Shown one piece after another: positions 1-64,000 of a DNA stretch of 64,000 bases. Location of the stretch: NCBI GenBank assembly GCA_024709485.1, contig JANJWO010000074.1, positions 41,385-105,384 on the forward strand, written 5' to 3'. Position 1 is the first letter of the stretch; every line of letters begins with the position of its first letter. The DNA comes from Hydrogenophilaceae bacterium. GTDB taxonomy: Bacteria; Pseudomonadota; Gammaproteobacteria; Burkholderiales; Thiobacillaceae. The notes under the pieces were generated by a model, which worked only from the letters and a program-made list of their open reading frames with translations, searched no databases and had not been told where the DNA came from. The translations under genes were made by a program, and so were the position numbers.

Positions 1-644
1 AGCCGGTATCCACCAAGGCGCCGCCGCCCAATACCTACTACATGCCGCACGACGTGTTTCTGGCGATCCGCGACAAGCTGATGGGAGACGACGGCCACAA
101 GGCAGCCAGCGGGGAAATGATGCAGTGCTACGTTGACCTGCTCTACCTGACCGGGCAGAGCGGCATGGAGATTCGCACCCTGACATGGGCACAGGTTGAC
201 GACGTGGCAGGCGTTATCCACTTCGAGCGATCGAAGGTAAAGAAGAAGACCAACGCCAAGGTGGACGTGCTGATTACGCCGGAGATTGCCGCCGTGCTGG
301 CGCGCGTGCGCGAGATCATCCGGGCGCGCCAGAAGAAGGCGAAGGTCGCACGCATCACGCCGGCCTGCGTCATCACCAATCTGGACGGATCGACCTATTC
401 CGCGCACGGCGTGAACACGGCCTGGGCCAGGGCACGCACGCGCGCGAAGATCACGGATGTCGGAGCGACCCTCAAGGCGCTGCGCGCGAAGCATGCCACG
501 GATGCGGCCGAGGCAGGATATTCAGTTGAGGAAATCAGCGACGGGCTCACACATGCCGAGCCCGGAATGACACGGGTTTACATCAAGCAGAAGGCGACCA
601 GGAAGAGCTCGGTTGCCCTGCCTCACCCGGTAAAAAAGCGGTGA
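1..644 (+). CDS. Tyrosine recombinase / phage integrase, C-terminal part (5' end outside window)
   Basis: ORF 42..644, frame open to the window edge; RTLTWAQVDD...ALRAKHATDA...LTHAEPGMTRVYI resembles the catalytic domain of phage integrases (R, H-x-x-R-like, Y). Confidence 0.75.
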   Translation, partial: PVSTKAPPPNTYYMPHDVFLAIRDKLMGDDGHKAASGEMMQCYVDLLYLTGQSGMEIRTLTWAQVDDVAGVIHFERSKVKKKTNAKVDVLITPEIAAVLARVREIIRARQKKAKVARITPACVITNLDGSTYSAHGVNTAWARARTRAKITDVGATLKALRAKHATDAAEAGYSVEEISDGLTHAEPGMTRVYIKQKATRKSSVALPHPVKKR

Positions 645-711
645 GTGTGTATAAAAACCCGTTTTGTGTATAGACGGCGGGAGACTTGATACCTCCGAAA
701 CCCGCGTCAAA

Positions 712-788
712 TGGTCGGGGCGAGAAGATTCGAACTTCCGACCCCCTGCACCCCATGCAGGTGCGCTACCAGGCTGCGCTACGCCCCG
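712..788 (-). tRNA. tRNA-Pro (anticodon GGG), CCA encoded
   Basis: Reverse complement CGGGGCGTAGCGCAGCCTGGTAGCGCACCTGCATGGGGTGCAGGGGGTCGGAAGTTCGAATCTTCTCGCCCCGACCA folds as a cloverleaf; anticodon loop ATGGGGT. Confidence 0.95.
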
Positions 789-842
789 ACGAAGCGCGAG
801 ATTGTAACAGAGTTTCGCGCAAAAAAAGAATCGCTTCGCGAA

Positions 843-1214
843 TTACTTCGACAATAAATCGCGAATCGCGACCAACTCCTGGCGCAACTCGGTGAGCGAC
901 ATGGCCTTGCCGGCGCCGGGTGCGGATTTGTTTTCTTCCGGCGCTTCGAGCTTGTTGCGCGCGCCGCTGATGGTGAAGCCTTCCTCATACAGCAGCTGGC
1001 GGATGCGGCGGATCAGCAGCACCTCGTGATGCTGGTAATAGCGGCGGTTGCCGCGCCGCTTGACCGGCTTGAGCTGGCTGAATTCCTGCTCCCAGTAGCG
1101 CAGCACGTGCGGCTTGACCGCGCACAGCTCGGCGACTTCGCCTATCGTGAAATAGCGCTTGGGCGGGATCGCGGGAAGATCACTCGGGCTGGCGGTCTCC
1201 GCCATGTTCGGCAT
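843..1214 (-). CDS. MerR family transcriptional regulator
   Basis: [29 protein letters not shown]; conserved position downstream of ihfA. Confidence 0.9.
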
Positions 1215-1494
1215 CCTCCACCATGACCTTGAGTTTCTGGCTGGCGTGGAAGGTCACCACACGCCTCGCCGATATGGGCATTTCTTCCCCGGTTTTCGGG
1301 TTGCGTCCGGGCCGCTGCGGTTTTTCGCGGCACTGGAAATTGCCGAATCCGGAAAGCTTGACGGTATCGCCGGACTGCAGCGCATTGCGGATCTCCTCGA
1401 AGAACGATTCCACCATGTCCTTGGCTTCGCGTTTGTTGAGCCCCACTTTTTCGAACAGGAGATCGGCAAGTTCAGCTTTGGTCAGGGTCGTCAT
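1180..1494 (-). CDS. ihfA: Integration host factor subunit alpha
   Basis: [39 protein letters not shown]...[21 protein letters not shown]; downstream of pheT. Confidence 0.96.
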
Positions 1495-1508
1495 AGTGTC
1501 TTGTTGGA

Positions 1509-3863
1509 TCAGGCCCGCAGTTTCGCCCCATGCCGGCTTATCACGGCGTCGGCGATTTTCGCCACTGCCGCCTCCACTTCCGGTTCCGTGAGGGTACGTT
1601 CAGTATCTTGCATAACTATCCGGAAAGCAAGGCTTTTTTGCCCGGCCGGCACGCCCTGCCCTTGATACAAATCGAACACTTGCAGTTCCTGCACGATGGG
1701 CTCGGCGGCCTCGCGCATGGACGCGAGCAGGGCGCCGGCGGAAACGTCCAGGTCCACCAGGAAGGCAAGATCGCGCCGCATCGACGGGAAGCGCCCAATG
1801 GCGCGATGGCGCGGCAGGGCCAGCCCGCCCAGCGCGTCGAGCTCCAGTTCGAACAATACGGGCGCCGCGGGCAGGTCGAATTTTTGCGCCAGCTTGTGGT
1901 GCAGCGTGCCAAGCCAGCCGGCCGCCTGGCCATTCAGCAGGATTTGCGCGGTCTGCCCCGGATGCAAAGCCGGATGGCCGGCCTTCGCGAATTCCATTTT
2001 TACGCCGGGCAGCTGTTCGAGATCGCCCTTGACGTCATAGAAATCCACCATGCGGCTGGCGACCCCCCATTGCTCGTCGAACGCCGGCCCGTAGCACAGG
2101 CCGGCGAGGCGCACCGGCTGGCGCAGGCCGCCGGCTTCCTGCAGGTAGGCGCGCCCCAGTTCGAACAGGCGCACGCGCGCCTGCTGGCGGTTGAGGTTGT
2201 AGCCCAGGGCATGCAGCAGGCCGCCCCACAAGGTGGTGCGCATGGCCGCCATCTGGCTGGCGATGGGATTTTGCAGCATGAGCGGCGCGGCGCCGCCGGA
2301 AAGCGCGGCTTCCCAGTCGGGATCGACGAAGCTGTAGGTGATGACTTCCTGGTAGTCGCGGCCGGCGAGATAGTCGCGGAACCCGGCCTGGTCGACCCGC
2401 GCTTCCGACTGCGGCAGCATGATGGCTGGTGCGCGCGGGCTGCGCGCCTCGATCTGGTCATAGCCATACAGGCGCGCCAGTTCCTCGATGAGATCCTCCT
2501 CGATGGCGAGGTCGAACCGGTAGCTCGGCGGCGTCACCAGGAAGGATTCGCCCTCCTCCTGCACGCCCAGCCCCAAACGCTGCAAATGGGTTTTGATCGC
2601 GTCGCCGGACATGTCCATGCCCAGCACGCGCGCGACCCGCCGGGTGCGCAGCCGGATGGGCTCGCGCCTGGGCAGTTTTGCGCTTGCCTCGATCACCGCG
2701 CCCGGCTGGCCGCCGCAGATCTCCAGCATCAACTTGGTGGCGCGCTCCATCGCCATGAGGGTGGCGGCATAGTCCACGCCGCGCTCGAAACGGTGCGAGG
2801 AATCGGTCGCAAGACCGAGCCGGCGCGCGCGCCCGGCAATCGCCTCGGGGCTGAAATAGGCCGCTTCCAGCAGGATATCGGCGGTCCCGTCCGCCACCGC
2901 CGTGGCCGCGCCGCCCATGATACCGGCCAGCGCCACCGGGCCGCCGGCGTCGGCGATGACCAGCATGTCGGGCGCCAGCTCGGCAGTCTGCTCGTTGAGC
3001 AGCGCGAGCTTTTCCCCGGCCTTGGCCCAGCGCACCTGGATGCCGCCCTCAAGCTTGGCCAGATCGAAGGCATGCATCGGCTGCCCCTGTTCGAGCAGCA
3101 CGTAGTTGGTGATGTCGACCGGCGCGGAGATGCTGCGGATGCCGCTGCGCTCGAGCCGCATCGCCATCCATGCCGGCGTCTGCGCCCGGGCATTGACGCC
3201 CTTGATGACGCGGCCGAGATAGCGCGGGCAGGCGTCCTTCGCCAGCACGTCCACCTCCAGGGTATCGAAAACCTCCTTCATCACCGGCGCCTGCGCAGGC
3301 AGATAGGCCTTGGTGCCGGTGATGGCCGCCACCTCGCGCGCCAGCCCGACCAGGCTCAGGCAGTCGGCGCGGTTGGGGGTGAGCTTGAGGGTGATGAGTT
3401 TGTCGTCCAGCAGCAGATAGGAACGGATGTCGGTGCCGACCGGCGCGTCAGCCGGCAGCACCAAGAGGCCATCGACCTTGTCCTCGAGGCCGATCTCGCT
3501 GGCACCGCACAGCATGCCGGCAGACTCGACGCCGCGTACCTTGGCCTGCTTGATTTCCATTTGCGGCAATTTCGCCCCCACGCGCGCGCACGGCACTTTC
3601 TGCCCGACCGCGACATTGGGCGCGCCGCACACGATCTGCAGCGGCTCGGCCTCGCCGACATTGACCTTGCACACGCGCAGGCGGTCGGCGTCGGGATGCG
3701 GTTCTACCGCCAGCACTTCCGCCACCATCACGCCGGAGAAGGGCGGCGCCGCCGGTGCGATGGCCTCCACCTCCAGCCCCGCCATGGTCAGGCGGTGGGC
3801 GAGTTCGTCCGTGGACAGTTGCGGATTGACCAGCGTGCGAAGCCAGGATTCGGGAAATTGCAT
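1509..3863 (-). CDS. pheT: Phenylalanyl-tRNA synthetase beta subunit
   Basis: Start [14 protein letters not shown]; tRNA-binding, B3/B4 and FDX-ACB regions recognisable; adjacent to pheS. Confidence 0.97.
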
Positions 3864-3968
3864 GTTTAATCCAGAGCTGAACAATGAGGGCAAGAGGACA
3901 GGAGGCAGGCTTCTCTCGCTTTACTCATGTCCCCAGGTCCTCTTTGTTAAAAGATTTAAATGTCTTTG

Positions 3969-5045
<1,077 letters not shown>

Positions 5046-5053
5046 TCAGGCAG

Positions 5054-5413
5054 TCAGGCAGCGAGGCTCGCTTTTGCCTGCTCGGCCAGCTTCGCAAACG
5101 CGTCCTTGTCGAACACGGCGATATCGGCCAGAACTTTACGGTCCACCTCGATGGCCGCCTTCTTGAGGCCGTTCATGAATACGCTGTAGGACAGGCCGCA
5201 CTCACGAGCCGCCGCGTTGATACGGGCGATCCACAGGGCGCGGAACTGGCGCTTCTTCTGGCGGCGGTCGCGGTAGGCATACTGCCCCGCCTTCATCACC
5301 GCCTCGTTGGCGACACGGAATACGTTGCCGCGGCGGCCGCGGTAACCCTTGGCGGCCTCGAGCACCTTCTTGTGGCTGGCGCGGGCCGTTACACCTCTTT
5401 TGACGCGTGGCAT
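5054..5413 (-). CDS. rplT: 50S ribosomal protein L20
   Basis: [39 protein letters not shown]. Confidence 0.98.
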
Positions 5414-5425
5414 GTTCTATCCTCC

Positions 5426-5623
5426 TTATGCGTAGGGCAGCATCTTGCGCATGGCTTTCTGGTTGCTGGCATCGGCCACGGCCATGCCACGCAGCTGACG
5501 CTTGCGCTTGGTGGTTTTCTTGGTGAGGATGTGACGCAGAAAAGCGTGGGTACGCTTGAACTTGCCACTACCCAGGGCGCGGAAACGCTTGGCGGCGCCG
5601 CTCTTGGACTTCATCTTGGGCAT
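5426..5623 (-). CDS. rpmI: 50S ribosomal protein L35
   Basis: [36 protein letters not shown]. Confidence 0.97.
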
Positions 5624-5796
5624 TGCTTGCTCCATTTTGTGTCATGACCACAGGCGGCATCACCCTTGATGCGCTTGCATGACCTGTCGATCACTTGTTT
5701 CAGGCTTGCGCCTGATTTGTCCTGATTAAGCGCCGCGTAGCGCGCTCGAGGCAGGACACTTGCCGCAGCGCCGAAATTATTCGGCGTCCGCAAAGC

Positions 5797-6318
5797 TTAT
5801 TTCTTTTTCTTCGGCGCCAGCACCATCACCATCTGGCGGCCTTCCATCTTGGGAAACGACTCGGTGACGGACAGTTCCGCCACATCCGTCTCCACCCGCT
5901 TCAACTGGGCCAGCCCCAGTTCCTGATGCGCCATCTCGCGGCCGCGGAAGCGCAGGGTCACCTTCACCTTGTCGCCCTCGCCCAGGAACTTGACGATATT
6001 GCGCAGCTTGATCTGGTAGTCGCCCTCGTCGGTGCCGGGCCGGAATTTGACTTCCTTGACCTGCACCAGCTTCTGCTTGAGCTTGGCTTCGTGCTGCTTC
6101 TTGCTTTCCTGATACTTGAACTTGCCGAAGTCCATGATTTTGCAGACCGGCGGCTTGGCGGTGGGGGAAATCTCCACCAGGTCCAGATCCGCCTCTTCTG
6201 CCGCCTGCAGCGCCTGCCGCAAGCTCACGATTCCCAACTGCTCTCCATCAGAACCAATCAAACGAATCTCGGGAGCATCGATTTCTCCGTTGATCCGCGT
6301 CTGCTTTTCAGTAGCGAT
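5797..6318 (-). CDS. infC: Translation initiation factor IF-3 (probable AUC start)
   Basis: ATC GCT ACT GAA AAG CAG ACG CGG ATC AAC GGA GAA... ([31 protein letters not shown]) preceded by GGAGAATGGCTC; the first canonical start would truncate the conserved N-terminus. Confidence 0.93.
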
Positions 6319-6424
6319 GAGCCATTCTCCAAATCAAGCCCGCCGGTTCGGCAGCGGGCAAAAATGAACAAGGAGCGGCAAGCCATCCCGCTCCTCGTTC
6401 GCCTTAAATTCCTTGAGCTTAAAT

Positions 6425-8338
6425 TCAGCTGCGCGCAGCGACTTCTTCAGCCACCCGGGCGGTGAATTCTTCCACATTCATCACGCCCAAGTCCTGATTG
6501 CCGCGCGCGCGAACGGCGACTTTGCCGTCCGCCATTTCCTTGTCGCCCACGACCAGCAAATAGGGCAGCTTCTGCAGGCTATGTTCCCGGATTTTATAGG
6601 TTATTTTGTTATTACTCAAGTCGGCAATGGCCCGGATGCCGGCTTTTCTGAGTATCTCCGCGACTTTTTGCGCATAACCCGCCTGGCCGTCCGAGATATT
6701 CAGCACCGCCACCTGCACCGGCGCGAGCCAGGCCGGGAAGTTGCCGGCATGGTGTTCGATGAGGATGCCGATGAAGCGCTCCATCGAGCCAAGGATGGCG
6801 CGGTGCAGCATGACCGGCGGCTTGCGGGCGTTGTCCTCGTCGACGAATTCGGCGTTGAGGCGCAGCGGCAGGTTGAAATCGAGCTGGATGGTGCCGCACT
6901 GCCACAGGCGGCCTAGCGAATCCTTGAGGGTGAATTCGATCTTGGGGCCGTAGAAGGCGCCCTCGCCCGGCTGCAGGTCGTAGGCGAGATTATTCTTGTC
7001 CAGGGCCGCCGCCAGCGCCGCCTCGGCCTTGTCCCAGGATTCGTCCGAACCGACGCGCTTTTCCGGGCGGGTGGAGAGCTTGACCAGCACGTCGGCAAAG
7101 CCGAAGTCGGCATAGACCTTCTGCAGCATGACGATGAAATCCGCCACTTCGGCCTCGATCTGGTCTTCGGTACAGAAGATGTGGGCGTCGTCCTGGGTGA
7201 AGCCGCGCACGCGCATGATGCCGTGCAGCGCGCCGGAAGGCTCGTTGCGGTGGCAGGAGCCGAATTCGGCCAATCTCAAGGGCAAATCGCGGTAGGAATG
7301 CAGACCGCTGTTGAAAATCTGCACGTGACCCGGGCAGTTCATCGGCTTCACCGCGTAGTCGCGGTTTTCCGAGGACGTGGTGAACATGTTCTCGCGGTAG
7401 TTTTCCCAGTGCCCGGATTTTTCCCAGAGCGTGCGGTCCATGACCGCCGGGGTGCGCACTTCCTGGTAGCCGTAGTCGACGAACTTCTGGCGCATGTATT
7501 GCTCGATCTGCTGCCAGATCACCCAGCCCTTGGGGTGCCAGAACACCATGCCCGGCGCCTCCTCCTGCATGTGGAAGAGGTCGAGTTGTTTCGACAGCTT
7601 GCGGTGGTCGCGCTTTTCGGCCTCTTCCAGGCGGTGCAGGTAGGCGTCGAGGTCTTCTTTCCTGGCCCACGCCGTGCCGTAGATGCGCTGCAGCATGGGA
7701 TTCCTGGAATCGCCGCGCCAGTAGGCGCCGGCCAGCTTCATCAGCCTGAAGGCGCGCGGCAGCTTGCCGGTTGACGGCAGGTGCGGGCCGCGGCAGACGT
7801 CGAACCACTCGCCCTGGCGGTAGATGGAAAGCTCCTCGCCCGCCGGGATCACCTCGTCGATGATCTGTACCTTGTAGGCCTCGCCCAGTTCGGCGAACAC
7901 CTTCTTGGCGTCCTCGCGGTCCCATACTTCGCGCTGGATCGGCAGGTCGCGCTTGACGATCTCCTCCATGCGCTTTTCGATCTTCTCCAGATCTTCCGGA
8001 GTGAAGGGCGTCTCGCGCGCGAAGTCGTAGTAGAAGCCGTCCTCGATGGCCGGGCCGATGGTCACCTGGGTGCCCGGATAGAGTTCCTGCACCGCCTGCG
8101 CCATGACGTGCGCGGCGTCGTGACGAATGAGCTCGAGGGCCTCGGCGTCCTTGGCGGTGACGATGGCGAGCTGGCTGTCGCCGTCCATGATGAAGCTGGT
8201 GTCGACCAGCCGGCCGTCGACCTTGCCGGCGAGCGCGGCCTTGGCAAGACCCGGGCCGATGCTGGCCGCGACCTGGGCGACCGAGACCGGGCCTTCAAAG
8301 CTTCTGACCGATCCATCCGGAAGGGTGACGTTGACCAT
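6425..8338 (-). CDS. thrS: Threonyl-tRNA synthetase
   Basis: TGS domain [52 protein letters not shown]. Confidence 0.98.
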
Positions 8339-8357
8339 GATCCTAATCTCCAAAACA

Positions 8358-8384
8358 AAAAAGCGCGGGTCGACCGCGCTTTTT
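8358..8384 (-). terminator. Perfect 11-bp hairpin with U-tract in the tRNA-Val/thrS intergenic region
   Basis: AAAAAGCGCGG-GTCGA-CCGCGCTTTTT, ending about 20 nt before the thrS ATG. Confidence 0.7.
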
Positions 8385-8534
8385 CATTCACAAATTACCA
8401 AAGGGTGCGAACAAACAAATGACTGCGACGGCTTCTTATCCCTGGACGGAAAAACAAGTTCGCGGTGACATTTCGCAACCTCCGTGGGCCATTCGACCCC
8501 CTTCAATCTCGGACCATCCCGGCCCTGTGGAAAC

Positions 8535-8611
8535 TGGTAGGCGCGATTGGACTCGAACCAACGACCCCCACCATGTCAAGGTGGTGCTCTAACCAGCTGA
8601 GCTACGCGCCT
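8535..8611 (-). tRNA. tRNA-Val (anticodon GAC), CCA encoded
   Basis: AGGCGCGTAGCTCAGCTGGTTAGAGCACCACCTTGACATGGTGGGGGTCGTTGGTTCGAGTCCAATCGCGCCTACCA; loop TTGACAT. Confidence 0.95.
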
Positions 8612-8680
8612 GCAAGACGCGCATTGTAGCGGCTTTGCACTACCGGCCGCAAGCACGGCCATGAATATATTCGCACTTTC

Positions 8681-9502
8681 TCAGCGAACCGTTTGCCTAC
8701 GCTGGTTCGCCATGTGGCGCAGGTAGTCCAGCAGATTGTCGAGATCGGCGTCGCTGAGGTCGGTATGGTCCGGCATGTGGGTATAGCGGAATTGCGAAGG
8801 CTGGCGGATGAAGGCCTTGAGCATCGCCGGCGAACGGTATTCGGTCACGCTCTGCGGCGCATTGAGGTCGGGGCCCACCTTGCCGCCCTGCTGGTTCATG
8901 GCGTGGCAGCGCATGCAGCGCTCCTTGAAGGTGAGAAAACCGGCATACGCCGGCGAGGCCGCGCCGACCCCCTTCGGATGGACCTCGGGATAGCGGTCCT
9001 GGAAGCGCACCAGTTCGATCTTCGCCAACTGCCAGGGCCAGGGATAACCGTGCTGCGTGCGCTGTTCGGAGCCGGTCCACACCAGGTAGAAGGGGCCGGG
9101 GTTGGCGTGGTTGCGCCCCACCGGCTCCCAGCCGGGATGCTCGCTGTCCTCGAACACGATGTAGCCGCCGGGCTCGCCCAGCTTTTCCAGGGTGCTGACC
9201 GAGGCGTAGCCGTCCTGGGCGGTAAAAATCATCTCGGTGTAGTCCTGCCCCTGCCAGCCGGGCCCGAACGCCAGTTCCAGCACGCGCGCCAGGGCCAGGC
9301 CGCGGTAGCGCTTCGGCTTGCCGTACTCGGGATCGAAAAACGCCAGCTCCGACACCGGCACCGCGGCCTTCATCTGTTGCAGGCTGAGCGTCCTCGCTTC
9401 CGCCCCCGCCCGCGCAAAGCTCAGCGCGGGGCCCGTCTCCGCGGCGACACCGGCGCCCGCAAACAAAATGACCAGGAGTGCCCACCATGACCTGCCGCGC
9501 AT
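8681..9502 (-). CDS. Exported c-type cytochrome domain protein
   Basis: Signal peptide MRGRSWWALLVILFAGAGVAA; CMRCH heme motif; TDLSDADLDNLLDYLRHM. Confidence 0.7.
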   Translation of the reverse strand: MRGRSWWALLVILFAGAGVAAETGPALSFARAGAEARTLSLQQMKAAVPVSELAFFDPEYGKPKRYRGLALARVLELAFGPGWQGQDYTEMIFTAQDGYASVSTLEKLGEPGGYIVFEDSEHPGWEPVGRNHANPGPFYLVWTGSEQRTQHGYPWPWQLAKIELVRFQDRYPEVHPKGVGAASPAYAGFLTFKERCMRCHAMNQQGGKVGPDLNAPQSVTEYRSPAMLKAFIRQPSQFRYTHMPDHTDLSDADLDNLLDYLRHMANQRRQTVR

Positions 9503-9525
9503 ACGCCTTCCTTCCCCTCTTCTCG

Positions 9526-10275
9526 TCAATCCGGATTCCGCTTCAGCACGCCGTCCAGCACGCGCCGCATGTTGCGCCAGTGCGAGCCCTCCCAGTACAC
9601 CCGCCCGCAGCCGTCGCAGGCGCTGAAATGCGCGTAATGCTCGCGCACGCGCGGCGGCAGGCGGTCGAGCACGCTGGCCTTGTCAACCGGCCGCAGCGGC
9701 GCATTGCAGTGCAGGCACAGGGTGAACGGCCGGGCGCTGCGCGCCAGATCCAGGCGCTCCACGATCTCGCGCAACTGCTGTTCGGGCTTCTGCGCATGCA
9801 GGTAGCAGCCGTGGGTGACGCTGCGGCGCTTGAGCAGCTCGCGGTCGCGGCTCAGCAGGATTCTGCCCTCTTTCCCGGCGATCGCCACCATGTCATCGTC
9901 GTGGAAATGATTGTCGTACAGGGTGTCGAACCCGAGCATGCGCAGCAGGTGCGCGAGGCCGCCCAGATGCGCATCCGCCACGAAACGCGTCTGCCTGAGC
10001 GGATATTCGCGCACTCTCAAGAGCGGCGTGACGTCGAGCGCCTCGAAGCGCGGATAGACCGCGACCCTGTCGCCATCCGCCAGTTGCCGATCAAAACCGA
10101 CCGACTCGCCGTTGACCAGGATCAGTTCGACTTCCGTGTGCGGCACGCCCAGGGCCTCGATCATGTGCTTGGTGGTCGCCGCCCGCGCGCAAGGGCTGGT
10201 GAATTCCCGCCGCCGGCGCTCCGGCGGCAGAAAGTCGTTCAGCTCCTGGTAAAAGCGGAATGTTGCAGTGGCCAT
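9526..10275 (-). CDS. Mut7-C RNAse domain protein with ubiquitin-like N-terminus
   Basis: FYQELNDFLPP... then FVADAHLGGLAHLLRMLGFDTLYDN...LLSRDRELLKRR...CxxC pairs. Confidence 0.8.
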   Translation of the reverse strand: MATATFRFYQELNDFLPPERRRREFTSPCARAATTKHMIEALGVPHTEVELILVNGESVGFDRQLADGDRVAVYPRFEALDVTPLLRVREYPLRQTRFVADAHLGGLAHLLRMLGFDTLYDNHFHDDDMVAIAGKEGRILLSRDRELLKRRSVTHGCYLHAQKPEQQLREIVERLDLARSARPFTLCLHCNAPLRPVDKASVLDRLPPRVREHYAHFSACDGCGRVYWEGSHWRNMRRVLDGVLKRNPD

Positions 10276-10441
10276 AATCGAACGATATCCCTGCCGCAAG
10301 CTCCTGGCTGCCCGCGCCCTTGCGCCAGGCGCGGCATTCGTGGCAACGCGCCCTGACCCGCCGCCCCAGAAGCAAGAGCGTTTCGCCATGGAGCCCGCAA
10401 AGGTCGGCGGGCTTGCTCCGCAGCCGCGCCGGCAAGGCAGG

Positions 10442-12598
10442 CTAAGCCCTGCCAACCTCGATCACGCTCTGCACCTGGCCGAGCCGGCTGAGCAGGCGGC
10501 CGATCTGCGCCGCGTCCTTTACTCTGAGGGTGATGGCCATGTTCGCGTACTCGCCGACCGATTCGGTGTTGACCCGCAGCACGTCCACGCGCTCTTTGGT
10601 GAAGACGTCGGAAACGTCGCGCAACAGGCCCTGCCGGTCGAACGCGCGCAGCCTGATCCCGAAGGCGAAGCCGCCTTCGCGCTGCTTTTCGGCCCAGCTC
10701 GCCTGCAGCATGCGGTCCGGGTTGAACTTGGCAAGGTTGGGGCAGGCGCGCCGATGCACGGTCACGCCGCGTCCGACCGTGGTGTAGGCCACGATGGCCG
10801 CCGGCGGCTCCGGTTTGCAGCAGCGCGCCATGGACAGCGGCACGTCGCCCAGGCCCTCGACCAGCACGCCGCTGGAGGATTTTTTCGGCGCCGGCACCTT
10901 GCGCACGGCCGCCGGCGCCGGCGGCGCACCCTGCTCGCGCAGCGCGCGCGCCAGAATCTGCGAGCCGACATCGCCGCGCCCGAGGGCGGCGAGGAATTCG
11001 TCGGCCGCCTTGAATTTCAGCTCCTGCGCGAGCTTGTCCAGCTTGATGTCGCCCACGCCCAGGCGCTTCCTTTCCTTGTCCAGCTGGGTCCGCCCCAGTT
11101 GCGTCAGCTCGCCCTGGTCGCGCTGCTTGAACCAGGTGCGCACCTTGGCGCGCGCGCGGTGGGTGCGCACGTAGCCGAGCTGGGGATTGAGCCAGTCGCG
11201 GCTGGGATTGCCCTGTTTCACGGTCAGGATTTCCACGCGCTGGCCGTTTTCCAGCGGCGTGTTGAGCGGCACCATGACGCCGTCCACGCGCGCGCCGCGG
11301 CAGCGGTGGCCAAGATCGGTGTGCAGCGCGTAGGCGAAATCGATCGGCGTGGCGCCGCGCTCGAGCGCGATCACGCGGCCCAGCGGGGTCAGCACATAAA
11401 CCTGGTCCTGAAACAGCTCGGTGCGGAACTGCGCGGCGAATTCGCTGGCGTCGGCGACATCGTCCTTCCATTCCAGCAGCTGGCGCAGCCAGGCGATCTT
11501 CTCCTCCATGCGCGCGTCGTTGCGGCCGCCTTCCTTGTAGCGCCAGTGCGCGGCCACCCCCAGCTCGGCGTGGCGGTGCATGTCGAAGGTGCGGATCTGC
11601 ACTTCCAGCGCCTTGTCCTCGGGGCCGACCACGGCGGTGTGCAGGCTGCGGTAGTCGTTGCTCTTGGGGTGCGAGATGTAGTCGTCGAACTCGCTGGGAA
11701 TCGGCTGCCACAGGTTGTGCACCACGCCGAGCACGGCATAGCAGTCCGCCTCCTTCTCGACCAGCACGCGCACGGCGCGGATGTCATAGAGCTGCTCGAA
11801 GCCGAGGCTCTTGCGCCGCATCTTGTTGATGATGCTGGCGATGTGCTTGGGCCGCCCCATGACGTCGGCCTTGACGCCGTGCCGCTCCAGCTCCGCCCGC
11901 AGCTTCGCCACCACTTCGGCAATGTAGCGCTCGCGGTCGGTGCGCTTCTCGTCCAGCAGCGACGCGATGCGCCGATAGGTCTCGCCGTCGAGATAGCGGC
12001 AGGCCCAGTCCTCCATCTCCCACTTGACCTGCCACACCCCCAAGCGATTGGCGAGCGGCGCGAACAGCTCGCGCGCCTGGTGGCCGAGCATTTCCTGCAG
12101 CTCCGGCGCCGCCTTCGCCGCGCAGCGCAGCGCATGAGTGCGCTCGGCCAGCTTGACCAGCACCGCGCGCACGTCCTGCACCATGGCCAGCACCATCTGG
12201 CGCAGCGACTCGATCTGCGCCGCCGGCTCCACGTCGAGATCCTGGGTGCCGTGCGCCAGCACCTCGATGCGCGACATGGCCGACACCGCTTTCGCCAGTT
12301 GCGCGGCCTCGCCGAAGGGCTCCAGCAAGTCCGCGGAGACGCGCCCCACCAGCGGATACAGCAAGGTGGCGAGGACGGCCTCGTGCCCAAGCCTCAGCTC
12401 GTCGACGATGCGCGCCGCGCCCACCGCGTGCGCGAACAGGCTGGCGCCGCCAGGCGTTTTCAAGGCAGACAGAGCGGGAAAAGCCAGTTCCAGCGCGCGG
12501 CGCACCTCGGCATCGTTGCCCTCGTCGCCCAGCCACTGACGGGCCTCGTCCACGCTGGCAAGCACAAGGCAGGCGGTTTTCTTGATTTGTTCGACCAT
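10442..12598 (-). CDS. relA: RelA-type (p)ppGpp synthetase
   Basis: YDIRAVRVLVEKEADCYAVLGVVHNLW...EFDDYISHPKSNDYRSLHTAV (EXDD motif), TGS and ACT domains; degenerate HD region. Confidence 0.92.
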   Translation of the reverse strand: MVEQIKKTACLVLASVDEARQWLGDEGNDAEVRRALELAFPALSALKTPGGASLFAHAVGAARIVDELRLGHEAVLATLLYPLVGRVSADLLEPFGEAAQLAKAVSAMSRIEVLAHGTQDLDVEPAAQIESLRQMVLAMVQDVRAVLVKLAERTHALRCAAKAAPELQEMLGHQARELFAPLANRLGVWQVKWEMEDWACRYLDGETYRRIASLLDEKRTDRERYIAEVVAKLRAELERHGVKADVMGRPKHIASIINKMRRKSLGFEQLYDIRAVRVLVEKEADCYAVLGVVHNLWQPIPSEFDDYISHPKSNDYRSLHTAVVGPEDKALEVQIRTFDMHRHAELGVAAHWRYKEGGRNDARMEEKIAWLRQLLEWKDDVADASEFAAQFRTELFQDQVYVLTPLGRVIALERGATPIDFAYALHTDLGHRCRGARVDGVMVPLNTPLENGQRVEILTVKQGNPSRDWLNPQLGYVRTHRARAKVRTWFKQRDQGELTQLGRTQLDKERKRLGVGDIKLDKLAQELKFKAADEFLAALGRGDVGSQILARALREQGAPPAPAAVRKVPAPKKSSSGVLVEGLGDVPLSMARCCKPEPPAAIVAYTTVGRGVTVHRRACPNLAKFNPDRMLQASWAEKQREGGFAFGIRLRAFDRQGLLRDVSDVFTKERVDVLRVNTESVGEYANMAITLRVKDAAQIGRLLSRLGQVQSVIEVGRA

Positions 12599-12754
12599 GC
12601 GCAATTATCCAAAAAAAGCGGTTCGCCACGAAGGGAACCCATGAGCTTCCCGGCCCCGAAAAATCAACCGCGGAAGACTCGGCGTGGAGCGAGGCGGAAT
12701 GGTTTTCCCCAGCGAACTCCGCGCACTTCCGCAGTTGGCTGGCGGTTTTCATGA

Positions 12755-15091
12755 TTATTCCACGACCGGGCGCTGCCAGTACCGTTTGCGCTGCTCGCGC
12801 CAGCGTTCGACGTGGATGCCGCTGTCGGCGAAACGCAGGCGCAGCCAGCCATGCCGGTCGCTGCGATGCAGCGCGGCGCCGCTCTCGGCGAAGCGCCGCA
12901 GCACGTCGGGGTAGGGGTGGCCGTAGCGGTTGCGGTAGCCGAGGGTGAAAACGACCTGCTGCGGCCGCACCGCCGCGACGAATTCCGCGATCGACGAAGT
13001 GCGGCTGCCGTGATGGCCCGCGACCAGCACCGTCGCCGGCAGGCGGTCCGCCACGCGCTCGGTCATTTCCAGTTCGGCGATGCGCTCGGCATCCGCGGTC
13101 AGCAGCAGGCTTTGCGCGCCGCGCGAGATTCTCAGCACGCAGCTTTTGTTGTTGTCGCTGCGCCCGGGCCGGGCATAGGCCTGCTCGGGCGGGTTCAAGA
13201 CCTCGAAGCGCACGCCGTCCCAATCCCAATGCTGGCCGCGGACGCAGGCCTGAAACGGGCGCCGCAGCAAATGATGCTCGGCGGGCAGGGAAGTCAGCAG
13301 CCAGCCGATCTCCTCGTCCCGCATCACCGACGCGGCCCCGCCAGTGTGGTCGAGGTCATCGTGAGTCAGCACCAGGCCGTCGAGACGCGAAATGCCCAGC
13401 GCGCGCAGGCGCGGCAGCACGATCTGCTCGCCGGCATCGTTGTCGCCCAGCGCCGGCCCGGTGTCGTACAGCAGGGTATGGCCGGCGGTGCGGACGAGGA
13501 TGGCCGTGCCCTGCCCCACGTCGAGCACTTCGGCTTCGAAGGTTCCAGGATCCGGATTGGCGACGGCGGGAAACAACAGGGGCAGGAACATGCAGCCGCC
13601 CAGCCAGCGCGCCCGCAGCCCCGGCAACAGCAGCCAGCCGGCGCCGGCCAGGGCGAGCGATACCGCCGCGATTGAAGGCGCGGGCAGCGCCCACGCCGCC
13701 CAGTCGAACGCGGACAGCCATTGCAGCGCGGTTTCCACGTTCTGCATCAGCCAGGCCGCCGGCTGCAACAGCGCCGGCACCAACATGCCCGCCAGCGTCA
13801 GCGGCACCACGCCCATGCTCACCGCCGGGATCGCCAGCGCATTGGCCAGCGGCGAAACCAGCGACAGCTGGTGGAACAAGAGCAGCAGCGCCGGCGCCAG
13901 CACGATGGTCACCGCGGCCTGGGTGCGCAGCCAGGCGGAAACCTTTCCTTCCGCGCCAAGCACGCCCTGAACCGCCCACATCATCGCCGCCAGCGCGCCG
14001 AAGGAGAGCCAGAAGCCCGGCGCCAGCACGGCCCAGGGGTCGAACAGCAGCACGGCGGCGAGCGCCAGCAGCAGCAAGGACGCCGGTCTGGGCTGCCGCT
14101 GCAGCCAGAAGCCCAGCACCAGCACACTGAGCATGAACAGGGTGCGCTGCGCCGGGATCTGGAAGCCCGCCAGCAGGGCATACGCCAAGGCGGCGAGCCA
14201 GCCGAGCAGCAGCGCGGCGCGTCTGGCCGGCAGGCGCAGCACCAGCGCCGGCGCTCGCCGCCACAGCGCATAGGCGAGCCCGCCGATCAGGGTGGCGAAC
14301 AGGGTGATGTGCAGCCCGGAAATGCTCATCAGGTGGCTGGTGCCGGTGCGGTTGTAGACGCGCCAGTTGCCGTGCGGGACGGCGTTCTGGTCGCCCACCG
14401 CCAGGGCGGTGATGACGCCGGCCTGCGGATGCCCGCCCAGCGCTTGCGCGATGCGCTGGCGCATGGCTTCGCGCAGGCGCTGCACAAGATCGAGCGGCCG
14501 GCCGCTCTCGCCCAGCCGCACCGCGCCGCCCTTCTCGCGCACATAACCGGTGGCGCGAATGTTCTGCTGCAGCAGCCAGGCTTCGTAATCGAAGCCGTCC
14601 GGGTTGGCCGTGCCATGCGGGCGCTTCAGGCGCACGCTGAACTGCCAGCGCTCGCCGGCCGCAAGGCGCCGCGGGGCCCGCTCGCCGGCCCACTCGGGCG
14701 CCGGCCATGACAGCCGCAGGTTCGCCGGCGCCGTGGCGCCCGGGGTCAGCAGCTTTTCCACGCGGAAATCGAAGCGCTCGCCGTGCGCGTCGCGATCGGG
14801 CAGGCCGGCAACGACGCCGACGACCTGGAGATCCACGCCCTCCCAGGCCGGCGGCAGCGCGTCCGCCATGCGCAGCTGCGCGCGCGTGCCCGCCCAGGCA
14901 AAGCCCAGCGCCGCGCAGACGAGGATCAGAAGAAATTGCCGCGCATAGCCTTGCATGCCGCCCCTGCCCGCGGGCAGGAGCAGCGGCGTCAAGACCAGCG
15001 GCAGCAGCCAGAGCCATTGCCGGCCCGGCAATTCCGGCTGCTGTTGCAGCAGCCACACCCCTGCGGCGAAGGCAACGAGGCGGGACCGCAT
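12755..15091 (-). CDS. comEC: DNA internalization-related competence protein ComEC/Rec2
   Basis: GTSHLMSISGLHITLFATLIGGL and metallo-beta-lactamase domain VLTHDDLDHTGGAASV, VAGHHGSRTSS. Confidence 0.95.
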   Translation of the reverse strand: MRSRLVAFAAGVWLLQQQPELPGRQWLWLLPLVLTPLLLPAGRGGMQGYARQFLLILVCAALGFAWAGTRAQLRMADALPPAWEGVDLQVVGVVAGLPDRDAHGERFDFRVEKLLTPGATAPANLRLSWPAPEWAGERAPRRLAAGERWQFSVRLKRPHGTANPDGFDYEAWLLQQNIRATGYVREKGGAVRLGESGRPLDLVQRLREAMRQRIAQALGGHPQAGVITALAVGDQNAVPHGNWRVYNRTGTSHLMSISGLHITLFATLIGGLAYALWRRAPALVLRLPARRAALLLGWLAALAYALLAGFQIPAQRTLFMLSVLVLGFWLQRQPRPASLLLLALAAVLLFDPWAVLAPGFWLSFGALAAMMWAVQGVLGAEGKVSAWLRTQAAVTIVLAPALLLLFHQLSLVSPLANALAIPAVSMGVVPLTLAGMLVPALLQPAAWLMQNVETALQWLSAFDWAAWALPAPSIAAVSLALAGAGWLLLPGLRARWLGGCMFLPLLFPAVANPDPGTFEAEVLDVGQGTAILVRTAGHTLLYDTGPALGDNDAGEQIVLPRLRALGISRLDGLVLTHDDLDHTGGAASVMRDEEIGWLLTSLPAEHHLLRRPFQACVRGQHWDWDGVRFEVLNPPEQAYARPGRSDNNKSCVLRISRGAQSLLLTADAERIAELEMTERVADRLPATVLVAGHHGSRTSSIAEFVAAVRPQQVVFTLGYRNRYGHPYPDVLRRFAESGAALHRSDRHGWLRLRFADSGIHVERWREQRKRYWQRPVVE

Positions 15092-15107
15092 GCGGCGGAA
15101 ATGAAAA

Positions 15108-15731
15108 TCAGGCCCGGGCCTTGGTGATCAGGCGCTCGATCTCGGCGAAGGTCTGGGCGATCTGCGGGACGGACAGGTCGCTGTCGAGCTGCCGCGCAAT
15201 CTGCGCGGCGGAAAAGATGCCGCGCAGGGCCTGGGCGCGGTCGTCCCCCGGCAGGCGGTCCGCCACCAGCGCATGCTGGCGGCCGGACTGCCGCAGGGTG
15301 GCGACGATGTGGCCGACCGCGGCTTTTTCCACATCCTCCATGCACAGCACTTCGAGCTGGTCGTGGCCGGTCATGATGTCGCGCACCTGGAGGTCGCGGT
15401 AAACCCCGCCGCGCTGCTGGATCAGCTTCATCGGCTTCGGTCCCTGCAGATCGGTGGACGTGACGATGCCGGTGATGTCCTCCTGGTCATCGGTCACCAG
15501 CAGCATGCGCACGCCGCGCTGCCTCATGCGCTGGCTGGCGATCTCGATGCTGATCTCGGGGCGGATGGTGACGGCGGAAACCTTCTTGAGGTCCGTCATG
15601 ACCGTGATGGCCGGATCGGCCAGGCTGACGGTGTCGGAATAGACTTTCTCGATGCGATGCAGGGCGATGCCTTTTTTCAGGGTGAGCGCCTTGATCGGGT
15701 TGTACTGCTTGTCAGCCTTATTGTCAGCCAT
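15108..15731 (-). CDS. CBS domain-containing protein
   Basis: MADNKADKQYNPIKALTLKKGIALHRIEKV...LLVTDDQEDITGIVTSTDL...VRDIMTG. Confidence 0.8.
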   Translation of the reverse strand: MADNKADKQYNPIKALTLKKGIALHRIEKVYSDTVSLADPAITVMTDLKKVSAVTIRPEISIEIASQRMRQRGVRMLLVTDDQEDITGIVTSTDLQGPKPMKLIQQRGGVYRDLQVRDIMTGHDQLEVLCMEDVEKAAVGHIVATLRQSGRQHALVADRLPGDDRAQALRGIFSAAQIARQLDSDLSVPQIAQTFAEIERLITKARA

Positions 15732-15819
15732 GTCGTCCTCGTTATCAGTATGGAATAAGGCAAAGCGTAACACCGTCGCGCAAGGCGTCTAATCCAAGTT
15801 TTTTATTGCCGGCAAAAAC

Positions 15820-16548
15820 TTACAAGGGCAGCAGGCGCCCGTCCACCAGGCGCAGTTGACGATCCATCCTGCGCGCCAGTTCGACATCGTGGGTGACGAT
15901 GACCAGGCTGGTGCCGAGTTCCTGCTGCAGCTCCTGCATCAGGCCGAACACCGACTCGGCGGTCTGGCGGTCGAGGTTGCCGGTGGGCTCGTCGGCCATC
16001 ACGCAGGCCGGCCGCGTGACCAGCGCGCGCGCGATCGCGGTGCGCTGGCGCTCGCCGCCGGAAAGCTCGGACGGCAGGTGGTCCAGGCGATGCCCCATCC
16101 CCACCCGGCCCAGCGTCTGCGCCGCGATTTCGCGCGCCTCGCGCATGCCCAGGCGGCGGATCAGCAGCGGCATGGCGGCATTGTCCAGTGCGGTGAATTC
16201 GGGCAGCAGGTGGTGGAACTGGTAGACGAAGCCCAGCGCGCGGTTGCGCAACTCGCAGCGTTCGGCCTCGCCGAGCTGGAACTGGTCGCGGCCGAGCAGT
16301 TCCACCGAACCGCCGGTGGGCGCATCCAGCCCGCCCAGCAGATGCAGCAGCGTGGACTTGCCCGAACCGGAAGCGCCGAGGATGGCGAGCGATTCGCCCC
16401 TGTTCACGGCGAGGTCGACGCCGGCCAGCACCGGCACTTCGACCCGGCCCTGGAAGAAGCTTTTCTTCAGGCCGGCGCAGCGCAGCACGACGCCGTTGCC
16501 CGCGGCGCCGCTTTCCTGCGCGCCATCACTCTTGTTCCCGTTATTCAT
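15820..16548 (-). CDS. lolD: Lipoprotein-releasing ABC transporter ATP-binding protein
   Basis: Walker [43 protein letters not shown]; next to lolC. Confidence 0.95.
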
Positions 16549-17782
16549 AGCGCAGCGACTCCGCGGGGTTGAGCCGGGAGGCGCGCCAGCTCGGATAGAG
16601 CGTGGCGAGCAGCGACAGCAGCAGCGACACCCCGGCGATGATCTCGACGTCGGCCCATTCGAGCTTGGAGGGCAGCTCGCTGATGTAGTAAACGTCGGCC
16701 GGGAACAGATCCATGCCCAGCGCCTTTTCGAGCATGGGCACGACGGTTTCCAGGTTGAGCGCGCCCAGCACGCCCAGGCTCACGCCGGCCAGGGTGCCGA
16801 GCACGCCGATGAAGGCGCCCTGGATGATGAAGATTTTCATGATGCTAAGGGGCCGCGCGCCCAATGTCCTGAGGATGGCGATATCCGACTGCTTGTCGGT
16901 CACCGCCATCACCAGGGCGGAGACGATGTTGAACGCCGCCACCGCGACGATGAGCAGCAGAATCAGGAACATCATGCGCTTCTCGATCGCCACCGCGCGG
17001 AAAAAATTGGCGTGGCTGGTGGTCCAGTCAGAAACGAAATGGTCCGGCATGCGCTCGGCCAGATCGCGCGTCACCCAGGGCGCGCGGAAAATATCCTTGA
17101 TCCTGAGCCTCAAGCCCGACACCTCATCGCCCAGGCGCGCGAGCTTCTGCGCATCCTGCAGGTGGATGAGCGCGAGCCCGGAATCGTATTCGTACATGCC
17201 GGCGCTGAAAATGCCGGTCACCGTGAACTGCTTCATGCGCGGTAGCACCCCCGCCGGCGTGATGTTGCCCTGCGGGGTGATCACCGTGAGCTTGTCGCCG
17301 ACCCCGGCACCCAGGGCCTGCGCCAGCTCCAGCCCGAGGACGATGCCCCACTCGCCCGGCTTCAAGTCGTCGAGACTGCCCAGGCGCATGTGCGTGGCGA
17401 GGTCGGTCACCTGCGCCTCCTCCTCGGGCAGGATGCCGCGGATCACCGCGCCGCGCACGTTGCCGCCCAGGGCCAGCATGCCCTGGTTCATCACGAACGG
17501 CGCGCTGGCGACGACTTCGGGATCGGCTTTCACCTGCTGCGCCACCTGCCGCCAGTCCGCCAAAGCATCGCCCGCGCCGGTCACCTCCACGTGCGAGGCG
17601 ACGCCCAGGATGCGGGTGCGCAGCTCCTGCTGGAAGCCGTTCATCACCGACAGCACGATGATGAGCGCGGCCACGCCGAGCACGATGCCGGCCATGGACA
17701 CGAAGGAGATGAAGGAGATGAAATTGTTGCGGCGCTTGGCGTGGGTGTAGCGCAGGCCAATCAGCAGTTCGTAGGGCTTCAC
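16541..17782 (-). CDS. lolC: Lipoprotein-releasing ABC transporter permease (LolC/E)
   Basis: [51 protein letters not shown]. Confidence 0.94.
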
Positions 17783-17825
17783 TTAGGCTCGCTCTTGTCG
17801 ATTGCACGTGAGCTTAGCACGGGAA

Positions 17826-18245
17826 TCAGTCGCCCAAGAGATGCAGCATGACATTGCGGCGCTGGCCGGAACTTCTGTGTTCGAACACATAGACGCCCTG
17901 CCAGACGCCCAGCGCCAGGGCGCCGGCGACCAGCGGGATCGACAGGCTGGTCTGGGTCAGCGCCGCGCGCACGTGCGCCGGCATGTCGTCGGGCCCTTCG
18001 GTGGTGTGGTCGTAGATCGGGTCGCCCTCCGGCACTAGGCGCGCGAAGAACTTCTCCAGGTCGCTCTGTACGTCCGGATCGGCGTTTTCCTGGATGACCA
18101 GGCTGGCGGAAGTGTGCTGCATGAACACAGTCAGGAGGCCCTGGCGCATGCCGCTCTCCGCCACCCAGGACTCGACCTGGCGGCTGATCGAATACAGGCC
18201 CTTGCCGCGGGTGGAAAGGGATAACTGGTGGGAAAGCTGTCGCAT
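17826..18245 (-). CDS. YjbQ/UPF0047 family protein
   Basis: GLLTVFMQHTSASLVIQENADPDVQSDLEKFFARLVPEGDPIYDHTTEGPDDMPAHVRAAL. Confidence 0.93.
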   Translation of the reverse strand: MRQLSHQLSLSTRGKGLYSISRQVESWVAESGMRQGLLTVFMQHTSASLVIQENADPDVQSDLEKFFARLVPEGDPIYDHTTEGPDDMPAHVRAALTQTSLSIPLVAGALALGVWQGVYVFEHRSSGQRRNVMLHLLGD

Positions 18246-18274
18246 CGGCGAATTTTAATCTTTACACTTGCCGG

Positions 18275-19303
18275 ATGCTGAAAATCGTCTTCCCAGAGTT
18301 CGTCCGCAGCGACGCAATTCTCGACCTGCTGGACGCGCCGCGCCTGAACGGGCTGGACTTGCTGCTCGCCCGCGCCAGGCATGAACCCAGCGCGCAAACG
18401 GACATGGAAAGCCTGCTATGCGGGGAGTTCGGCATCGCTCGCCAGCTGGATTGGCCCATCGCTTCAATCAGCCTGTGCGCAAGCGGCCTCGAAACCGCGA
18501 ACGACTACTGGCTGCGCGCCGACCCGGTACACCTGCGCATCGAGCGCGACCGCGTGATCCTGACCGAGATTCCCGAACCAGGCCCGGAAGAAGCGAGAGT
18601 GTTGTGCGAGGCGCTCGCTGCGCACTTCGGCGAAGCTTTCGCCCCGCAGCCGCTGCGCCCGGATGCATGGGTGGTGCGCATCGCCGAGGAACGGGGCATA
18701 TCCACCACGCCGCTGTCGCTGGCCGCAGGGCAGCACATCGACCCGCTCTTGCCCGCCGGCGACAACGCCCGGGAGTGGCGCAAACTGCTCAACGAAGTCC
18801 AGATGCTGCTGTTCAGCCACCCGGTCAACCAGGCGCGCGAAGCGCGCGGCGAACTTGCCATCAACTCGGTGTGGCTGTGGGGCGGCGGCCGCCTGCCCGA
18901 AGCCCGGCCAAGCGCGCGCGCCGTGTTGTGCGACCAGCCCGACTGGCGCGCGCTGGCGCAACATGCCGGCGCAGAGCCGGGCATGCTGCCGGAAAAATGG
19001 AACACGGAGATATCCGAAGACGCGCTGGTCATTTTCGATGCGCCACAGCGGCATCTGCGCCGCGGCGATTTCGATAGCTGGCTCAAGGCCATGCGGGATT
19101 TCGAACAGCACTGGCTCGGCCCCTTGCTCGCTGCCGGACGCTCGTTCGAGCTGATCGATCCCCTGCAGGGCGTGAAGCTCGTCTGGCGCAGCGCCTACCG
19201 CTGGAAGTTCTGGCGCCGTGCACCGAAACCCGTGCAGCAGGGATTCAAGATGCAACAGCCTGCCGCCGATGCCGGCATCGACGCCTTCGGCAACCGCTAT
19301 TGA
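18275..19303 (+). CDS. Conserved betaproteobacterial protein (phosphoglycerate mutase-like / RpfE-like annotation)
   Basis: ORF with RBS region; PVNQAREARGELAINSVWLWGGG...; family name from memory only. Confidence 0.6.
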   Translation: MLKIVFPEFVRSDAILDLLDAPRLNGLDLLLARARHEPSAQTDMESLLCGEFGIARQLDWPIASISLCASGLETANDYWLRADPVHLRIERDRVILTEIPEPGPEEARVLCEALAAHFGEAFAPQPLRPDAWVVRIAEERGISTTPLSLAAGQHIDPLLPAGDNAREWRKLLNEVQMLLFSHPVNQAREARGELAINSVWLWGGGRLPEARPSARAVLCDQPDWRALAQHAGAEPGMLPEKWNTEISEDALVIFDAPQRHLRRGDFDSWLKAMRDFEQHWLGPLLAAGRSFELIDPLQGVKLVWRSAYRWKFWRRAPKPVQQGFKMQQPAADAGIDAFGNRY

Positions 19304-19410
19304 AAAAGGCAAAACAAAATCATTCACACGGAGGCAGCAGAGGGAACAGAGGAGAGCTTTCTTGCTGGTTTTCCTCCGTTACCTCTGTTACCTCTGTGTA
19401 AAAAGCTCTT

Positions 19411-20745
19411 TCAGACTTTTTCCGCCCACAGGTCATGCTCGGTCGCATCGGTGATGCGCACCTTCACGAACTCGCCGGGCTTAAGGTTTTCCGCGTCGGG
19501 AATAAACACCACGCCGTCGATCTCGGGCGCGTCGGCCGGCGAGCGCGCGACGGCGTCGCCCTCCTCGTCGATCTCGTCCACCAGCACCGTCATTTCGCGG
19601 CCGATCTTGGCTTCCAGCCGGCGCGCGGAAATCTCCGCCTGCTTTTCCATGAAGCGGGCGCGTCGTGCTTCCTTCACTGCCTCGGGCACGGCACCCGGCA
19701 GTTCGTTGGCCTGGGCGCCCGCCACCGGCGAATAGGCGAAGCAGCCGACGCGGTCGAGCTGGGCCTCGTCGAGGAAATCCAGCAGTTCCTCGAACTCGGC
19801 TTCCGTCTCGCCGGGAAAGCCGACGATGAAGGTCGAGCGCAAAGTCAGCTCGGGGCAGGCCGCGCGCCAGGCCTGGATGCGGTCCAGCGTCTTTTCCGCC
19901 GCCGCCGGGCGCTTCATGAGTTTCAATATGCGCGGGCTGGCATGCTGGAAGGGGATGTCGAGATACGGCAGCACCCGGCCGTCCTGCATCAGCGGAATGA
20001 CCTCGTCCACGTGCGGATAGGGATAGACGTAGTGCAGCCGCACCCAGGCGCCGAGTTCGCCCAATGCCGCCACCAGCTCGGTCATGCGCGTCTTCAACGG
20101 CCGGCCGTTCCAGAAACCGGTGCGGTATTTCACGTCGACGCCGTAGGCGCTGGTGTCCTGCGAAATCACCAGCAGCTCCTTGACGCCGGCCTTCACCAGC
20201 GTCTCGGCCTCATGCATCACCTCGCCCACCGGCCGCGAAACCAGGTCGCCGCGCAAGGACGGAATGATGCAGAAGCTGCAGCGGTGGTTGCAGCCCTCGG
20301 AAATCTTGAGGTAAGCGTAGTGATTGGGCGTGAGGCGCACGCCCTGCGGCGGGATCAGGTCGGTGTAGGGATCGTGCGGCTTGGGCAGCTGCGCGTGCAC
20401 CGCGGCCATCACCGCCTCGGTCGCCTGCGGGCCGGTCACCGCCAGCACCGCAGGATGCGCGGCCTCGATCACCCCTTCGCGCGCGCCCAGGCAGCCGGTG
20501 ACGATGACCTTGCCAGTCTCGCGCAGGGCCTCGCCGATGGCGTCGAGCGACTCCTCGACGGCGGCGTCGATGAAGCCGCAGGTGTTCACCACCACCACGT
20601 CGGCATCCTGGTAGGAAGACGAAATCAGGTAGCCTTCGGCGCGCAGCTGGGTGAGAATGCGCTCGGAATCCGAGGTCGCCTTGGGACACCCTAGAGACGT
20701 GAAACCTATACTGGGTGGGCGCTTGGGTTTATGATGCTGCGGCAT
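19411..20745 (-). CDS. rimO: Ribosomal protein S12 methylthiotransferase RimO, 5' end replaced by phage sequence
   Basis: [22 protein letters not shown], radical [18 protein letters not shown] domain. First ~22 codons upstream of the junction (20680-20745) are phage-derived. Confidence 0.95.
20680..20700 (-). other. attL region (phage-derived rimO 5' sequence joined to host rimO)
   Basis: Coding strand ACG TCT CTA GGG TGT CCC AAG | GCG ACC; compare attR ..GTT TCG CTG GGC TGC CCG AAG | ATG CTT. Confidence 0.85.
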
Positions 20746-22330
20746 GAGGAAAGTCTACAGTTACTTGAGGTTTTCGGATCCGAAGCAGGCGGCGGGATCT
20801 TCGGCGGACCGGCAGATGGAGTACGCGCGCCGGTGGGCGGCGGAGCACGGGCTGGCGCTGGATGAATCGCTGTCGCTGCGGGATGAGGGATTGTCGGCTT
20901 ATCACCAGCGGCACGTCAAGGTCGGGGCGCTTGGAGTGTTTCTGCGGGCGGTGGAGGATGGGCTCATCGAGGCCGGGTCGGTGCTAATCGTAGAGGGGCT
21001 TGACCGGCTCTCCCGGGCCGAGCCGCTGAAGGCCCAGGCGCAGCTGACGCAGATCATCCATGCGGGGCTGACGGTGGTGACCGCGGCGGACGGGCAGGAA
21101 TACAGCCTGGAAGCGATCCGTGAGAACCCCTACAAACTCATCCACAGCCTAGTGGTGATGATCCGGGCCCACGAGGAAAGCGACACCAAATCCAAACGGG
21201 TGAAGGCGGCGATCCGCCGGCAGTGCGAGGGGTGGATTGCCGGCACGTGGCGCGGCGTGATTCGTAATGGCAAAGACCCTCACTGGGTGCGCTGGAATGG
21301 CACAGGGTGGGAGTTGACACCCGAACGGGCTGAGGCGCTGCGCTATGCCGTGAGGAGGTTTCTGGACGGGCTTGGCGGCATCCAGATCGTGCGTGAGATG
21401 GCCGCTCATGGCATGCAGCTTACCGACGATGGCAGGCTGGGCTCGCCTCATCTTTATAAGACGCTGCGCAAGCGACTGCTGATCGGCGAGCGCGAGATGA
21501 CGCTCGATGGCGAGACCTACGCGCTGCCCGGTTATTACCCTGCCCTGCTCACCGAAGATGAATTCAACCGGCTGCAGCTGGCGCTGGCAAGACGAGTAGG
21601 CAAACGCGGGGTGGGCCAGATCCCCAACATCCTCACCGGCATGGGCCTCGCCGTGTGCGGGCACTGCGGGGGCGCCATGGTGTCGATCAACAGCCTCAAA
21701 GGCAGAAAGCTCAAGCCCAATGGCCAGCCCTGGCCGGGAGTACTGCGCATCGGCTGCACCAGCCACCAGCGGGGGGCGGGGTGTGCGGTCATCGGCACGA
21801 TCCAGGCCCTGCCCATCGAGCGGGCACTGATGCTCTACTGCTGCGACAGCATGAAGATGAACGAACTGATGAGCGGCGGAGACCAGGGGCAGGCCCTGCG
21901 ATCCGATCTGGCGGCCGCTCGCAAACGTTTCGCCGAGACAGAAGCCAAGCTCGAACGCCTGGCCAGAATGCTGGCCGAAGACGACGAACCAACACCCATC
22001 ACCGTCCTGCGCCAGATCCGCGAGCTGGAAGCCACAGCCGAACAGGACAAGCAGGGCATCGAAAAGCTGGAACGGGAACTGGCCAGCCTCAAGCCAACCC
22101 CCGCCGCGCCGGACCTGGCCGACCGCTGGCTGGCGCTGCTGGACGGCGTGGAGAACCTGGACGTCGATGCACGCATGGAAGCCCGCGAGCTGGTGCGCGC
22201 GAGCTTCGCCAGAATCACCCTCTGGCACCACGGCAAGGACAGCCGGGTGGTGGACATGGAGATCACCGCGCGCGGCGGCGGGTCCACCAAGTTGCGAATC
22301 GACAAGGCATCGGGGCTGTTGCTGGACTAA
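20744..22330 (+). CDS. Large serine recombinase (phage integrase)
   Basis: [24 protein letters not shown] resolvase N-terminus; recombinase and zinc ribbon domain ([11 protein letters not shown]). Confidence 0.93.
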
Positions 22331-22363
22331 AACCCGCCGTTCGTCGGCTTGTTAAAATAAATC

Positions 22364-22392
22364 TTGCTGTTTCGTAAATTACGAAATATATT
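22364..22392 (+). promoter_or_regulatory. Promoter TTGCTG-17-TATATT whose spacer is a perfect inverted repeat
   Basis: TTGCTG + TTTCGTAA-A-TTACGAAA (22370-22386) + TATATT, about 50 nt upstream of the 22445 ORF. Confidence 0.75.
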
Positions 22393-22444
22393 TACAGCAT
22401 GGAGGACGCGATGGGCGCGGCCTCAGTCTTCAGGAGACAGAATC

Positions 22445-22828
22445 ATGAAACACTACTTCGCCATCATCGGGACCAGCCGCAATGCCTTCGGCGGCGTTCG
22501 CTACACCCTCACCCCTTACAATTCAGAATCTGACATCATCGGCTTCGCCCACGAAGAATGCGCACGCAGCGGCGAGTCGCTTGAGTCCATCGCCGGCATC
22601 GGCTTCAAGACCATCAACGAAGGCACCGACGACGAAGAGATCGTTGCCGAGCGTGAATTCGCCGAAGGCGAAGAATTCCAGGCCGCGCTCAGCAAGCTGA
22701 ACGATGACGGCAGGCTCTACAGCGTGTTCGACGACTCAGATCCTGAGCAGGTTCTCTGCTTTATCGAAGTGGCTGATCGCATCGGCGAAGGCGAGCGCGC
22801 CCGCGAGCTGGCTGAAAAATTCGCATGA
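22445..22828 (+). CDS. Small acidic hypothetical protein (candidate anti-CRISPR or other counter-defence)
   Basis: MKHYFAIIGTSRNAFGGVRYTL..., RBS GGAG; stop overlaps the start of the downstream HTH gene (ATGA). Confidence 0.8.
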   Translation: MKHYFAIIGTSRNAFGGVRYTLTPYNSESDIIGFAHEECARSGESLESIAGIGFKTINEGTDDEEIVAEREFAEGEEFQAALSKLNDDGRLYSVFDDSDPEQVLCFIEVADRIGEGERARELAEKFA

Positions 22829-23304
22829 CCCCCGCCGAACTCAAAACCCTGCGCGAATCCCTGGGCCTCAGCGCACAGTGGGTCGCGGACCAGTCCGGCG
22901 TGCGGTTGCGCACGGTGCAGTATTGGGAGGCCGGGCGCATGCCCGTGCCGGAGGACGTGGCGGCGCTGCTCTCGCGCATCGACGCGCAGTACGAGCGCGC
23001 CGTGTCCGAGGCGCTGGCGGCCATCAACGAGGCGCCGGAGAAGCCCGCCGAGGTGGTGCTGGTGCGCTACCGCAGCGATGCCGACCTGTGGCGCTTCCGC
23101 CCGGACATGGAACCGCTGCCGGCCAGCAGCCATGCTGCACTGCTCTCGCGCCTACGCCGTGCCTTGTGGACTGCCGGCGTGCCATCGGTGATCGAGTACA
23201 TGGAGCCGGATGAATACCTGGCCTGGCTAGGCAAGCGCAAGGACACCGATGCCATGCGCGCGGCGTGGGCGGCGGCCCAATCCGGCCCGCCAGGATCGCC
23301 GTAG
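22825..23304 (+). CDS. HTH regulator resembling Aca2/DUF1870 (YdiL)
   Basis: ELKTLRESLGLSAQWVADQSGVRLRTVQYWEAGRMPVPEDVAALL...; extended C-terminal region. Confidence 0.7.
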   Translation: MTPAELKTLRESLGLSAQWVADQSGVRLRTVQYWEAGRMPVPEDVAALLSRIDAQYERAVSEALAAINEAPEKPAEVVLVRYRSDADLWRFRPDMEPLPASSHAALLSRLRRALWTAGVPSVIEYMEPDEYLAWLGKRKDTDAMRAAWAAAQSGPPGSP

Positions 23305-23324
23305 CACGGCGATCTCGCCGCGCC

Positions 23325-23498
23325 CTATACCTTGGGTCCAACCCTGAACCGCAAGGCCCTGTAGACCATTCTTTCGAGGCGGACGGGGTCGGGCGTGGTG
23401 CCGAGCAGACGGCACAGAAAAATCAGTGCGGTAAGGTAGGGCTCGAACCACCAGGCCAGGCGGCAGGTCACTTCGATGGCCGGTTCGTCCGCCATCAT
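23325..23498 (-). CDS. Small phage protein
   Basis: MMADEPAIEVTCRLAWWFEPYLTALIFLCRLLGTTPD; adjoins the spanin genes. Confidence 0.5.
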   Translation of the reverse strand: MMADEPAIEVTCRLAWWFEPYLTALIFLCRLLGTTPDPVRLERMVYRALRFRVGPKV

Positions 23499-24061
23499 CT
23501 TCTCCCGCTCATTGCCCACTCATGGCAGGCCCCAGCGTAGGCGGCGGCGCGGTCGGCTTCGGCGGCAAGATCGAGGATGAAGTCGGAGGCTTCGGCAGAA
23601 AGAAGTCCGCCACGCGTTTCTGGAAATCCGGATTCGGCGGCGGGGTGCGCAGGATCGCCGGTGGCTGTGGCGGCTCCGGGCAGGTGGCCGCAACCGGGGC
23701 GGGCGCCGGGGTCGCGCAGCCCGCCAGCAAGGCGAGCAAGGCGGCGGTTGTCAGCAAGAAGGCGTTCCGTAGTCTGGGCAGCTTCATGGTGCGTTACCTC
23801 GATCTGGTTGGCGAGTTCCCGCGCTTTGGCTTCTGCCTTGCGCGCGGCCTGGGTTGACTGGGTAATCGCCTCCGCTTGGCGGCGCTTTTCTTCCTGCCAG
23901 TCCGATTTGAGCTTGTTGACGGCCGCATCCATTTGCCAGCCACGCACGGTCCATACCGCAGTGGCGGCACCGGCTGCGCCAAGCGCAAAAACAATAAGCA
24001 GCGCCCAGCCATACACGGGCGACGGGATCAACGAAGGGATCATGGCTTTTATCCAGTTCAT
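23495..24061 (-). CDS. Inner-membrane spanin (Rz-like)
   Basis: N-terminal TM anchor GWALLIVFALGAAGAATAVWTV plus coiled-coil; contains an embedded o-spanin. Confidence 0.75.
   Translation of the reverse strand: MNWIKAMIPSLIPSPVYGWALLIVFALGAAGAATAVWTVRGWQMDAAVNKLKSDWQEEKRRQAEAITQSTQAARKAEAKARELANQIEVTHHEAAQTTERLLADNRRLARLAGGLRDPGARPGCGHLPGAATATGDPAHPAAESGFPETRGGLLSAEASDFILDLAAEADRAAAYAGACHEWAMSGRR
23509..23787 (-). CDS. Outer-membrane lipoprotein spanin (Rz1-like), fully nested in Rz
   Basis: Lipobox LLALLAGC followed by proline-rich ATPAPAPVAATCPEPPQPPAILRTPPPNP; different frame from Rz. Confidence 0.75.
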   Translation of the reverse strand: MKLPRLRNAFLLTTAALLALLAGCATPAPAPVAATCPEPPQPPAILRTPPPNPDFQKRVADFFLPKPPTSSSILPPKPTAPPPTLGPAMSGQ

Positions 24062-24300
24062 AGCCGATCAAGCCTTTGCTTTAAATGGTGGCGCACGATG
24101 CGGAACGCGCGCTCGATTTCGTACCCCAGATGATGTCGTGTCCACCAGCCGGCCAGAAACATAAAGCCGCAGCTCAGGACGAACAGGGCGATCTTGGTTG
24201 CCGTGCACATGCTTGCGCTCCTCTCTCAGCCGTTCGGCTGCCTGGATGATCCAGTCAAAGGGATTGCCGCGGCCGTCCCACTCGGGGAACTGGCGCGGCT

Positions 24301-24480
24301 TCATGGCTGCGACTCCCGAAACCAGAAGCCGACTGCCATACCGAACACCGGCCCGATGCCGGCGATGTAGCTTTGCGCGTCCAGCTTGCCTTCCGCCATG
24401 GCCCAGATCAGCGGCCCGATGTAGGCCACGCCCAGCAACACGGTGACGATGGCCTTGAAGTTGAGCACACGGGTAGTCAT
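24301..24480 (-). CDS. Small membrane protein, holin-like
   Basis: MTTRVLNFKAIVTVLLGVAYIGPLIWAMAEGKLDAQSYIAGIGPVFGMAVGFWFRE. Confidence 0.55.
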   Translation of the reverse strand: MTTRVLNFKAIVTVLLGVAYIGPLIWAMAEGKLDAQSYIAGIGPVFGMAVGFWFRESQP

Positions 24481-24995
24481 GGTTGCTCTCCCAGGCAGCG
24501 CGCGCGGCGCTGCAGATTGCGCGCCCACACCCCCCAGCAGCGCTTGTTCGGCTGGCCGTTGATCAGGGTGGAGCAGTCATACCCCCCGCTGAATTTGTAG
24601 CGCAGGTAGGCCTCGCAGGATTCGCGATACTGCCCGGCGTTGGCCAGGCGTACCATGCTGGACTTGCAGGTGGCCGTCACCCCGTACTGGTAGGCGAAGT
24701 CCACGAGGGTGTCGTACTCGTGCTGGGTCAGCTTGGCGGTTATGCATTGCTTCAGCCCCGCCTCGTCCTTCTGGATGTGCTGCAGGCTGCGCTGCGCGGC
24801 CCTTACCGGAGTGATGGTGTCGCCCTGGCGCACCGGGCTGCCATCCTCGCGAAAGGTCGAACCAAAGCCCACGGTAAAGCGGTCGTTTTGTGTCGGCACG
24901 ATGGCACGATCGGTGTACCCTTCGCTCACGAAAAGCCCCACCAGCGCCGCGGCGGAAAGCGCCAAGTACTTGATGGGGATGCGCGGGATGTTCAT
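24477..24995 (-). CDS. Lysozyme (GH24 endolysin, probable SAR type)
   Basis: N-terminal signal-anchor; E-G-Y-T-D-R catalytic region; TLVDFAYQYGV. Confidence 0.85.
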   Translation of the reverse strand: MNIPRIPIKYLALSAAALVGLFVSEGYTDRAIVPTQNDRFTVGFGSTFREDGSPVRQGDTITPVRAAQRSLQHIQKDEAGLKQCITAKLTQHEYDTLVDFAYQYGVTATCKSSMVRLANAGQYRESCEAYLRYKFSGGYDCSTLINGQPNKRCWGVWARNLQRRARCLGEQP

Positions 24996-25384
24996 GCGCC
25001 GATCGGAATCCTGATGCCAACTGCCGCGAGCGTTGCATACACCGCGCCGGCCATGCAGCCAAGCAGGAACAAAATCAAAAACCAGTTCGTGCGCGCCCAG
25101 GTCATCACCGCCCAAAACCCTTTCAGCTTCGCCCAGGTCTCTGGCAAATCGGAGAGCTTGCCCATGTTGGTGGCGATCTCCTCGAGCGCATTGCTCATGC
25201 GCTTGGTCGTTTCCGTCACGCTGGCCGTGAAGCGGGAAAAATCGCCGCGCAGCCCGGTCATCTCATTGCGAATGCTGACCATGTCCAGGTGCATCGTATT
25301 CAAGCGCTCTTCCACATCCTCGCGGTGTTCGCCGAGCGCCTTGTAAACGATCTGCTTCACCTCTTCGCGGTCTTCCGGCTGCAT
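24992..25384 (-). CDS. Holin-like membrane protein with coiled coil
   Basis: NWFLILFLLGCMAGAVYATLAAV C-terminal TM; overlaps endolysin start. Confidence 0.5.
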   Translation of the reverse strand: MQPEDREEVKQIVYKALGEHREDVEERLNTMHLDMVSIRNEMTGLRGDFSRFTASVTETTKRMSNALEEIATNMGKLSDLPETWAKLKGFWAVMTWARTNWFLILFLLGCMAGAVYATLAAVGIRIPIGA

Positions 25385-25415
25385 GGTTTCCTCTCCCCTG
25401 TTCCTGGTGTCTATG

Positions 25416-25988
25416 TCACGCGGCGCCCTTGATCTGCCCGGTGGCGATCAGCGCAGTACGCAGGGCGTGCACCAGCGTGGACAGGTTGCGCACGTCGTCG
25501 GCCAGCTCTTCGCACTTGTCGCGCAGGGCGACGACCTCGGCCTGGGTGTAGGTGGCGCCGATGGGCAGCGTGCCGATCTCGCCATCGGTATTGTTCAGCG
25601 TCACCGCCGCCTGGGCGGCACCCGCCTGCTCCGCCAGCGAAATCCCGGTGGACCAGGCCGTGGTGTATGCCGAGATCACGTCCTCGTCCTCGACGTAGGC
25701 CACCCAGCCCTCTCTCGGCACGCCGAAGACCCAGATCGAGCCATTCCACACAGCGACCTGGCCGTCCTTCGCTGCCCAGGCGCCGGTAGCGGCGGCGGCC
25801 ACGATGTAGGTATCGCCCGCCGTCGGCGAGCCGGGCGGTGTGGTCAGGTCGCGGTCCTTGACAGACAGGTGATAGGCGAATCGGCCAATGGACTTGAGGT
25901 TGTCGTCCATCGCCGTGTTCCAGCCGCTTTCGCCAAGCGACCACCCATATTTCAATCCGCTGCGCGGTTCAGTGCTTGCAGGCATCAT
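25416..25988 (-). CDS. DUF2793-like phage protein
   Basis: TPPGSPTAGDTYIVAAAATGAWAAKDGQVAVWNGSIWVFGVPREGWVAYVEDED. Confidence 0.7.
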   Translation of the reverse strand: MMPASTEPRSGLKYGWSLGESGWNTAMDDNLKSIGRFAYHLSVKDRDLTTPPGSPTAGDTYIVAAAATGAWAAKDGQVAVWNGSIWVFGVPREGWVAYVEDEDVISAYTTAWSTGISLAEQAGAAQAAVTLNNTDGEIGTLPIGATYTQAEVVALRDKCEELADDVRNLSTLVHALRTALIATGQIKGAA

Positions 25989-28900
25989 TGACCTCCGTAG
26001 TAATAGCCATAGTTGAAGCCGTACCCCTCGCGGAGCACGGTGACGTTGTGCTTTTGATAGCTGGCCAGGCCAGCACGCACGGATTCAAGCTCGAATCGAA
26101 TTTTTCCATTCAGGCGGCCGCTGCCAACATAGCGAGTCAATTCGGAGGCGGGCGGCGTGAAGTTCTCGACGTAGCGAGCGATGCCTTTCGTGATTCGCAA
26201 GTCGTCGAGGTGGCCGTTGAAAAAGCTCGTGCCGTCGCGCGCGACGCCGGCGCGCACTTCATCGCCTGAAGCGGTCAGGCTTGCTGATGATGTATAGCTG
26301 CCTTCGGATACCCCGTTCAGGTAAAGCGTGAAGACATTTCCTTTTCTCACAAGCGCGATGTGATACCAGGTGGCCGAGGCAAGCGAAGTCGTCCCTTCTA
26401 TCACCTTGCCGAGAGAGGTCATGAACAGCACGATTTTTTGGTATGGCGACACGTTCGTCAGGCTCAGTGTGTAGCCATCAACCCCGGAAGTTCCTTTTGC
26501 CACAATTCCTGCACCACTGGCGAAAGCGTTGACCCTTATCCAGGCTTCGATCGTGAAATCGCCGGCGCCAAAATCAAAGTCGGCATGGTCCGGCGTGCTG
26601 ATATAGTCGCCAGTCCCATCGAACAGGCCGGCAGCACCGCCGTACTTGCTTTGCGCGGTATCGATCTGCGCATTTCCGTTTGCCGTCCAGGTCTTGCCCT
26701 TCGCATCAGTGAAGGCTGGCGATGCATCGGTGCCGTTGAAATTCAAGAGCGATGCAACGCTGGTCCAATAGGGCTCTTCTACGACATCGTAGATAAATTG
26801 GCCTAATTGCTGTTCCGGCGGCGTGAAATTTCCGTTGTATCTCGCGGCATAGGTGATTCGGATGTCATCCATGTATCCGGCATACTCTTCGCCAGACAGG
26901 TTGTTCTGGCCCAGGCGAAGAATTGTTTCGCTGATCGAATAGGCATTGGTTGACCCGGTACCGGTATCGATGCCGTTGATGTAGAGCTTCCAGGCATCCC
27001 CTTTTCTAACCAGTGCGAAGTGCGTAAACCTGTCATCGGGCAGCGTGAGCGCGTTCACGTCGACGAGGTTGATGTAGGCTCCGCCAGAATACCCTTGGAT
27101 ATACAGCCGCACCGGGTTCGTCGTCCCCTCGCGAATAATCCACAGGCCGCCGCTATAGTTGTTCGATCCCATCTGCACAACGCGAGCGTACGGCTGGCAG
27201 TTCGCCGCAATCGGCTTTAGCCATCCCTCGATCGTCAAATCGCTCGTCCCCGGCGCCGGGAACGTATACACGACAAGCCCGTCCGCGGACCCCGGAAAAT
27301 AACCGCTGGCCGCGCCGAAGCGATAAGTGTTCGTGCTGATCACGGCGCCGCCCTGTGTCGTCACGGTCTTGGGGGTCGGAGAAGTATCGCTGAAGACCGT
27401 CGACAGGTTTGCACCGTTCATGTTCAGAAGAAGCTGAACCTGATTCCAGTACGGGTCCGCGCTGCCGCTTTTGCTTTCGGCCGTTTCATCGACGGTCGAA
27501 TAGGTGTATCCATTCCCGGTGAGCCCTGACTCCGTTCTGAGCAGCGAATCGGTTTCCCCGTAGATGCGCAGGGTGTAGCTCGTGCCAGATTCCGGGCCGA
27601 TGTTTCCGTAGGTGTAATCGATCAGGTCGCCGCCGCTTTGCTGTAGCCGGTCGCGATGCGCCCAGGCGGCGCTGAACGCCGACAGGCCATCTATCCACGC
27701 TGGGTAGTAGCTGCCGTTGACCTTGAGCTGACCAGGCGGATACGGGCGCGCGGCGCGTTGATCCATGGTGACTGAATCCGCCGTGGCGGTGGCAATGTCC
27801 AACACGCCCGCCCCGGTCACCGGCAGTATCTTGGCCGCGACGGTTTCCGCATCTGCGTACTCGACATCGTCGCTGGCGGCGAAGGCATCCCAAAACAGGA
27901 TGGTTTCGCCAGCAACATGGGTGGCCGGCACGGTGTCGAGCACGCCGCGCTTGGCAGTCAGCGCGGTATCGGTGACCGACACGACCTTGCACAGCTCGCC
28001 ACCGATCTGGCAGTGCGTGCCGGCTTCAACCAGGTCGAGGTCCACGCCGCTATCGATGCTGATGGTTTCATCGGTGTAGCCGATGTCCGCCGCGAGGCGC
28101 GCATAGGGCGCAAAATCCATGACCGGGCCTTCCGCGTACCCGGCGCCGGCTTCCACCCACACCTGGGCATTGATGGCCGCGCCGTCGCCTGCCGGGCGGT
28201 CCCCCGTCACCAGCAAGTAGCCACGCTCGGGGTGCGCGGCGATTTCGGAGCTGGCTTCGTCGTCGCCCTTGCGCTGGACGATTTCATAGTACGGCGCCTC
28301 GATCACCAGCCGATGCGGAGAGGGGGCCGCATCCACCACCGGATTCGTCCAGTCTGTGGCAGGCGGCGCGGCATTGACCGATTCGGGCAGGTCGTAGATA
28401 TCCTGGGTGGCGGTGATGCGCACGCGATTATCGCGGCCGTTGCCGAAGGCGATGTCCGTCACGCGCATGACCACATTGTTCAGCCGGCCCTGCGCATCCG
28501 GCCAGTTGAGCTTGAACGGATGGCCGACATTGAGCCCGGCAGCCTCGCGGTTGGCATAGATGGTGCAGGACACCAGCGGCGTGGACAGGCTTTTCAGGTC
28601 GCGCGCGGCAATGCGCGAAGCGATCCTGCTGTTGGTGAACCCCGGGTATTCGACCGTGGTATTGATGATGCTGCCCTGTATCTGCGCCAGCGCGGTATTG
28701 TCGAGAGAAACCGTGGCATCCTTGCCGGTTCTGAAGTCCCAATATTTGATGGTGACTGAATTGACCAGGTCGCCGATCACCGAAGTCTTGACATTCTCCA
28801 CGCGATCGACATTGCTCTCGTCCAGCAGCAACAGGGTGTTCTCGTCATAGTTCGCACGCACCAGGTACAGCTCGAACTTGCCGGTGGTGCGGTTGACGTA

Positions 28901-30004
28901 GCAGGTGGCATCGATGTGCTTGAGCACTTCCTTGACGAAGTCCTCGATGGGAATGGATCGATCCCACAGCAGCGACATGCCCATCTTCTCGGCATAAAGC
29001 GCATCGGCGGCGGCCATGAACACGGTGTCGTCGATATCCGCTTCCGGATAGCCCATGCCCCAGTCCGGATCGGTCAGGCATTCGCGCACCATGTGCGCGG
29101 GATTCATATCCCGCTGGGCGATGTGAGCCGGAATTTTTCGAATACGTAGTGAAAGCCCGCCGCGATTGCTGGCAGGGTCGACGTCGATCATTGAAAACCG
29201 ATATGAAGTGCTTCCGCTGATCGACTCGGCAGGGTTGGCTTGTGCTGCTGCCGCCGCGGCGGCCTGGGTGGAAAAATATTGCTGAGCGTCGCCCAGGTTG
29301 AAGTGATACTCCCAGCTGTTGTCGGCTTTCTTGACCAGAAAACGCGTCCGCCAGGTCATGCCGCCATTGTCGGTGTCGTTGGGCCAGCTCGACCAGGCCG
29401 AATAAGTCAGCCCGGCAGGCCAATCCATCAGCAGGATGTCGCCAGGGTTGAACCCGCTCAATTGATATCCAGTGGCCACTTCCGGGGTGGTGTAGGTGTA
29501 GGACGCCTGGTCAAGATTGATCGTGGCCACATCGGCGATTTCGCTTTGCAGCACGTTGGCCGCGTCGAATATCTCCGCCTTGGCGTCGTACCACTGCGCG
29601 ATGCCTTCCGCCTGGCGCTTGTGTATCCGCTGCATGCGGAAGTCCCACGGCTTGAGGTAGGGGTTCATGCCCACGTACACCTGCCGCAGCACGGCATGCA
29701 CCACGCCGCGGAAGGCCGGGATCAGCGAGCCGAGCTTGCTCACCAAATAGTCGTTCTGGTCCTGGGTGATCTCGCCCATTTCGATGTCGACGTAGCCCTG
29801 CACGCCGCCCTCGCGCTTCTCGCCGCCGAACAGCTTGGGCGCGTTGATGTAGATCTGCCCGCCGCTGGTTTCGCCTGTCCAGGCATTGCGCTCGTCCACG
29901 CGGATGCGCACGCATTTATCCGCCGGGCCGTGACACAGGGCCATGTGCATGCCCAACAGGTACTTGTACCCGACCGTCTGCTTCTTGCTGCCGCCGCCGC
30001 TCAT
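25985..30004 (-). CDS. Host-specificity/tail tip protein (gpJ-like) with two C-terminal LamG-like domains
   Basis: VGYKYLLGMHMALCHGPADKCVRIRVDERNAW; two concanavalin-like segments (DLTIEGWLKP.. and DFTIEAWIRVN..). Confidence 0.8.
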   Translation of the reverse strand: MSGGGSKKQTVGYKYLLGMHMALCHGPADKCVRIRVDERNAWTGETSGGQIYINAPKLFGGEKREGGVQGYVDIEMGEITQDQNDYLVSKLGSLIPAFRGVVHAVLRQVYVGMNPYLKPWDFRMQRIHKRQAEGIAQWYDAKAEIFDAANVLQSEIADVATINLDQASYTYTTPEVATGYQLSGFNPGDILLMDWPAGLTYSAWSSWPNDTDNGGMTWRTRFLVKKADNSWEYHFNLGDAQQYFSTQAAAAAAAQANPAESISGSTSYRFSMIDVDPASNRGGLSLRIRKIPAHIAQRDMNPAHMVRECLTDPDWGMGYPEADIDDTVFMAAADALYAEKMGMSLLWDRSIPIEDFVKEVLKHIDATCYVNRTTGKFELYLVRANYDENTLLLLDESNVDRVENVKTSVIGDLVNSVTIKYWDFRTGKDATVSLDNTALAQIQGSIINTTVEYPGFTNSRIASRIAARDLKSLSTPLVSCTIYANREAAGLNVGHPFKLNWPDAQGRLNNVVMRVTDIAFGNGRDNRVRITATQDIYDLPESVNAAPPATDWTNPVVDAAPSPHRLVIEAPYYEIVQRKGDDEASSEIAAHPERGYLLVTGDRPAGDGAAINAQVWVEAGAGYAEGPVMDFAPYARLAADIGYTDETISIDSGVDLDLVEAGTHCQIGGELCKVVSVTDTALTAKRGVLDTVPATHVAGETILFWDAFAASDDVEYADAETVAAKILPVTGAGVLDIATATADSVTMDQRAARPYPPGQLKVNGSYYPAWIDGLSAFSAAWAHRDRLQQSGGDLIDYTYGNIGPESGTSYTLRIYGETDSLLRTESGLTGNGYTYSTVDETAESKSGSADPYWNQVQLLLNMNGANLSTVFSDTSPTPKTVTTQGGAVISTNTYRFGAASGYFPGSADGLVVYTFPAPGTSDLTIEGWLKPIAANCQPYARVVQMGSNNYSGGLWIIREGTTNPVRLYIQGYSGGAYINLVDVNALTLPDDRFTHFALVRKGDAWKLYINGIDTGTGSTNAYSISETILRLGQNNLSGEEYAGYMDDIRITYAARYNGNFTPPEQQLGQFIYDVVEEPYWTSVASLLNFNGTDASPAFTDAKGKTWTANGNAQIDTAQSKYGGAAGLFDGTGDYISTPDHADFDFGAGDFTIEAWIRVNAFASGAGIVAKGTSGVDGYTLSLTNVSPYQKIVLFMTSLGKVIEGTTSLASATWYHIALVRKGNVFTLYLNGVSEGSYTSSASLTASGDEVRAGVARDGTSFFNGHLDDLRITKGIARYVENFTPPASELTRYVGSGRLNGKIRFELESVRAGLASYQKHNVTVLREGYGFNYGYYYGGQ

Positions 30005-30195
30005 TCTTCGCCCCTTGCTTCGGCTTCGGCGACCTCGGCCACGCGGATGGCCATGGCGTCGCCGGTGGCGCGGATAAGGCTGGAGTCCAGGCCGCGCTTC
30101 AGAAACTCGGCATAGTCCAGACCGTGGCGCTCGAAGAAGCGGCGCGCGCCCTTGCTGCACATTCTGGCCTGGCGCACATGCGCCATCTTCACCAT
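30001..30195 (-). CDS. Small tail-assembly-region protein
   Basis: MVKMAHVRQARMCSKGARRFFERHGLDYAEFLKRGLDSSLIRATGDAMAIRV; overlapping stop/start. Confidence 0.65.
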   Translation of the reverse strand: MVKMAHVRQARMCSKGARRFFERHGLDYAEFLKRGLDSSLIRATGDAMAIRVAEVAEAEARGEE

Positions 30196-30209
30196 GATGC
30201 CGGTCTCGG

Positions 30210-30443
30210 TCACTTCTTGCCGCCTTTCTTCTTGACCGCCTTGGTCTTGAGGTCGCCGTACCACACCACGTTGGGGCCCTTGAGATCGCGCGTGCCGAAC
30301 AGCACCGGCACCTCGCGCCCCTCTTCCGCCGTGGGCACGTTGAAGTCGCCCAGGCCCGCCGGTTTGATCGTGGACTGCTGCTTGGGCATCATGGCGTAGC
30401 TGATCGCCATCGCCGCCACCCAGACAATCACCATCCACCACAT
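30210..30443 (-). CDS. Tail assembly protein
   Basis: MWWMVIVWVAAMAISYAMMPKQQSTIKPAGLGDFNVPTAEEGREVPVLFGTRDLKGPNVVWYGD. Confidence 0.65.
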   Translation of the reverse strand: MWWMVIVWVAAMAISYAMMPKQQSTIKPAGLGDFNVPTAEEGREVPVLFGTRDLKGPNVVWYGDLKTKAVKKKGGKK

Positions 30444-30452
30444 GGCTATCTC

Positions 30453-31298
30453 CTAAACGATCGAACTGCCGCCGAACGGGTTCTTGACGGGAATCCACTT
30501 CCAGCCGCCGTAGTTGGGTTTGTTGTTGAATTTCGTATCGCACACCTCGATGGTGTGATCGCATCCTGGATACAGCGTGACGGCGATGCCGCCGTAGTAG
30601 TTGCCATAGTTCTGCCCATAGCCGAAGCCTTCCGCCACTTGCGCGGCCAGCGTATCGAACACGGAGAGCAGCGTCAGCGCCTGGCCGGCATGCGCCATCA
30701 CGAAGCGCATCGAGCCGTCGGACGCCTTGACCATGCCGCCGGTAAACCATCCGTCCGGCTGCGAGGTCTGCACGGTGAGCGAGAGACCGGAAAGCGAAAG
30801 CACCGCCGCCTGCTCGGCAAAATCGTCCTTGTTCAGCCAGCACCCGCGCTGATAGTGGCAATGGCGGCAGGCTTTCTGGAACTTGGCGCGCAGGCCGGGG
30901 CGGCGCAGCGAGGTAAAGATCGGCTCGCAATCGATCACGGCTTTAGGCCCATCGAGCGAGGCGGCCATGATCCTGCCCTTCCAGTACACGGCGTAATTGC
31001 CATCGCCTTCGTGCCCGCGGCGGAGGGTGACGCTGGTGGGGAACTCCTGCGGCGCGCCGACGAATTGCGCGGCAAAAGCGTGATCGCGCGGAAACGAGAG
31101 CTTGAGGTTGTTCTTGCTCATCTCGCTGCCCTGCTCGATTTCGCTCATTTCGATCGGCACCGCAGACCAGCTGGCGGCGAGCGCGGAAACATCCTCGCCG
31201 CGCGAGGTATAGCGCCATGTGGTGGCGTTCTGCACGAATTCGAACAGCAGGATCGGGCGGCCGTCGTGAGGAGAGGCTTCTACTGCGTCGTAGCTCAC
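30453..31298 (-). CDS. Phage BR0599 / DUF2163-like tail protein
   Basis: FQKACRHCHYQRGCWLNKDDF; syntenic with tail tip genes. Confidence 0.7.
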   Translation of the reverse strand: MSYDAVEASPHDGRPILLFEFVQNATTWRYTSRGEDVSALAASWSAVPIEMSEIEQGSEMSKNNLKLSFPRDHAFAAQFVGAPQEFPTSVTLRRGHEGDGNYAVYWKGRIMAASLDGPKAVIDCEPIFTSLRRPGLRAKFQKACRHCHYQRGCWLNKDDFAEQAAVLSLSGLSLTVQTSQPDGWFTGGMVKASDGSMRFVMAHAGQALTLLSVFDTLAAQVAEGFGYGQNYGNYYGGIAVTLYPGCDHTIEVCDTKFNNKPNYGGWKWIPVKNPFGGSSIV

Positions 31299-32464
31299 AG
31301 GTCGTCCCTCAAGGTCTTGAACGAGATTTTGGAATCCGCCGCGCCCTCCCAGTGGTGCGCAATCTCGACAGAATCCGTCGCCAGCCGGGCAAAGCGCATG
31401 AAGCTCACCCGCGCGACCTGGAACGGCGCCAGCGTCACGCCTAGCGATGAATTGATCGTGATCTGCTCGGTATCCGCGTCGATCACGGCGGCGGCGACGA
31501 TGCGGCGGTAGTATTTCTGCCCGGACGTGGTCTCGATGACGATGTCGCGCCGCCCCGCCGGCAGGCCGCCGATGTCGGCATAGCCGGTACGCACGACGGA
31601 GAACGACACGTCGGCCGGGCCGATGGTGGACACCGGCGTCATGTCCTTTTGCCCCGAGCTCAGCCAGAAGGGCTTGAGCCTGCCCTCGCGGGCGGCCAGC
31701 CAGGCGTAGTAATTCCAGATGTCTGCGCGCGTCGGAAGCGCAATGCGATATTGACGCGTCGGCAGCTCGGTGTTGGTGTTGTCATACACCGCGCGGTTGC
31801 CAATGGCAGGGTCGAACATCTCCAGCTCGCGCTCCCAGTCGGTGCTGCCGTCCAGGACCCAGGTGCTGTCCGGAATCTTGACCGCGTAGCCCAGGTAGTC
31901 CGCGCTTTCGGCAGCGGCGGTGATCGCCCATCCGGCCTCGCAAATGAACTGCACGCGGCCGCGCATGACTGCCGGCCAGGGATTGTTCGTGCCCACGCGC
32001 GCTTCCATGCGGGCAGAGCGGGCAGGCGCAACCAGCGTGCCTACAGGCCAGGCGTTGCCCAGCGCGGAGACGGTGAGCGAGCCGGCGCCGATCGCGGCGA
32101 TGGTGGCAACCTCGATGTCGAGGTTGTTGACCAGGGCGACCTGTCCGCCCACGACGAAGTCGCGGTTTGCCGTGTCCACCGGGATCGAAGTGGCGCCGGC
32201 GTACAGCGCTGAGGCGAGCGGCGCACGATCATGCCAGACCGGCATGTCCACCGGCGTGCCGTGGTGCGCAGTGAGGAAGTTTTCCGCCCGCGCGCGCGCG
32301 GCATCATCGCCCAGGGCGAAGGCAAAATCGAAGCGGCGGCGCGGGTTTCCCCGCAAGCGAATGCGCTGCTCCTTGCCGTTGTAGCTAGGGAGCACATCCG
32401 TGAGCCATTCCAGCCGTTCGGAGATCGGCGATTCGACAGCGGGTTCGAGTGCGCAGGCCGGCAT
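31295..32464 (-). CDS. Phage tail protein
   Basis: Between tape measure and DUF2163-like gene; PISERLEWLTDVLPSYNGKEQRIRLRGNPRRRFDF. Confidence 0.65.
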   Translation of the reverse strand: MPACALEPAVESPISERLEWLTDVLPSYNGKEQRIRLRGNPRRRFDFAFALGDDAARARAENFLTAHHGTPVDMPVWHDRAPLASALYAGATSIPVDTANRDFVVGGQVALVNNLDIEVATIAAIGAGSLTVSALGNAWPVGTLVAPARSARMEARVGTNNPWPAVMRGRVQFICEAGWAITAAAESADYLGYAVKIPDSTWVLDGSTDWERELEMFDPAIGNRAVYDNTNTELPTRQYRIALPTRADIWNYYAWLAAREGRLKPFWLSSGQKDMTPVSTIGPADVSFSVVRTGYADIGGLPAGRRDIVIETTSGQKYYRRIVAAAVIDADTEQITINSSLGVTLAPFQVARVSFMRFARLATDSVEIAHHWEGAADSKISFKTLRDDL

Positions 32465-32465
32465 G

Positions 32466-34721
32466 TCAGTACAACATCTGCTTGATCGTGCCGGGATTGG
32501 CGCGAATCACGTTGAGAATGACCTTCTCGCCGCTGGCGGAGTTGAGGAATTCCTCCACGATTGAAGGATCGACTGCGTTGATGATGCGCGTGCCACCGCC
32601 CGCGCCTGCGCCAGACCCCGCCCCTGCGGCGGCCATCTCGCGCACGGCGTTGGCCAGCTGGGCGGGCAGCACCATTTCTTCCTCGTGCAGCTGTGTGACG
32701 GGGTTGAGCCCGGCCGGAATGTCATAACCGCCGGCGGCGGAAGCCACTGGCGCGTAGGCCATGGCGGCGGCGGCCATTTGCGCGCCGAATGCCGGAGCCG
32801 TTAAATTGATCGGGAACGGCGCAGCCGCCATCGAGGCCACGCCGCCTGCGCCAGCCTTGCCGGCCATGATCATGATTTCCGACATGGCGGCGGTCTTGCC
32901 GTAGATCAGCATCTGGACTTGCTTGGTAATCCATTCGGTTACCATCTTCTTGACCATGCTGCCAAAAATCCCGGCGATCTCGGTGAACGTCGCCGCGGCG
33001 AGGTTGCGCCAGGTGAATGTGCCCTGCATGATCGAGTTGACCATCTTGTCCCACAGGCTGCTCATGCTGTCGCCGATCTGCTTGAACAGGCTCTGCGCTT
33101 CAGTGGCCTGCTGCCGAGACAGCTCGGCATTCTGCTCGGCGTAGCGGCGGCGGATTTCGAGCTTTTCCTGCTCGAGCTGTTCCAGCAGCACGACGTTCTG
33201 TTCCGGATCTTCCAGCGCCATGGCCTTCTTCGCGTCGATGAACTGCTGCTCGATGGCGAGGCGATCCTCGTTGTACTGGCGCATGCGCGCCAGGTACTCC
33301 TCGTGGGTGATGTTCCCCAATTCAAGTTCATGCGCGGCTTCGCGCTCCAATTCTTCAATGCGCGCCACGCCTGCCGCGCGGCTGCCTTCCAGGCGCAGCA
33401 TGTGGATGGCGTTCATTTCCTCCAGCAGCTTCTTGTCGGCCTCGAGGATCGCCTTATTGGTCACCTCTTCATGTTCCAGACGCCAGCGGTTGATCTCGTC
33501 CAGCGTGCTTTTCATATGTTCGGCTTCGAGGTTTGCCCACTCGGCGTCGGTGTAGTCCTTGTTGGTGGTCGAGGCGCTCTTCCCGGTCTTGTCTTTGCCT
33601 GTATTGACCAGTCCGACTGCGCTTCGCCCGCCGGTGTCCGCAGACAGCGCAGGCGCGCCTTCGGCGAACAGCGCCTTGATGCGTTCCCAGGTTTCTGCGC
33701 TTGAGGTCTCGATCTCTGCCAGCGCCCCCTTCCAGGCGTTCTTGATGGTTTCTCCGCCGCGAGCAAGCGCTTCCCATGCGCCCTTAAAATCACCCGTGCC
33801 CGCGCGGAACAGGGCTTCCGCCACCGCGCGCAGCGGCTCGGCAACGGTGACCACCATTGCGTTGAGCGTTTCCCACACCACCACGATGCCGTTCTTAAGC
33901 GCCCAGAAAGCGGCCACGAGGCCGCCGATCGCACCCTTGATGACAGTGACGGCAGCCGGCCCGGCGGACACAAACCAGTTGGCCAGCTTGGTCAGCACGG
34001 GCATAAGCGCATTGCCGATGGTCTGCTGGATGGCGCGCATGACCACGCCAGTGTCCTTGCCGGCCTGCTCATAGGCCTCGAAGGCAGCGACGTTCTCTTC
34101 GCTCATCACCATGCCGAGTTCGCGCTGTTTCTCTGTGTATTCCGCCACCACCTGGGCGTTTATCTTGGCGAGATCTCCGTTGATCTTGAAACCGCGACCG
34201 AACATGATGTCGGAGGCGATGGCGCGATCGGTGCCGGCCTTGTATTCCTGCAGCAGGCCAATGGCTTCGAGCGTGAGCTGGTTGAGCGGGCGCAGGTTTC
34301 CTGCAGCGTCGCGCGTGACCAGGCCGACCTGGTTGAGCGACTCTTCGTTCGTGCGCAGCACGGCGGAGAGCTTCTGCCCAGCCGTGACGAAATCCTCGAC
34401 GCCGACGTTCTCGGAGGCCAGCGCGGCCTTCAGGTTGGAGGCTTCGTTGGCGGCCATGCCGAATGCCGCGGCAAGATCGACGCTTTCCTGCGTCCATTCC
34501 GCGGTCTGCTCGACCGCAGCCTTGAACACGGCCCCGCCGGCCAGGATGGCGCTGATGGCAATAAACTTGTCCTGGATGGTCTTGAGCGGCCCGCCGATGC
34601 CCTCGATGCTGGCCTTCCCCTCGTCTCCGAAGGTCTTGAGCGCGGACGCGCCTTCGCGCAGCTTTTGCCGCAGCGGCGAGACGTCGCCGTCGACTATGAT
34701 TTTTGCTTTTTCGTCGGCCAT
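32466..34721 (-). CDS. Tail tape measure protein
   Basis: 751 aa, coiled-coil/TM-rich, downstream of tail chaperone genes. Confidence 0.85.
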   Translation of the reverse strand: MADEKAKIIVDGDVSPLRQKLREGASALKTFGDEGKASIEGIGGPLKTIQDKFIAISAILAGGAVFKAAVEQTAEWTQESVDLAAAFGMAANEASNLKAALASENVGVEDFVTAGQKLSAVLRTNEESLNQVGLVTRDAAGNLRPLNQLTLEAIGLLQEYKAGTDRAIASDIMFGRGFKINGDLAKINAQVVAEYTEKQRELGMVMSEENVAAFEAYEQAGKDTGVVMRAIQQTIGNALMPVLTKLANWFVSAGPAAVTVIKGAIGGLVAAFWALKNGIVVVWETLNAMVVTVAEPLRAVAEALFRAGTGDFKGAWEALARGGETIKNAWKGALAEIETSSAETWERIKALFAEGAPALSADTGGRSAVGLVNTGKDKTGKSASTTNKDYTDAEWANLEAEHMKSTLDEINRWRLEHEEVTNKAILEADKKLLEEMNAIHMLRLEGSRAAGVARIEELEREAAHELELGNITHEEYLARMRQYNEDRLAIEQQFIDAKKAMALEDPEQNVVLLEQLEQEKLEIRRRYAEQNAELSRQQATEAQSLFKQIGDSMSSLWDKMVNSIMQGTFTWRNLAAATFTEIAGIFGSMVKKMVTEWITKQVQMLIYGKTAAMSEIMIMAGKAGAGGVASMAAAPFPINLTAPAFGAQMAAAAMAYAPVASAAGGYDIPAGLNPVTQLHEEEMVLPAQLANAVREMAAAGAGSGAGAGGGTRIINAVDPSIVEEFLNSASGEKVILNVIRANPGTIKQMLY

Positions 34722-34722
34722 G

Positions 34723-35453
34723 TCAGAGTCCTATCAAGTCGAGCAGCGGGTCGTCAGGACGTCCCTGCATGACGGGCAATCCGGCGGCCCTGGCATCGCG
34801 CAGGGCGTCTTCCGGGGCGGTCTTTTGTGCAGACGCCTGCACGGGCTTGGGGTCCGGCAGGCCGAGGTATTGCGCGATACGCTTGAGCTGCAGCGCCGGC
34901 GGGGGCACGTTTCCCCAGTAGGCTGCGAGCGCATCCAGCTGGGGCAGCGTGACGCATTGGTCTACATGCTCCCAGGTCCAGCCTGTGGCGCTGACGATCC
35001 AGGCATAGAGTTCGCCCCAGTCCGTTTCAGCGCCTCGACCAGCTTTCCCATGTCGGGGCTGCCGGCCTCCAGCACCAGCAACCCGTTTGTCTTGGCAATG
35101 AGATCGATGACCGGCGCCAGCTGGAACAGCGACACCCGCAGCGATTCGACTTGTTTTTCCGGCACGCCCAGGCCAAGCGCCAGTACCTTGATCACGTCGT
35201 CATACAGTGCCTCGCTGAATTCCCACGCGGCGAAGGCTTTGCCGCAGCGCACGATGGCGGGCACCATCTCGCGCGCGCGGCCCAAAGGCACGGGCCGCAC
35301 GGCATATACCTTCCCGGCAAGAAGCACGCTTGGAACGCCGGCCAGGCGCAACAGCATGCGGCGAGAAAACAGCCCTCGCACGAACGCCCGGAGCCGGACG
35401 AGGTAGCCGGCGCCGGGCAGTGGGCTGATGACGAGCGCGGTCATGCCGGACAA
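34723..35453 (-). CDS. Tail assembly chaperone G-T type fusion by -1 frameshift (frame 0 product 34962..35453)
   Basis: Frame 0 reads ..SPDMGKLVEALK..; -1 frame after GGGAAAG reads ..MGK-AGRGAETDWGELYAWIVSATGWTWEHVDQCVTLPQLDALAAYWGNVPPPALQLKRIAQYLG.. to 34723. Confidence 0.8.
35043..35049 (-). promoter_or_regulatory. Programmed -1 ribosomal frameshift slippery heptamer GGGAAAG
   Basis: G GGA AAG in frame with the chaperone ORF (codon GGA at 35048-35046). Confidence 0.8.
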
Positions 35454-36215
35454 TCAGAACAGGCAGATGTAGCCCAGCTCGCCGGAAGAATTGGCGAAGG
35501 CTTCGGCCGCAAAGTCGTACACCGCGAAATCGTCGCTCTTGAGCGGCACGGACAGCTGACCAGACACGCAGCGATTGAGCTTGCACACCATGGTTTTGCT
35601 GTCGTAGCTGTTCTGCAGCATGAGGGTGAAACTGGGGTTGTAGCCCATCAGCTCGTTGTTGATCGTCCAGATCTTGCCGCCGGAGGCGGCGCTGTACTCG
35701 TAGCTGATCTTGATGCTGTCGCCCGCGTCCGCGCTGGCAAAGGTATACACGCCGGTAGCTTCGTCCACGCTGTACTCGTTGGTCGCAGGGGCGCTGGCCA
35801 CGCGCGTCATCTGCACGCCATTGGTCACGTTGTACACGCCGAGATCGTCCACGAAGATGCCGGAGGAAGGCGGCGCGATAGTGACCTGGAACGGCGTGGT
35901 GGGCACGACAGTGGCATAGTCGAGCTTGGCGCCCTTGATGCCGTCGGCGGGGGCGTCACCGAAGAACAGGCTGCCCAGCACCGCGCCATCGAGCTCGGCA
36001 TACTTGGCCTTGATTTCGGTCTTGCCCTTGCCCTGGCCGATGGCGATGGGGTAGCGCTTGGAGCCGTACAGGGACTTCATCTCGACCGAAAGATCGAGGC
36101 TGACTTCCTGCAGGGTGCCGAGCACCACGGGCGTGGGGGTGGCAATGGCGGAGCCGTCCGCCAGGTTGGTGGGGACGGCGATGATGGTGCCGGCGCCGAA
36201 GTTGATCATGGGCAT
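35454..36215 (-). CDS. Major tail tube protein
   Basis: SLDLSVEMKSLYGSKRYPIAIGQGKGKTEIKAKYAELDGAVLGSLFFG; upstream of chaperone/tape measure. Confidence 0.75.
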   Translation of the reverse strand: MPMINFGAGTIIAVPTNLADGSAIATPTPVVLGTLQEVSLDLSVEMKSLYGSKRYPIAIGQGKGKTEIKAKYAELDGAVLGSLFFGDAPADGIKGAKLDYATVVPTTPFQVTIAPPSSGIFVDDLGVYNVTNGVQMTRVASAPATNEYSVDEATGVYTFASADAGDSIKISYEYSAASGGKIWTINNELMGYNPSFTLMLQNSYDSKTMVCKLNRCVSGQLSVPLKSDDFAVYDFAAEAFANSSGELGYICLF

Positions 36216-36230
36216 GGTGGGTTCTCCTGG

Positions 36231-36671
36231 TTAAATGGCCTTGGTCAGATCGTCCGGACGGACAAAAACTTGCATGCGGTAACGAGCCGCAAGGCGCGCC
36301 GTATAGCTGTCGGCAGACTCGAACACGATGGAGGTCCCCATGCAGCGAAAGCCGCGTCCCTTGCTGGCGAGAATGGAATCCGCGGCCAGCAGCGCATGCG
36401 CTTCCATGTGCAGGGCATCGGCGGCTTGCTCGGCGGCCAGGCCTGTGGTGGCGCGGGTGTAATGCTCGATACCCCATTCCACGAACACACGATCGCCGGA
36501 ATCGCCGATGGGCTCGGTATTGGAATCGCCGCGCACGATGTTGATGGCCTCCGTGTCGTCTTCGCCGTAGGCGTCTTCGCGCTCGCGCTCGACCTTGGCG
36601 CCGGCAGCGGTGGCGTTGAGCAACACTGCCTGCACGCGGGCCAGGATCAGTTCGACGACACTGGCGGACAT
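36231..36671 (-). CDS. Phage tail terminator-like protein
   Basis: Position between head-tail connector and tail tube; 146 aa. Confidence 0.5.
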   Translation of the reverse strand: MSASVVELILARVQAVLLNATAAGAKVEREREDAYGEDDTEAINIVRGDSNTEPIGDSGDRVFVEWGIEHYTRATTGLAAEQAADALHMEAHALLAADSILASKGRGFRCMGTSIVFESADSYTARLAARYRMQVFVRPDDLTKAI

Positions 36672-36674
36672 GTA

Positions 36675-36974
36675 CTACCCCTTGGCCAGCGGCACGATCT
36701 GCTCCAGCCCGTCCTGCAGGGGCTGGGCATCTTCCCGCGCGGTGAAGGTGACGCCGTTGATGGTGAAGGTGTCCATACGCTTGACCGCGGGAAAGCTGGC
36801 AGTGGGGAAGCGCAGGCTGTAGTCGGTGGCGATCACGTCTCCGCCGATCACATCCATGCCCGGTTCGTCCAGAATGGCGAGCGCCGTAGTCACCTGCCCG
36901 CCTGCATTCGGCGTGTGCGATGCGCTCACGCCGAAGTCGGCGTACATGGCGGCGAGGTCGGTGGACAGGTCCAT
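36675..36974 (-). CDS. Head-tail joining protein
   Basis: MDLSTDLAAMYADFGVSA...TFTINGVTFTAREDAQPLQDGLEQIVPLAKG. Confidence 0.55.
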   Translation of the reverse strand: MDLSTDLAAMYADFGVSASHTPNAGGQVTTALAILDEPGMDVIGGDVIATDYSLRFPTASFPAVKRMDTFTINGVTFTAREDAQPLQDGLEQIVPLAKG

Positions 36975-37285
36975 TACTTACCCGCGTTCGGATCGGCGCT
37001 GGCATCAGCACCAGCGGCAGCGGCGGGTGTCGCGGCTGCCGATTTTGTCGCCGCGACGCGCTGCTTGCGCATGGTTTCCGCAGCTTTGAGCATGTCGGTC
37101 GATGCCGTATTGATGCCGCCCTTGCTCGGGTCGTCTTTCTTGTCGATGTACAAGGCGCGGCCGGTGGACACCAGCTTTCTGGCGGTGTCGATTGGCACGT
37201 CCGAGATCTCGGCATGGTCGATGTGCTGGCCGCCACGATCGTCGCCGAAATTGACCAGGCAGGCTGCGATAATCAAGACTTTCAT
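36974..37285 (-). CDS. Head completion/packaging-like protein
   Basis: MKVLIIAACLVNFGDDRGGQHIDHAEISDVPIDTARKLVSTGRALY. Confidence 0.5.
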   Translation of the reverse strand: MKVLIIAACLVNFGDDRGGQHIDHAEISDVPIDTARKLVSTGRALYIDKKDDPSKGGINTASTDMLKAAETMRKQRVAATKSAAATPAAAAGADASADPNAGK

Positions 37286-37314
37286 TTGGGTTCTCCTGTT
37301 CGCCTTTTGTCTCG

Positions 37315-37338
37315 CCCCGCCCGTCAACACGGGCGGGG
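37315..37338 (-). terminator. Perfect 10-bp GC hairpin after the capsid gene (no U-tract)
   Basis: CCCCGCCCGT-CAAC-ACGGGCGGGG in the gap after the capsid stop. Confidence 0.5.
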
Positions 37339-37364
37339 AAGACTACGCGGGCTGGGGTTATGGG

Positions 37365-39473
37365 TTAGGCGGTGAGCGCATCCTTCATGGCCGCGAAGCT
37401 CTCGACATGGCGGAACGCCACGTCCACGTCCTGCAGGGCGACGATTCGCTTGCCGCCGGAAGTGGCCAGGGCATAGGGGTCGAGCATCACGTCCAGACCG
37501 CCCCACATGCCGATCAACAGGTCAGCCCAGTTGCCGAACATGATCGCGGAGCAAACGCCGACGCTGGTACCCTTGTCGAGGTTGCTCGGCACGCTGTTGC
37601 TGGTGAACGCGTCGTAGCCAAGCACCTCGCCCACGCCGGCACGACCGGCAGCGGAAGTCCACACAGGCTTGCCGTTGGTGGTGGCGAACTCTTCGGTCTT
37701 GCGCAGCTTGCCGCGCACCTTGGTGTTGGTCAGGTAGGCCAGCCGCCCTAGGTCGGCATTGGCATTGGCCACGGCGCTTTCCAGGTCCACCATGTGGGCG
37801 TAGGTCGGGGCAAGGCCGTTGGTGCCGCCGGCTACAGAGCCGATGCCGGAGGCATTCAGCAGCCCGGTGGGCTCGTTGCTGGCGCCGCTGCCGTTGATCG
37901 CGCCCAGCTGGATGGCCTGGCCGACGATGGCCGCCAGGTCGGCGCGCACGAAAGCTTCGACGTCAAGAGAGGACTGCAGCAGAAGGCGGCGGCTGTAGTC
38001 GGTGAATGCGCCGACCGTTTTGGGCGACATGGTCACCTGACCGATGGTTTGCTGGCTTTCGGTAGGGGCGCCGCTCTCGGCAAGCCAGTAGGTCGTGGCT
38101 GCGCCGGTATGCGAGGGGATGGCGACATCGCCGTTGAGGTCGCGCAGCCAGGTGATGCCGAGGGCATCCAGCACCATGGCGTTGCGCAGCAGATCAATGA
38201 AGCTGGAACCGAGCAATTCGGTGGCCACCAGATTGCCGCCGGCAGTGGGCGTGCCCACTACCAGGTCGCGGTAGGCAAGTTCCTGTCCGCGGGCCTTCGC
38301 GCGCTGGATCAGGGAACGGGCCACGGCACCGGCCATGGCTACATCCAGCTGCATGCCGCGCATCAGCACATCGACGGGAATGGTGATGGCGGTATCGCGC
38401 TCTTTCCCGCGCGAGGTGCCGCGCTTGTCCTGGGCGGCTTTCGAGCACTCCACTTCGAACGGCGCAACTTTGTGCGCATTCAGCGGATCGGCGGCGGCCA
38501 GCAGGGCGCGGCAGAAGCTGAAGCGCTCTGCTTCTTTTTCGGTCAGGCCGATTTCAGGCGATTCTGCCGGACGCAGAACTCCGCGCTGCTGCAACGTATC
38601 CAGCACCTTGGCGCGGAAGGCATCCACGGTGATGTTGTTGTCCACGGCGGCATCGATGTCCTTCTGGTCGATCTGGTGCGTGCGACCCATCGCGGTGATT
38701 TCACGAATGCGCTCGCGCTCGGCGTTGCGGTATTCGTCGGCGGACTTGCCGGAACGGGTGGCGGTGGTTTCGGTTTCAGCCGCCGGGTCTTTGACTTCGG
38801 GCATGGTTCTCTCCTGAGAAGTAATGCCGGGCTGGCCGGCGGGGGGAAGATCCACCACGCGGTAATGCGGGCGGGCATCATCGGCCTGGCGGCCCAGGCC
38901 GACGGTAGCGTCGGCCGGGATGTCCACCAGGGAAATTTCGAACGGCGTCCAGCTGGTGACGCGGTATTCGTCTGGCTTGCCTTCGCCGTTGGCCTTGACG
39001 AGCGTGCGCTCGTTGATCTGGTAGCCGACAGAGACAAAACGCACGAGGCCGTCGGCGATGTCCTGGCGCAGATCGGCCAGGGCCTCGCGGCGGCTGATGG
39101 TAATGTCGCACTCCAGGCGTTTCCCCGTGAGCGAGGCGCTGCCGGGATCCACTGCGCCGATCATGGCCAGCGGTGTGTTCCCGACCGCAGTCCAGCGATC
39201 GTGGTTGGCCAGCACGGAAGCGCCACCATTCAGGCGGTTGAGATCGACCTCGCCGTCCTTGTGACCGAGCACCTCGATCCACGGATCATCCCAGTAGGCG
39301 GTGCGCAGATAGGGCTCTTCGCTGGAAACGGAAAGGTGCAAACGCAGCAGACCATCATCCTGCTGCTGCGGATCGGCCTCACGGATGGTGAGCGTGGCAG
39401 GCAGGCTGCGGTGCAGCGTGCCGTCGATGCGCTGGCGCTTGGCTTCAGGTTGGGTTTCGGTCGCGGTAGTCAT
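37365..39473 (-). CDS. Fused prohead protease - HK97-like major capsid protein
   Basis: N-terminus with protease-like ITISRREALADLRQDIADGLVRFVSVGYQI; C-terminus GNLVATELLGSSFIDLLRNAMVLDALG...YLTNTKVRGKLR capsid. Confidence 0.8.
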   Translation of the reverse strand: MTTATETQPEAKRQRIDGTLHRSLPATLTIREADPQQQDDGLLRLHLSVSSEEPYLRTAYWDDPWIEVLGHKDGEVDLNRLNGGASVLANHDRWTAVGNTPLAMIGAVDPGSASLTGKRLECDITISRREALADLRQDIADGLVRFVSVGYQINERTLVKANGEGKPDEYRVTSWTPFEISLVDIPADATVGLGRQADDARPHYRVVDLPPAGQPGITSQERTMPEVKDPAAETETTATRSGKSADEYRNAERERIREITAMGRTHQIDQKDIDAAVDNNITVDAFRAKVLDTLQQRGVLRPAESPEIGLTEKEAERFSFCRALLAAADPLNAHKVAPFEVECSKAAQDKRGTSRGKERDTAITIPVDVLMRGMQLDVAMAGAVARSLIQRAKARGQELAYRDLVVGTPTAGGNLVATELLGSSFIDLLRNAMVLDALGITWLRDLNGDVAIPSHTGAATTYWLAESGAPTESQQTIGQVTMSPKTVGAFTDYSRRLLLQSSLDVEAFVRADLAAIVGQAIQLGAINGSGASNEPTGLLNASGIGSVAGGTNGLAPTYAHMVDLESAVANANADLGRLAYLTNTKVRGKLRKTEEFATTNGKPVWTSAAGRAGVGEVLGYDAFTSNSVPSNLDKGTSVGVCSAIMFGNWADLLIGMWGGLDVMLDPYALATSGGKRIVALQDVDVAFRHVESFAAMKDALTA

Positions 39474-39496
39474 GGGCGTAGTCTCCAAAACGGGCG

Positions 39497-39525
39497 GGAC
39501 AATTTGTAGGCAAGAAATTCCACCC
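39497..39525 (-). repeat. 29-bp intergenic element, copy 1
   Basis: GGACAATTTGTAGGCAAGAAATT(C)CACCC, 24 nt upstream of the capsid start. Confidence 0.8.
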
Positions 39526-41175
39526 CTATTTCTCGTGGCCCCTGGAGGCCACCAGGCGCGGGCGTGACTTGTTCTGGCCGGCGCTGGTTTCTTCCTGCTG
39601 GGGGGCGATGGGGGTAGGTGTGATGTCGCCGTACAGTTCGTCTTCGGCGGCCACTTCGGCGGCGATGTCGTCAGGGTCTTCGCCGCGCTCCAGGATCAGC
39701 CGGCGGCGGCTGGTCAGTTTCAAGCGCAGATTGATTTCGTTGGCTTGCGCTTCCTTGACCGGATCGATGCCGGCCCAACGACGCGGCTGCCAGGTAGCAG
39801 CGGCGCGGTATTCTTCAATCCGGCTGGTCTTGAGGCCTGAAGCGCGCAGCACCAGGTAGGGCAGCGCGGCGTCGAATACCTGCTTATGCAACCAGTTGCG
39901 CAGACGGTTCTGGGTTTTTTTGAAGTGCTCGCGCTCGCCCAGGATGCCGACGCGTGCGCTGCTGTAGTTGACGGCTTCAAGGTCGTTGCCGGCGGTGACG
40001 TAGCTGACGCCGCGCGCAGCCGACCAGCCTCGGATCTGCGACTTGACGTAATCGTTGGCGTCTATATTGGGCCACTGCGACTCGAAGTTCTGGAACTGCG
40101 TGCCGTGCGGCAGGGTGTCGAACTGTCCCGGCACGATGGTGTTGAATTTTTCTGCAGAGGCCTGGATAGCCTGAATCTCATCAGGCGTAAGCACCTTGCC
40201 GGCGACCTTGGCGGCTTCCAGCACCTCGGACACAACGGTATCGGCGAACCCGGGCGGCGCTTCGCCGCTGGGCGTGTAGAAGAAGCCCTGGCGCTTGGCG
40301 GCGTTGCTGCTGGCAACGGCGGCGGCCTCTTCAAAATCGTGCAACAGCCACAGACGCCGCGCGCCGACGGTCAGCCAGGGGATGCCGCGCATCTGTCCGA
40401 CTTCCTCGACGATGTAGGAATGGCGGATCTCACTGGCCGGTACACGCACGTGGCGACCGACGGTGATGTACTGGCTGGGAATGTCGCCGGACTTGGCCAT
40501 CTGCAGCCAAAAGGCGACCGGCTTGCCGGCATCGTCGATTTCCTTGCCCATGCGGATACGGCGACCGCCCCAGGTGCGGTTGAGTGTGACGTCCAGCAAC
40601 GTGGGGTCGAGCATCTGGATCTGGAAGCCCATGGGGCCGGATCCGGGTAGCAGACGAAAGAGCAACTCTCCTCGCCGCGCCAGGGTATTGAGCGCGAGGA
40701 CTTCGACCTCGTCCCAGGTCAGGCCGGAAACATCCACTTCGCCTTCGCAGAATTTCCCCCAGCCAGCTTCGAGCAACGCGTTGGCTTCCATGTCCTTTGT
40801 CGAATTGCTGTCTTTGGCGCGCGAGGGCAACGTGAGCTGCATTTGCAGCCGGATGCCGCTGGGACCCAGCACGTTGTCTTCGAGCGCGACCAGATAGGAC
40901 TTGGCCCACTCGTTGTTGCGGGCCAGTCCGGCGGCACGGGTCCACAGCGTGGGCAGCTGGCGCGAGAGCGCATCGTTGATGTGCACTTCGGTGGTGGACC
41001 AGGACTCGGTATAGGGCGTGGTCTCCGCCGTCTCGAAGTTGCGCGAGGCCTCGCGCAGGCTGGCGATCATGGTCTGGTGCACGCGCGCGGTGGCATTGCG
41101 CACGGCGCCGTCCAGCCATTCAGCTCGTTGGGCTGGCGTTTCACGTGGAGCAAAAATGCGGTCGAGGAATTTCAT
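39526..41175 (-). CDS. Portal protein (lambda gpB family)
   Basis: MKFLDRIFAPRETPAQRAEW...WTRAAGLARNNEWAKSYLVALEDNVLGPSGIRLQ... Confidence 0.88.
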   Translation of the reverse strand: MKFLDRIFAPRETPAQRAEWLDGAVRNATARVHQTMIASLREASRNFETAETTPYTESWSTTEVHINDALSRQLPTLWTRAAGLARNNEWAKSYLVALEDNVLGPSGIRLQMQLTLPSRAKDSNSTKDMEANALLEAGWGKFCEGEVDVSGLTWDEVEVLALNTLARRGELLFRLLPGSGPMGFQIQMLDPTLLDVTLNRTWGGRRIRMGKEIDDAGKPVAFWLQMAKSGDIPSQYITVGRHVRVPASEIRHSYIVEEVGQMRGIPWLTVGARRLWLLHDFEEAAAVASSNAAKRQGFFYTPSGEAPPGFADTVVSEVLEAAKVAGKVLTPDEIQAIQASAEKFNTIVPGQFDTLPHGTQFQNFESQWPNIDANDYVKSQIRGWSAARGVSYVTAGNDLEAVNYSSARVGILGEREHFKKTQNRLRNWLHKQVFDAALPYLVLRASGLKTSRIEEYRAAATWQPRRWAGIDPVKEAQANEINLRLKLTSRRRLILERGEDPDDIAAEVAAEDELYGDITPTPIAPQQEETSAGQNKSRPRLVASRGHEK

Positions 41176-41176
41176 G

Positions 41177-41746
41177 TCAGCCCCTTGCCACCACACGACC
41201 GGGCGAACCGCCGGACAACACCGCGAGCGCGGCGCGTTCCTTGCCGACCTCTGCTTCCCAGTACTCGATCTCCCCCTTGATCTCGTCCGCGCTGCGGAAT
41301 TTCATCACGCGGCCGGCAATGGTGTACTCGGCAACGTGCACGCGGCCGCTCGCCATGTAGGTGGCGTACGCAGCCTTGGCGTCGGCCAGCGCCTTCACCG
41401 CCTGGCTGCGGTTGTCGAGCGTGGCGGCGGTGACCAGGTTGGGGAGGATGGTGATCGGCTGGGATTCGAGCGTGACGCGCTCAAGCGATGCGCCACTGCC
41501 CTTCTCGGCATAAGCCACCAGCGTGGCGCTGCCCGCCGTGTAGTTGGCAGTGTCGGTGGAAGAAAGGGAAACTGTGTGCTCGGTACCCGAGCCAGCGCTG
41601 GTAATATCCTTGGCCGTGCCGCTTGCATACAGCAAGCGATATTTCAGCGACCAGCCATCGGCGGCGGAATGTTCAGGAAGCGTCCGCGTCCAGGTAACGG
41701 TGTCCCCGGCGCGGATCGCGTTCGGTTCAGCAGCGGCATAGTCCAT
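41177..41746 (-). CDS. Head-tail joining protein with gpW-like C-terminal segment
   Basis: SQAVKALADAKAAYATYMASGRVHVAEYTIAGRVMKFRSADEIKGEIEYWEAEV. Confidence 0.65.
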   Translation of the reverse strand: MDYAAAEPNAIRAGDTVTWTRTLPEHSAADGWSLKYRLLYASGTAKDITSAGSGTEHTVSLSSTDTANYTAGSATLVAYAEKGSGASLERVTLESQPITILPNLVTAATLDNRSQAVKALADAKAAYATYMASGRVHVAEYTIAGRVMKFRSADEIKGEIEYWEAEVGKERAALAVLSGGSPGRVVARG

Positions 41747-41770
41747 GGCCGGAAGCGTGGCAGTCCGGCA

Positions 41771-41799
41771 GGACAATTTGTAGGCAAGAAATTACACCC
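41771..41799 (-). repeat. 29-bp intergenic element, copy 2
   Basis: GGACAATTTGTAGGCAAGAAATT(A)CACCC, 28/29 identical to copy 1. Confidence 0.8.
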
Positions 41800-41895
41800 T
41801 GAAGATGTGAATCACGGCCAATATCCGAATGGCACCTTGGGAGGCGTCTATTTCGCGTTAGCCGCCACCAGCATCAGCCAGTGGCGGCGCACCGA

Positions 41896-42147
41896 TTATT
41901 TGCCGACGGGGCGCTTGTCGAGGCCCTTCTCGGCAAGGATTGCCATCACGTCATCAACATGCAGGCAGTCGCACATGCAGGCAATCGGATCGCTTGTGCT
42001 CGGCTCGTGCCCCTGCTGAATGTGGCCGTTGCAATAGTCATTGCCGGGCGTTGCATCTCGGAGCGTGCCAACGGCATCAATGGTGCCGCTCAACATGCCA
42101 ATGATTTTGTCGCCGTTCTTTGCCTCGCGGCCATTTCGGTAGTGCAT
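41896..42147 (-). CDS. Small hypothetical phage protein
   Basis: MHYRNGREAKNGDKIIGMLSGTIDAVGTLRDATPGNDYCNGHI. Confidence 0.5.
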   Translation of the reverse strand: MHYRNGREAKNGDKIIGMLSGTIDAVGTLRDATPGNDYCNGHIQQGHEPSTSDPIACMCDCLHVDDVMAILAEKGLDKRPVGK

Positions 42148-42187
42148 TTCAAGTTCCTTTCTTTCGTGCCGCTGTTTGGCGTGTAGC

Positions 42188-42260
42188 GGCTAACACGTCC
42201 ATCGAGAGGGACGCCCCAAAAGCTGCGCTTTTGTGTCGCCCCTCATGTCAGTCGTTGGGC
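42188..42260. repeat. attC-like site 1
   Basis: GGCTAAC-ACGTCCATCGAGAGGGACGCCCCAAAAGCTGCGCTTTTGTGTCGCCCCTCATGTCAGTC-GTTGGGC. Confidence 0.5.
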
Positions 42261-42517
42261 ACCTCAGCGGGTATCCCGTGGTATATCGGGATTGCTTCCC
42301 CTTCCACCGTCCAGGCGGACAGGTTCTGCGTCTCTTTCTCGCGCACCAATACCAACGCGGCCTGCCCCTTTGCAATGCGGTACTCCACGCTATTCCGGTC
42401 GTCATCTTTGGCCCACTCGCAAGCGGCCTCGCGCGGCCCTCCGATTGATACACTTACCGTTTTCGCGTCGGCCTCGGTTTGTCCGTATTCGGGGCACCAA
42501 GCAAAAAAGTGTCGCAT
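42248..42517 (-). CDS. Small hypothetical protein, cassette-like ORF
   Basis: MRHFFAWCPEYGQTEADAKTVSVSIGG...; RBS AGGAGAG; stop lies in the attC-like end. Confidence 0.65.
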   Translation of the reverse strand: MRHFFAWCPEYGQTEADAKTVSVSIGGPREAACEWAKDDDRNSVEYRIAKGQAALVLVREKETQNLSAWTVEGEAIPIYHGIPAEVPND

Positions 42518-42544
42518 CAGTTCTCTCCTATGGTTAAGCCGGTC

Positions 42545-42605
42545 GCCCAACCCGGCGTTCGTGCGGGACCGGCTTTCAGCCGGCCCCACAACTCATGCGT
42601 TGGGC
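42545..42605. repeat. attC-like site 2
   Basis: GCCCAAC-CCGGCGTTCGTGCGGGACCGGCTTTCAGCCGGCCCCACAACTCATGC-GTTGGGC; perfect R''/R' 7-bp inverted cores. Confidence 0.55.
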
Positions 42606-42904
42606 ACCATGCCAAAACGCTTTTCGAGCCAGTCGAGCAACAACTTCCGGCGCTTCTTCCGCAGCCTTGCGCTGGACGTTCCACCCGGCAACCGCTTGTT
42701 CTCCAGCAGGTACGCTTTCTGTGCCATGTCGATCCACGCTTCAACAAAACACAATGCAGCCCTATTGGCTATTTCGGCGGCTATCGCCATGCCGTTGAAG
42801 GATGCCACCGCCATGCCCAACACGGCGGTCAAGTTCGCGCCTTCGGCGCGGGACTGCCCGTCAGCGGCTTCGTTTGTGGTTTGTGGTGTCTCGTCGGTCA
42901 TCAC
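42593..42904 (-). CDS. Small hypothetical protein, cassette-like ORF
   Basis: MMTDETPQTTNEAADG...LLLDWLEKRFGMVPNA; stop overlaps attC-like site 2. Confidence 0.55.
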   Translation of the reverse strand: MMTDETPQTTNEAADGQSRAEGANLTAVLGMAVASFNGMAIAAEIANRAALCFVEAWIDMAQKAYLLENKRLPGGTSSARLRKKRRKLLLDWLEKRFGMVPNA

Positions 42905-42956
42905 TCTTGCTCCTGTTCGTTGTGCGGGCAGCCCCTTACCTCAGCGTTGTGCGCCT

Positions 42957-43250
42957 CTATCGGCGCGGCGCATTCCCCCGCCGACGCGCCCGGCCGGCTA
43001 GCCTATTTAACTGTTTTACCCGGCTCACCGACAAGCCGAGGATTTTGGCCAACTGGTCATTTGTTGCGTTTTCGTCGGCCTCGGCCAGCACTTCAAGATG
43101 GCTGCGTTTACGATGCTGCGCGATATACACGCGCTCACCGCCCAGCTCGCCGCGCAGGGTGCGCTCTATCCGCTCCCATGCTTCGTCCGGGCTGTCGGGC
43201 AGCTCGGCCCGGATCATCGCCAGGATCATGCGCAGGTTATCGCCGGCCAT
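42957..43250 (-). CDS. Mor-like transcriptional regulator
   Basis: AWERIERTLRGELGGERVYIAQHRKRSHLEVLAEADENATNDQLAKILGLSVSRVKQLNRL. Confidence 0.6.
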   Translation of the reverse strand: MAGDNLRMILAMIRAELPDSPDEAWERIERTLRGELGGERVYIAQHRKRSHLEVLAEADENATNDQLAKILGLSVSRVKQLNRLAGRARRRGNAPRR

Positions 43251-45417
43251 GGCGGGCGTTGCTCCGGCTGCGCAGGAGCGCGGCGAATCGGGCGGCGGCA
43301 ATGCTGGCATCAACATCTTTCTCCTCTATGGCCGGTGCAGACGTCTGCACGGCTTCGTTTTCGGGTTCGCGTGCGGGCGTTGGCGTCTCAGGCTCGGCGG
43401 CTGGCGTCTCAGGCTCGGCAGGCTTCGTCTCGCCCAACAGGTCGCGCTGCCGCAGACGCATATCGTCCAGGTCCCATTGCACGGCGCGGCGCAGGTGCAA
43501 TCGCAGGTGCCTGCTCATGTAGAGCGAGTACACGCAGCAATCGAGGCCTTCCTGCCGACGATCGGTCCGCGCCTTCCAGTAGCGCCGGCGCGGGTTGAGG
43601 CGATGCGGGATCTTCATTTCAGACAGCAGCTGCTCGAAGAAATCGGCGCGCACACCTTCATACCAGTGCATCCGGCCCGGGCCGTTGCCGGTCAGCCGCA
43701 CGCGGCCGCCCTCTTGCGCCCAGCCCAGGATCAGGTCCTTGGCCTTGGCAGTGCCGACAATGTGGATCTGCACGCCGTATCGGCTTGCCTTGGTGCTGCG
43801 GTGGTTGGGATCCACCGGCTTGGGCGGAGTCCAGATTTCTACCTTGCCCTCGCTGTCCGATGCGCCCTTGAGCGCCAACACGGGACGGTCGCTGCGGTTG
43901 TGTTTGCGCACGAATGCATAGGCCGCGTCCGAGGTCTGTCCATCCGAGCAGTCGATCCCGACGCCGGCGAGCCGCAGCCTGGCGCCACCTGCATGCGCGA
44001 CGGTCTTGCCGAGCAATTGCTCCAACTCGATCCACGCGCCCTGGTGCGCCACCACCGTCTGCCCGTACAGCTCGCCCCAGTAGACCAGCCACATCTCTTC
44101 ACCGCGACCGACTGCCCACACCTGCACAGCGATCCGGTCGTGCTGCACATCGACGCCCATCACCGGGTAAATGCCGCCCGCTGGGCAGCTCCATTCCGGG
44201 TATTTCTCGACACGCGCGGCAAGCTCCTCCTCTTCCGGCAACTCGCCCTTGTACTCCCACGGCAGACCTCGGCTGCTGTTCCAGAAGGCGACCATCTTCT
44301 CTGGCTCGCCGCGCTCCATTTCGTGAAGGGCCTTGAGGTACTTCTCGGCCAGGATCGGTACGTAGGAGCCCTCGAACACGCTCTGCAGCTCATTGAAATA
44401 GAACCCGCGATCGGGGCTGTCCGCCGTCGGCTCCCAGCCGTAGTCCGGCGCCACGCTGGCAGCGGCGCGGATGTTGGCCACACGCTCTTCGTCGGTCCAC
44501 ACGCCGCCGCAGTTCGGGCAGGCGTAGTAGGCGTCCTCCCATCTGGCGCGGCCATAGACTTCGCGCTCCGGCCACCGCGCATCGAGGTCGGTTGCGCGCA
44601 GTTCTTCGTCGGGCAGGTGCAGGCCGGGGATCTTGACGTGGTCCCAGTCCAACTCGTGGCGCTCGCCGCAGTGGTGGCACGTCACCAGGAAACGACGCTG
44701 GTCGGTGGTGCGCATTTCCTTCTCGACCTCGGACGCGCCCTTCGCCGTCGGTGTGCCGCCCACGATCTCCAAGGTGTTGCGGATGGTCTTCCCGCGCTCC
44801 CGCAGCAGCGCGATGGAGTTACCCTGCCCCTTCACGTCCTTGTTCGTGTCATCCGGCTCTTCCACGATGCGGATCTTCGCGCTGGTTGATTTCACGTCCG
44901 CCGGCGAATTCGACGCCACGAACTTGATCAGTCCGCCCGGGTAATGCTTGCGTGTGGTGCTGTTGCCCTCGCTGCGTGACTTCAGCTTGATGCGCTGGGC
45001 CAGTGCCGGGGTGGCGCGCACCATCGGCGCGAACTTCTCGGCATCGAAATCCTTGGCCGACTTCTCGCGCGGGAACATCACCACCTGGACGGCCGGCTGC
45101 CAATGCGCGTAATAGCCAAGCACCGTGCACACCACGCCAGCCGTCCAGGCGATCTGAGCCGACTTCTGGCCAACGATACGGCGCACGCTCGGGTCACCAG
45201 CCGCGGCCAGCACACCGCGCAACGCCGGAATGTTCTCGCTGGAAAACTTCCCGGCATAGTCCGGGTTCTCCTCCGCCGACAGGTAGCGGTACTTCTCTGC
45301 CCACTGCAAAGGCGTGAGCGGCGGGCGCGGACGTAGCTGCGCGAACACCCTGGCCAGCATGGCATCGAGCGCCTGCTCAGCCCAGGCGATCTGCGGGGCA
45401 TCGGCCAGTATGTTCAC
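43237..45417 (-). CDS. Terminase large subunit (lambda gpA / GpA family)
   Basis: PLTPLQWAEKYRYLSAEENPDYAGKFSSENIPALRGVL...; EEPDDTNKDVKGQG. Confidence 0.92.
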   Translation of the reverse strand: MNILADAPQIAWAEQALDAMLARVFAQLRPRPPLTPLQWAEKYRYLSAEENPDYAGKFSSENIPALRGVLAAAGDPSVRRIVGQKSAQIAWTAGVVCTVLGYYAHWQPAVQVVMFPREKSAKDFDAEKFAPMVRATPALAQRIKLKSRSEGNSTTRKHYPGGLIKFVASNSPADVKSTSAKIRIVEEPDDTNKDVKGQGNSIALLRERGKTIRNTLEIVGGTPTAKGASEVEKEMRTTDQRRFLVTCHHCGERHELDWDHVKIPGLHLPDEELRATDLDARWPEREVYGRARWEDAYYACPNCGGVWTDEERVANIRAAASVAPDYGWEPTADSPDRGFYFNELQSVFEGSYVPILAEKYLKALHEMERGEPEKMVAFWNSSRGLPWEYKGELPEEEELAARVEKYPEWSCPAGGIYPVMGVDVQHDRIAVQVWAVGRGEEMWLVYWGELYGQTVVAHQGAWIELEQLLGKTVAHAGGARLRLAGVGIDCSDGQTSDAAYAFVRKHNRSDRPVLALKGASDSEGKVEIWTPPKPVDPNHRSTKASRYGVQIHIVGTAKAKDLILGWAQEGGRVRLTGNGPGRMHWYEGVRADFFEQLLSEMKIPHRLNPRRRYWKARTDRRQEGLDCCVYSLYMSRHLRLHLRRAVQWDLDDMRLRQRDLLGETKPAEPETPAAEPETPTPAREPENEAVQTSAPAIEEKDVDASIAAARFAALLRSRSNARHGRR

Positions 45418-45887
45418 TCCGCGTCGTCCTCCTCAACCTGGTCGGCCTTGGCCCAGTCCGCGAGGGTATGCAGGAAGGCCTCGAACTCGCCCTGCAGCAT
45501 CGTCTCTCTTTCGGCCGCTTCAGCTGGCAGTTCGCGCGCCAGGCGTGGCACCACATCCAGCCACTTCGTGCGTGCCACCAGGAAGGCCGCCTTCAACTTC
45601 GGCTCCAGCATGTCGGCCGGAATCAACTGCCCGCGGCGCTCGGCGTTTTCCATCTCGATCTTGTCGGCCTGCACGCGCGCGAGACGGTCTTGCGGCTTCT
45701 CGGCCTGGACCTTCTTTACCTCCCGGTCGACCAGCCAGTTGATACAGTCCGCCGTTTCGTACTCGCTGGGTACACCGGGACGGCCGCGCTGCGCGATCGG
45801 GAACCCCTGTTCCTGCCATTCCACGATCGTCTTCGGCGCCACGCCAAAGACGTCCGCGATCTGCTCTTGGCCTACAATGCGCGCCAC
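45414..45887 (-). CDS. Terminase small subunit (Nu1-like)
   Basis: MARIVGQEQIADVFGVAPKTIVEWQEQGFPIAQRGRPGVPSEY HTH; overlaps terminase large subunit. Confidence 0.85.
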   Translation of the reverse strand: MARIVGQEQIADVFGVAPKTIVEWQEQGFPIAQRGRPGVPSEYETADCINWLVDREVKKVQAEKPQDRLARVQADKIEMENAERRGQLIPADMLEPKLKAAFLVARTKWLDVVPRLARELPAEAAERETMLQGEFEAFLHTLADWAKADQVEEDDAE

Positions 45888-46081
45888 TTACTTACCCCCT
45901 CGCATGCCTTCGAAATCCGCCAATCCAAACATCAAAACAAGGAACAGGGAGAGCAACTTACACACCTTCCTAAAGCCCAGAAAACTAGCGAATTTCCGCG
46001 GTCGTTTCGCGCCGTGTGAGGGGCGGCTGGGAAGGACCCGCGACAAGGTGAAGAGGTTGCAGAGATTAAGGTTTGCCTTGC

Positions 46082-46693
46082 TCATCTAGCCCACCCGCCC
46101 AACACAGAACGCAGCTCTCTTTTGAAGTTGGCGCCGAGCCGATTCAGCATCACCTTGCGCACCACGATGTTGATGCGCTTGGTATTGAACATCTGTGGAA
46201 TGTCGATGGTGTTCACGGCCTTGATCGGCAGCCTGCCCTTGCCTTCACGAATGAATACCGTGCGTCCCTTGTTCCCGATGAATGCACCCGGGATGATCTT
46301 CTTTCCACCGCTGCGCTTGATCTGGAAGTGCAGCTGGTTCAGCGTGCCGGCCTTCGCACGTTTCCTTGCCTGGCCCAGGGTGGTCTTGTTCTCGACGAAC
46401 GCGATGATGTTCATGGAGCGTCCCTTGGCTTTGCTGGTGGCCAGCAGTTCGGCCTGGAAGTGCAAGACCCCGCCCTTTGCGTAGGCCTTGCGCACCGCGA
46501 GGCGTTCTTTCGCCTTGGCCACCGTGAGCCTGAATTCCCGGCTTATCCCCCTGGCCATCTCAGTCTTGCCCTGGTCGATGGTTTTGTTCATCGAGCGAAC
46601 CAGCGCCTTGTCTCCGATTTCCTTGGGCAGCCGATCCATGCGGGCGGCGATGTCCGGGAAGTTTGTGCGGACGTTGATGGTGCTGTAGCTCAT
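46082..46693 (-). CDS. Prophage minor tail protein Z-like
   Basis: MSYSTINVRTNFPDIAARMDRLPKEIGDKALVRSMNKTIDQGKTEMARGISREFRLT. Confidence 0.7.
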   Translation of the reverse strand: MSYSTINVRTNFPDIAARMDRLPKEIGDKALVRSMNKTIDQGKTEMARGISREFRLTVAKAKERLAVRKAYAKGGVLHFQAELLATSKAKGRSMNIIAFVENKTTLGQARKRAKAGTLNQLHFQIKRSGGKKIIPGAFIGNKGRTVFIREGKGRLPIKAVNTIDIPQMFNTKRINIVVRKVMLNRLGANFKRELRSVLGGWAR

Positions 46694-46707
46694 GCCTGCT
46701 TTCCCGA

Positions 46708-46957
46708 GGTTGGGAAGGTTAGGAGCAGGTTGGGAAGGCCGGAAGCCGCACTGGATGGCCTTCTTCCTAACCTTCCTAACCTTCCCAACGTGAAGTGTTG
46801 TGTGCGCGCGCGTACGCGCGCGGGTGTGTACGCGTGTGTGCGTGTGCGCGCGGGTGCGCACGTGTGAGGGAAAAGGTTAGGAAGGTTAGGAAGGTTAGGA
46901 ACTCGCCTCTCTCCCAAGGCTTGCAGGGTTCCCAACCTCTGCCCAACCTTCCCAACC
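46708..46957. repeat. Iteron array (12 x 9 bp GGTTRGGAA / TTCCYAACC) flanking an alternating Pu-Py tract; candidate replication origin
   Basis: Triads at 46708-46736(+), 46764-46790(-), 46875-46901(+), 46929-46957(-); (TG/CG)n at about 46799-46866. Confidence 0.7.
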
Positions 46958-46963
46958 TCGGGG

Positions 46964-49183
46964 CTAGATCGGTATGCCATCGCCACCCTCCTCCGCCATA
47001 TCTGGCGAGCGAGACCCACCTACGTACCCGCTTTCGCGAGCCGGTGGGGTGTACCAGTAGCGGGTCATGCCGTTCCGCTTTTCGATGCGGCCGCAACCCA
47101 GTTTCCTCAGTGCAATGCCGATGCGGGTTTGCATGTCCCGCGTCAGCTTGCTGGCGTCCATCTTGAGCCCTTCCATGGCCGCCATCGCTGCCGAGAATGG
47201 CCTCGGCTCCATGGATGAGTCGTACCGATCGGCGTGGAACACCCAGTCGTGTAGCGCATCGACCAGGGATTCGCTCTGCTCGCGCTTGAGCTGCTCGGGG
47301 TCGAAGTACTTGCGCTGCTCCTCCCCGGTCGGGAAGAAGCGCTCGCCCTGTTCATACCGCACTAAGGCCTCGGCAAACAGTTGCTCACGCATGGAAGCAA
47401 GCCCGGCGAGGTTGATTTCGCCCACCTCAATAGGCCAGAAGCGCCGTCCGCCGGTCGGATCCTTGTTCCACTCCCATTCGTTCGTTGACCCAGAGAATAC
47501 GGTCTGTCGCGGCACCTTGATCTGGCGACGACCGTACACCGGGCGGTATTCATCGACCTGACGGGAGAGGAAGGATTTCTGCTTGAGCGACTCCGTGCGG
47601 GCCAGCGAGCCCAGTTCGGGGAACTCGTACAGCCACTTCCCCTGCAGCGCAGACATCGAGTCCTTGTTGTGCAGATCGATGTCGGTGTCGCCGAACCATT
47701 CGCCGCCCAGGATAGCAAGCGCGGACGATTTCCCACGCCCCTGGATGCCTTCCAGCACCAGGCAGTAGTCAAACTTGACGCCAGGTCGCATCACGCGCGC
47801 CACCATGCCGATCAACATCCAGGCCGCCACCCGTGTGCTGTATTCCGTGCGAGGGACGCCCAGGCAATCCTCCAGCCATGAATCGCAGCGGGGCGTGCCA
47901 TCCCATTTCAAGGTCCGCAGCCAATCGCGTACCGGGTGGAATGAATTCACCCTGGCCAGCACCTCAACGGCTTCGGCCACTGTCACGCTGGAAGGTGTGA
48001 AGTGGTAATGATGCGCCAACCACATGGCCGTGCGGCTGTCGTCGGTTCCTTCCCACTCGCCTTCAGCTCCGCCGGGGAACGGCGGCGACTTGCGCTTGAC
48101 GGTGCGCTGCGCAAACTCATCGAAGGCCACCACGCCCTTCCAGTGCTCATCGTTGAGCAGGATGTCGTACACGTTGGCCAGGCAGGACTTGAGTTCGCCG
48201 CGATCATAAATCAGCCGCCGGCGCCACTCTGGCGCATCATCCGGCACGCTACCCTTGCGAGGCTTCTTCTCCCCTGCCTGCGCAGCCTTGCGTAGGGGTT
48301 TGGGGGCTTTCCAGCCATTGGATATGGCCATCTTGAATAGCGTGGCACCGTTGATGCCGTCGCCCGGCTTAAAGCTCTTCCAGTGCTGCTCCACCTGCTT
48401 TCGGCCGGGATACTTCGAGGCCTTCGCCGACCACGAATCGAACACGTCGAACGCCCCGGTGCCAAGCTCCGAGCAGATGGCCATGCCGATGTGTATCCAC
48501 TCCTCATAACCGCAGTTTGGAGAAATGTACGCCAGCGCGCTCTCCACCTTCGCCCGCCCTTCCAGTTCCGGCGGCGGCGCAGTTGAGGTCTTGCCGTCCT
48601 CGCGCTTCTTGGCGTTAGACACCGTCGCCCACAAGCGCTTGAGCGCCTTGGGCGGGATCTCGTTGACCGTCTCCGGCGTGCCGGGGTAGCGACGGCCCGT
48701 AAAGGTGAAATACTGCCGGCCGCAAAAGACCTCCACGCCCACTTCGTTGGACTTGAACGTCTCCGTTTCGCCGCTGCAGATGATGTGCACGCCCTTGCCA
48801 CTGGGCGAAAACTCCGTGTAGCTGGCGCATGCCGCGATGATGTTCTGTCCGCGCTCGGAAATCTCGCCCGTATCGGCATCGATCATGCCGTCCAGGTCCA
48901 CACCGATCAGACCGTCGCCAGGAAGGAAAGCGAAGCCCACGCCCGTCCACTTGCCGGCAGATTTTTCAAACGCCTGGCGGGCGAGATCGAGCGTGACCAG
49001 GTGGGCGCGGTCGGCATCATCCCCCTGCGTGCCAACGCGGCGCTTACCCGTGGTGTAGTACGGCACCTTGCGCGGCTTCTTCTCGCCTTCTTTCTGCTCG
49101 AAGCGCCACACCAGCCATTGCTGGCGTTCCGCCAGCGTGGGCGGAATCGCTTCGAACACAACGCTCCCCTGCTCAGCGCTCAT
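46964..49183 (-). CDS. Phage primase / VapE-D5-like helicase
   Basis: Bifunctional primase-like N-terminus (GVDLDGMIDADTGE...GVHIICSGE), PriCT-like region, Walker A EGIQGRGKSSALAILGG. Confidence 0.85.
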   Translation of the reverse strand: MSAEQGSVVFEAIPPTLAERQQWLVWRFEQKEGEKKPRKVPYYTTGKRRVGTQGDDADRAHLVTLDLARQAFEKSAGKWTGVGFAFLPGDGLIGVDLDGMIDADTGEISERGQNIIAACASYTEFSPSGKGVHIICSGETETFKSNEVGVEVFCGRQYFTFTGRRYPGTPETVNEIPPKALKRLWATVSNAKKREDGKTSTAPPPELEGRAKVESALAYISPNCGYEEWIHIGMAICSELGTGAFDVFDSWSAKASKYPGRKQVEQHWKSFKPGDGINGATLFKMAISNGWKAPKPLRKAAQAGEKKPRKGSVPDDAPEWRRRLIYDRGELKSCLANVYDILLNDEHWKGVVAFDEFAQRTVKRKSPPFPGGAEGEWEGTDDSRTAMWLAHHYHFTPSSVTVAEAVEVLARVNSFHPVRDWLRTLKWDGTPRCDSWLEDCLGVPRTEYSTRVAAWMLIGMVARVMRPGVKFDYCLVLEGIQGRGKSSALAILGGEWFGDTDIDLHNKDSMSALQGKWLYEFPELGSLARTESLKQKSFLSRQVDEYRPVYGRRQIKVPRQTVFSGSTNEWEWNKDPTGGRRFWPIEVGEINLAGLASMREQLFAEALVRYEQGERFFPTGEEQRKYFDPEQLKREQSESLVDALHDWVFHADRYDSSMEPRPFSAAMAAMEGLKMDASKLTRDMQTRIGIALRKLGCGRIEKRNGMTRYWYTPPARESGYVGGSRSPDMAEEGGDGIPI

Positions 49184-49394
49184 GCCGCTTTTGTCCCCTG
49201 TTCAAAATCACGTGCGCCGGCTTATCGATCACCGGCACCACGCCACCCTCTGTTTTCTTTCCCACGCTGCTGCCGTTTTCCTCGGCATACAGCAGCTTTA
49301 CACCCGGCCCGAACTCAGCGCGCAGTTCCTCGACGATCTGCGCTGCGAACGGAAACATCTCCCGGTTCTTCCTGGCCTGTTCTTCCCTGCTCAT
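49173..49394 (-). CDS. Small hypothetical phage protein
   Basis: Overlaps primase start; MSREEQARKNREMFPFAAQIVEELRAEFGPGVKLLYAEENG. Confidence 0.6.
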   Translation of the reverse strand: MSREEQARKNREMFPFAAQIVEELRAEFGPGVKLLYAEENGSSVGKKTEGGVVPVIDKPAHVILNRGQKRHER

Positions 49395-49528
49395 CCCCGC
49401 CCCCGATCATTTTTTTCAGTGTCTCGAAGTACAGCGTTCCCAACTGCGGCGTCGGCCTGCGGCTCATGGCATGGCTCAGCGCCACCGCCTGGCGATATGG
49501 CTGGCTTGCACACGCGGCAGGCATGGCA

Positions 49529-50023
49529 TCAGGCCTCAGGCTCCGCCATGCCTTTCAGCACATCCAGCATGGACAGGCCCTTTTCAAAGTCGGCGATCAG
49601 CTCCATGCGCACCCTGGCCACCTCATCGAGGGTTACCTTCTTGTCCGCCAGGGCATCGCGTACGGCCTCGATCGTCTTGGCAACATCGGCCTGCCACTCC
49701 GCCCACGAATCGAGCAGGTCCATGTCCGCGGCGAATTCAAGCGTTGGCAGCGGCACGCAGGCCTCGCCAAGATCAGCCGCCAGTTGATACAGAATGCGGT
49801 GGTCATCGGTGGCCAGCATCACCTTGCGCGCCTCGCGCACCGTCAAGTGCGCAAACTGTTCGGACGGGTTGGCTTTGTTCTGCAGCGTCGAGGCCGGCAT
49901 GTCCACCACTGGCGCCAGGCCTAGCACGCCCCGCTTTCCCGTCTTCGGGTTCACGTAACCGTGCACCGTCTCGTAGATAGACCGGTCGAGCGGATCGACC
50001 AGCAGATCGTCATTGCCATTCAT
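49529..50023 (-). CDS. Hypothetical phage protein
   Basis: MNGNDDLLVDPLDRSIYETVHGYVNPKTGKRGVLGLAPVVDMPASTLQNKANP. Confidence 0.65.
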   Translation of the reverse strand: MNGNDDLLVDPLDRSIYETVHGYVNPKTGKRGVLGLAPVVDMPASTLQNKANPSEQFAHLTVREARKVMLATDDHRILYQLAADLGEACVPLPTLEFAADMDLLDSWAEWQADVAKTIEAVRDALADKKVTLDEVARVRMELIADFEKGLSMLDVLKGMAEPEA

Positions 50024-50282
50024 GGCGAATCCCCTTTGCTTTCACCGAGCGCAGGCCCGGCTTTTGAACAACACTGAATCACGCTCGCAGCTGCGCGCGT
50101 GTGGAATAAAGGAAGCCCCGCGTGCGAAACGACGGGGAGCCCAGAATCGGGCTTGAGAGCATGGGAGGAGACGATGGGCAGACGACATGGGCCTGCCAGC
50201 CTTGGAATAAAAAAGCCCACGGAAGCGTGCGGGCAAATCCGCGATGCGGGCGCGGACAGGGAGGAAACTTTTGTGCAGACGA

Positions 50283-50510
50283 TCACGCGGCCGCTCCGTG
50301 TTTGCAGCGCAGAACTGACCAGTCCACGTCAGGCCGCAGCGCCTCGCAACGCACCTTGCCATCCGTCGCGCGCTCGATCGCCGGGCAGTGCTCGGCAGGC
50401 ACGTTGCCGCGTCTCACCCAGTTGTTCACAACCTGGGGAACCACGCCTATTTTCCGGGCCAAGGCTGCTTGTCCGCCGGCGATGTCGATTGCATTGTTCA
50501 GGCTATCCAT
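50283..50510 (-). CDS. Cro/YdaS-like HTH regulator
   Basis: MDSLNNAIDIAGGQAALARKIGVVPQVVNNWVRRGNVPAEHCPAIERATDGKV. Confidence 0.85.
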   Translation of the reverse strand: MDSLNNAIDIAGGQAALARKIGVVPQVVNNWVRRGNVPAEHCPAIERATDGKVRCEALRPDVDWSVLRCKHGAAA

Positions 50511-50523
50511 GCCGCCATTATCC

Positions 50524-50551
50524 CCACGTGTTGATAATTGTCAACACGTGG
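50524..50551. promoter_or_regulatory. Divergent operator: perfect 11-bp inverted repeat
   Basis: CCACGTGTTGA-TAATTG-TCAACACGTGG between the divergent cro-like and repressor genes; leftward promoter TTGACA-16-GATAAT overlaps it. Confidence 0.8.
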
Positions 50552-50588
50552 TGTTTGGGCCTGTAAACATTTGTTGTAATTTGATTAC

Positions 50589-50996
50589 ATGGCCATCGGA
50601 AAACGCATAGAAGAACGCCTTGCAGAGCTGGGGTGGGAGAGGTCCGACCTGCTCAAGCGGGTTGACGAACTCACCAAAGGGAAAAAAATTCTTACCCCGC
50701 AGGCGCTATCGAACCTGATCCTCAGGGACAGCAAGCGTTCGGAATGGGATGACGTCATCGCCGAAGCGCTTGGCATCGGTGTACTCGATCTTGTTTACGG
50801 GCAAAAACACATGTACCCGGCGGCCGGGAATGTTGTTCCTTTGTCAGCGAGCGAGCCGGGAAAATTGCAAGGCCCTATTGGCGAGCTGGTTGCAATCGCC
50901 GAGACCATGAACGAACGCGGGATCTATGAATTGATCGGGCAGGCCAGATTGCTAGCTGGCATGCATCCGAAGGCTAAACCAAACCATGCCAGCTAA
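50589..50996 (+). CDS. Phage repressor-like protein
   Basis: MAIGKRIEERLAELGWERSDLLKRVDELTKGKKILTPQALSNLILRDSKRSEWDDVIAEALGI. Confidence 0.75.
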   Translation: MAIGKRIEERLAELGWERSDLLKRVDELTKGKKILTPQALSNLILRDSKRSEWDDVIAEALGIGVLDLVYGQKHMYPAAGNVVPLSASEPGKLQGPIGELVAIAETMNERGIYELIGQARLLAGMHPKAKPNHAS

Positions 50997-51081
50997 TTCT
51001 CTTTCCGGACCTGCCGCGCATGGCGAGGCTAGCACCACAGAAAACCAGCAATCAATATAACGAAAGACATAGGGAGGAGAC

Positions 51082-51402
51082 TTGAGTAAAGGCCCCAACG
51101 AAAAATACTGCCAGGAGTGCGGCGAGATCATCAACGCCAAGGCAGAAATCTGCCCAAAATGCGGCGTGCGACAAGCCACCATGCCCGGCCAGGCATCAGG
51201 CATCCCAGGGCATCGGCGCTGCACCGCCTGCGGCTACCAAGGGCAAATGAGAACCTGGCTGCGCAACTACAACGGTCCCCAATTCCTCGCCATCCTGCTG
51301 CTGTTGTTCTACATCCTGCCCGGCATCATCTTCATCGCCTGGGGATGGGGAAAATATAAATGCCCAAACTGCGGTAAGGTTGGGGAGAACACCCCAGCAT
51401 GA
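51082..51402 (+). CDS. Zinc-ribbon membrane protein
   Basis: YCQECGEIINAKAEICPKCGVRQ, TM segment, KCPNCGKVG. Confidence 0.65.
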   Translation: MSKGPNEKYCQECGEIINAKAEICPKCGVRQATMPGQASGIPGHRRCTACGYQGQMRTWLRNYNGPQFLAILLLLFYILPGIIFIAWGWGKYKCPNCGKVGENTPA

Positions 51403-51674
51403 AGCGCTTGGCCGCCACCCTCCTGGCCATACTGCTCACAGCCTGCGCCGGCACACCCTTCGAGTGGGACAACGCGCGGCAGATCAAGACCGGCATGACC
51501 GAACAAGAAGTAACCGCCCTCCTGGGACAGCCTTACATGGTGAAAAGCCAAGGGCAAACTCTCACCTGGGTATGGAGTTATGCAGACACGTTCTCTGGCG
51601 CCAGATCTGTCGCCATCGTGTTCAAAGACGGCAAGGTAACCGAGCCGCCCCCGATTCCCGCCTCGTTCAAATAA
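51399..51674 (+). CDS. SmpA/OmlA (BamE)-like lipoprotein
   Basis: Lipobox ILLTACAG; QIKTGMTEQEVTALLGQPYMVKSQGQTLTWVW. Confidence 0.75.
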   Translation: MKRLAATLLAILLTACAGTPFEWDNARQIKTGMTEQEVTALLGQPYMVKSQGQTLTWVWSYADTFSGARSVAIVFKDGKVTEPPPIPASFK

Positions 51675-51723
51675 ACCATCTATGGCCCATGAGGGCCTTT
51701 CTCGCTCCAAAAATCCCCACTTG

Positions 51724-51752
51724 TTGACAAGTTAAAACAACACGTGTTTAAT
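51724..51752 (+). promoter_or_regulatory. Early-operon promoter TTGACA-17-TTTAAT with operator-like CACGTG in the spacer
   Basis: TTGACA agttaaaacaacacgtg TTTAAT upstream of the 51779-59028 operon. Confidence 0.75.
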
Positions 51753-51778
51753 GGCCCCGTCTTCACCACGGAGCCAGC

Positions 51779-51967
51779 ATGAAAAAGCCCTCCCCACCGC
51801 CGCCCACCGAAGCTGACATGCGCGCCCGCTATGCGCGCACCGGCCTTTACCGCATGGGCATTCCTTTCGAGCGCGCGATGGAGTGCCAGTCCGTGCGCAT
51901 TGTCGTGGGCGCCGCCGCCGTGCCGGGCCGCGCCATTCAGCAACCCAGCCAGCAGGAGGCAGCGTGA
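51779..51967 (+). CDS. Small hypothetical phage protein
   Basis: First ORF after promoter; RBS region GGAG; overlaps next ORF. Confidence 0.55.
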   Translation: MKKPSPPPPTEADMRARYARTGLYRMGIPFERAMECQSVRIVVGAAAVPGRAIQQPSQQEAA

Positions 51968-52194
51968 CACCCAGCACCAAGCCGGTTACCCGGCTCACAT
52001 CAGCGTACGTTCGCGACAAAGGGCTGCGGCCTTTGGTCGCCACCATCAGCGGTTCGGTCTTGATCCTGCGCGCCAAGGGATTGCGCCGCGAGGAGACCAT
52101 CGACCTGGCCGCCTGTTTCGACATCGCAGTCAAAGGGCGCATTGCCAGGGAGCGTGCGGACAGAGCGAAAAAACGCAAGGGAGGCAAAGCATGA
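51964..52194 (+). CDS. Small hypothetical phage protein (GTG start)
   Basis: VTPSTKPVTRLTSAYVRDKGLRPLVATISGSVLILRAKGLRREETIDL. Confidence 0.65.
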   Translation: MTPSTKPVTRLTSAYVRDKGLRPLVATISGSVLILRAKGLRREETIDLAACFDIAVKGRIARERADRAKKRKGGKA

Positions 52195-52424
52195 GACTCG
52201 AAACGGTTTACCAGTGCAGCCGCTGCGGGGCGATCCACGAGCACGAAGACGACGCAGGAAGCTGCTGCCGGCCTGACGTCACCGAAGGCTATCAGTGCTC
52301 GGAGTGCGACGAATTCCACACCACCGAAACCGACGCCCTCAACTGCTGCCGTGACGAAGATACGCCGCCCATCATTTCGCCGCGCGACCTTGAGCGCGCC
52401 GGCCAGCTGAGGATGATCCCATGA
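52191..52424 (+). CDS. Small Cys-rich zinc-binding-like protein
   Basis: MRLETVYQCSRCGAIHEHEDDAGSCCRPDVTEGYQCSECDEFH; CxxC pairs. Confidence 0.6.
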   Translation: MRLETVYQCSRCGAIHEHEDDAGSCCRPDVTEGYQCSECDEFHTTETDALNCCRDEDTPPIISPRDLERAGQLRMIP

Positions 52425-52599
52425 TCAACACCATCACCCTCCCCGACGAAGCCACCGTGCTAGAAGCCGCCAGGCAGGCTGCTGCCAGCCACCTGCACCT
52501 GGTCATCGACCGCGACGGCCAGACCAAGCTCACCCCCATCCTGGCGCCCGGCATGCAGAAGATTGCCGTCCACGCCAAGCAGGCCGGAAAGGTGGCTGC

Positions 52600-52755
52600 A
52601 TGAGCGAAACCGGAATCGAAGAAGAAAACACCCCCCCGCCCAAGTGGCTGGAGCGCCTCGCCATCATCGGCGGCACGGTGACAGTGTCCGCGCTGGCACT
52701 CGTGTTCTACGGCTTTTGCGCGGCCTATGTCGCGCTGAACGGAGCGCCCCTATGA
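52600..52755 (+). CDS. Small membrane protein
   Basis: MSETGIEEENTPPPKWLERLAIIGGTVTVSALALVFYGFCAAYVALNGAPL; overlapping start/stop. Confidence 0.5.
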   Translation: MSETGIEEENTPPPKWLERLAIIGGTVTVSALALVFYGFCAAYVALNGAPL

Positions 52756-52937
52756 GCGGCGCCTACACCATTACCCGCGCCCAGCTCGAAGGCCTGGCGC
52801 AACTCATCACCACCCTGGACGACGGCGAGGCACCTGCGGATATCCGCATCGAAGCCGCCAGCCAGGCCCACAACATCGTCGCCGAGGTGCTGGGCTGCGA
52901 CGCGAATCTTATCTACCCACAGGAGGACGCAGCATGA
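52752..52937 (+). CDS. Small hypothetical phage protein
   Basis: MSGAYTITRAQLEGLAQLITTLDDGEAPADIRIEAASQAHNIVAEVLG. Confidence 0.55.
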   Translation: MSGAYTITRAQLEGLAQLITTLDDGEAPADIRIEAASQAHNIVAEVLGCDANLIYPQEDAA

Positions 52938-54922
52938 ACGCACCTGAAAAAATCACCACCGAAGAAACCCCCACCGCCAGCTTCGAACTTATCCGGCTGA
53001 CCCAGCTCCACCCATCGCCCACCAACCCGCGCAAGAACTTCCCCGAAGACAAGCTGCAGGAACTGGCCGAGACCATCAAGGACCACGGCATCATTGAGCC
53101 CATCATCGTGCGCCCCTGGGCGGAATGGGACGACCCGAACATGAACTACGAAATCGTCTCCGGCGAGCGGCGCTTCCGCGCGTCCAAGCTGGCCGGCGCC
53201 GAGACCATCCCCGCGCTGATCCGCCACCTCACCGACGACCAGGTGCTGGAAATCCAGGTCATCGAAAACCTGCAACGCGAGGAAGTACACCCCATCGAGG
53301 AAGCCGAAGGCTACCAGCTGTTGATGGACCGTACCGGCTGCAGCGCGGAGGAGATGGCTCACAAGGTCGGCAAGAGCAAGGCCTACATCTACGCCAGGCT
53401 CAAGCTCACCGCCCTGCATGACGGCGCGCGCGACGCCTTCCGCGAAGGCAAGCTCAATGCCAGCACCGCGCTGCTCATCGCCCGCATTCCCGGCAAGAAG
53501 CTGCAGGAAGATGCACTCGAAGCCATCACCGAAGACGGCTACGACGGCCCCATGTCTTACAGGGAAGCCGCGCAATACATCCAGCAGAACTACATGCTGC
53601 GCTTGAGCGATGCGCCTTTCCCGCTGGATTGGGAAGACCTGCCGCGCATCAAATCCTGCGCCGGCTGCTCGTGCCGCAGCGGGAACCAGCCCGAACTCTT
53701 CGCCGACATCGAAAGTGCAGACGTCTGCACCGACCCGCCCTGTCTGGCCAGGAAGCGCGAAGCCTGGGCCGAACGCAAGAGGGCCGAAGCCGAACAACAT
53801 GGGCTCGAAGTCATAACCGGCAAAGAAGCCGAGAAGATCATCCCGCACTGGGTAACCGACGATCTTCAATCTCTCCGCGGCGGTTACCTCGCCCTTGATG
53901 CGCGCTGCGAAGAGGCAGAACCCGTGCGCCCGGTGCCGGCTGAGCCAAAAGAGCCCGAAGGCGAAGATGAAGCCGCCTGGGATGCCTATTACGAAGCCGA
54001 CGACGCTTACGAAAACGCCCGCTATGCCGCCCTGCCCACCTACCGCGAACTGCTCGAAGGCGAAGACATCAAGCGCGTCATAGTGCAGCACCCCAAGACC
54101 GGTGACCTCATCGAATGCGTGAAGAGGGACGAAGCCGAAGTGCTGCTCACCGCCATGGGCAAGATTCCGCAGCCCATGCTGAGCAAGGCCGGCGACAGCA
54201 CCACCAGCCGCGACAACTACGCCAACGACAGCAAGAAAAGAGAGCAGGATGCAAAAGCAGAAACAGCCTACCGCGAACTGCTGCTCAAGCAAATCCTGTT
54301 CAAACACGCCGGCGAGCCGCTTACCGAAGATGACCTGCGCCTCATCGCACACACCATGTGGACGCAGCTCAACTATGACCACCAGACGCTGCTGTGCAAA
54401 GTGTTCAACGACACCGACTCCAGCGACGACGTGCTCGCCATGGGCAAGGCCATCGCAACCGCCAGCATGGAAGACATTAACCGCCTGCTGCTCGCCCTGC
54501 CGCTCATCAAACAGGTGTACGTCAGCTGGTGGCGTGCCCCCGAGGAGAAACCCGAACTCCTGCTCGCCAATGCAAAGCGCTTCGGCATCGATGCGGCCGA
54601 GGTCAGGCAGCAACTGGATGCGCTCAACGCGCCCAAGAAGGCAAAGGCCAAGCCCGCGGCAAAAGCAAAGACCAAAGCCAAAACCGAACCGCAGCCAGAA
54701 GCGCCCCAGGAGCCCGTCACCACCATTGCGGTCGGCGACAAGGTCCGCATCAAGGCAGACGCCAAAGGGCCCAACGGAAAAAAGCGCAAGTGCGCCGGCC
54801 GCGAGGGAACTATCGATGCGATCAGCTTCGACGGCACCCACCACACCGTGCGCTTCGGTGAGAAAGCCACCGACATCGTCACCAACCTCGCGCGTGACGA
54901 GTTCGACAAGGTGGAAGCATGA
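52934..54922 (+). CDS. ParB/RepB/Spo0J-like protein with C-terminal KOW-like segment
   Basis: LTQLHPSPTNPRKNFPEDKLQELAETIKDHGIIEPIIVRP...GERRFRASKLAG; C-terminal VGDKVRIKADAKGPNGKKRKCAGREGTI. Confidence 0.85.
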   Translation: MNAPEKITTEETPTASFELIRLTQLHPSPTNPRKNFPEDKLQELAETIKDHGIIEPIIVRPWAEWDDPNMNYEIVSGERRFRASKLAGAETIPALIRHLTDDQVLEIQVIENLQREEVHPIEEAEGYQLLMDRTGCSAEEMAHKVGKSKAYIYARLKLTALHDGARDAFREGKLNASTALLIARIPGKKLQEDALEAITEDGYDGPMSYREAAQYIQQNYMLRLSDAPFPLDWEDLPRIKSCAGCSCRSGNQPELFADIESADVCTDPPCLARKREAWAERKRAEAEQHGLEVITGKEAEKIIPHWVTDDLQSLRGGYLALDARCEEAEPVRPVPAEPKEPEGEDEAAWDAYYEADDAYENARYAALPTYRELLEGEDIKRVIVQHPKTGDLIECVKRDEAEVLLTAMGKIPQPMLSKAGDSTTSRDNYANDSKKREQDAKAETAYRELLLKQILFKHAGEPLTEDDLRLIAHTMWTQLNYDHQTLLCKVFNDTDSSDDVLAMGKAIATASMEDINRLLLALPLIKQVYVSWWRAPEEKPELLLANAKRFGIDAAEVRQQLDALNAPKKAKAKPAAKAKTKAKTEPQPEAPQEPVTTIAVGDKVRIKADAKGPNGKKRKCAGREGTIDAISFDGTHHTVRFGEKATDIVTNLARDEFDKVEA

Positions 54923-55131
54923 CCAAAACCCCCACTCTGCTGCGCATCACCGCGGTCAACAACCCTGCCGAGCAACTGCTGAACAACGCTGCCGAGGAAA
55001 TGGACGCGCTGGTCAACTTCGCCCATCAATTCCTGGACCCGGAAGGATACGGCTGGGCAGTCAGCGCCGAGATCCGCGACCATGCCCGCCGCGTGCTGGG
55101 CATGGAGCCTGTGGAGACCGTGCGCAAATGA
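54919..55131 (+). CDS. Small hypothetical phage protein
   Basis: MTKTPTLLRITAVNNPAEQLLNNAAEEMDALVNFAHQFLDPEG; ATGA overlap. Confidence 0.6.
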   Translation: MTKTPTLLRITAVNNPAEQLLNNAAEEMDALVNFAHQFLDPEGYGWAVSAEIRDHARRVLGMEPVETVRK

Positions 55132-55385
55132 CTGAAACCGCCCTCTTCCTCTCCGCCTTCTTCACCGTGTTCCTGCTCGTCTTCCAGCAGCAGAACGTCA
55201 TCCACCGGCACCGCGGCTGGGGAACCATCACCAGCCTTGCCATCGGCACCGCCCAGCTCACCCTGTGGCGCTACGTGCCCGAGGCAACCATCCCCCAGCT
55301 TGCCGCCGCGCTGATCGGCGGCCCCGTTGGGTTTAACGCCGCCCTCTGGGCGCACCCACTCATCGTTAAAAGGACCACCGCATGA
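55128..55385 (+). CDS. Small membrane protein
   Basis: MTETALFLSAFFTVFLLVFQQQNVIHRHRGWGTITSLAIGTAQLTLWRYV; ATGA overlaps on both sides. Confidence 0.65.
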   Translation: MTETALFLSAFFTVFLLVFQQQNVIHRHRGWGTITSLAIGTAQLTLWRYVPEATIPQLAAALIGGPVGFNAALWAHPLIVKRTTA

Positions 55386-55993
55386 AATCCTCCATCGAAG
55401 AAATCACCCCCATCCTCGGCACCGGCATGGGCGGCGGCTACTACGCCGGCCGCATCCGCGTGGGCGAAGACGTGTTCGCCCTCATCGTCGCGCCCAAGGA
55501 CGAAGGCGAGCACCAGCCCGCCATCTGGATACCCAAGGACAAAGACGTGCACGGCGCCAAGTCATACAACGACGGCCTGGCCAACACCCAGGCCATGGCA
55601 GAGGCCGGCAGCAAGCTGGCGAAGTGGGCGCGGGATCTGCGCATTGCCGGACACAACGACTGGTATCTGCCCAGCCAGGACGAGCTGGAGATCATCTACC
55701 GCAACCTCAAGCCAACCACCGACGAGAACTGGTGCTACGCCCGCAGCGGCATCAACCTGCACGCCGTCACGCCGACCCTGCCCTACACGCCCGACTTCCC
55801 CGTGCAGACCGAAGCCGAACTGTTCAAGGCTGGCGGCGAGCAGGCCTTCGAGACGGCCTGGTACTGGAGTTCGACGCAGCACGTCTCGAACTCCTACTAT
55901 GCCTGGTATCAGACTTTCTACGACGGCTACCAGCACTGCTACAACCAGTACAACGAGCTCAGAGCCCGTGCCGTCCGCAGATTAAAAATTTAG
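55382..55993 (+). CDS. DGR target protein 1 (DUF1566-like, C-type-lectin-like fold expected)
   Basis: WARDLRIAGHNDWYLPSQDELEIIYRNL...TAWYWSSTQHVSNSYYAWYQTFYDG; VR1 forms its C-terminus. Confidence 0.92.
   Translation: MKSSIEEITPILGTGMGGGYYAGRIRVGEDVFALIVAPKDEGEHQPAIWIPKDKDVHGAKSYNDGLANTQAMAEAGSKLAKWARDLRIAGHNDWYLPSQDELEIIYRNLKPTTDENWCYARSGINLHAVTPTLPYTPDFPVQTEAELFKAGGEQAFETAWYWSSTQHVSNSYYAWYQTFYDGYQHCYNQYNELRARAVRRLKI
55871..55984 (+). repeat. DGR variable repeat VR1
   Basis: 114 nt aligned to the TR; 13 differences, all at TR adenines. Confidence 0.97.
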
Positions 55994-56020
55994 TCCTTCA
56001 TCCATTTCACAGGAGCCACC

Positions 56021-56488
56021 ATGAGCACCATCACTCTCGAAGCAGTCAAAACCGAGCAAGGCAAGCTGGCCAGGATGATCGCCCAGCTCGAAGAAGACAT
56101 GAAGAAGAGCCCCGGCTTTTTCGAGTACCAGGGCAAGCGCATTCCGCTGGAAACCGGCGAGCGCTACATTGGCACGATCATCAGCGCAGACGGTTCGCGC
56201 AACCACCACATCATCCTGTTGCCCGGTGAGCAGAACAACGTCAAATGGCAAGCGGCAATGGACTGGGCAGCCTCCATCGGCGGCGAACTCCCGGACCGCT
56301 GCGAGTCTGCCCTGCTCTTCGCCACCATGAAGGATGAATTTGAGTCCGAGTGGTATTGGCTTCGTGAGCAGCACGTCTCGTACTCGGACTATGCCTGGTT
56401 TCAGAATTTCACCAGCGGCAACCAGAGCTACAGCCGCAAGAACGACAAGCTCAGCGCCCGTGCCGTCCGCAGATTAATCATTGAGTAA
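56021..56488 (+). CDS. DGR target protein 2 (DUF1566-like)
   Basis: WQAAMDWAASIGGELPDRCESALLFATMKDEFESEWYWLREQHVSYSDYAWF; VR2 at C-terminus. Confidence 0.92.
   Translation: MSTITLEAVKTEQGKLARMIAQLEEDMKKSPGFFEYQGKRIPLETGERYIGTIISADGSRNHHIILLPGEQNNVKWQAAMDWAASIGGELPDRCESALLFATMKDEFESEWYWLREQHVSYSDYAWFQNFTSGNQSYSRKNDKLSARAVRRLIIE
56368..56476 (+). repeat. DGR variable repeat VR2
   Basis: 109 nt aligned to TR 57041-57149; 13 differences, all at TR adenines. Confidence 0.97.
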
Positions 56489-56512
56489 TTCAATTATTTG
56501 GTTTTCATCAGC

Positions 56513-56866
56513 ATGGCTATCCATACCCAACTGCCCATTTACAAGGTCGCTTACGACCTGCTCGATGTTGTCACCGATCTGGTGAAGAACATGCCGCGCG
56601 ATTTCAAGCAGTCCATCGGCGGCAAGATCAGCCAGGAGTGCGTCGAGATCGTGGTGCTGATCTTCCGCGCCAACTGCGCGCGGGACAAGGCGCCACACCT
56701 CGGCGAACTCATCGAGCGCCTGCAGGTGGCCGAGCTGCTGTTGCGCCTCTCGCGCGACAAGCGGCTTATCTCCACCAAGCAGTACGCGCAGGCGGTCGAG
56801 CTGACCAACAGCGTCGGCAAGCAGGCGGGTGGATGGCGCCGTTCCGCACTTTCGCCAGCTTCGTGA
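56513..56866 (+). CDS. avd: Accessory variability determinant (Avd, four-helix bundle protein)
   Basis: LPIYKVAYDLLDVVTDLVKNMPRDFKQSIGGKISQECVEIVVLIFRANCARDKAPHLGELIERLQVAELLLRLSRDKRLIS. Confidence 0.92.
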   Translation: MAIHTQLPIYKVAYDLLDVVTDLVKNMPRDFKQSIGGKISQECVEIVVLIFRANCARDKAPHLGELIERLQVAELLLRLSRDKRLISTKQYAQAVELTNSVGKQAGGWRRSALSPAS

Positions 56867-57035
56867 TGGTCAAGGCCACCATGACTGTGCGAACTTTTAA
56901 TCTGGTCGTGCCGCTGGCTCACAAGGCCACCGCCATGCGCATCACGGATACCGATGGCGAGAGCCATGCCAGGTCTGGCGCAGTTTCCCCGCTGATCGGC
57001 CCAGGCCTTCAGCGAGGCGACGTGGATAGCACGAA

Positions 57036-57149
57036 TCGACGCAGCACGTCTCAAACTCAAACTATGCCTGGTATCAGAATTTCAACAACGGCAACCAGAA
57101 CTACAACAACAAGAACAACAAGCTCAGAGCCCGTGCCGTCCGCAGATTA
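57036..57149 (+). repeat. DGR template repeat (TR), adenine-rich
   Basis: tcgacgcagcacgtctcaaactcaaactatgcctgg...aacaagctcagagcccgtgccgtccgcagatta; 11 AAY codons in the register of the targets. Confidence 0.97.
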
Positions 57150-58260
57150 CCCCGCGCGCCACCCTGCTGATTTTTCTTTCGAGGCCCTGGTGCAAGCCTA
57201 CCTCGACTGCCGCCAGGCCAAGCGCAACACCGCCAGCGCACTGGCCTTCGAGCAAGACCTTGAGCGCAACCTGTGCGCGCTGCATGCCGAGCTGACCGCC
57301 GGCACCTACCAGCCCGGCCGCTCCATCTGCTTCGTCATCACCCGGCCCAAGCCGCGCGAGGTGTGGGCGGCCGACTTCCGCGACCGCATCGTGCACCACC
57401 TGCTCTACAACCGCATCGCGCCCAGGTTCTACGCCAGCTTCATTGCAGACAGTTGCGCCTGCATTCCCGGCCGCGGCACCCTGTACGCCGCCCAGCGGCT
57501 GGAATCCAAGGTGCGCAGCATCACGCAAAACTGGAGCCGGCCGGCCCACTACCTCAAGATGGACCTGGCCAACTTCTTCGTCAGCATCGACAAGCACATC
57601 CTGCGTGAGCTGCTGGCCAAGCGAATCACCGAACCATGGTGGATGCGGCTTGCCGACACCCTGCTCTTCCACGACCCGCGCCAGGACTTTGAATACCATG
57701 GCAAGCCTGCGCTACTCGACAAGGTGCCGCCGCACAAGCGCCTCACCAACCAGCCCGTCCACCTTGGTCTGCCCATCGGCAACCTCAGCAGCCAGTTCTT
57801 CGCCAACGTCTATCTTGATGTTCTCGACCAGCACATCAAGCACCGCATCGGCGCCCGGCACTACATCCGCTACGTCGACGACTTCATCCTGCTGCACGAA
57901 TCGCCCCAGTGGCTGAACGATGCCCGGAAAGAGATCGAGTCCTTCCTTCCTGCGCGGCTCAATGCCCGCCTCAACCCCAGCAAAACCATCCTGCAGCCCG
58001 TTGACCGCGGCGTCGACTTCGTCGGCCAGGTCATCAAGCCCTGGCGCCGCGTCACCCGAAAACGCACCGTAAACGAAGCCATTAATCGCGTGGCCAGCAT
58101 CAGGGCTGAGGATCTATTCGAGACGGCAAACAGCTACTTCGGCCTGCTCGGGCAGGCAACCCGCAGCCACAAGCACCGCGCACGGCTGGCCAATGCAATC
58201 AGGCCGCGTGGACATTCGATTAAGTCTGACCTGACAAAAGCCTACAGGAGACCATCTTGA
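57133..58260 (+). CDS. DGR reverse transcriptase (start codon uncertain)
   Basis: ALAFEQDLERNLCALHAELTAGTYQPGRSICFVITRPKPREVWAADFRDRIVHHLLYNRI...GLPIGNLSSQFFANVYL...YVDDF. GTG 57133 or ATG 57064 possible. Confidence 0.95.
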   Translation: MPSADYPARHPADFSFEALVQAYLDCRQAKRNTASALAFEQDLERNLCALHAELTAGTYQPGRSICFVITRPKPREVWAADFRDRIVHHLLYNRIAPRFYASFIADSCACIPGRGTLYAAQRLESKVRSITQNWSRPAHYLKMDLANFFVSIDKHILRELLAKRITEPWWMRLADTLLFHDPRQDFEYHGKPALLDKVPPHKRLTNQPVHLGLPIGNLSSQFFANVYLDVLDQHIKHRIGARHYIRYVDDFILLHESPQWLNDARKEIESFLPARLNARLNPSKTILQPVDRGVDFVGQVIKPWRRVTRKRTVNEAINRVASIRAEDLFETANSYFGLLGQATRSHKHRARLANAIRPRGHSIKSDLTKAYRRPS

Positions 58261-58616
58261 AACCCCAATTCATAAACCCAGACGTCCACTCTGTCCCCTG
58301 CAACGGCTGCACACTCTGTTGCCACAACGACGCCATCCGTCTGCTACCTGGCGACGATCCCGACCAATACGAAACCCAACCCCATCACTACATGCCCGGC
58401 CAGCTCATGCTCAAGCACAAGCCAAACGGCGACTGCATCTACCTGGGCGAATCCGGCTGCAGCATCCACGACCGCCGGCCGCGCATGTGCAAACGCATGG
58501 ACTGCCGCACCATCGCTCGCGTCTTCACCTGGACCCAGGTACGCAAGATGGAGCGCCGCAACGCCATCAAAATGGCTGTATGGCAGCGCGGAAAGGAACT
58601 TCTCAAGAATGCCTAA
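58257..58616 (+). CDS. YkgJ-like cysteine cluster protein (TTG start)
   Basis: VPCNGCTLCCHNDAIRLLPGDDP...CIYLGESGCSIHDRRPRMCKRMDCR. Confidence 0.85.
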   Translation: MKPQFINPDVHSVPCNGCTLCCHNDAIRLLPGDDPDQYETQPHHYMPGQLMLKHKPNGDCIYLGESGCSIHDRRPRMCKRMDCRTIARVFTWTQVRKMERRNAIKMAVWQRGKELLKNA

Positions 58617-59028
58617 ATCCGCCAAACCCAAGCGCGCCTACAAACCTCGCCCCATCGTCAAGCCCCTCAAGGCCCGCAACGACTGGGTGATGGAAGGCGA
58701 AGTCCATGCTGCGCTGCTCGCGATCGAGGCCGACCAGGTGCAAGAAATCCATCTGGCAAATTTGGGTAGCCATGCAGACCTCGTGCGGCGGCTGGAGACC
58801 GCACCATTCCATGCCCAGCGCCAGGCCCAAACCATCGTGCGTATCCTCGCCGAAATCATGGAACGCAAACCTCCTACCGTCACTCAGCTCGAACAAATCG
58901 CGATTCGTGCGGCGCTGAAGATCACTCTCCCCGTTCTGCGGCAGGCAAGCAACTACGCCGTCGAGAGAGCTGCGCAAGCGGCATGGAAAGCCTACGCGCG
59001 CGATGGAGGGTTGAAGGTAGACCTTTGA
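58609..59028 (+). CDS. Hypothetical phage protein, last ORF of the operon
   Basis: MPKSAKPKRAYKPRPIVKPLKARNDWVMEGEVHAALLAIEADQVQEIHLANLG. Confidence 0.7.
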   Translation: MPKSAKPKRAYKPRPIVKPLKARNDWVMEGEVHAALLAIEADQVQEIHLANLGSHADLVRRLETAPFHAQRQAQTIVRILAEIMERKPPTVTQLEQIAIRAALKITLPVLRQASNYAVERAAQAAWKAYARDGGLKVDL

Positions 59029-59111
59029 AACCGGTCCGACGCCCGTGCAGGCGAAACTGGTGTCCGGAGCAACCCCCGGAACAGCAAGAGTAGGCTAGGC
59101 CTATAATCTTG

Positions 59112-59137
59112 AAAAAGCCCGCTACGGCGGGCTTTTT
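59112..59137 (+). terminator. Rho-independent terminator (usable on both strands) at the right prophage end
   Basis: AAAAAGCCCGC-TACG-GCGGGCTTTTT stem-loop. Confidence 0.9.
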
Positions 59138-59169
59138 GTTATCCTAGCCGCCGATTTAGTTTTAAGCAT

Positions 59170-59217
59170 CTTCGGGCAGCCCAGCGAAACGAAACCGACT
59201 TTTGGAATACTGCTCAT
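59170..59217 (-). pseudogene. Displaced native rimO 5' end (attR)
   Basis: Reverse complement ATG AGC AGT ATT CCA AAA GTC GGT TTC GTT TCG CTG GGC TGC CCG AAG = MSSIPKVGFVSLGCPK, then phage sequence. Confidence 0.88.
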
Positions 59218-59416
59218 GTACGTGGTCCTGATTGCCCTGCTCTACATACTGCTGATGATGGTGGTAACGGCCGAATCCGTCTTCAAGGGGGTGATGGTGC
59301 TGCTGTTCGGCGGCGGATTCATCGCCCTGGTGTTCTATCTTCTGGACACGCCGCGCCGCGTGCGCTCAAGACGCATGGCCGAAATGGCCGATCGCGGTGA
59401 TGGCGGCGATGCCTAG
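59216..59416 (+). CDS. Small membrane protein
   Basis: MYVVLIALLYILLMMVVTAESVFKGVMVLLFGGGFIALVFYLLDTPRRVRSRRM. Confidence 0.6.
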   Translation: MYVVLIALLYILLMMVVTAESVFKGVMVLLFGGGFIALVFYLLDTPRRVRSRRMAEMADRGDGGDA

Positions 59417-60202
59417 GCCGATCAGCAGCACCTGTTCCAGCGTGGCCGAAAGCTCCGGGCGCTTGTGCAGGCCGGGGATGAGATCCGCCACCGCCACATA
59501 GATCATGCTCGAAGCCGCGACGCCGAGCAGATAGGGCGTGACGCCATCCATGTCCGCCAGCGCCAGATAGCCCAGCAGCCCGCCGAACACCATGGCCACG
59601 CTGGACAACAGGTTGTAGAGCAACGCCTTCGATTTGCTGTAGCCGGAATGCAGCAGCACCAGGAAATCGCCCACTTCCTGCGGCAGTTCGTGGGCAATGA
59701 TCGCCATGGCGGTCACGATGCCAAGCTGGGTGTCGGCCACGAACGCGCCGGCAATCAGCACCCCGTCCACGAAATTGTGGAAGGTGTCGCCGATCAGGAT
59801 CATCAGGCCCGCGCGGTGGTGCTCTTGCTGCCCACCGTGCCCATGGCCATGATCGTGGTCGTGGTTATGCCCGTGATCGTGGCCGGATTCATGCCCGGGC
59901 GGCTCCAGACCATGAACTTCGCACGTCTCATGGTGGCAGTGGCGCCACAGCACCAGTTTTTCCAGGATGAAGAAAGCCAGCAGGCCGCCCAGCACGGCGG
60001 CCGCCACCGCTTGGGGGGAGCCTTCCTCCAGCGCATGCGGCAGCACTTCCAGGAATCCCGCGCCCAGCAAGGTGCCGACCGCGAAGCTGACCAGACGCGG
60101 CACCCAGGCCGGATGCGCGGCGAAGGTGAACAGGCCTGCCAGCAGCACGCTCAGCACGCCTCCCGCCAGGGTGGCGGCCAGGATCCAGGCAAGTGTATGC
60201 AT
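59366..60202 (-). CDS. ZIP family metal transporter
   Basis: HDHGHNHDHDHGHGHGG His-rich loop; GDTFHNFVDGVLIAGAF; AIIAHELPQEVGDF. Confidence 0.93.
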   Translation of the reverse strand: MHTLAWILAATLAGGVLSVLLAGLFTFAAHPAWVPRLVSFAVGTLLGAGFLEVLPHALEEGSPQAVAAAVLGGLLAFFILEKLVLWRHCHHETCEVHGLEPPGHESGHDHGHNHDHDHGHGHGGQQEHHRAGLMILIGDTFHNFVDGVLIAGAFVADTQLGIVTAMAIIAHELPQEVGDFLVLLHSGYSKSKALLYNLLSSVAMVFGGLLGYLALADMDGVTPYLLGVAASSMIYVAVADLIPGLHKRPELSATLEQVLLIGLGIAAITAIGHFGHAS

Positions 60203-60265
60203 ATCGGGTATGCGCCTATGCGGCAGGCGGTCGCGAAAATTGCGTGATTATAAGGGATTACCCCG

Positions 60266-60994
60266 TCAAGGCGCCGCCCGCCAGATGAGCGAAGCCATGC
60301 GGCCGGTCGCCCCGTCGCGGCGATAGGAGTAGAAGCGCGCCTGGTCGGCATAGGTGCAAAGCCCGCCGCCGTATACTTCGCGCACGCCCGCGCGCGCCAG
60401 CCGCAGGCGGGCCAGTTGGTAAATATCGGCCAGCCACTTGCCGGGCTGTCCCGGCAGGAATGCGGCCGCAGCGGCCGGCAGATCGCGCACGAAAGCCTCG
60501 CGCACCTCCTCGCCCACCTCAAAAGCCTGCGGGCCGATGGCCGGCCCCAGCCAGGCCAGAACCTCGGCCGCGTCGCAGCGCATCGCCGCCACGCTGGCCT
60601 CCAGCACGCCGGCCGCCAGGCCGCGCCAGCCGGCATGGGCGGCCGCCACGCGCGTGCCGCCGCGGTCGCAGAACAATACCGGCAGGCAGTCCGCGGTCAG
60701 CACGGCGCAGACCGTGCCGGGCATGAACGCCACCGCGGCATCGGCTTCGACGGGCCCCTGCAGCTGATCGGCCTGCGCCACTGCGGTGCCGTGCACCTGC
60801 ACGAGCCACTTGGGCTCGTCCGGCAGGAAAGCGCGCAGCCGCCGGCGATTGAGCGCGACCGCCGCCGGATCGTCGCCCACGTGGTCGCCCAGATTGAGGC
60901 TGGCGTAGGGCGGCCGGCTGGCGCCGCCGGCACGCGTGCTCACCAGCGCATGCACGCCGGCGGGCGCCGGCCAGTCGGGCTCGATGAACTGCAT
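60266..60994 (-). CDS. pgeF: Peptidoglycan editing factor PgeF (YfiH/laccase-like)
   Basis: GVHALVSTRAGGASRPPYASLNLGDHVGDDP...LTADCLPVLFCDRGGTRVAAAHAGWRGLAAGVLEA. Confidence 0.93.
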   Translation of the reverse strand: MQFIEPDWPAPAGVHALVSTRAGGASRPPYASLNLGDHVGDDPAAVALNRRRLRAFLPDEPKWLVQVHGTAVAQADQLQGPVEADAAVAFMPGTVCAVLTADCLPVLFCDRGGTRVAAAHAGWRGLAAGVLEASVAAMRCDAAEVLAWLGPAIGPQAFEVGEEVREAFVRDLPAAAAAFLPGQPGKWLADIYQLARLRLARAGVREVYGGGLCTYADQARFYSYRRDGATGRMASLIWRAAP

Positions 60995-61017
60995 GCGTCG
61001 AACCGCGGCTGCCCGGC

Positions 61018-61998
61018 CTAGGCGGCCACGCCCCAGGTGCCGCCCGCGCGCATCAGCGCGAGCAGCATCTCCATGTCTTCCGGCAGCGGCGCTTCCCACT
61101 CCATGCGCTCGCCGGTGTAGGGGTGGTTCAGCGCGAGCCGGGTGGCATGCAGGGCCTGGCGCGGGAACGCCATGGCGCGGCCGCGCCGCACGTTGGAATA
61201 GGTCTTGTCCCCGACCAGGGGATGGCCGATGTGCTTCATGTGCACGCGGATCTGGTGGGTGCGGCCGGTTTCCAGGCTGCAGCGCAGCAAGGTCGCGCTG
61301 GGGAAGCGCTCCTCGACCGCATAGTGCGTGATGGCGGGCTTGCCCAGGGGATGCACGGTGCGCCGCGTGCGCTGGATGGGGTCGCGCGCCAGCGGCGCAT
61401 CCACCGTGCCGGCGCCGTCGATCTCGCCCTGGACCACGGCGAGATACTCGCGTTTGACCGTGCGGCCGTGCATCTGCCTGACCAGATCGGTGTGCGCCTT
61501 GAGGGTCTTGGCCGCCACCATGAGGCCGGAAGTATCCTTGTCCAGCCGGTGCACGATGCCTGCGCGCGGCAGGTCGGCCGCGCCTGCCGTATGGTGCAGC
61601 AACGCATTGAGCAAGGTGCCGGTGTGGTTGCCGTTGCCCGGATGCACCACCAGGCCGGCCGGCTTGTTGATGACGATGATGGCCGGATCCTCGAACACGA
61701 TGTCGAGCGGGATGTCTTCCGGCTCGTCCGGCCGGGTCTGGGGGTCCGCCTCGGGAAACACCGTGATCGCCTCGCCGCCCCAGACCTTGTCGCGCACCCC
61801 CGCCGGCTGGCCGTTGACCAGGACGTTGCCGGTGCGTATCCAGTTCTGCAGGCGGTTGCGGGAATATTCCGGCAGCATGCTCACCAGCGCCTGATCGAGG
61901 CGGATGCCGCCCAGCGCCGGGGGCACCTCCCCATGCCAGGGATCGAGGTCGGAATTTCCCTTATAATCGTCGTCGTCGTCCAAACCCACGTCACTCAT
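61018..61998 (-). CDS. rluD: 23S rRNA pseudouridine synthase RluD
   Basis: S4 domain; PAGLVVHPGNGNHTGTLLNALLHH...GIVHRLDKDTSGLMVAAKT. Confidence 0.95.
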   Translation of the reverse strand: MSDVGLDDDDDYKGNSDLDPWHGEVPPALGGIRLDQALVSMLPEYSRNRLQNWIRTGNVLVNGQPAGVRDKVWGGEAITVFPEADPQTRPDEPEDIPLDIVFEDPAIIVINKPAGLVVHPGNGNHTGTLLNALLHHTAGAADLPRAGIVHRLDKDTSGLMVAAKTLKAHTDLVRQMHGRTVKREYLAVVQGEIDGAGTVDAPLARDPIQRTRRTVHPLGKPAITHYAVEERFPSATLLRCSLETGRTHQIRVHMKHIGHPLVGDKTYSNVRRGRAMAFPRQALHATRLALNHPYTGERMEWEAPLPEDMEMLLALMRAGGTWGVAA

Positions 61999-62830
61999 GA
62001 CCTTCAAACTCCTTAACACTGCGGTTCGCCCTTTTTTCATGTGGCGTGCGGCGCTCGCCATCGTCGCCCTCAACCTCGGGCTGTCGGGTTGCGGGCTGCT
62101 CCCCGAGGTCGCTGACGAAACCGCCGGCTGGTCGGCGCAGCGCCTCTACTCCGAGGCCAAGGACAATCTCGATAAAGGCGACTACGAGCAGGCCATCAAA
62201 TTATACGAGACCCTCGAAGCGCGCTACCCCTACGGACGTTACGCCCAGCAGGCCCAGCTCGAAATCGCCTACGCCTACTACAAGGACCAGGAGTCGATTT
62301 CCGCCATCGCCGCATGCGACCGCTTCATCAAGCTCCACCCCAATCACCCTAACGTCGATTATGCGTATTATCTGAAGGGCCTGGCCAATTTCACCGAGGA
62401 TCAGAGCCTGTTCTCGCGCATTGCCACCCAGGACATGAGCGAGCGCGACCCCAAGGCCGCGCGCGACTCCTTCGCCGCCTTCAAGGAACTGGTCAACCGC
62501 TTTCCGGACAGCAAGTACGCGGAAGATTCCCGCGCGCGCATGAAATACCTGGTCAACGCCATTTCCGCCAACGAGGTCCACGTCGCCAAGTACTACCTCA
62601 AGCGCGAGGCCTACGTGGCGGCGGCCAACCGGGCCAAAAGCGTGGTGACCAACTATCCCGAAACCCCGTCCGTCGAAGAGGCGCTGGCCATCATGGTCGT
62701 GGCCTACGACAAGCTGGGCATCAACGATCTCCGCGACGACGCCATGCGGGTGCTCAAGCTCAATTACCCCAACAGCAAATATGCCCAGGGCGTCGATCTG
62801 ACCGGCAAGGATTGGTGGAAGCTCTGGTAA
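61997..62830 (+). CDS. bamD: Outer membrane assembly lipoprotein BamD
   Basis: Lipobox LNLGLSGC; LYSEAKDNLDKGDYEQAIKLYETLEARYPYGRYAQQAQLEIAYAYYK. An alternative start at 62039 is possible. Confidence 0.94.
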   Translation: MTFKLLNTAVRPFFMWRAALAIVALNLGLSGCGLLPEVADETAGWSAQRLYSEAKDNLDKGDYEQAIKLYETLEARYPYGRYAQQAQLEIAYAYYKDQESISAIAACDRFIKLHPNHPNVDYAYYLKGLANFTEDQSLFSRIATQDMSERDPKAARDSFAAFKELVNRFPDSKYAEDSRARMKYLVNAISANEVHVAKYYLKREAYVAAANRAKSVVTNYPETPSVEEALAIMVVAYDKLGINDLRDDAMRVLKLNYPNSKYAQGVDLTGKDWWKLW

Positions 62831-62858
62831 GCGGCTGAACCGGCGGCCGCCTGCCGCC

Positions 62859-63704
62859 TTAGCGCAGGACCGCCGCCGGCCCGCTCTTGACCAGGGCCAT
62901 GACCTCGTTCACCCCCAGGTGCAGCAGCAGGGCCACTTCCTGGAAGTCGTCCAGCAGCGCGGCGTCATGCCAGCCGTTGTCCGAATGCCGCGCCAGCCTG
63001 ATTGCCAGCGTCACGTTGCGCACGCGCGGCAGCCTGGCCTGCGCCGGATCGCCCAGGCTGACCAGCAGTTCCGGCAGCTGCCATTCCATGGTCAACCGGC
63101 GTTGCAATTCCATGTCCGAGAACCCCAGAACCTGAAGTTGCGCGTCGGCGCTGTGCTGCGCGCGGTCCGCCGCCTGGAGCGTTTTGATCTGCAGCATGGG
63201 CCCGGGATTGAAGCACCACATCAGCATTTCACCGACATGGCTCAGCAGCGCGGAGGTCCGCACCTCCTGCGCATGCAGATCGTGCAGACGCAGCGCCCAG
63301 TCGCCGGCGTAATAGGCTGCGCGCTGCGCGCGGCGCACCGTGTGCATCAGATGCGCCAGCGCTTCGTGCTGCGAACCGAGCAGTTCTTCGGCAACCCGGC
63401 CTGTCGCCACCTCGCGGAAGAAGGTTTCCAATCCCATCATCAGCAGGGCATGCCTTGCATCCACGATCTCGTAGAGCTGATGGCGCGCCTTGTGCATCTG
63501 CAGGTGGCGCAGCAGCCTCAGGGTCATGAACGGATCGTCGTCGACGACGTCGACGATGTGGTCCGCGCTGCCTTCGGCCCGCAGCCGGTGCAGCTGTTGG
63601 GCCGTCGAGCGCAGCACGGGAATGTCGGCCTGCCCGAAGAAGGCGATCCACTCCTCCAGGCTTTGCGGCTGTTTCGGTGCCGGGGCGGTGTCCTGCTCGG
63701 GCAT
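62859..63704 (-). CDS. HDOD domain protein
   Basis: FGQADIPVLRSTAQQLHRLRAE...DPFMTLRLLRHLQ...RHALLMMGLETF. Confidence 0.8.
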   Translation of the reverse strand: MPEQDTAPAPKQPQSLEEWIAFFGQADIPVLRSTAQQLHRLRAEGSADHIVDVVDDDPFMTLRLLRHLQMHKARHQLYEIVDARHALLMMGLETFFREVATGRVAEELLGSQHEALAHLMHTVRRAQRAAYYAGDWALRLHDLHAQEVRTSALLSHVGEMLMWCFNPGPMLQIKTLQAADRAQHSADAQLQVLGFSDMELQRRLTMEWQLPELLVSLGDPAQARLPRVRNVTLAIRLARHSDNGWHDAALLDDFQEVALLLHLGVNEVMALVKSGPAAVLR

Positions 63705-63715
63705 GCCGGCGCCCC

Positions 63716-64000
<285 letters not shown>

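Follow-up and report, generated by a model that had tools for sequence, protein, structure and literature searches.

A prophage diversity-generating retroelement with a structured RNA in front of its template

Cassette, targets and prophage setting

The window, by which we mean the whole 64,000-nucleotide stretch that was analysed, contains a complete diversity-generating retroelement (DGR) whose two target genes, accessory gene, template repeat (TR) and reverse transcriptase (RT) gene all lie on the plus strand (Table 1). Both targets, avd and the RT are intact in the window's list of open reading frames. The RT carries the motifs LPIGNLSSQ and YVDD, and its best PDB match is the RT of the BPP-1 DGR (8ub7, E 1.8e-41). 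An anti-phage defence RT was also considered and rejected, PADLOC having returned generic or weaker RT models only. An initial annotation, made from the letters and open reading frames, had already called the locus a DGR, and the Avd, the DGR-type RT, the Lcl_C targets and the adenine-only variation were all found. It had overlooked the RT-15 structured RNA and the RT frame that is open from 56866 through this RNA and the TR. A search of the host genome for additional TR copies or targets outside the cassette returned none.

Table 1. Features of the retroelement and its prophage (positions in the window)
Feature	Positions	Strand	Description
Prophage with DGR	20701-59196	.	flanked by two copies of the att core GAAACC; integrated into rimO near its 5' end
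Target 1	55382-55993	+	Lcl_C/DUF1566, predicted C-type-lectin fold, 203 aa; PF07603 48.8 bits
VR1	55871-55984	+	13 mismatches to TR, every one at a TR A
AT-rich 8-bp repeat tract after VR1	55985-56015	+	read in the window; possible target-site element
Target 2	56021-56488	+	Lcl_C-like C-terminus, predicted C-type-lectin fold, 155 aa; PF07603 22 bits, below cut-off; PHROG 4245
VR2	56368-56476	+	13 mismatches to TR 57041-57149, every one at a TR A
AT-rich 8-bp repeat tract after VR2	56477-56505	+	read in the window
Avd (accessory variability determinant)	56513-56866	+	PF22296 bAvd E 6.9e-16; PHROG 3206 'Avd protein of DGR'
RT-15 structured RNA	56850-57041	+	Rfam RF03018, 187.9 bits, 1-192/192; 5' of TR
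Reverse transcriptase	ORF 56866-58260	+	PF00078; PHROG 1423, 400 bits; conserved domain from ~57175
Helix 5' strand UAAUCUG	56898-56904	+	directly 3' of it, invariant G56905-U56906 as proposed primer site
TR	57036-57149	+	114 nt; repeat comparison with VRs
G/C-rich stretch before helix	57129-57142	+	proposed region of copy start and of cDNA joining VR
Helix 3' strand CAGAUUA	57143-57149	+	final bases of TR

The element had been described as prophage-borne, and both an empty site in same-genus genomes and phage structural genes in the window agree with this. In those genomes rimO is uninterrupted, and comparison with this empty site gave copies of the GAAACC core at 20701-20706 and 59191-59196, so that the prophage measures 38.5 kb. 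Direct repeats of at least 18 nt joining the prophage ends were not found, the att core having been located through the empty site instead. The insertion supplies rimO with a new N-terminus. Genes for terminase, portal, head, tape measure, tail and endolysin occupy the minus strand, and a serine integrase marks the left side. On the plus strand the DGR is accompanied by ParB (52934-54922) and by small genes, at a distance from the tail genes, and in Burkholderia phage Magia, Pseudomonas phage Haboob and Shewanella phage QDWS the cassette likewise stands outside the tail module. Since the targets are encoded with ParB and early genes and not with tail genes, a classical tail-fibre role cannot be assumed for them.

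Structural prediction of both targets, which the initial annotation had suggested, gave a C-type-lectin fold for each. The AlphaFold (AF2) models had pLDDT values of 94.5 (target 1) and 90.2 (target 2), and the best PDB match of both was the C-terminal domain of Legionella Lcl (8q4e). The two targets are small stand-alone proteins of predicted C-type-lectin fold that are diversified by the DGR, and they presumably bind a ligand. The tract that follows each VR is conserved: across 190 VRs it consists of about three 8-bp repeats of the form ATTyAnTn (lag-8 z = 33). A hairpin/cruciform follows the VR in BPP-1 (PMC3240598); none was noticed here by reading alone, and the tandem 8-bp repeats stand in that place. 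As a guess, they might be the recognition site for the homing complex.

Adenine-directed variation in the window and its relatives

The positions of TR, VR1 and VR2 and the substitution counts given in the initial annotation were reproduced exactly. Aligned over 114 nt, VR1 departs from the TR by A>T 5, A>G 4 and A>C 4, and VR2, from which the first 5 nt of the TR are absent, departs from TR 57041-57149 by A>G 8, A>C 3 and A>T 2. The two VRs were diversified independently of each other, as had been claimed, and variation is indeed confined to TR adenines: 26/26 changes are at A and every C, G and T of the TR is kept. With adenine making up 41/114 of the TR, simple arithmetic puts the chance of this at ~0.36^26, or ~3e-12. 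The reading frame of the TR is that of the targets, which places its AAY codons (11, counted by hand) in register with them.

The clade sample comprised 155 related loci with 320 TR/VR pairs and 1-4 VRs per locus. Changed bases across the 320 pairs amounted to 40.6% of TR A, 0.09% of C, 0.2% of G and 0.4% of T, in a scan that penalises non-A changes and thereby favours A. For this reason a control in which each base was allowed to vary in turn is important; across 41 regions, letting A vary yielded 77 repeat pairs, and letting C, G or T vary yielded 0, 3 and 0, respectively. The bias also appears at four-fold degenerate sites, positions beyond the reach of protein selection. Upstream of -20, A was changed there in 20/50 cases before A and in 6/41 before T, and C, G and T at four-fold degenerate sites were changed in 3/2637. 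Adenines before G at such sites were unchanged (25/25), these positions being few and non-independent.

Two pairs of phages, L110/L111 and L149/L150, are identical in their RT stretches and flanks. The members of either pair nevertheless differ in one VR, at 14 positions that are all TR-A sites. Near-identical phages with VR differences at adenines only indicate that the clade is active, and the sequences support mutagenic retrohoming within it. The proposed look for non-A differences between VRs in populations, which we ran in relatives, thus found changes at TR-A sites only. Recent activity of the element, as originally suggested, is borne out by these phage pairs at the level of the clade; for this very copy, it is something that we infer.

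An RT-15 RNA that leads the template and pairs with its 3' end

Immediately 5' of the TR lies a full-length match to the Rfam family RT-15, which adjoins the RT gene, is typed by Rfam as gene/sRNA and has a gathering cut-off of 82 bits, well below the score in the window (187.9). The match ends at the start of the TR, and RT-15 was found directly before the TR in 9/9 relatives and in 3/3 named phages tested. These phages, Magia, Haboob and QDWS, have RTs 67-70% identical to that of the window; their DGRs have 2-3 VRs and differ from ours in target length and number, a third target of Magia lying several kb off.

Spacing in the cassette reflects this position of the RNA. In the window the avd-TR gap is ~169 nt and the TR-RT gap ~0 nt, compared with 0 and 144 nt in BPP-1, and in YPCBV-1, BalMu-1, VP58.5, ACA1 and ANMV-1 the gaps are ~10-30 nt (where Avd is annotated) and ~115-180 nt, respectively. 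According to Rfam matches, both the Phage_DGR RNA of BPP-1 and the RT-14 RNA of BalMu-1 are 3' of the TR. A BPP-1-type spacer RNA between TR and RT was not found in the window, where there is neither an RF03022 match nor any Rfam DGR RNA 3' of the TR. The cis architecture therefore differs from the BPP-1 type, with the RNA 5' of the TR and no spacer.

The conserved RT-15 stretch UAAUCUGGU contains UAAUCUG, complementary to the CAGAUUA that ends the TR, and this long-range pairing is well supported by covariation among related loci. The outer pair of the helix has a mutual information of 0.96 bit, against at most 0.31 for the remaining 48 cells (147 loci). Changes on both sides occur in 65 cells versus 22.5 in shuffles, and 0/500 shuffles reach this value. 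The covariation score of the helix, taken from an alignment of 70 sequences, is 0.255, versus 0.081 when shuffled and at most 0.128 when slid. Mapped on the RT tree (146 loci), the outer pair shows 12 same-branch double changes where 1.1 are expected, 10 of them compensatory, and the next pair shows 8 versus 1.5, 6 of them compensatory; at 56899/57148, half of the sequences lack a pair. TR/VR homology in related loci usually stops at CGCAGAT, and as many of the helix bases lie beyond it, VR coding does not explain the covariation. For the RT-15 structure including this helix, 41/56 pairs have a change on both sides. The invariant G56905-U56906 is located between the long-range helix and the next one. 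We rejected a pairing of UCUGGU (56901-56906) with ACCAGA inside the TR (57094-57099), which is the alifold favourite, yet shows one-sided changes that are uncompensated.

The RNA and the TR are embedded in the RT frame, which is open from ATG 56866 (in a TGATG overlap with the avd stop) across both. Cassettes whose TR and RT ORF overlap have been classed before, as DiGReF group 3 (PMC3521204). Of 125 loci, 92 have a start codon close to the end of avd from which the frame stays open across RT-15 and TR into the RT; GTG 57133, considered as the RT start, was discarded, being unconserved and less common than a start near the avd stop. Stops within RT-15 are present in the RT frame of 14/116 loci, versus 99 and 66 in the other two frames. 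Nucleotide diversity of RT-15 by codon position (0.25, 0.26 and 0.29) is not codon-like, which indicates that the frame is kept and its amino acids are not evidently selected. Since the frame is broken in 33/125 loci, a through-frame is not essential.

A second clade is represented by the Bacteroides uniformis phages Bacuni_F1/F2, whose RTs are ~34% identical to that of the window. Like the window, the DGRs of these phages have a DUF1566 target, the order avd-RNA-TR-RT with a short TR-RT gap, and a 5' strand that can pair near the end of the TR. Unlike the window, they have no Rfam RT-15 match, and the helix is placed after, not within, the TR/VR homology, the upstream strand being complementary to bases just past the TR end. 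In Bacuni_F1/F2 and their relatives the strands are complementary though different (UUUCCGUAA/UUACGGAAA, AUCUGUAA/UUACAGAU, GUUAUCUG/CAGAUAAC and GUCUGUA/UACAGAC). The best stem averaged 7.17 across 15 distinct strands, versus 5.81 with partners swapped and 6.73 for the top of 300 permutations. A convincing stem was missing in 2/25 distinct loci of this clade (L192 and L228).

Proposed priming from the leading RNA and its alternatives

We consider it probable that in this DGR RT-15 is an RT/Avd-binding and priming domain that precedes the template, with the long-range helix closing the template loop. One transcript across avd, RT-15, TR and RT would supply the template, which would be looped by pairing of UAAUCUG with the last 7 nt of the TR. 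Reverse transcription would then start just upstream of the helix, in the G/C-rich GCCCGTGCCGTCCG, with copying beginning within GTCCG (~57137-57142). The RT would copy the TR toward its 5' end, erring at A, and the cDNA would replace VR1 or VR2, the 3' ends of which have GTCCGCAGATTA in common. The binding and priming roles of RT-15, and priming from the long-range helix itself, are what we infer by analogy with known systems, which would probably put the primer site at or beside G56905-U56906. Across the clade, the 16 nt that precede the CGCAG anchor had changed adenines in 2/86 cases, and adenines farther upstream were changed in 27-60%, except before G. This scarcity fits the start of synthesis or an integration limit, without telling them apart, and protein constraint is another possible reason why adenines close to the TR end stay unchanged.

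The closest precedent is BPP-1 (mtd-avd-TR-brt; RF03022), which like the window has Avd, RT, A-only variation, a C-type-lectin-fold target, a G/C-rich element at the TR 3' end and a TR tail that pairs with a structured RNA. Its priming coordinates are A56 and G117, and Sp 48-54 (AGGUGGU) is complementary to TR AUCACCU, 2 nt before A56. It differs from the window in that its structured RNA is 3' of the TR, in the 144-nt spacer, and its TR abuts avd, and in having a tail-gene target and a post-VR hairpin/cruciform, where the window has two small non-tail targets and tandem 8-bp repeats. The primer for cDNA synthesis at the TR end of BPP-1 is an adenine within the spacer (PMC12875486). In a 2022 review, the model DGR is described with its structured RNA behind the template (PMC8867640).

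We think it unlikely that the element is an ordinary DGR whose RT-15 serves only in regulation or RNA stability, with a secondary helix and with priming from a 3' spacer that overlaps the first part of the RT coding sequence. The RT is of DGR type and nearest in the PDB to that of BPP-1, and a spacer overlapping coding sequence is possible in principle. However, it is the region 5' of the TR that is conserved as RNA, whereas diversity 3' of the TR is codon-like (0.28, 0.26 and 0.51 for positions 1, 2 and 3), and the lack of an Rfam DGR RNA on that side also speaks against such a spacer. A hidden spacer RNA in the RT 5' coding region was tried as a candidate and rejected: its variation is codon-like only, and its predicted pairs are poorly kept, with many uncompensated mismatches.

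The helix could also have another role, for instance in control of RT translation. That it serves only this purpose, through avd coupling or a masked RT start and unconnected with priming, seems to us quite improbable. The frame that runs from near the avd stop into the RT in most loci, the TGATG overlap in the window and the closeness of the helix end to the RT domain are all compatible with it. Nevertheless, the helix is retained in the loci where the frame is broken, its 3' strand lies in two clades at the end of TR/VR homology rather than at a start codon, and the TR-tail pairing of BPP-1 adjoins its primer. Finally, a decayed, inactive DGR with VRs as relics is hardly credible: although data on this exact prophage come from a single host genome copy, the ORFs and RT motifs are intact, neither VR has a non-A change, and close clade members differ at TR-A sites only.

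If RT-15 is instead the leading priming domain that we favour, the arrangement resembles that of retrons (msr-msd), in which a structured priming RNA stands 5', the template 3', and a long-range helix closes the structure. The likeness is one of order, the RNA leading the template in both, and the window element is unlike retrons in being a DGR by its RT, Avd, TR/VR and targets; when retron membership was considered, the RT matched DGR RTs best and VRs exist. We lean slightly towards the wider reading that a large proteobacterial-phage clade and a second, Bacteroides-phage clade both use a 5' primer-bearing RT-binding domain with a covarying helix in retron-like order, with most of the proteobacterial RNAs inside the RT frame.

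DGRs with several targets, with TR/RT overlap or with DUF1566 targets have been described (PMC3521204 among the sources). To the Rfam model, which stops at the TR start, we add the link of RT-15 to the TR and its helix to the TR 3' end. Our literature search found nothing linking RT-15 to DGRs; the main structural papers fell outside it, so that priority is uncertain and the RT-15/TR helix may have been noticed before.

Knowledge of how DGRs initiate copying stems from BPP-1, where the structured RNA comes after the template. Should this RNA stand in front in many DGRs, the rule would lie in pairing with the template 3' end rather than in part order, and a leading RNA would bear on the relationship between DGRs and retrons. 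The model also suggests a function for RT-15, an Rfam family named merely for its proximity to RT genes, and makes predictions that reach the nucleotide level. The RNA layout may give DGR finders a search feature, and the element would represent a compact, differently wired diversifier.

RT reading frame and prophage ends

The reading frame of the reverse transcriptase (RT) runs uninterrupted across both the RT-15 RNA (Rfam RF03018) and the template repeat (TR), and its ATG overlaps the avd stop codon in the sequence TGATG. The frame was open across these two elements in 92 of 125 loci. Two genes follow immediately downstream of RT; a family search with the product of the second returned no significant match. 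At the left end of the prophage, the first rimO codons are replaced by prophage sequence, and the original rimO start is left stranded at the right end.

Features of the cassette, the prophage ends and Magia
Feature	Sequence	Position
RT frame	window	56866-58260
CxxCxxCC protein, putative metal-binding	window	58257-58616
Second gene downstream of RT	window	58609-59028
8-bp repeat tract 3' of VR1	window	55985-56015
8-bp repeat tract 3' of VR2	window	56477-56505
Left prophage end	window	20701-20745
Right prophage end	window	59191-59215
Magia target-gene sites	L166	4522-4902 and 10531-10893

Variable-repeat flanks and related loci

On the 3' side of VR1, VR2 and 190 related variable repeats lie about three tandem AT-rich 8-bp repeats (ATTyAnTn), in the place where the Bordetella phage BPP-1 has a hairpin/cruciform. 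Burkholderia phage Magia carries target genes at a distance of 1-7 kb from RT, where they adjoin the genes for its repressor and for recombination. The RT-15 match in a genome of the same order (L180, G037:C29) was weak (28.6 bits, under the cut-off of 82), and is perhaps a diverged or decayed copy.

Template adenines followed by G

Across all loci, about 1% of TR adenines were altered when the next base was G, compared with 45-70% in AAC, CAA and GAA. At synonymous sites upstream of -20, none of 25 adenines before G was altered. Unless constraint accounts for this pattern, these results suggest that an A just after a template G is copied faithfully.
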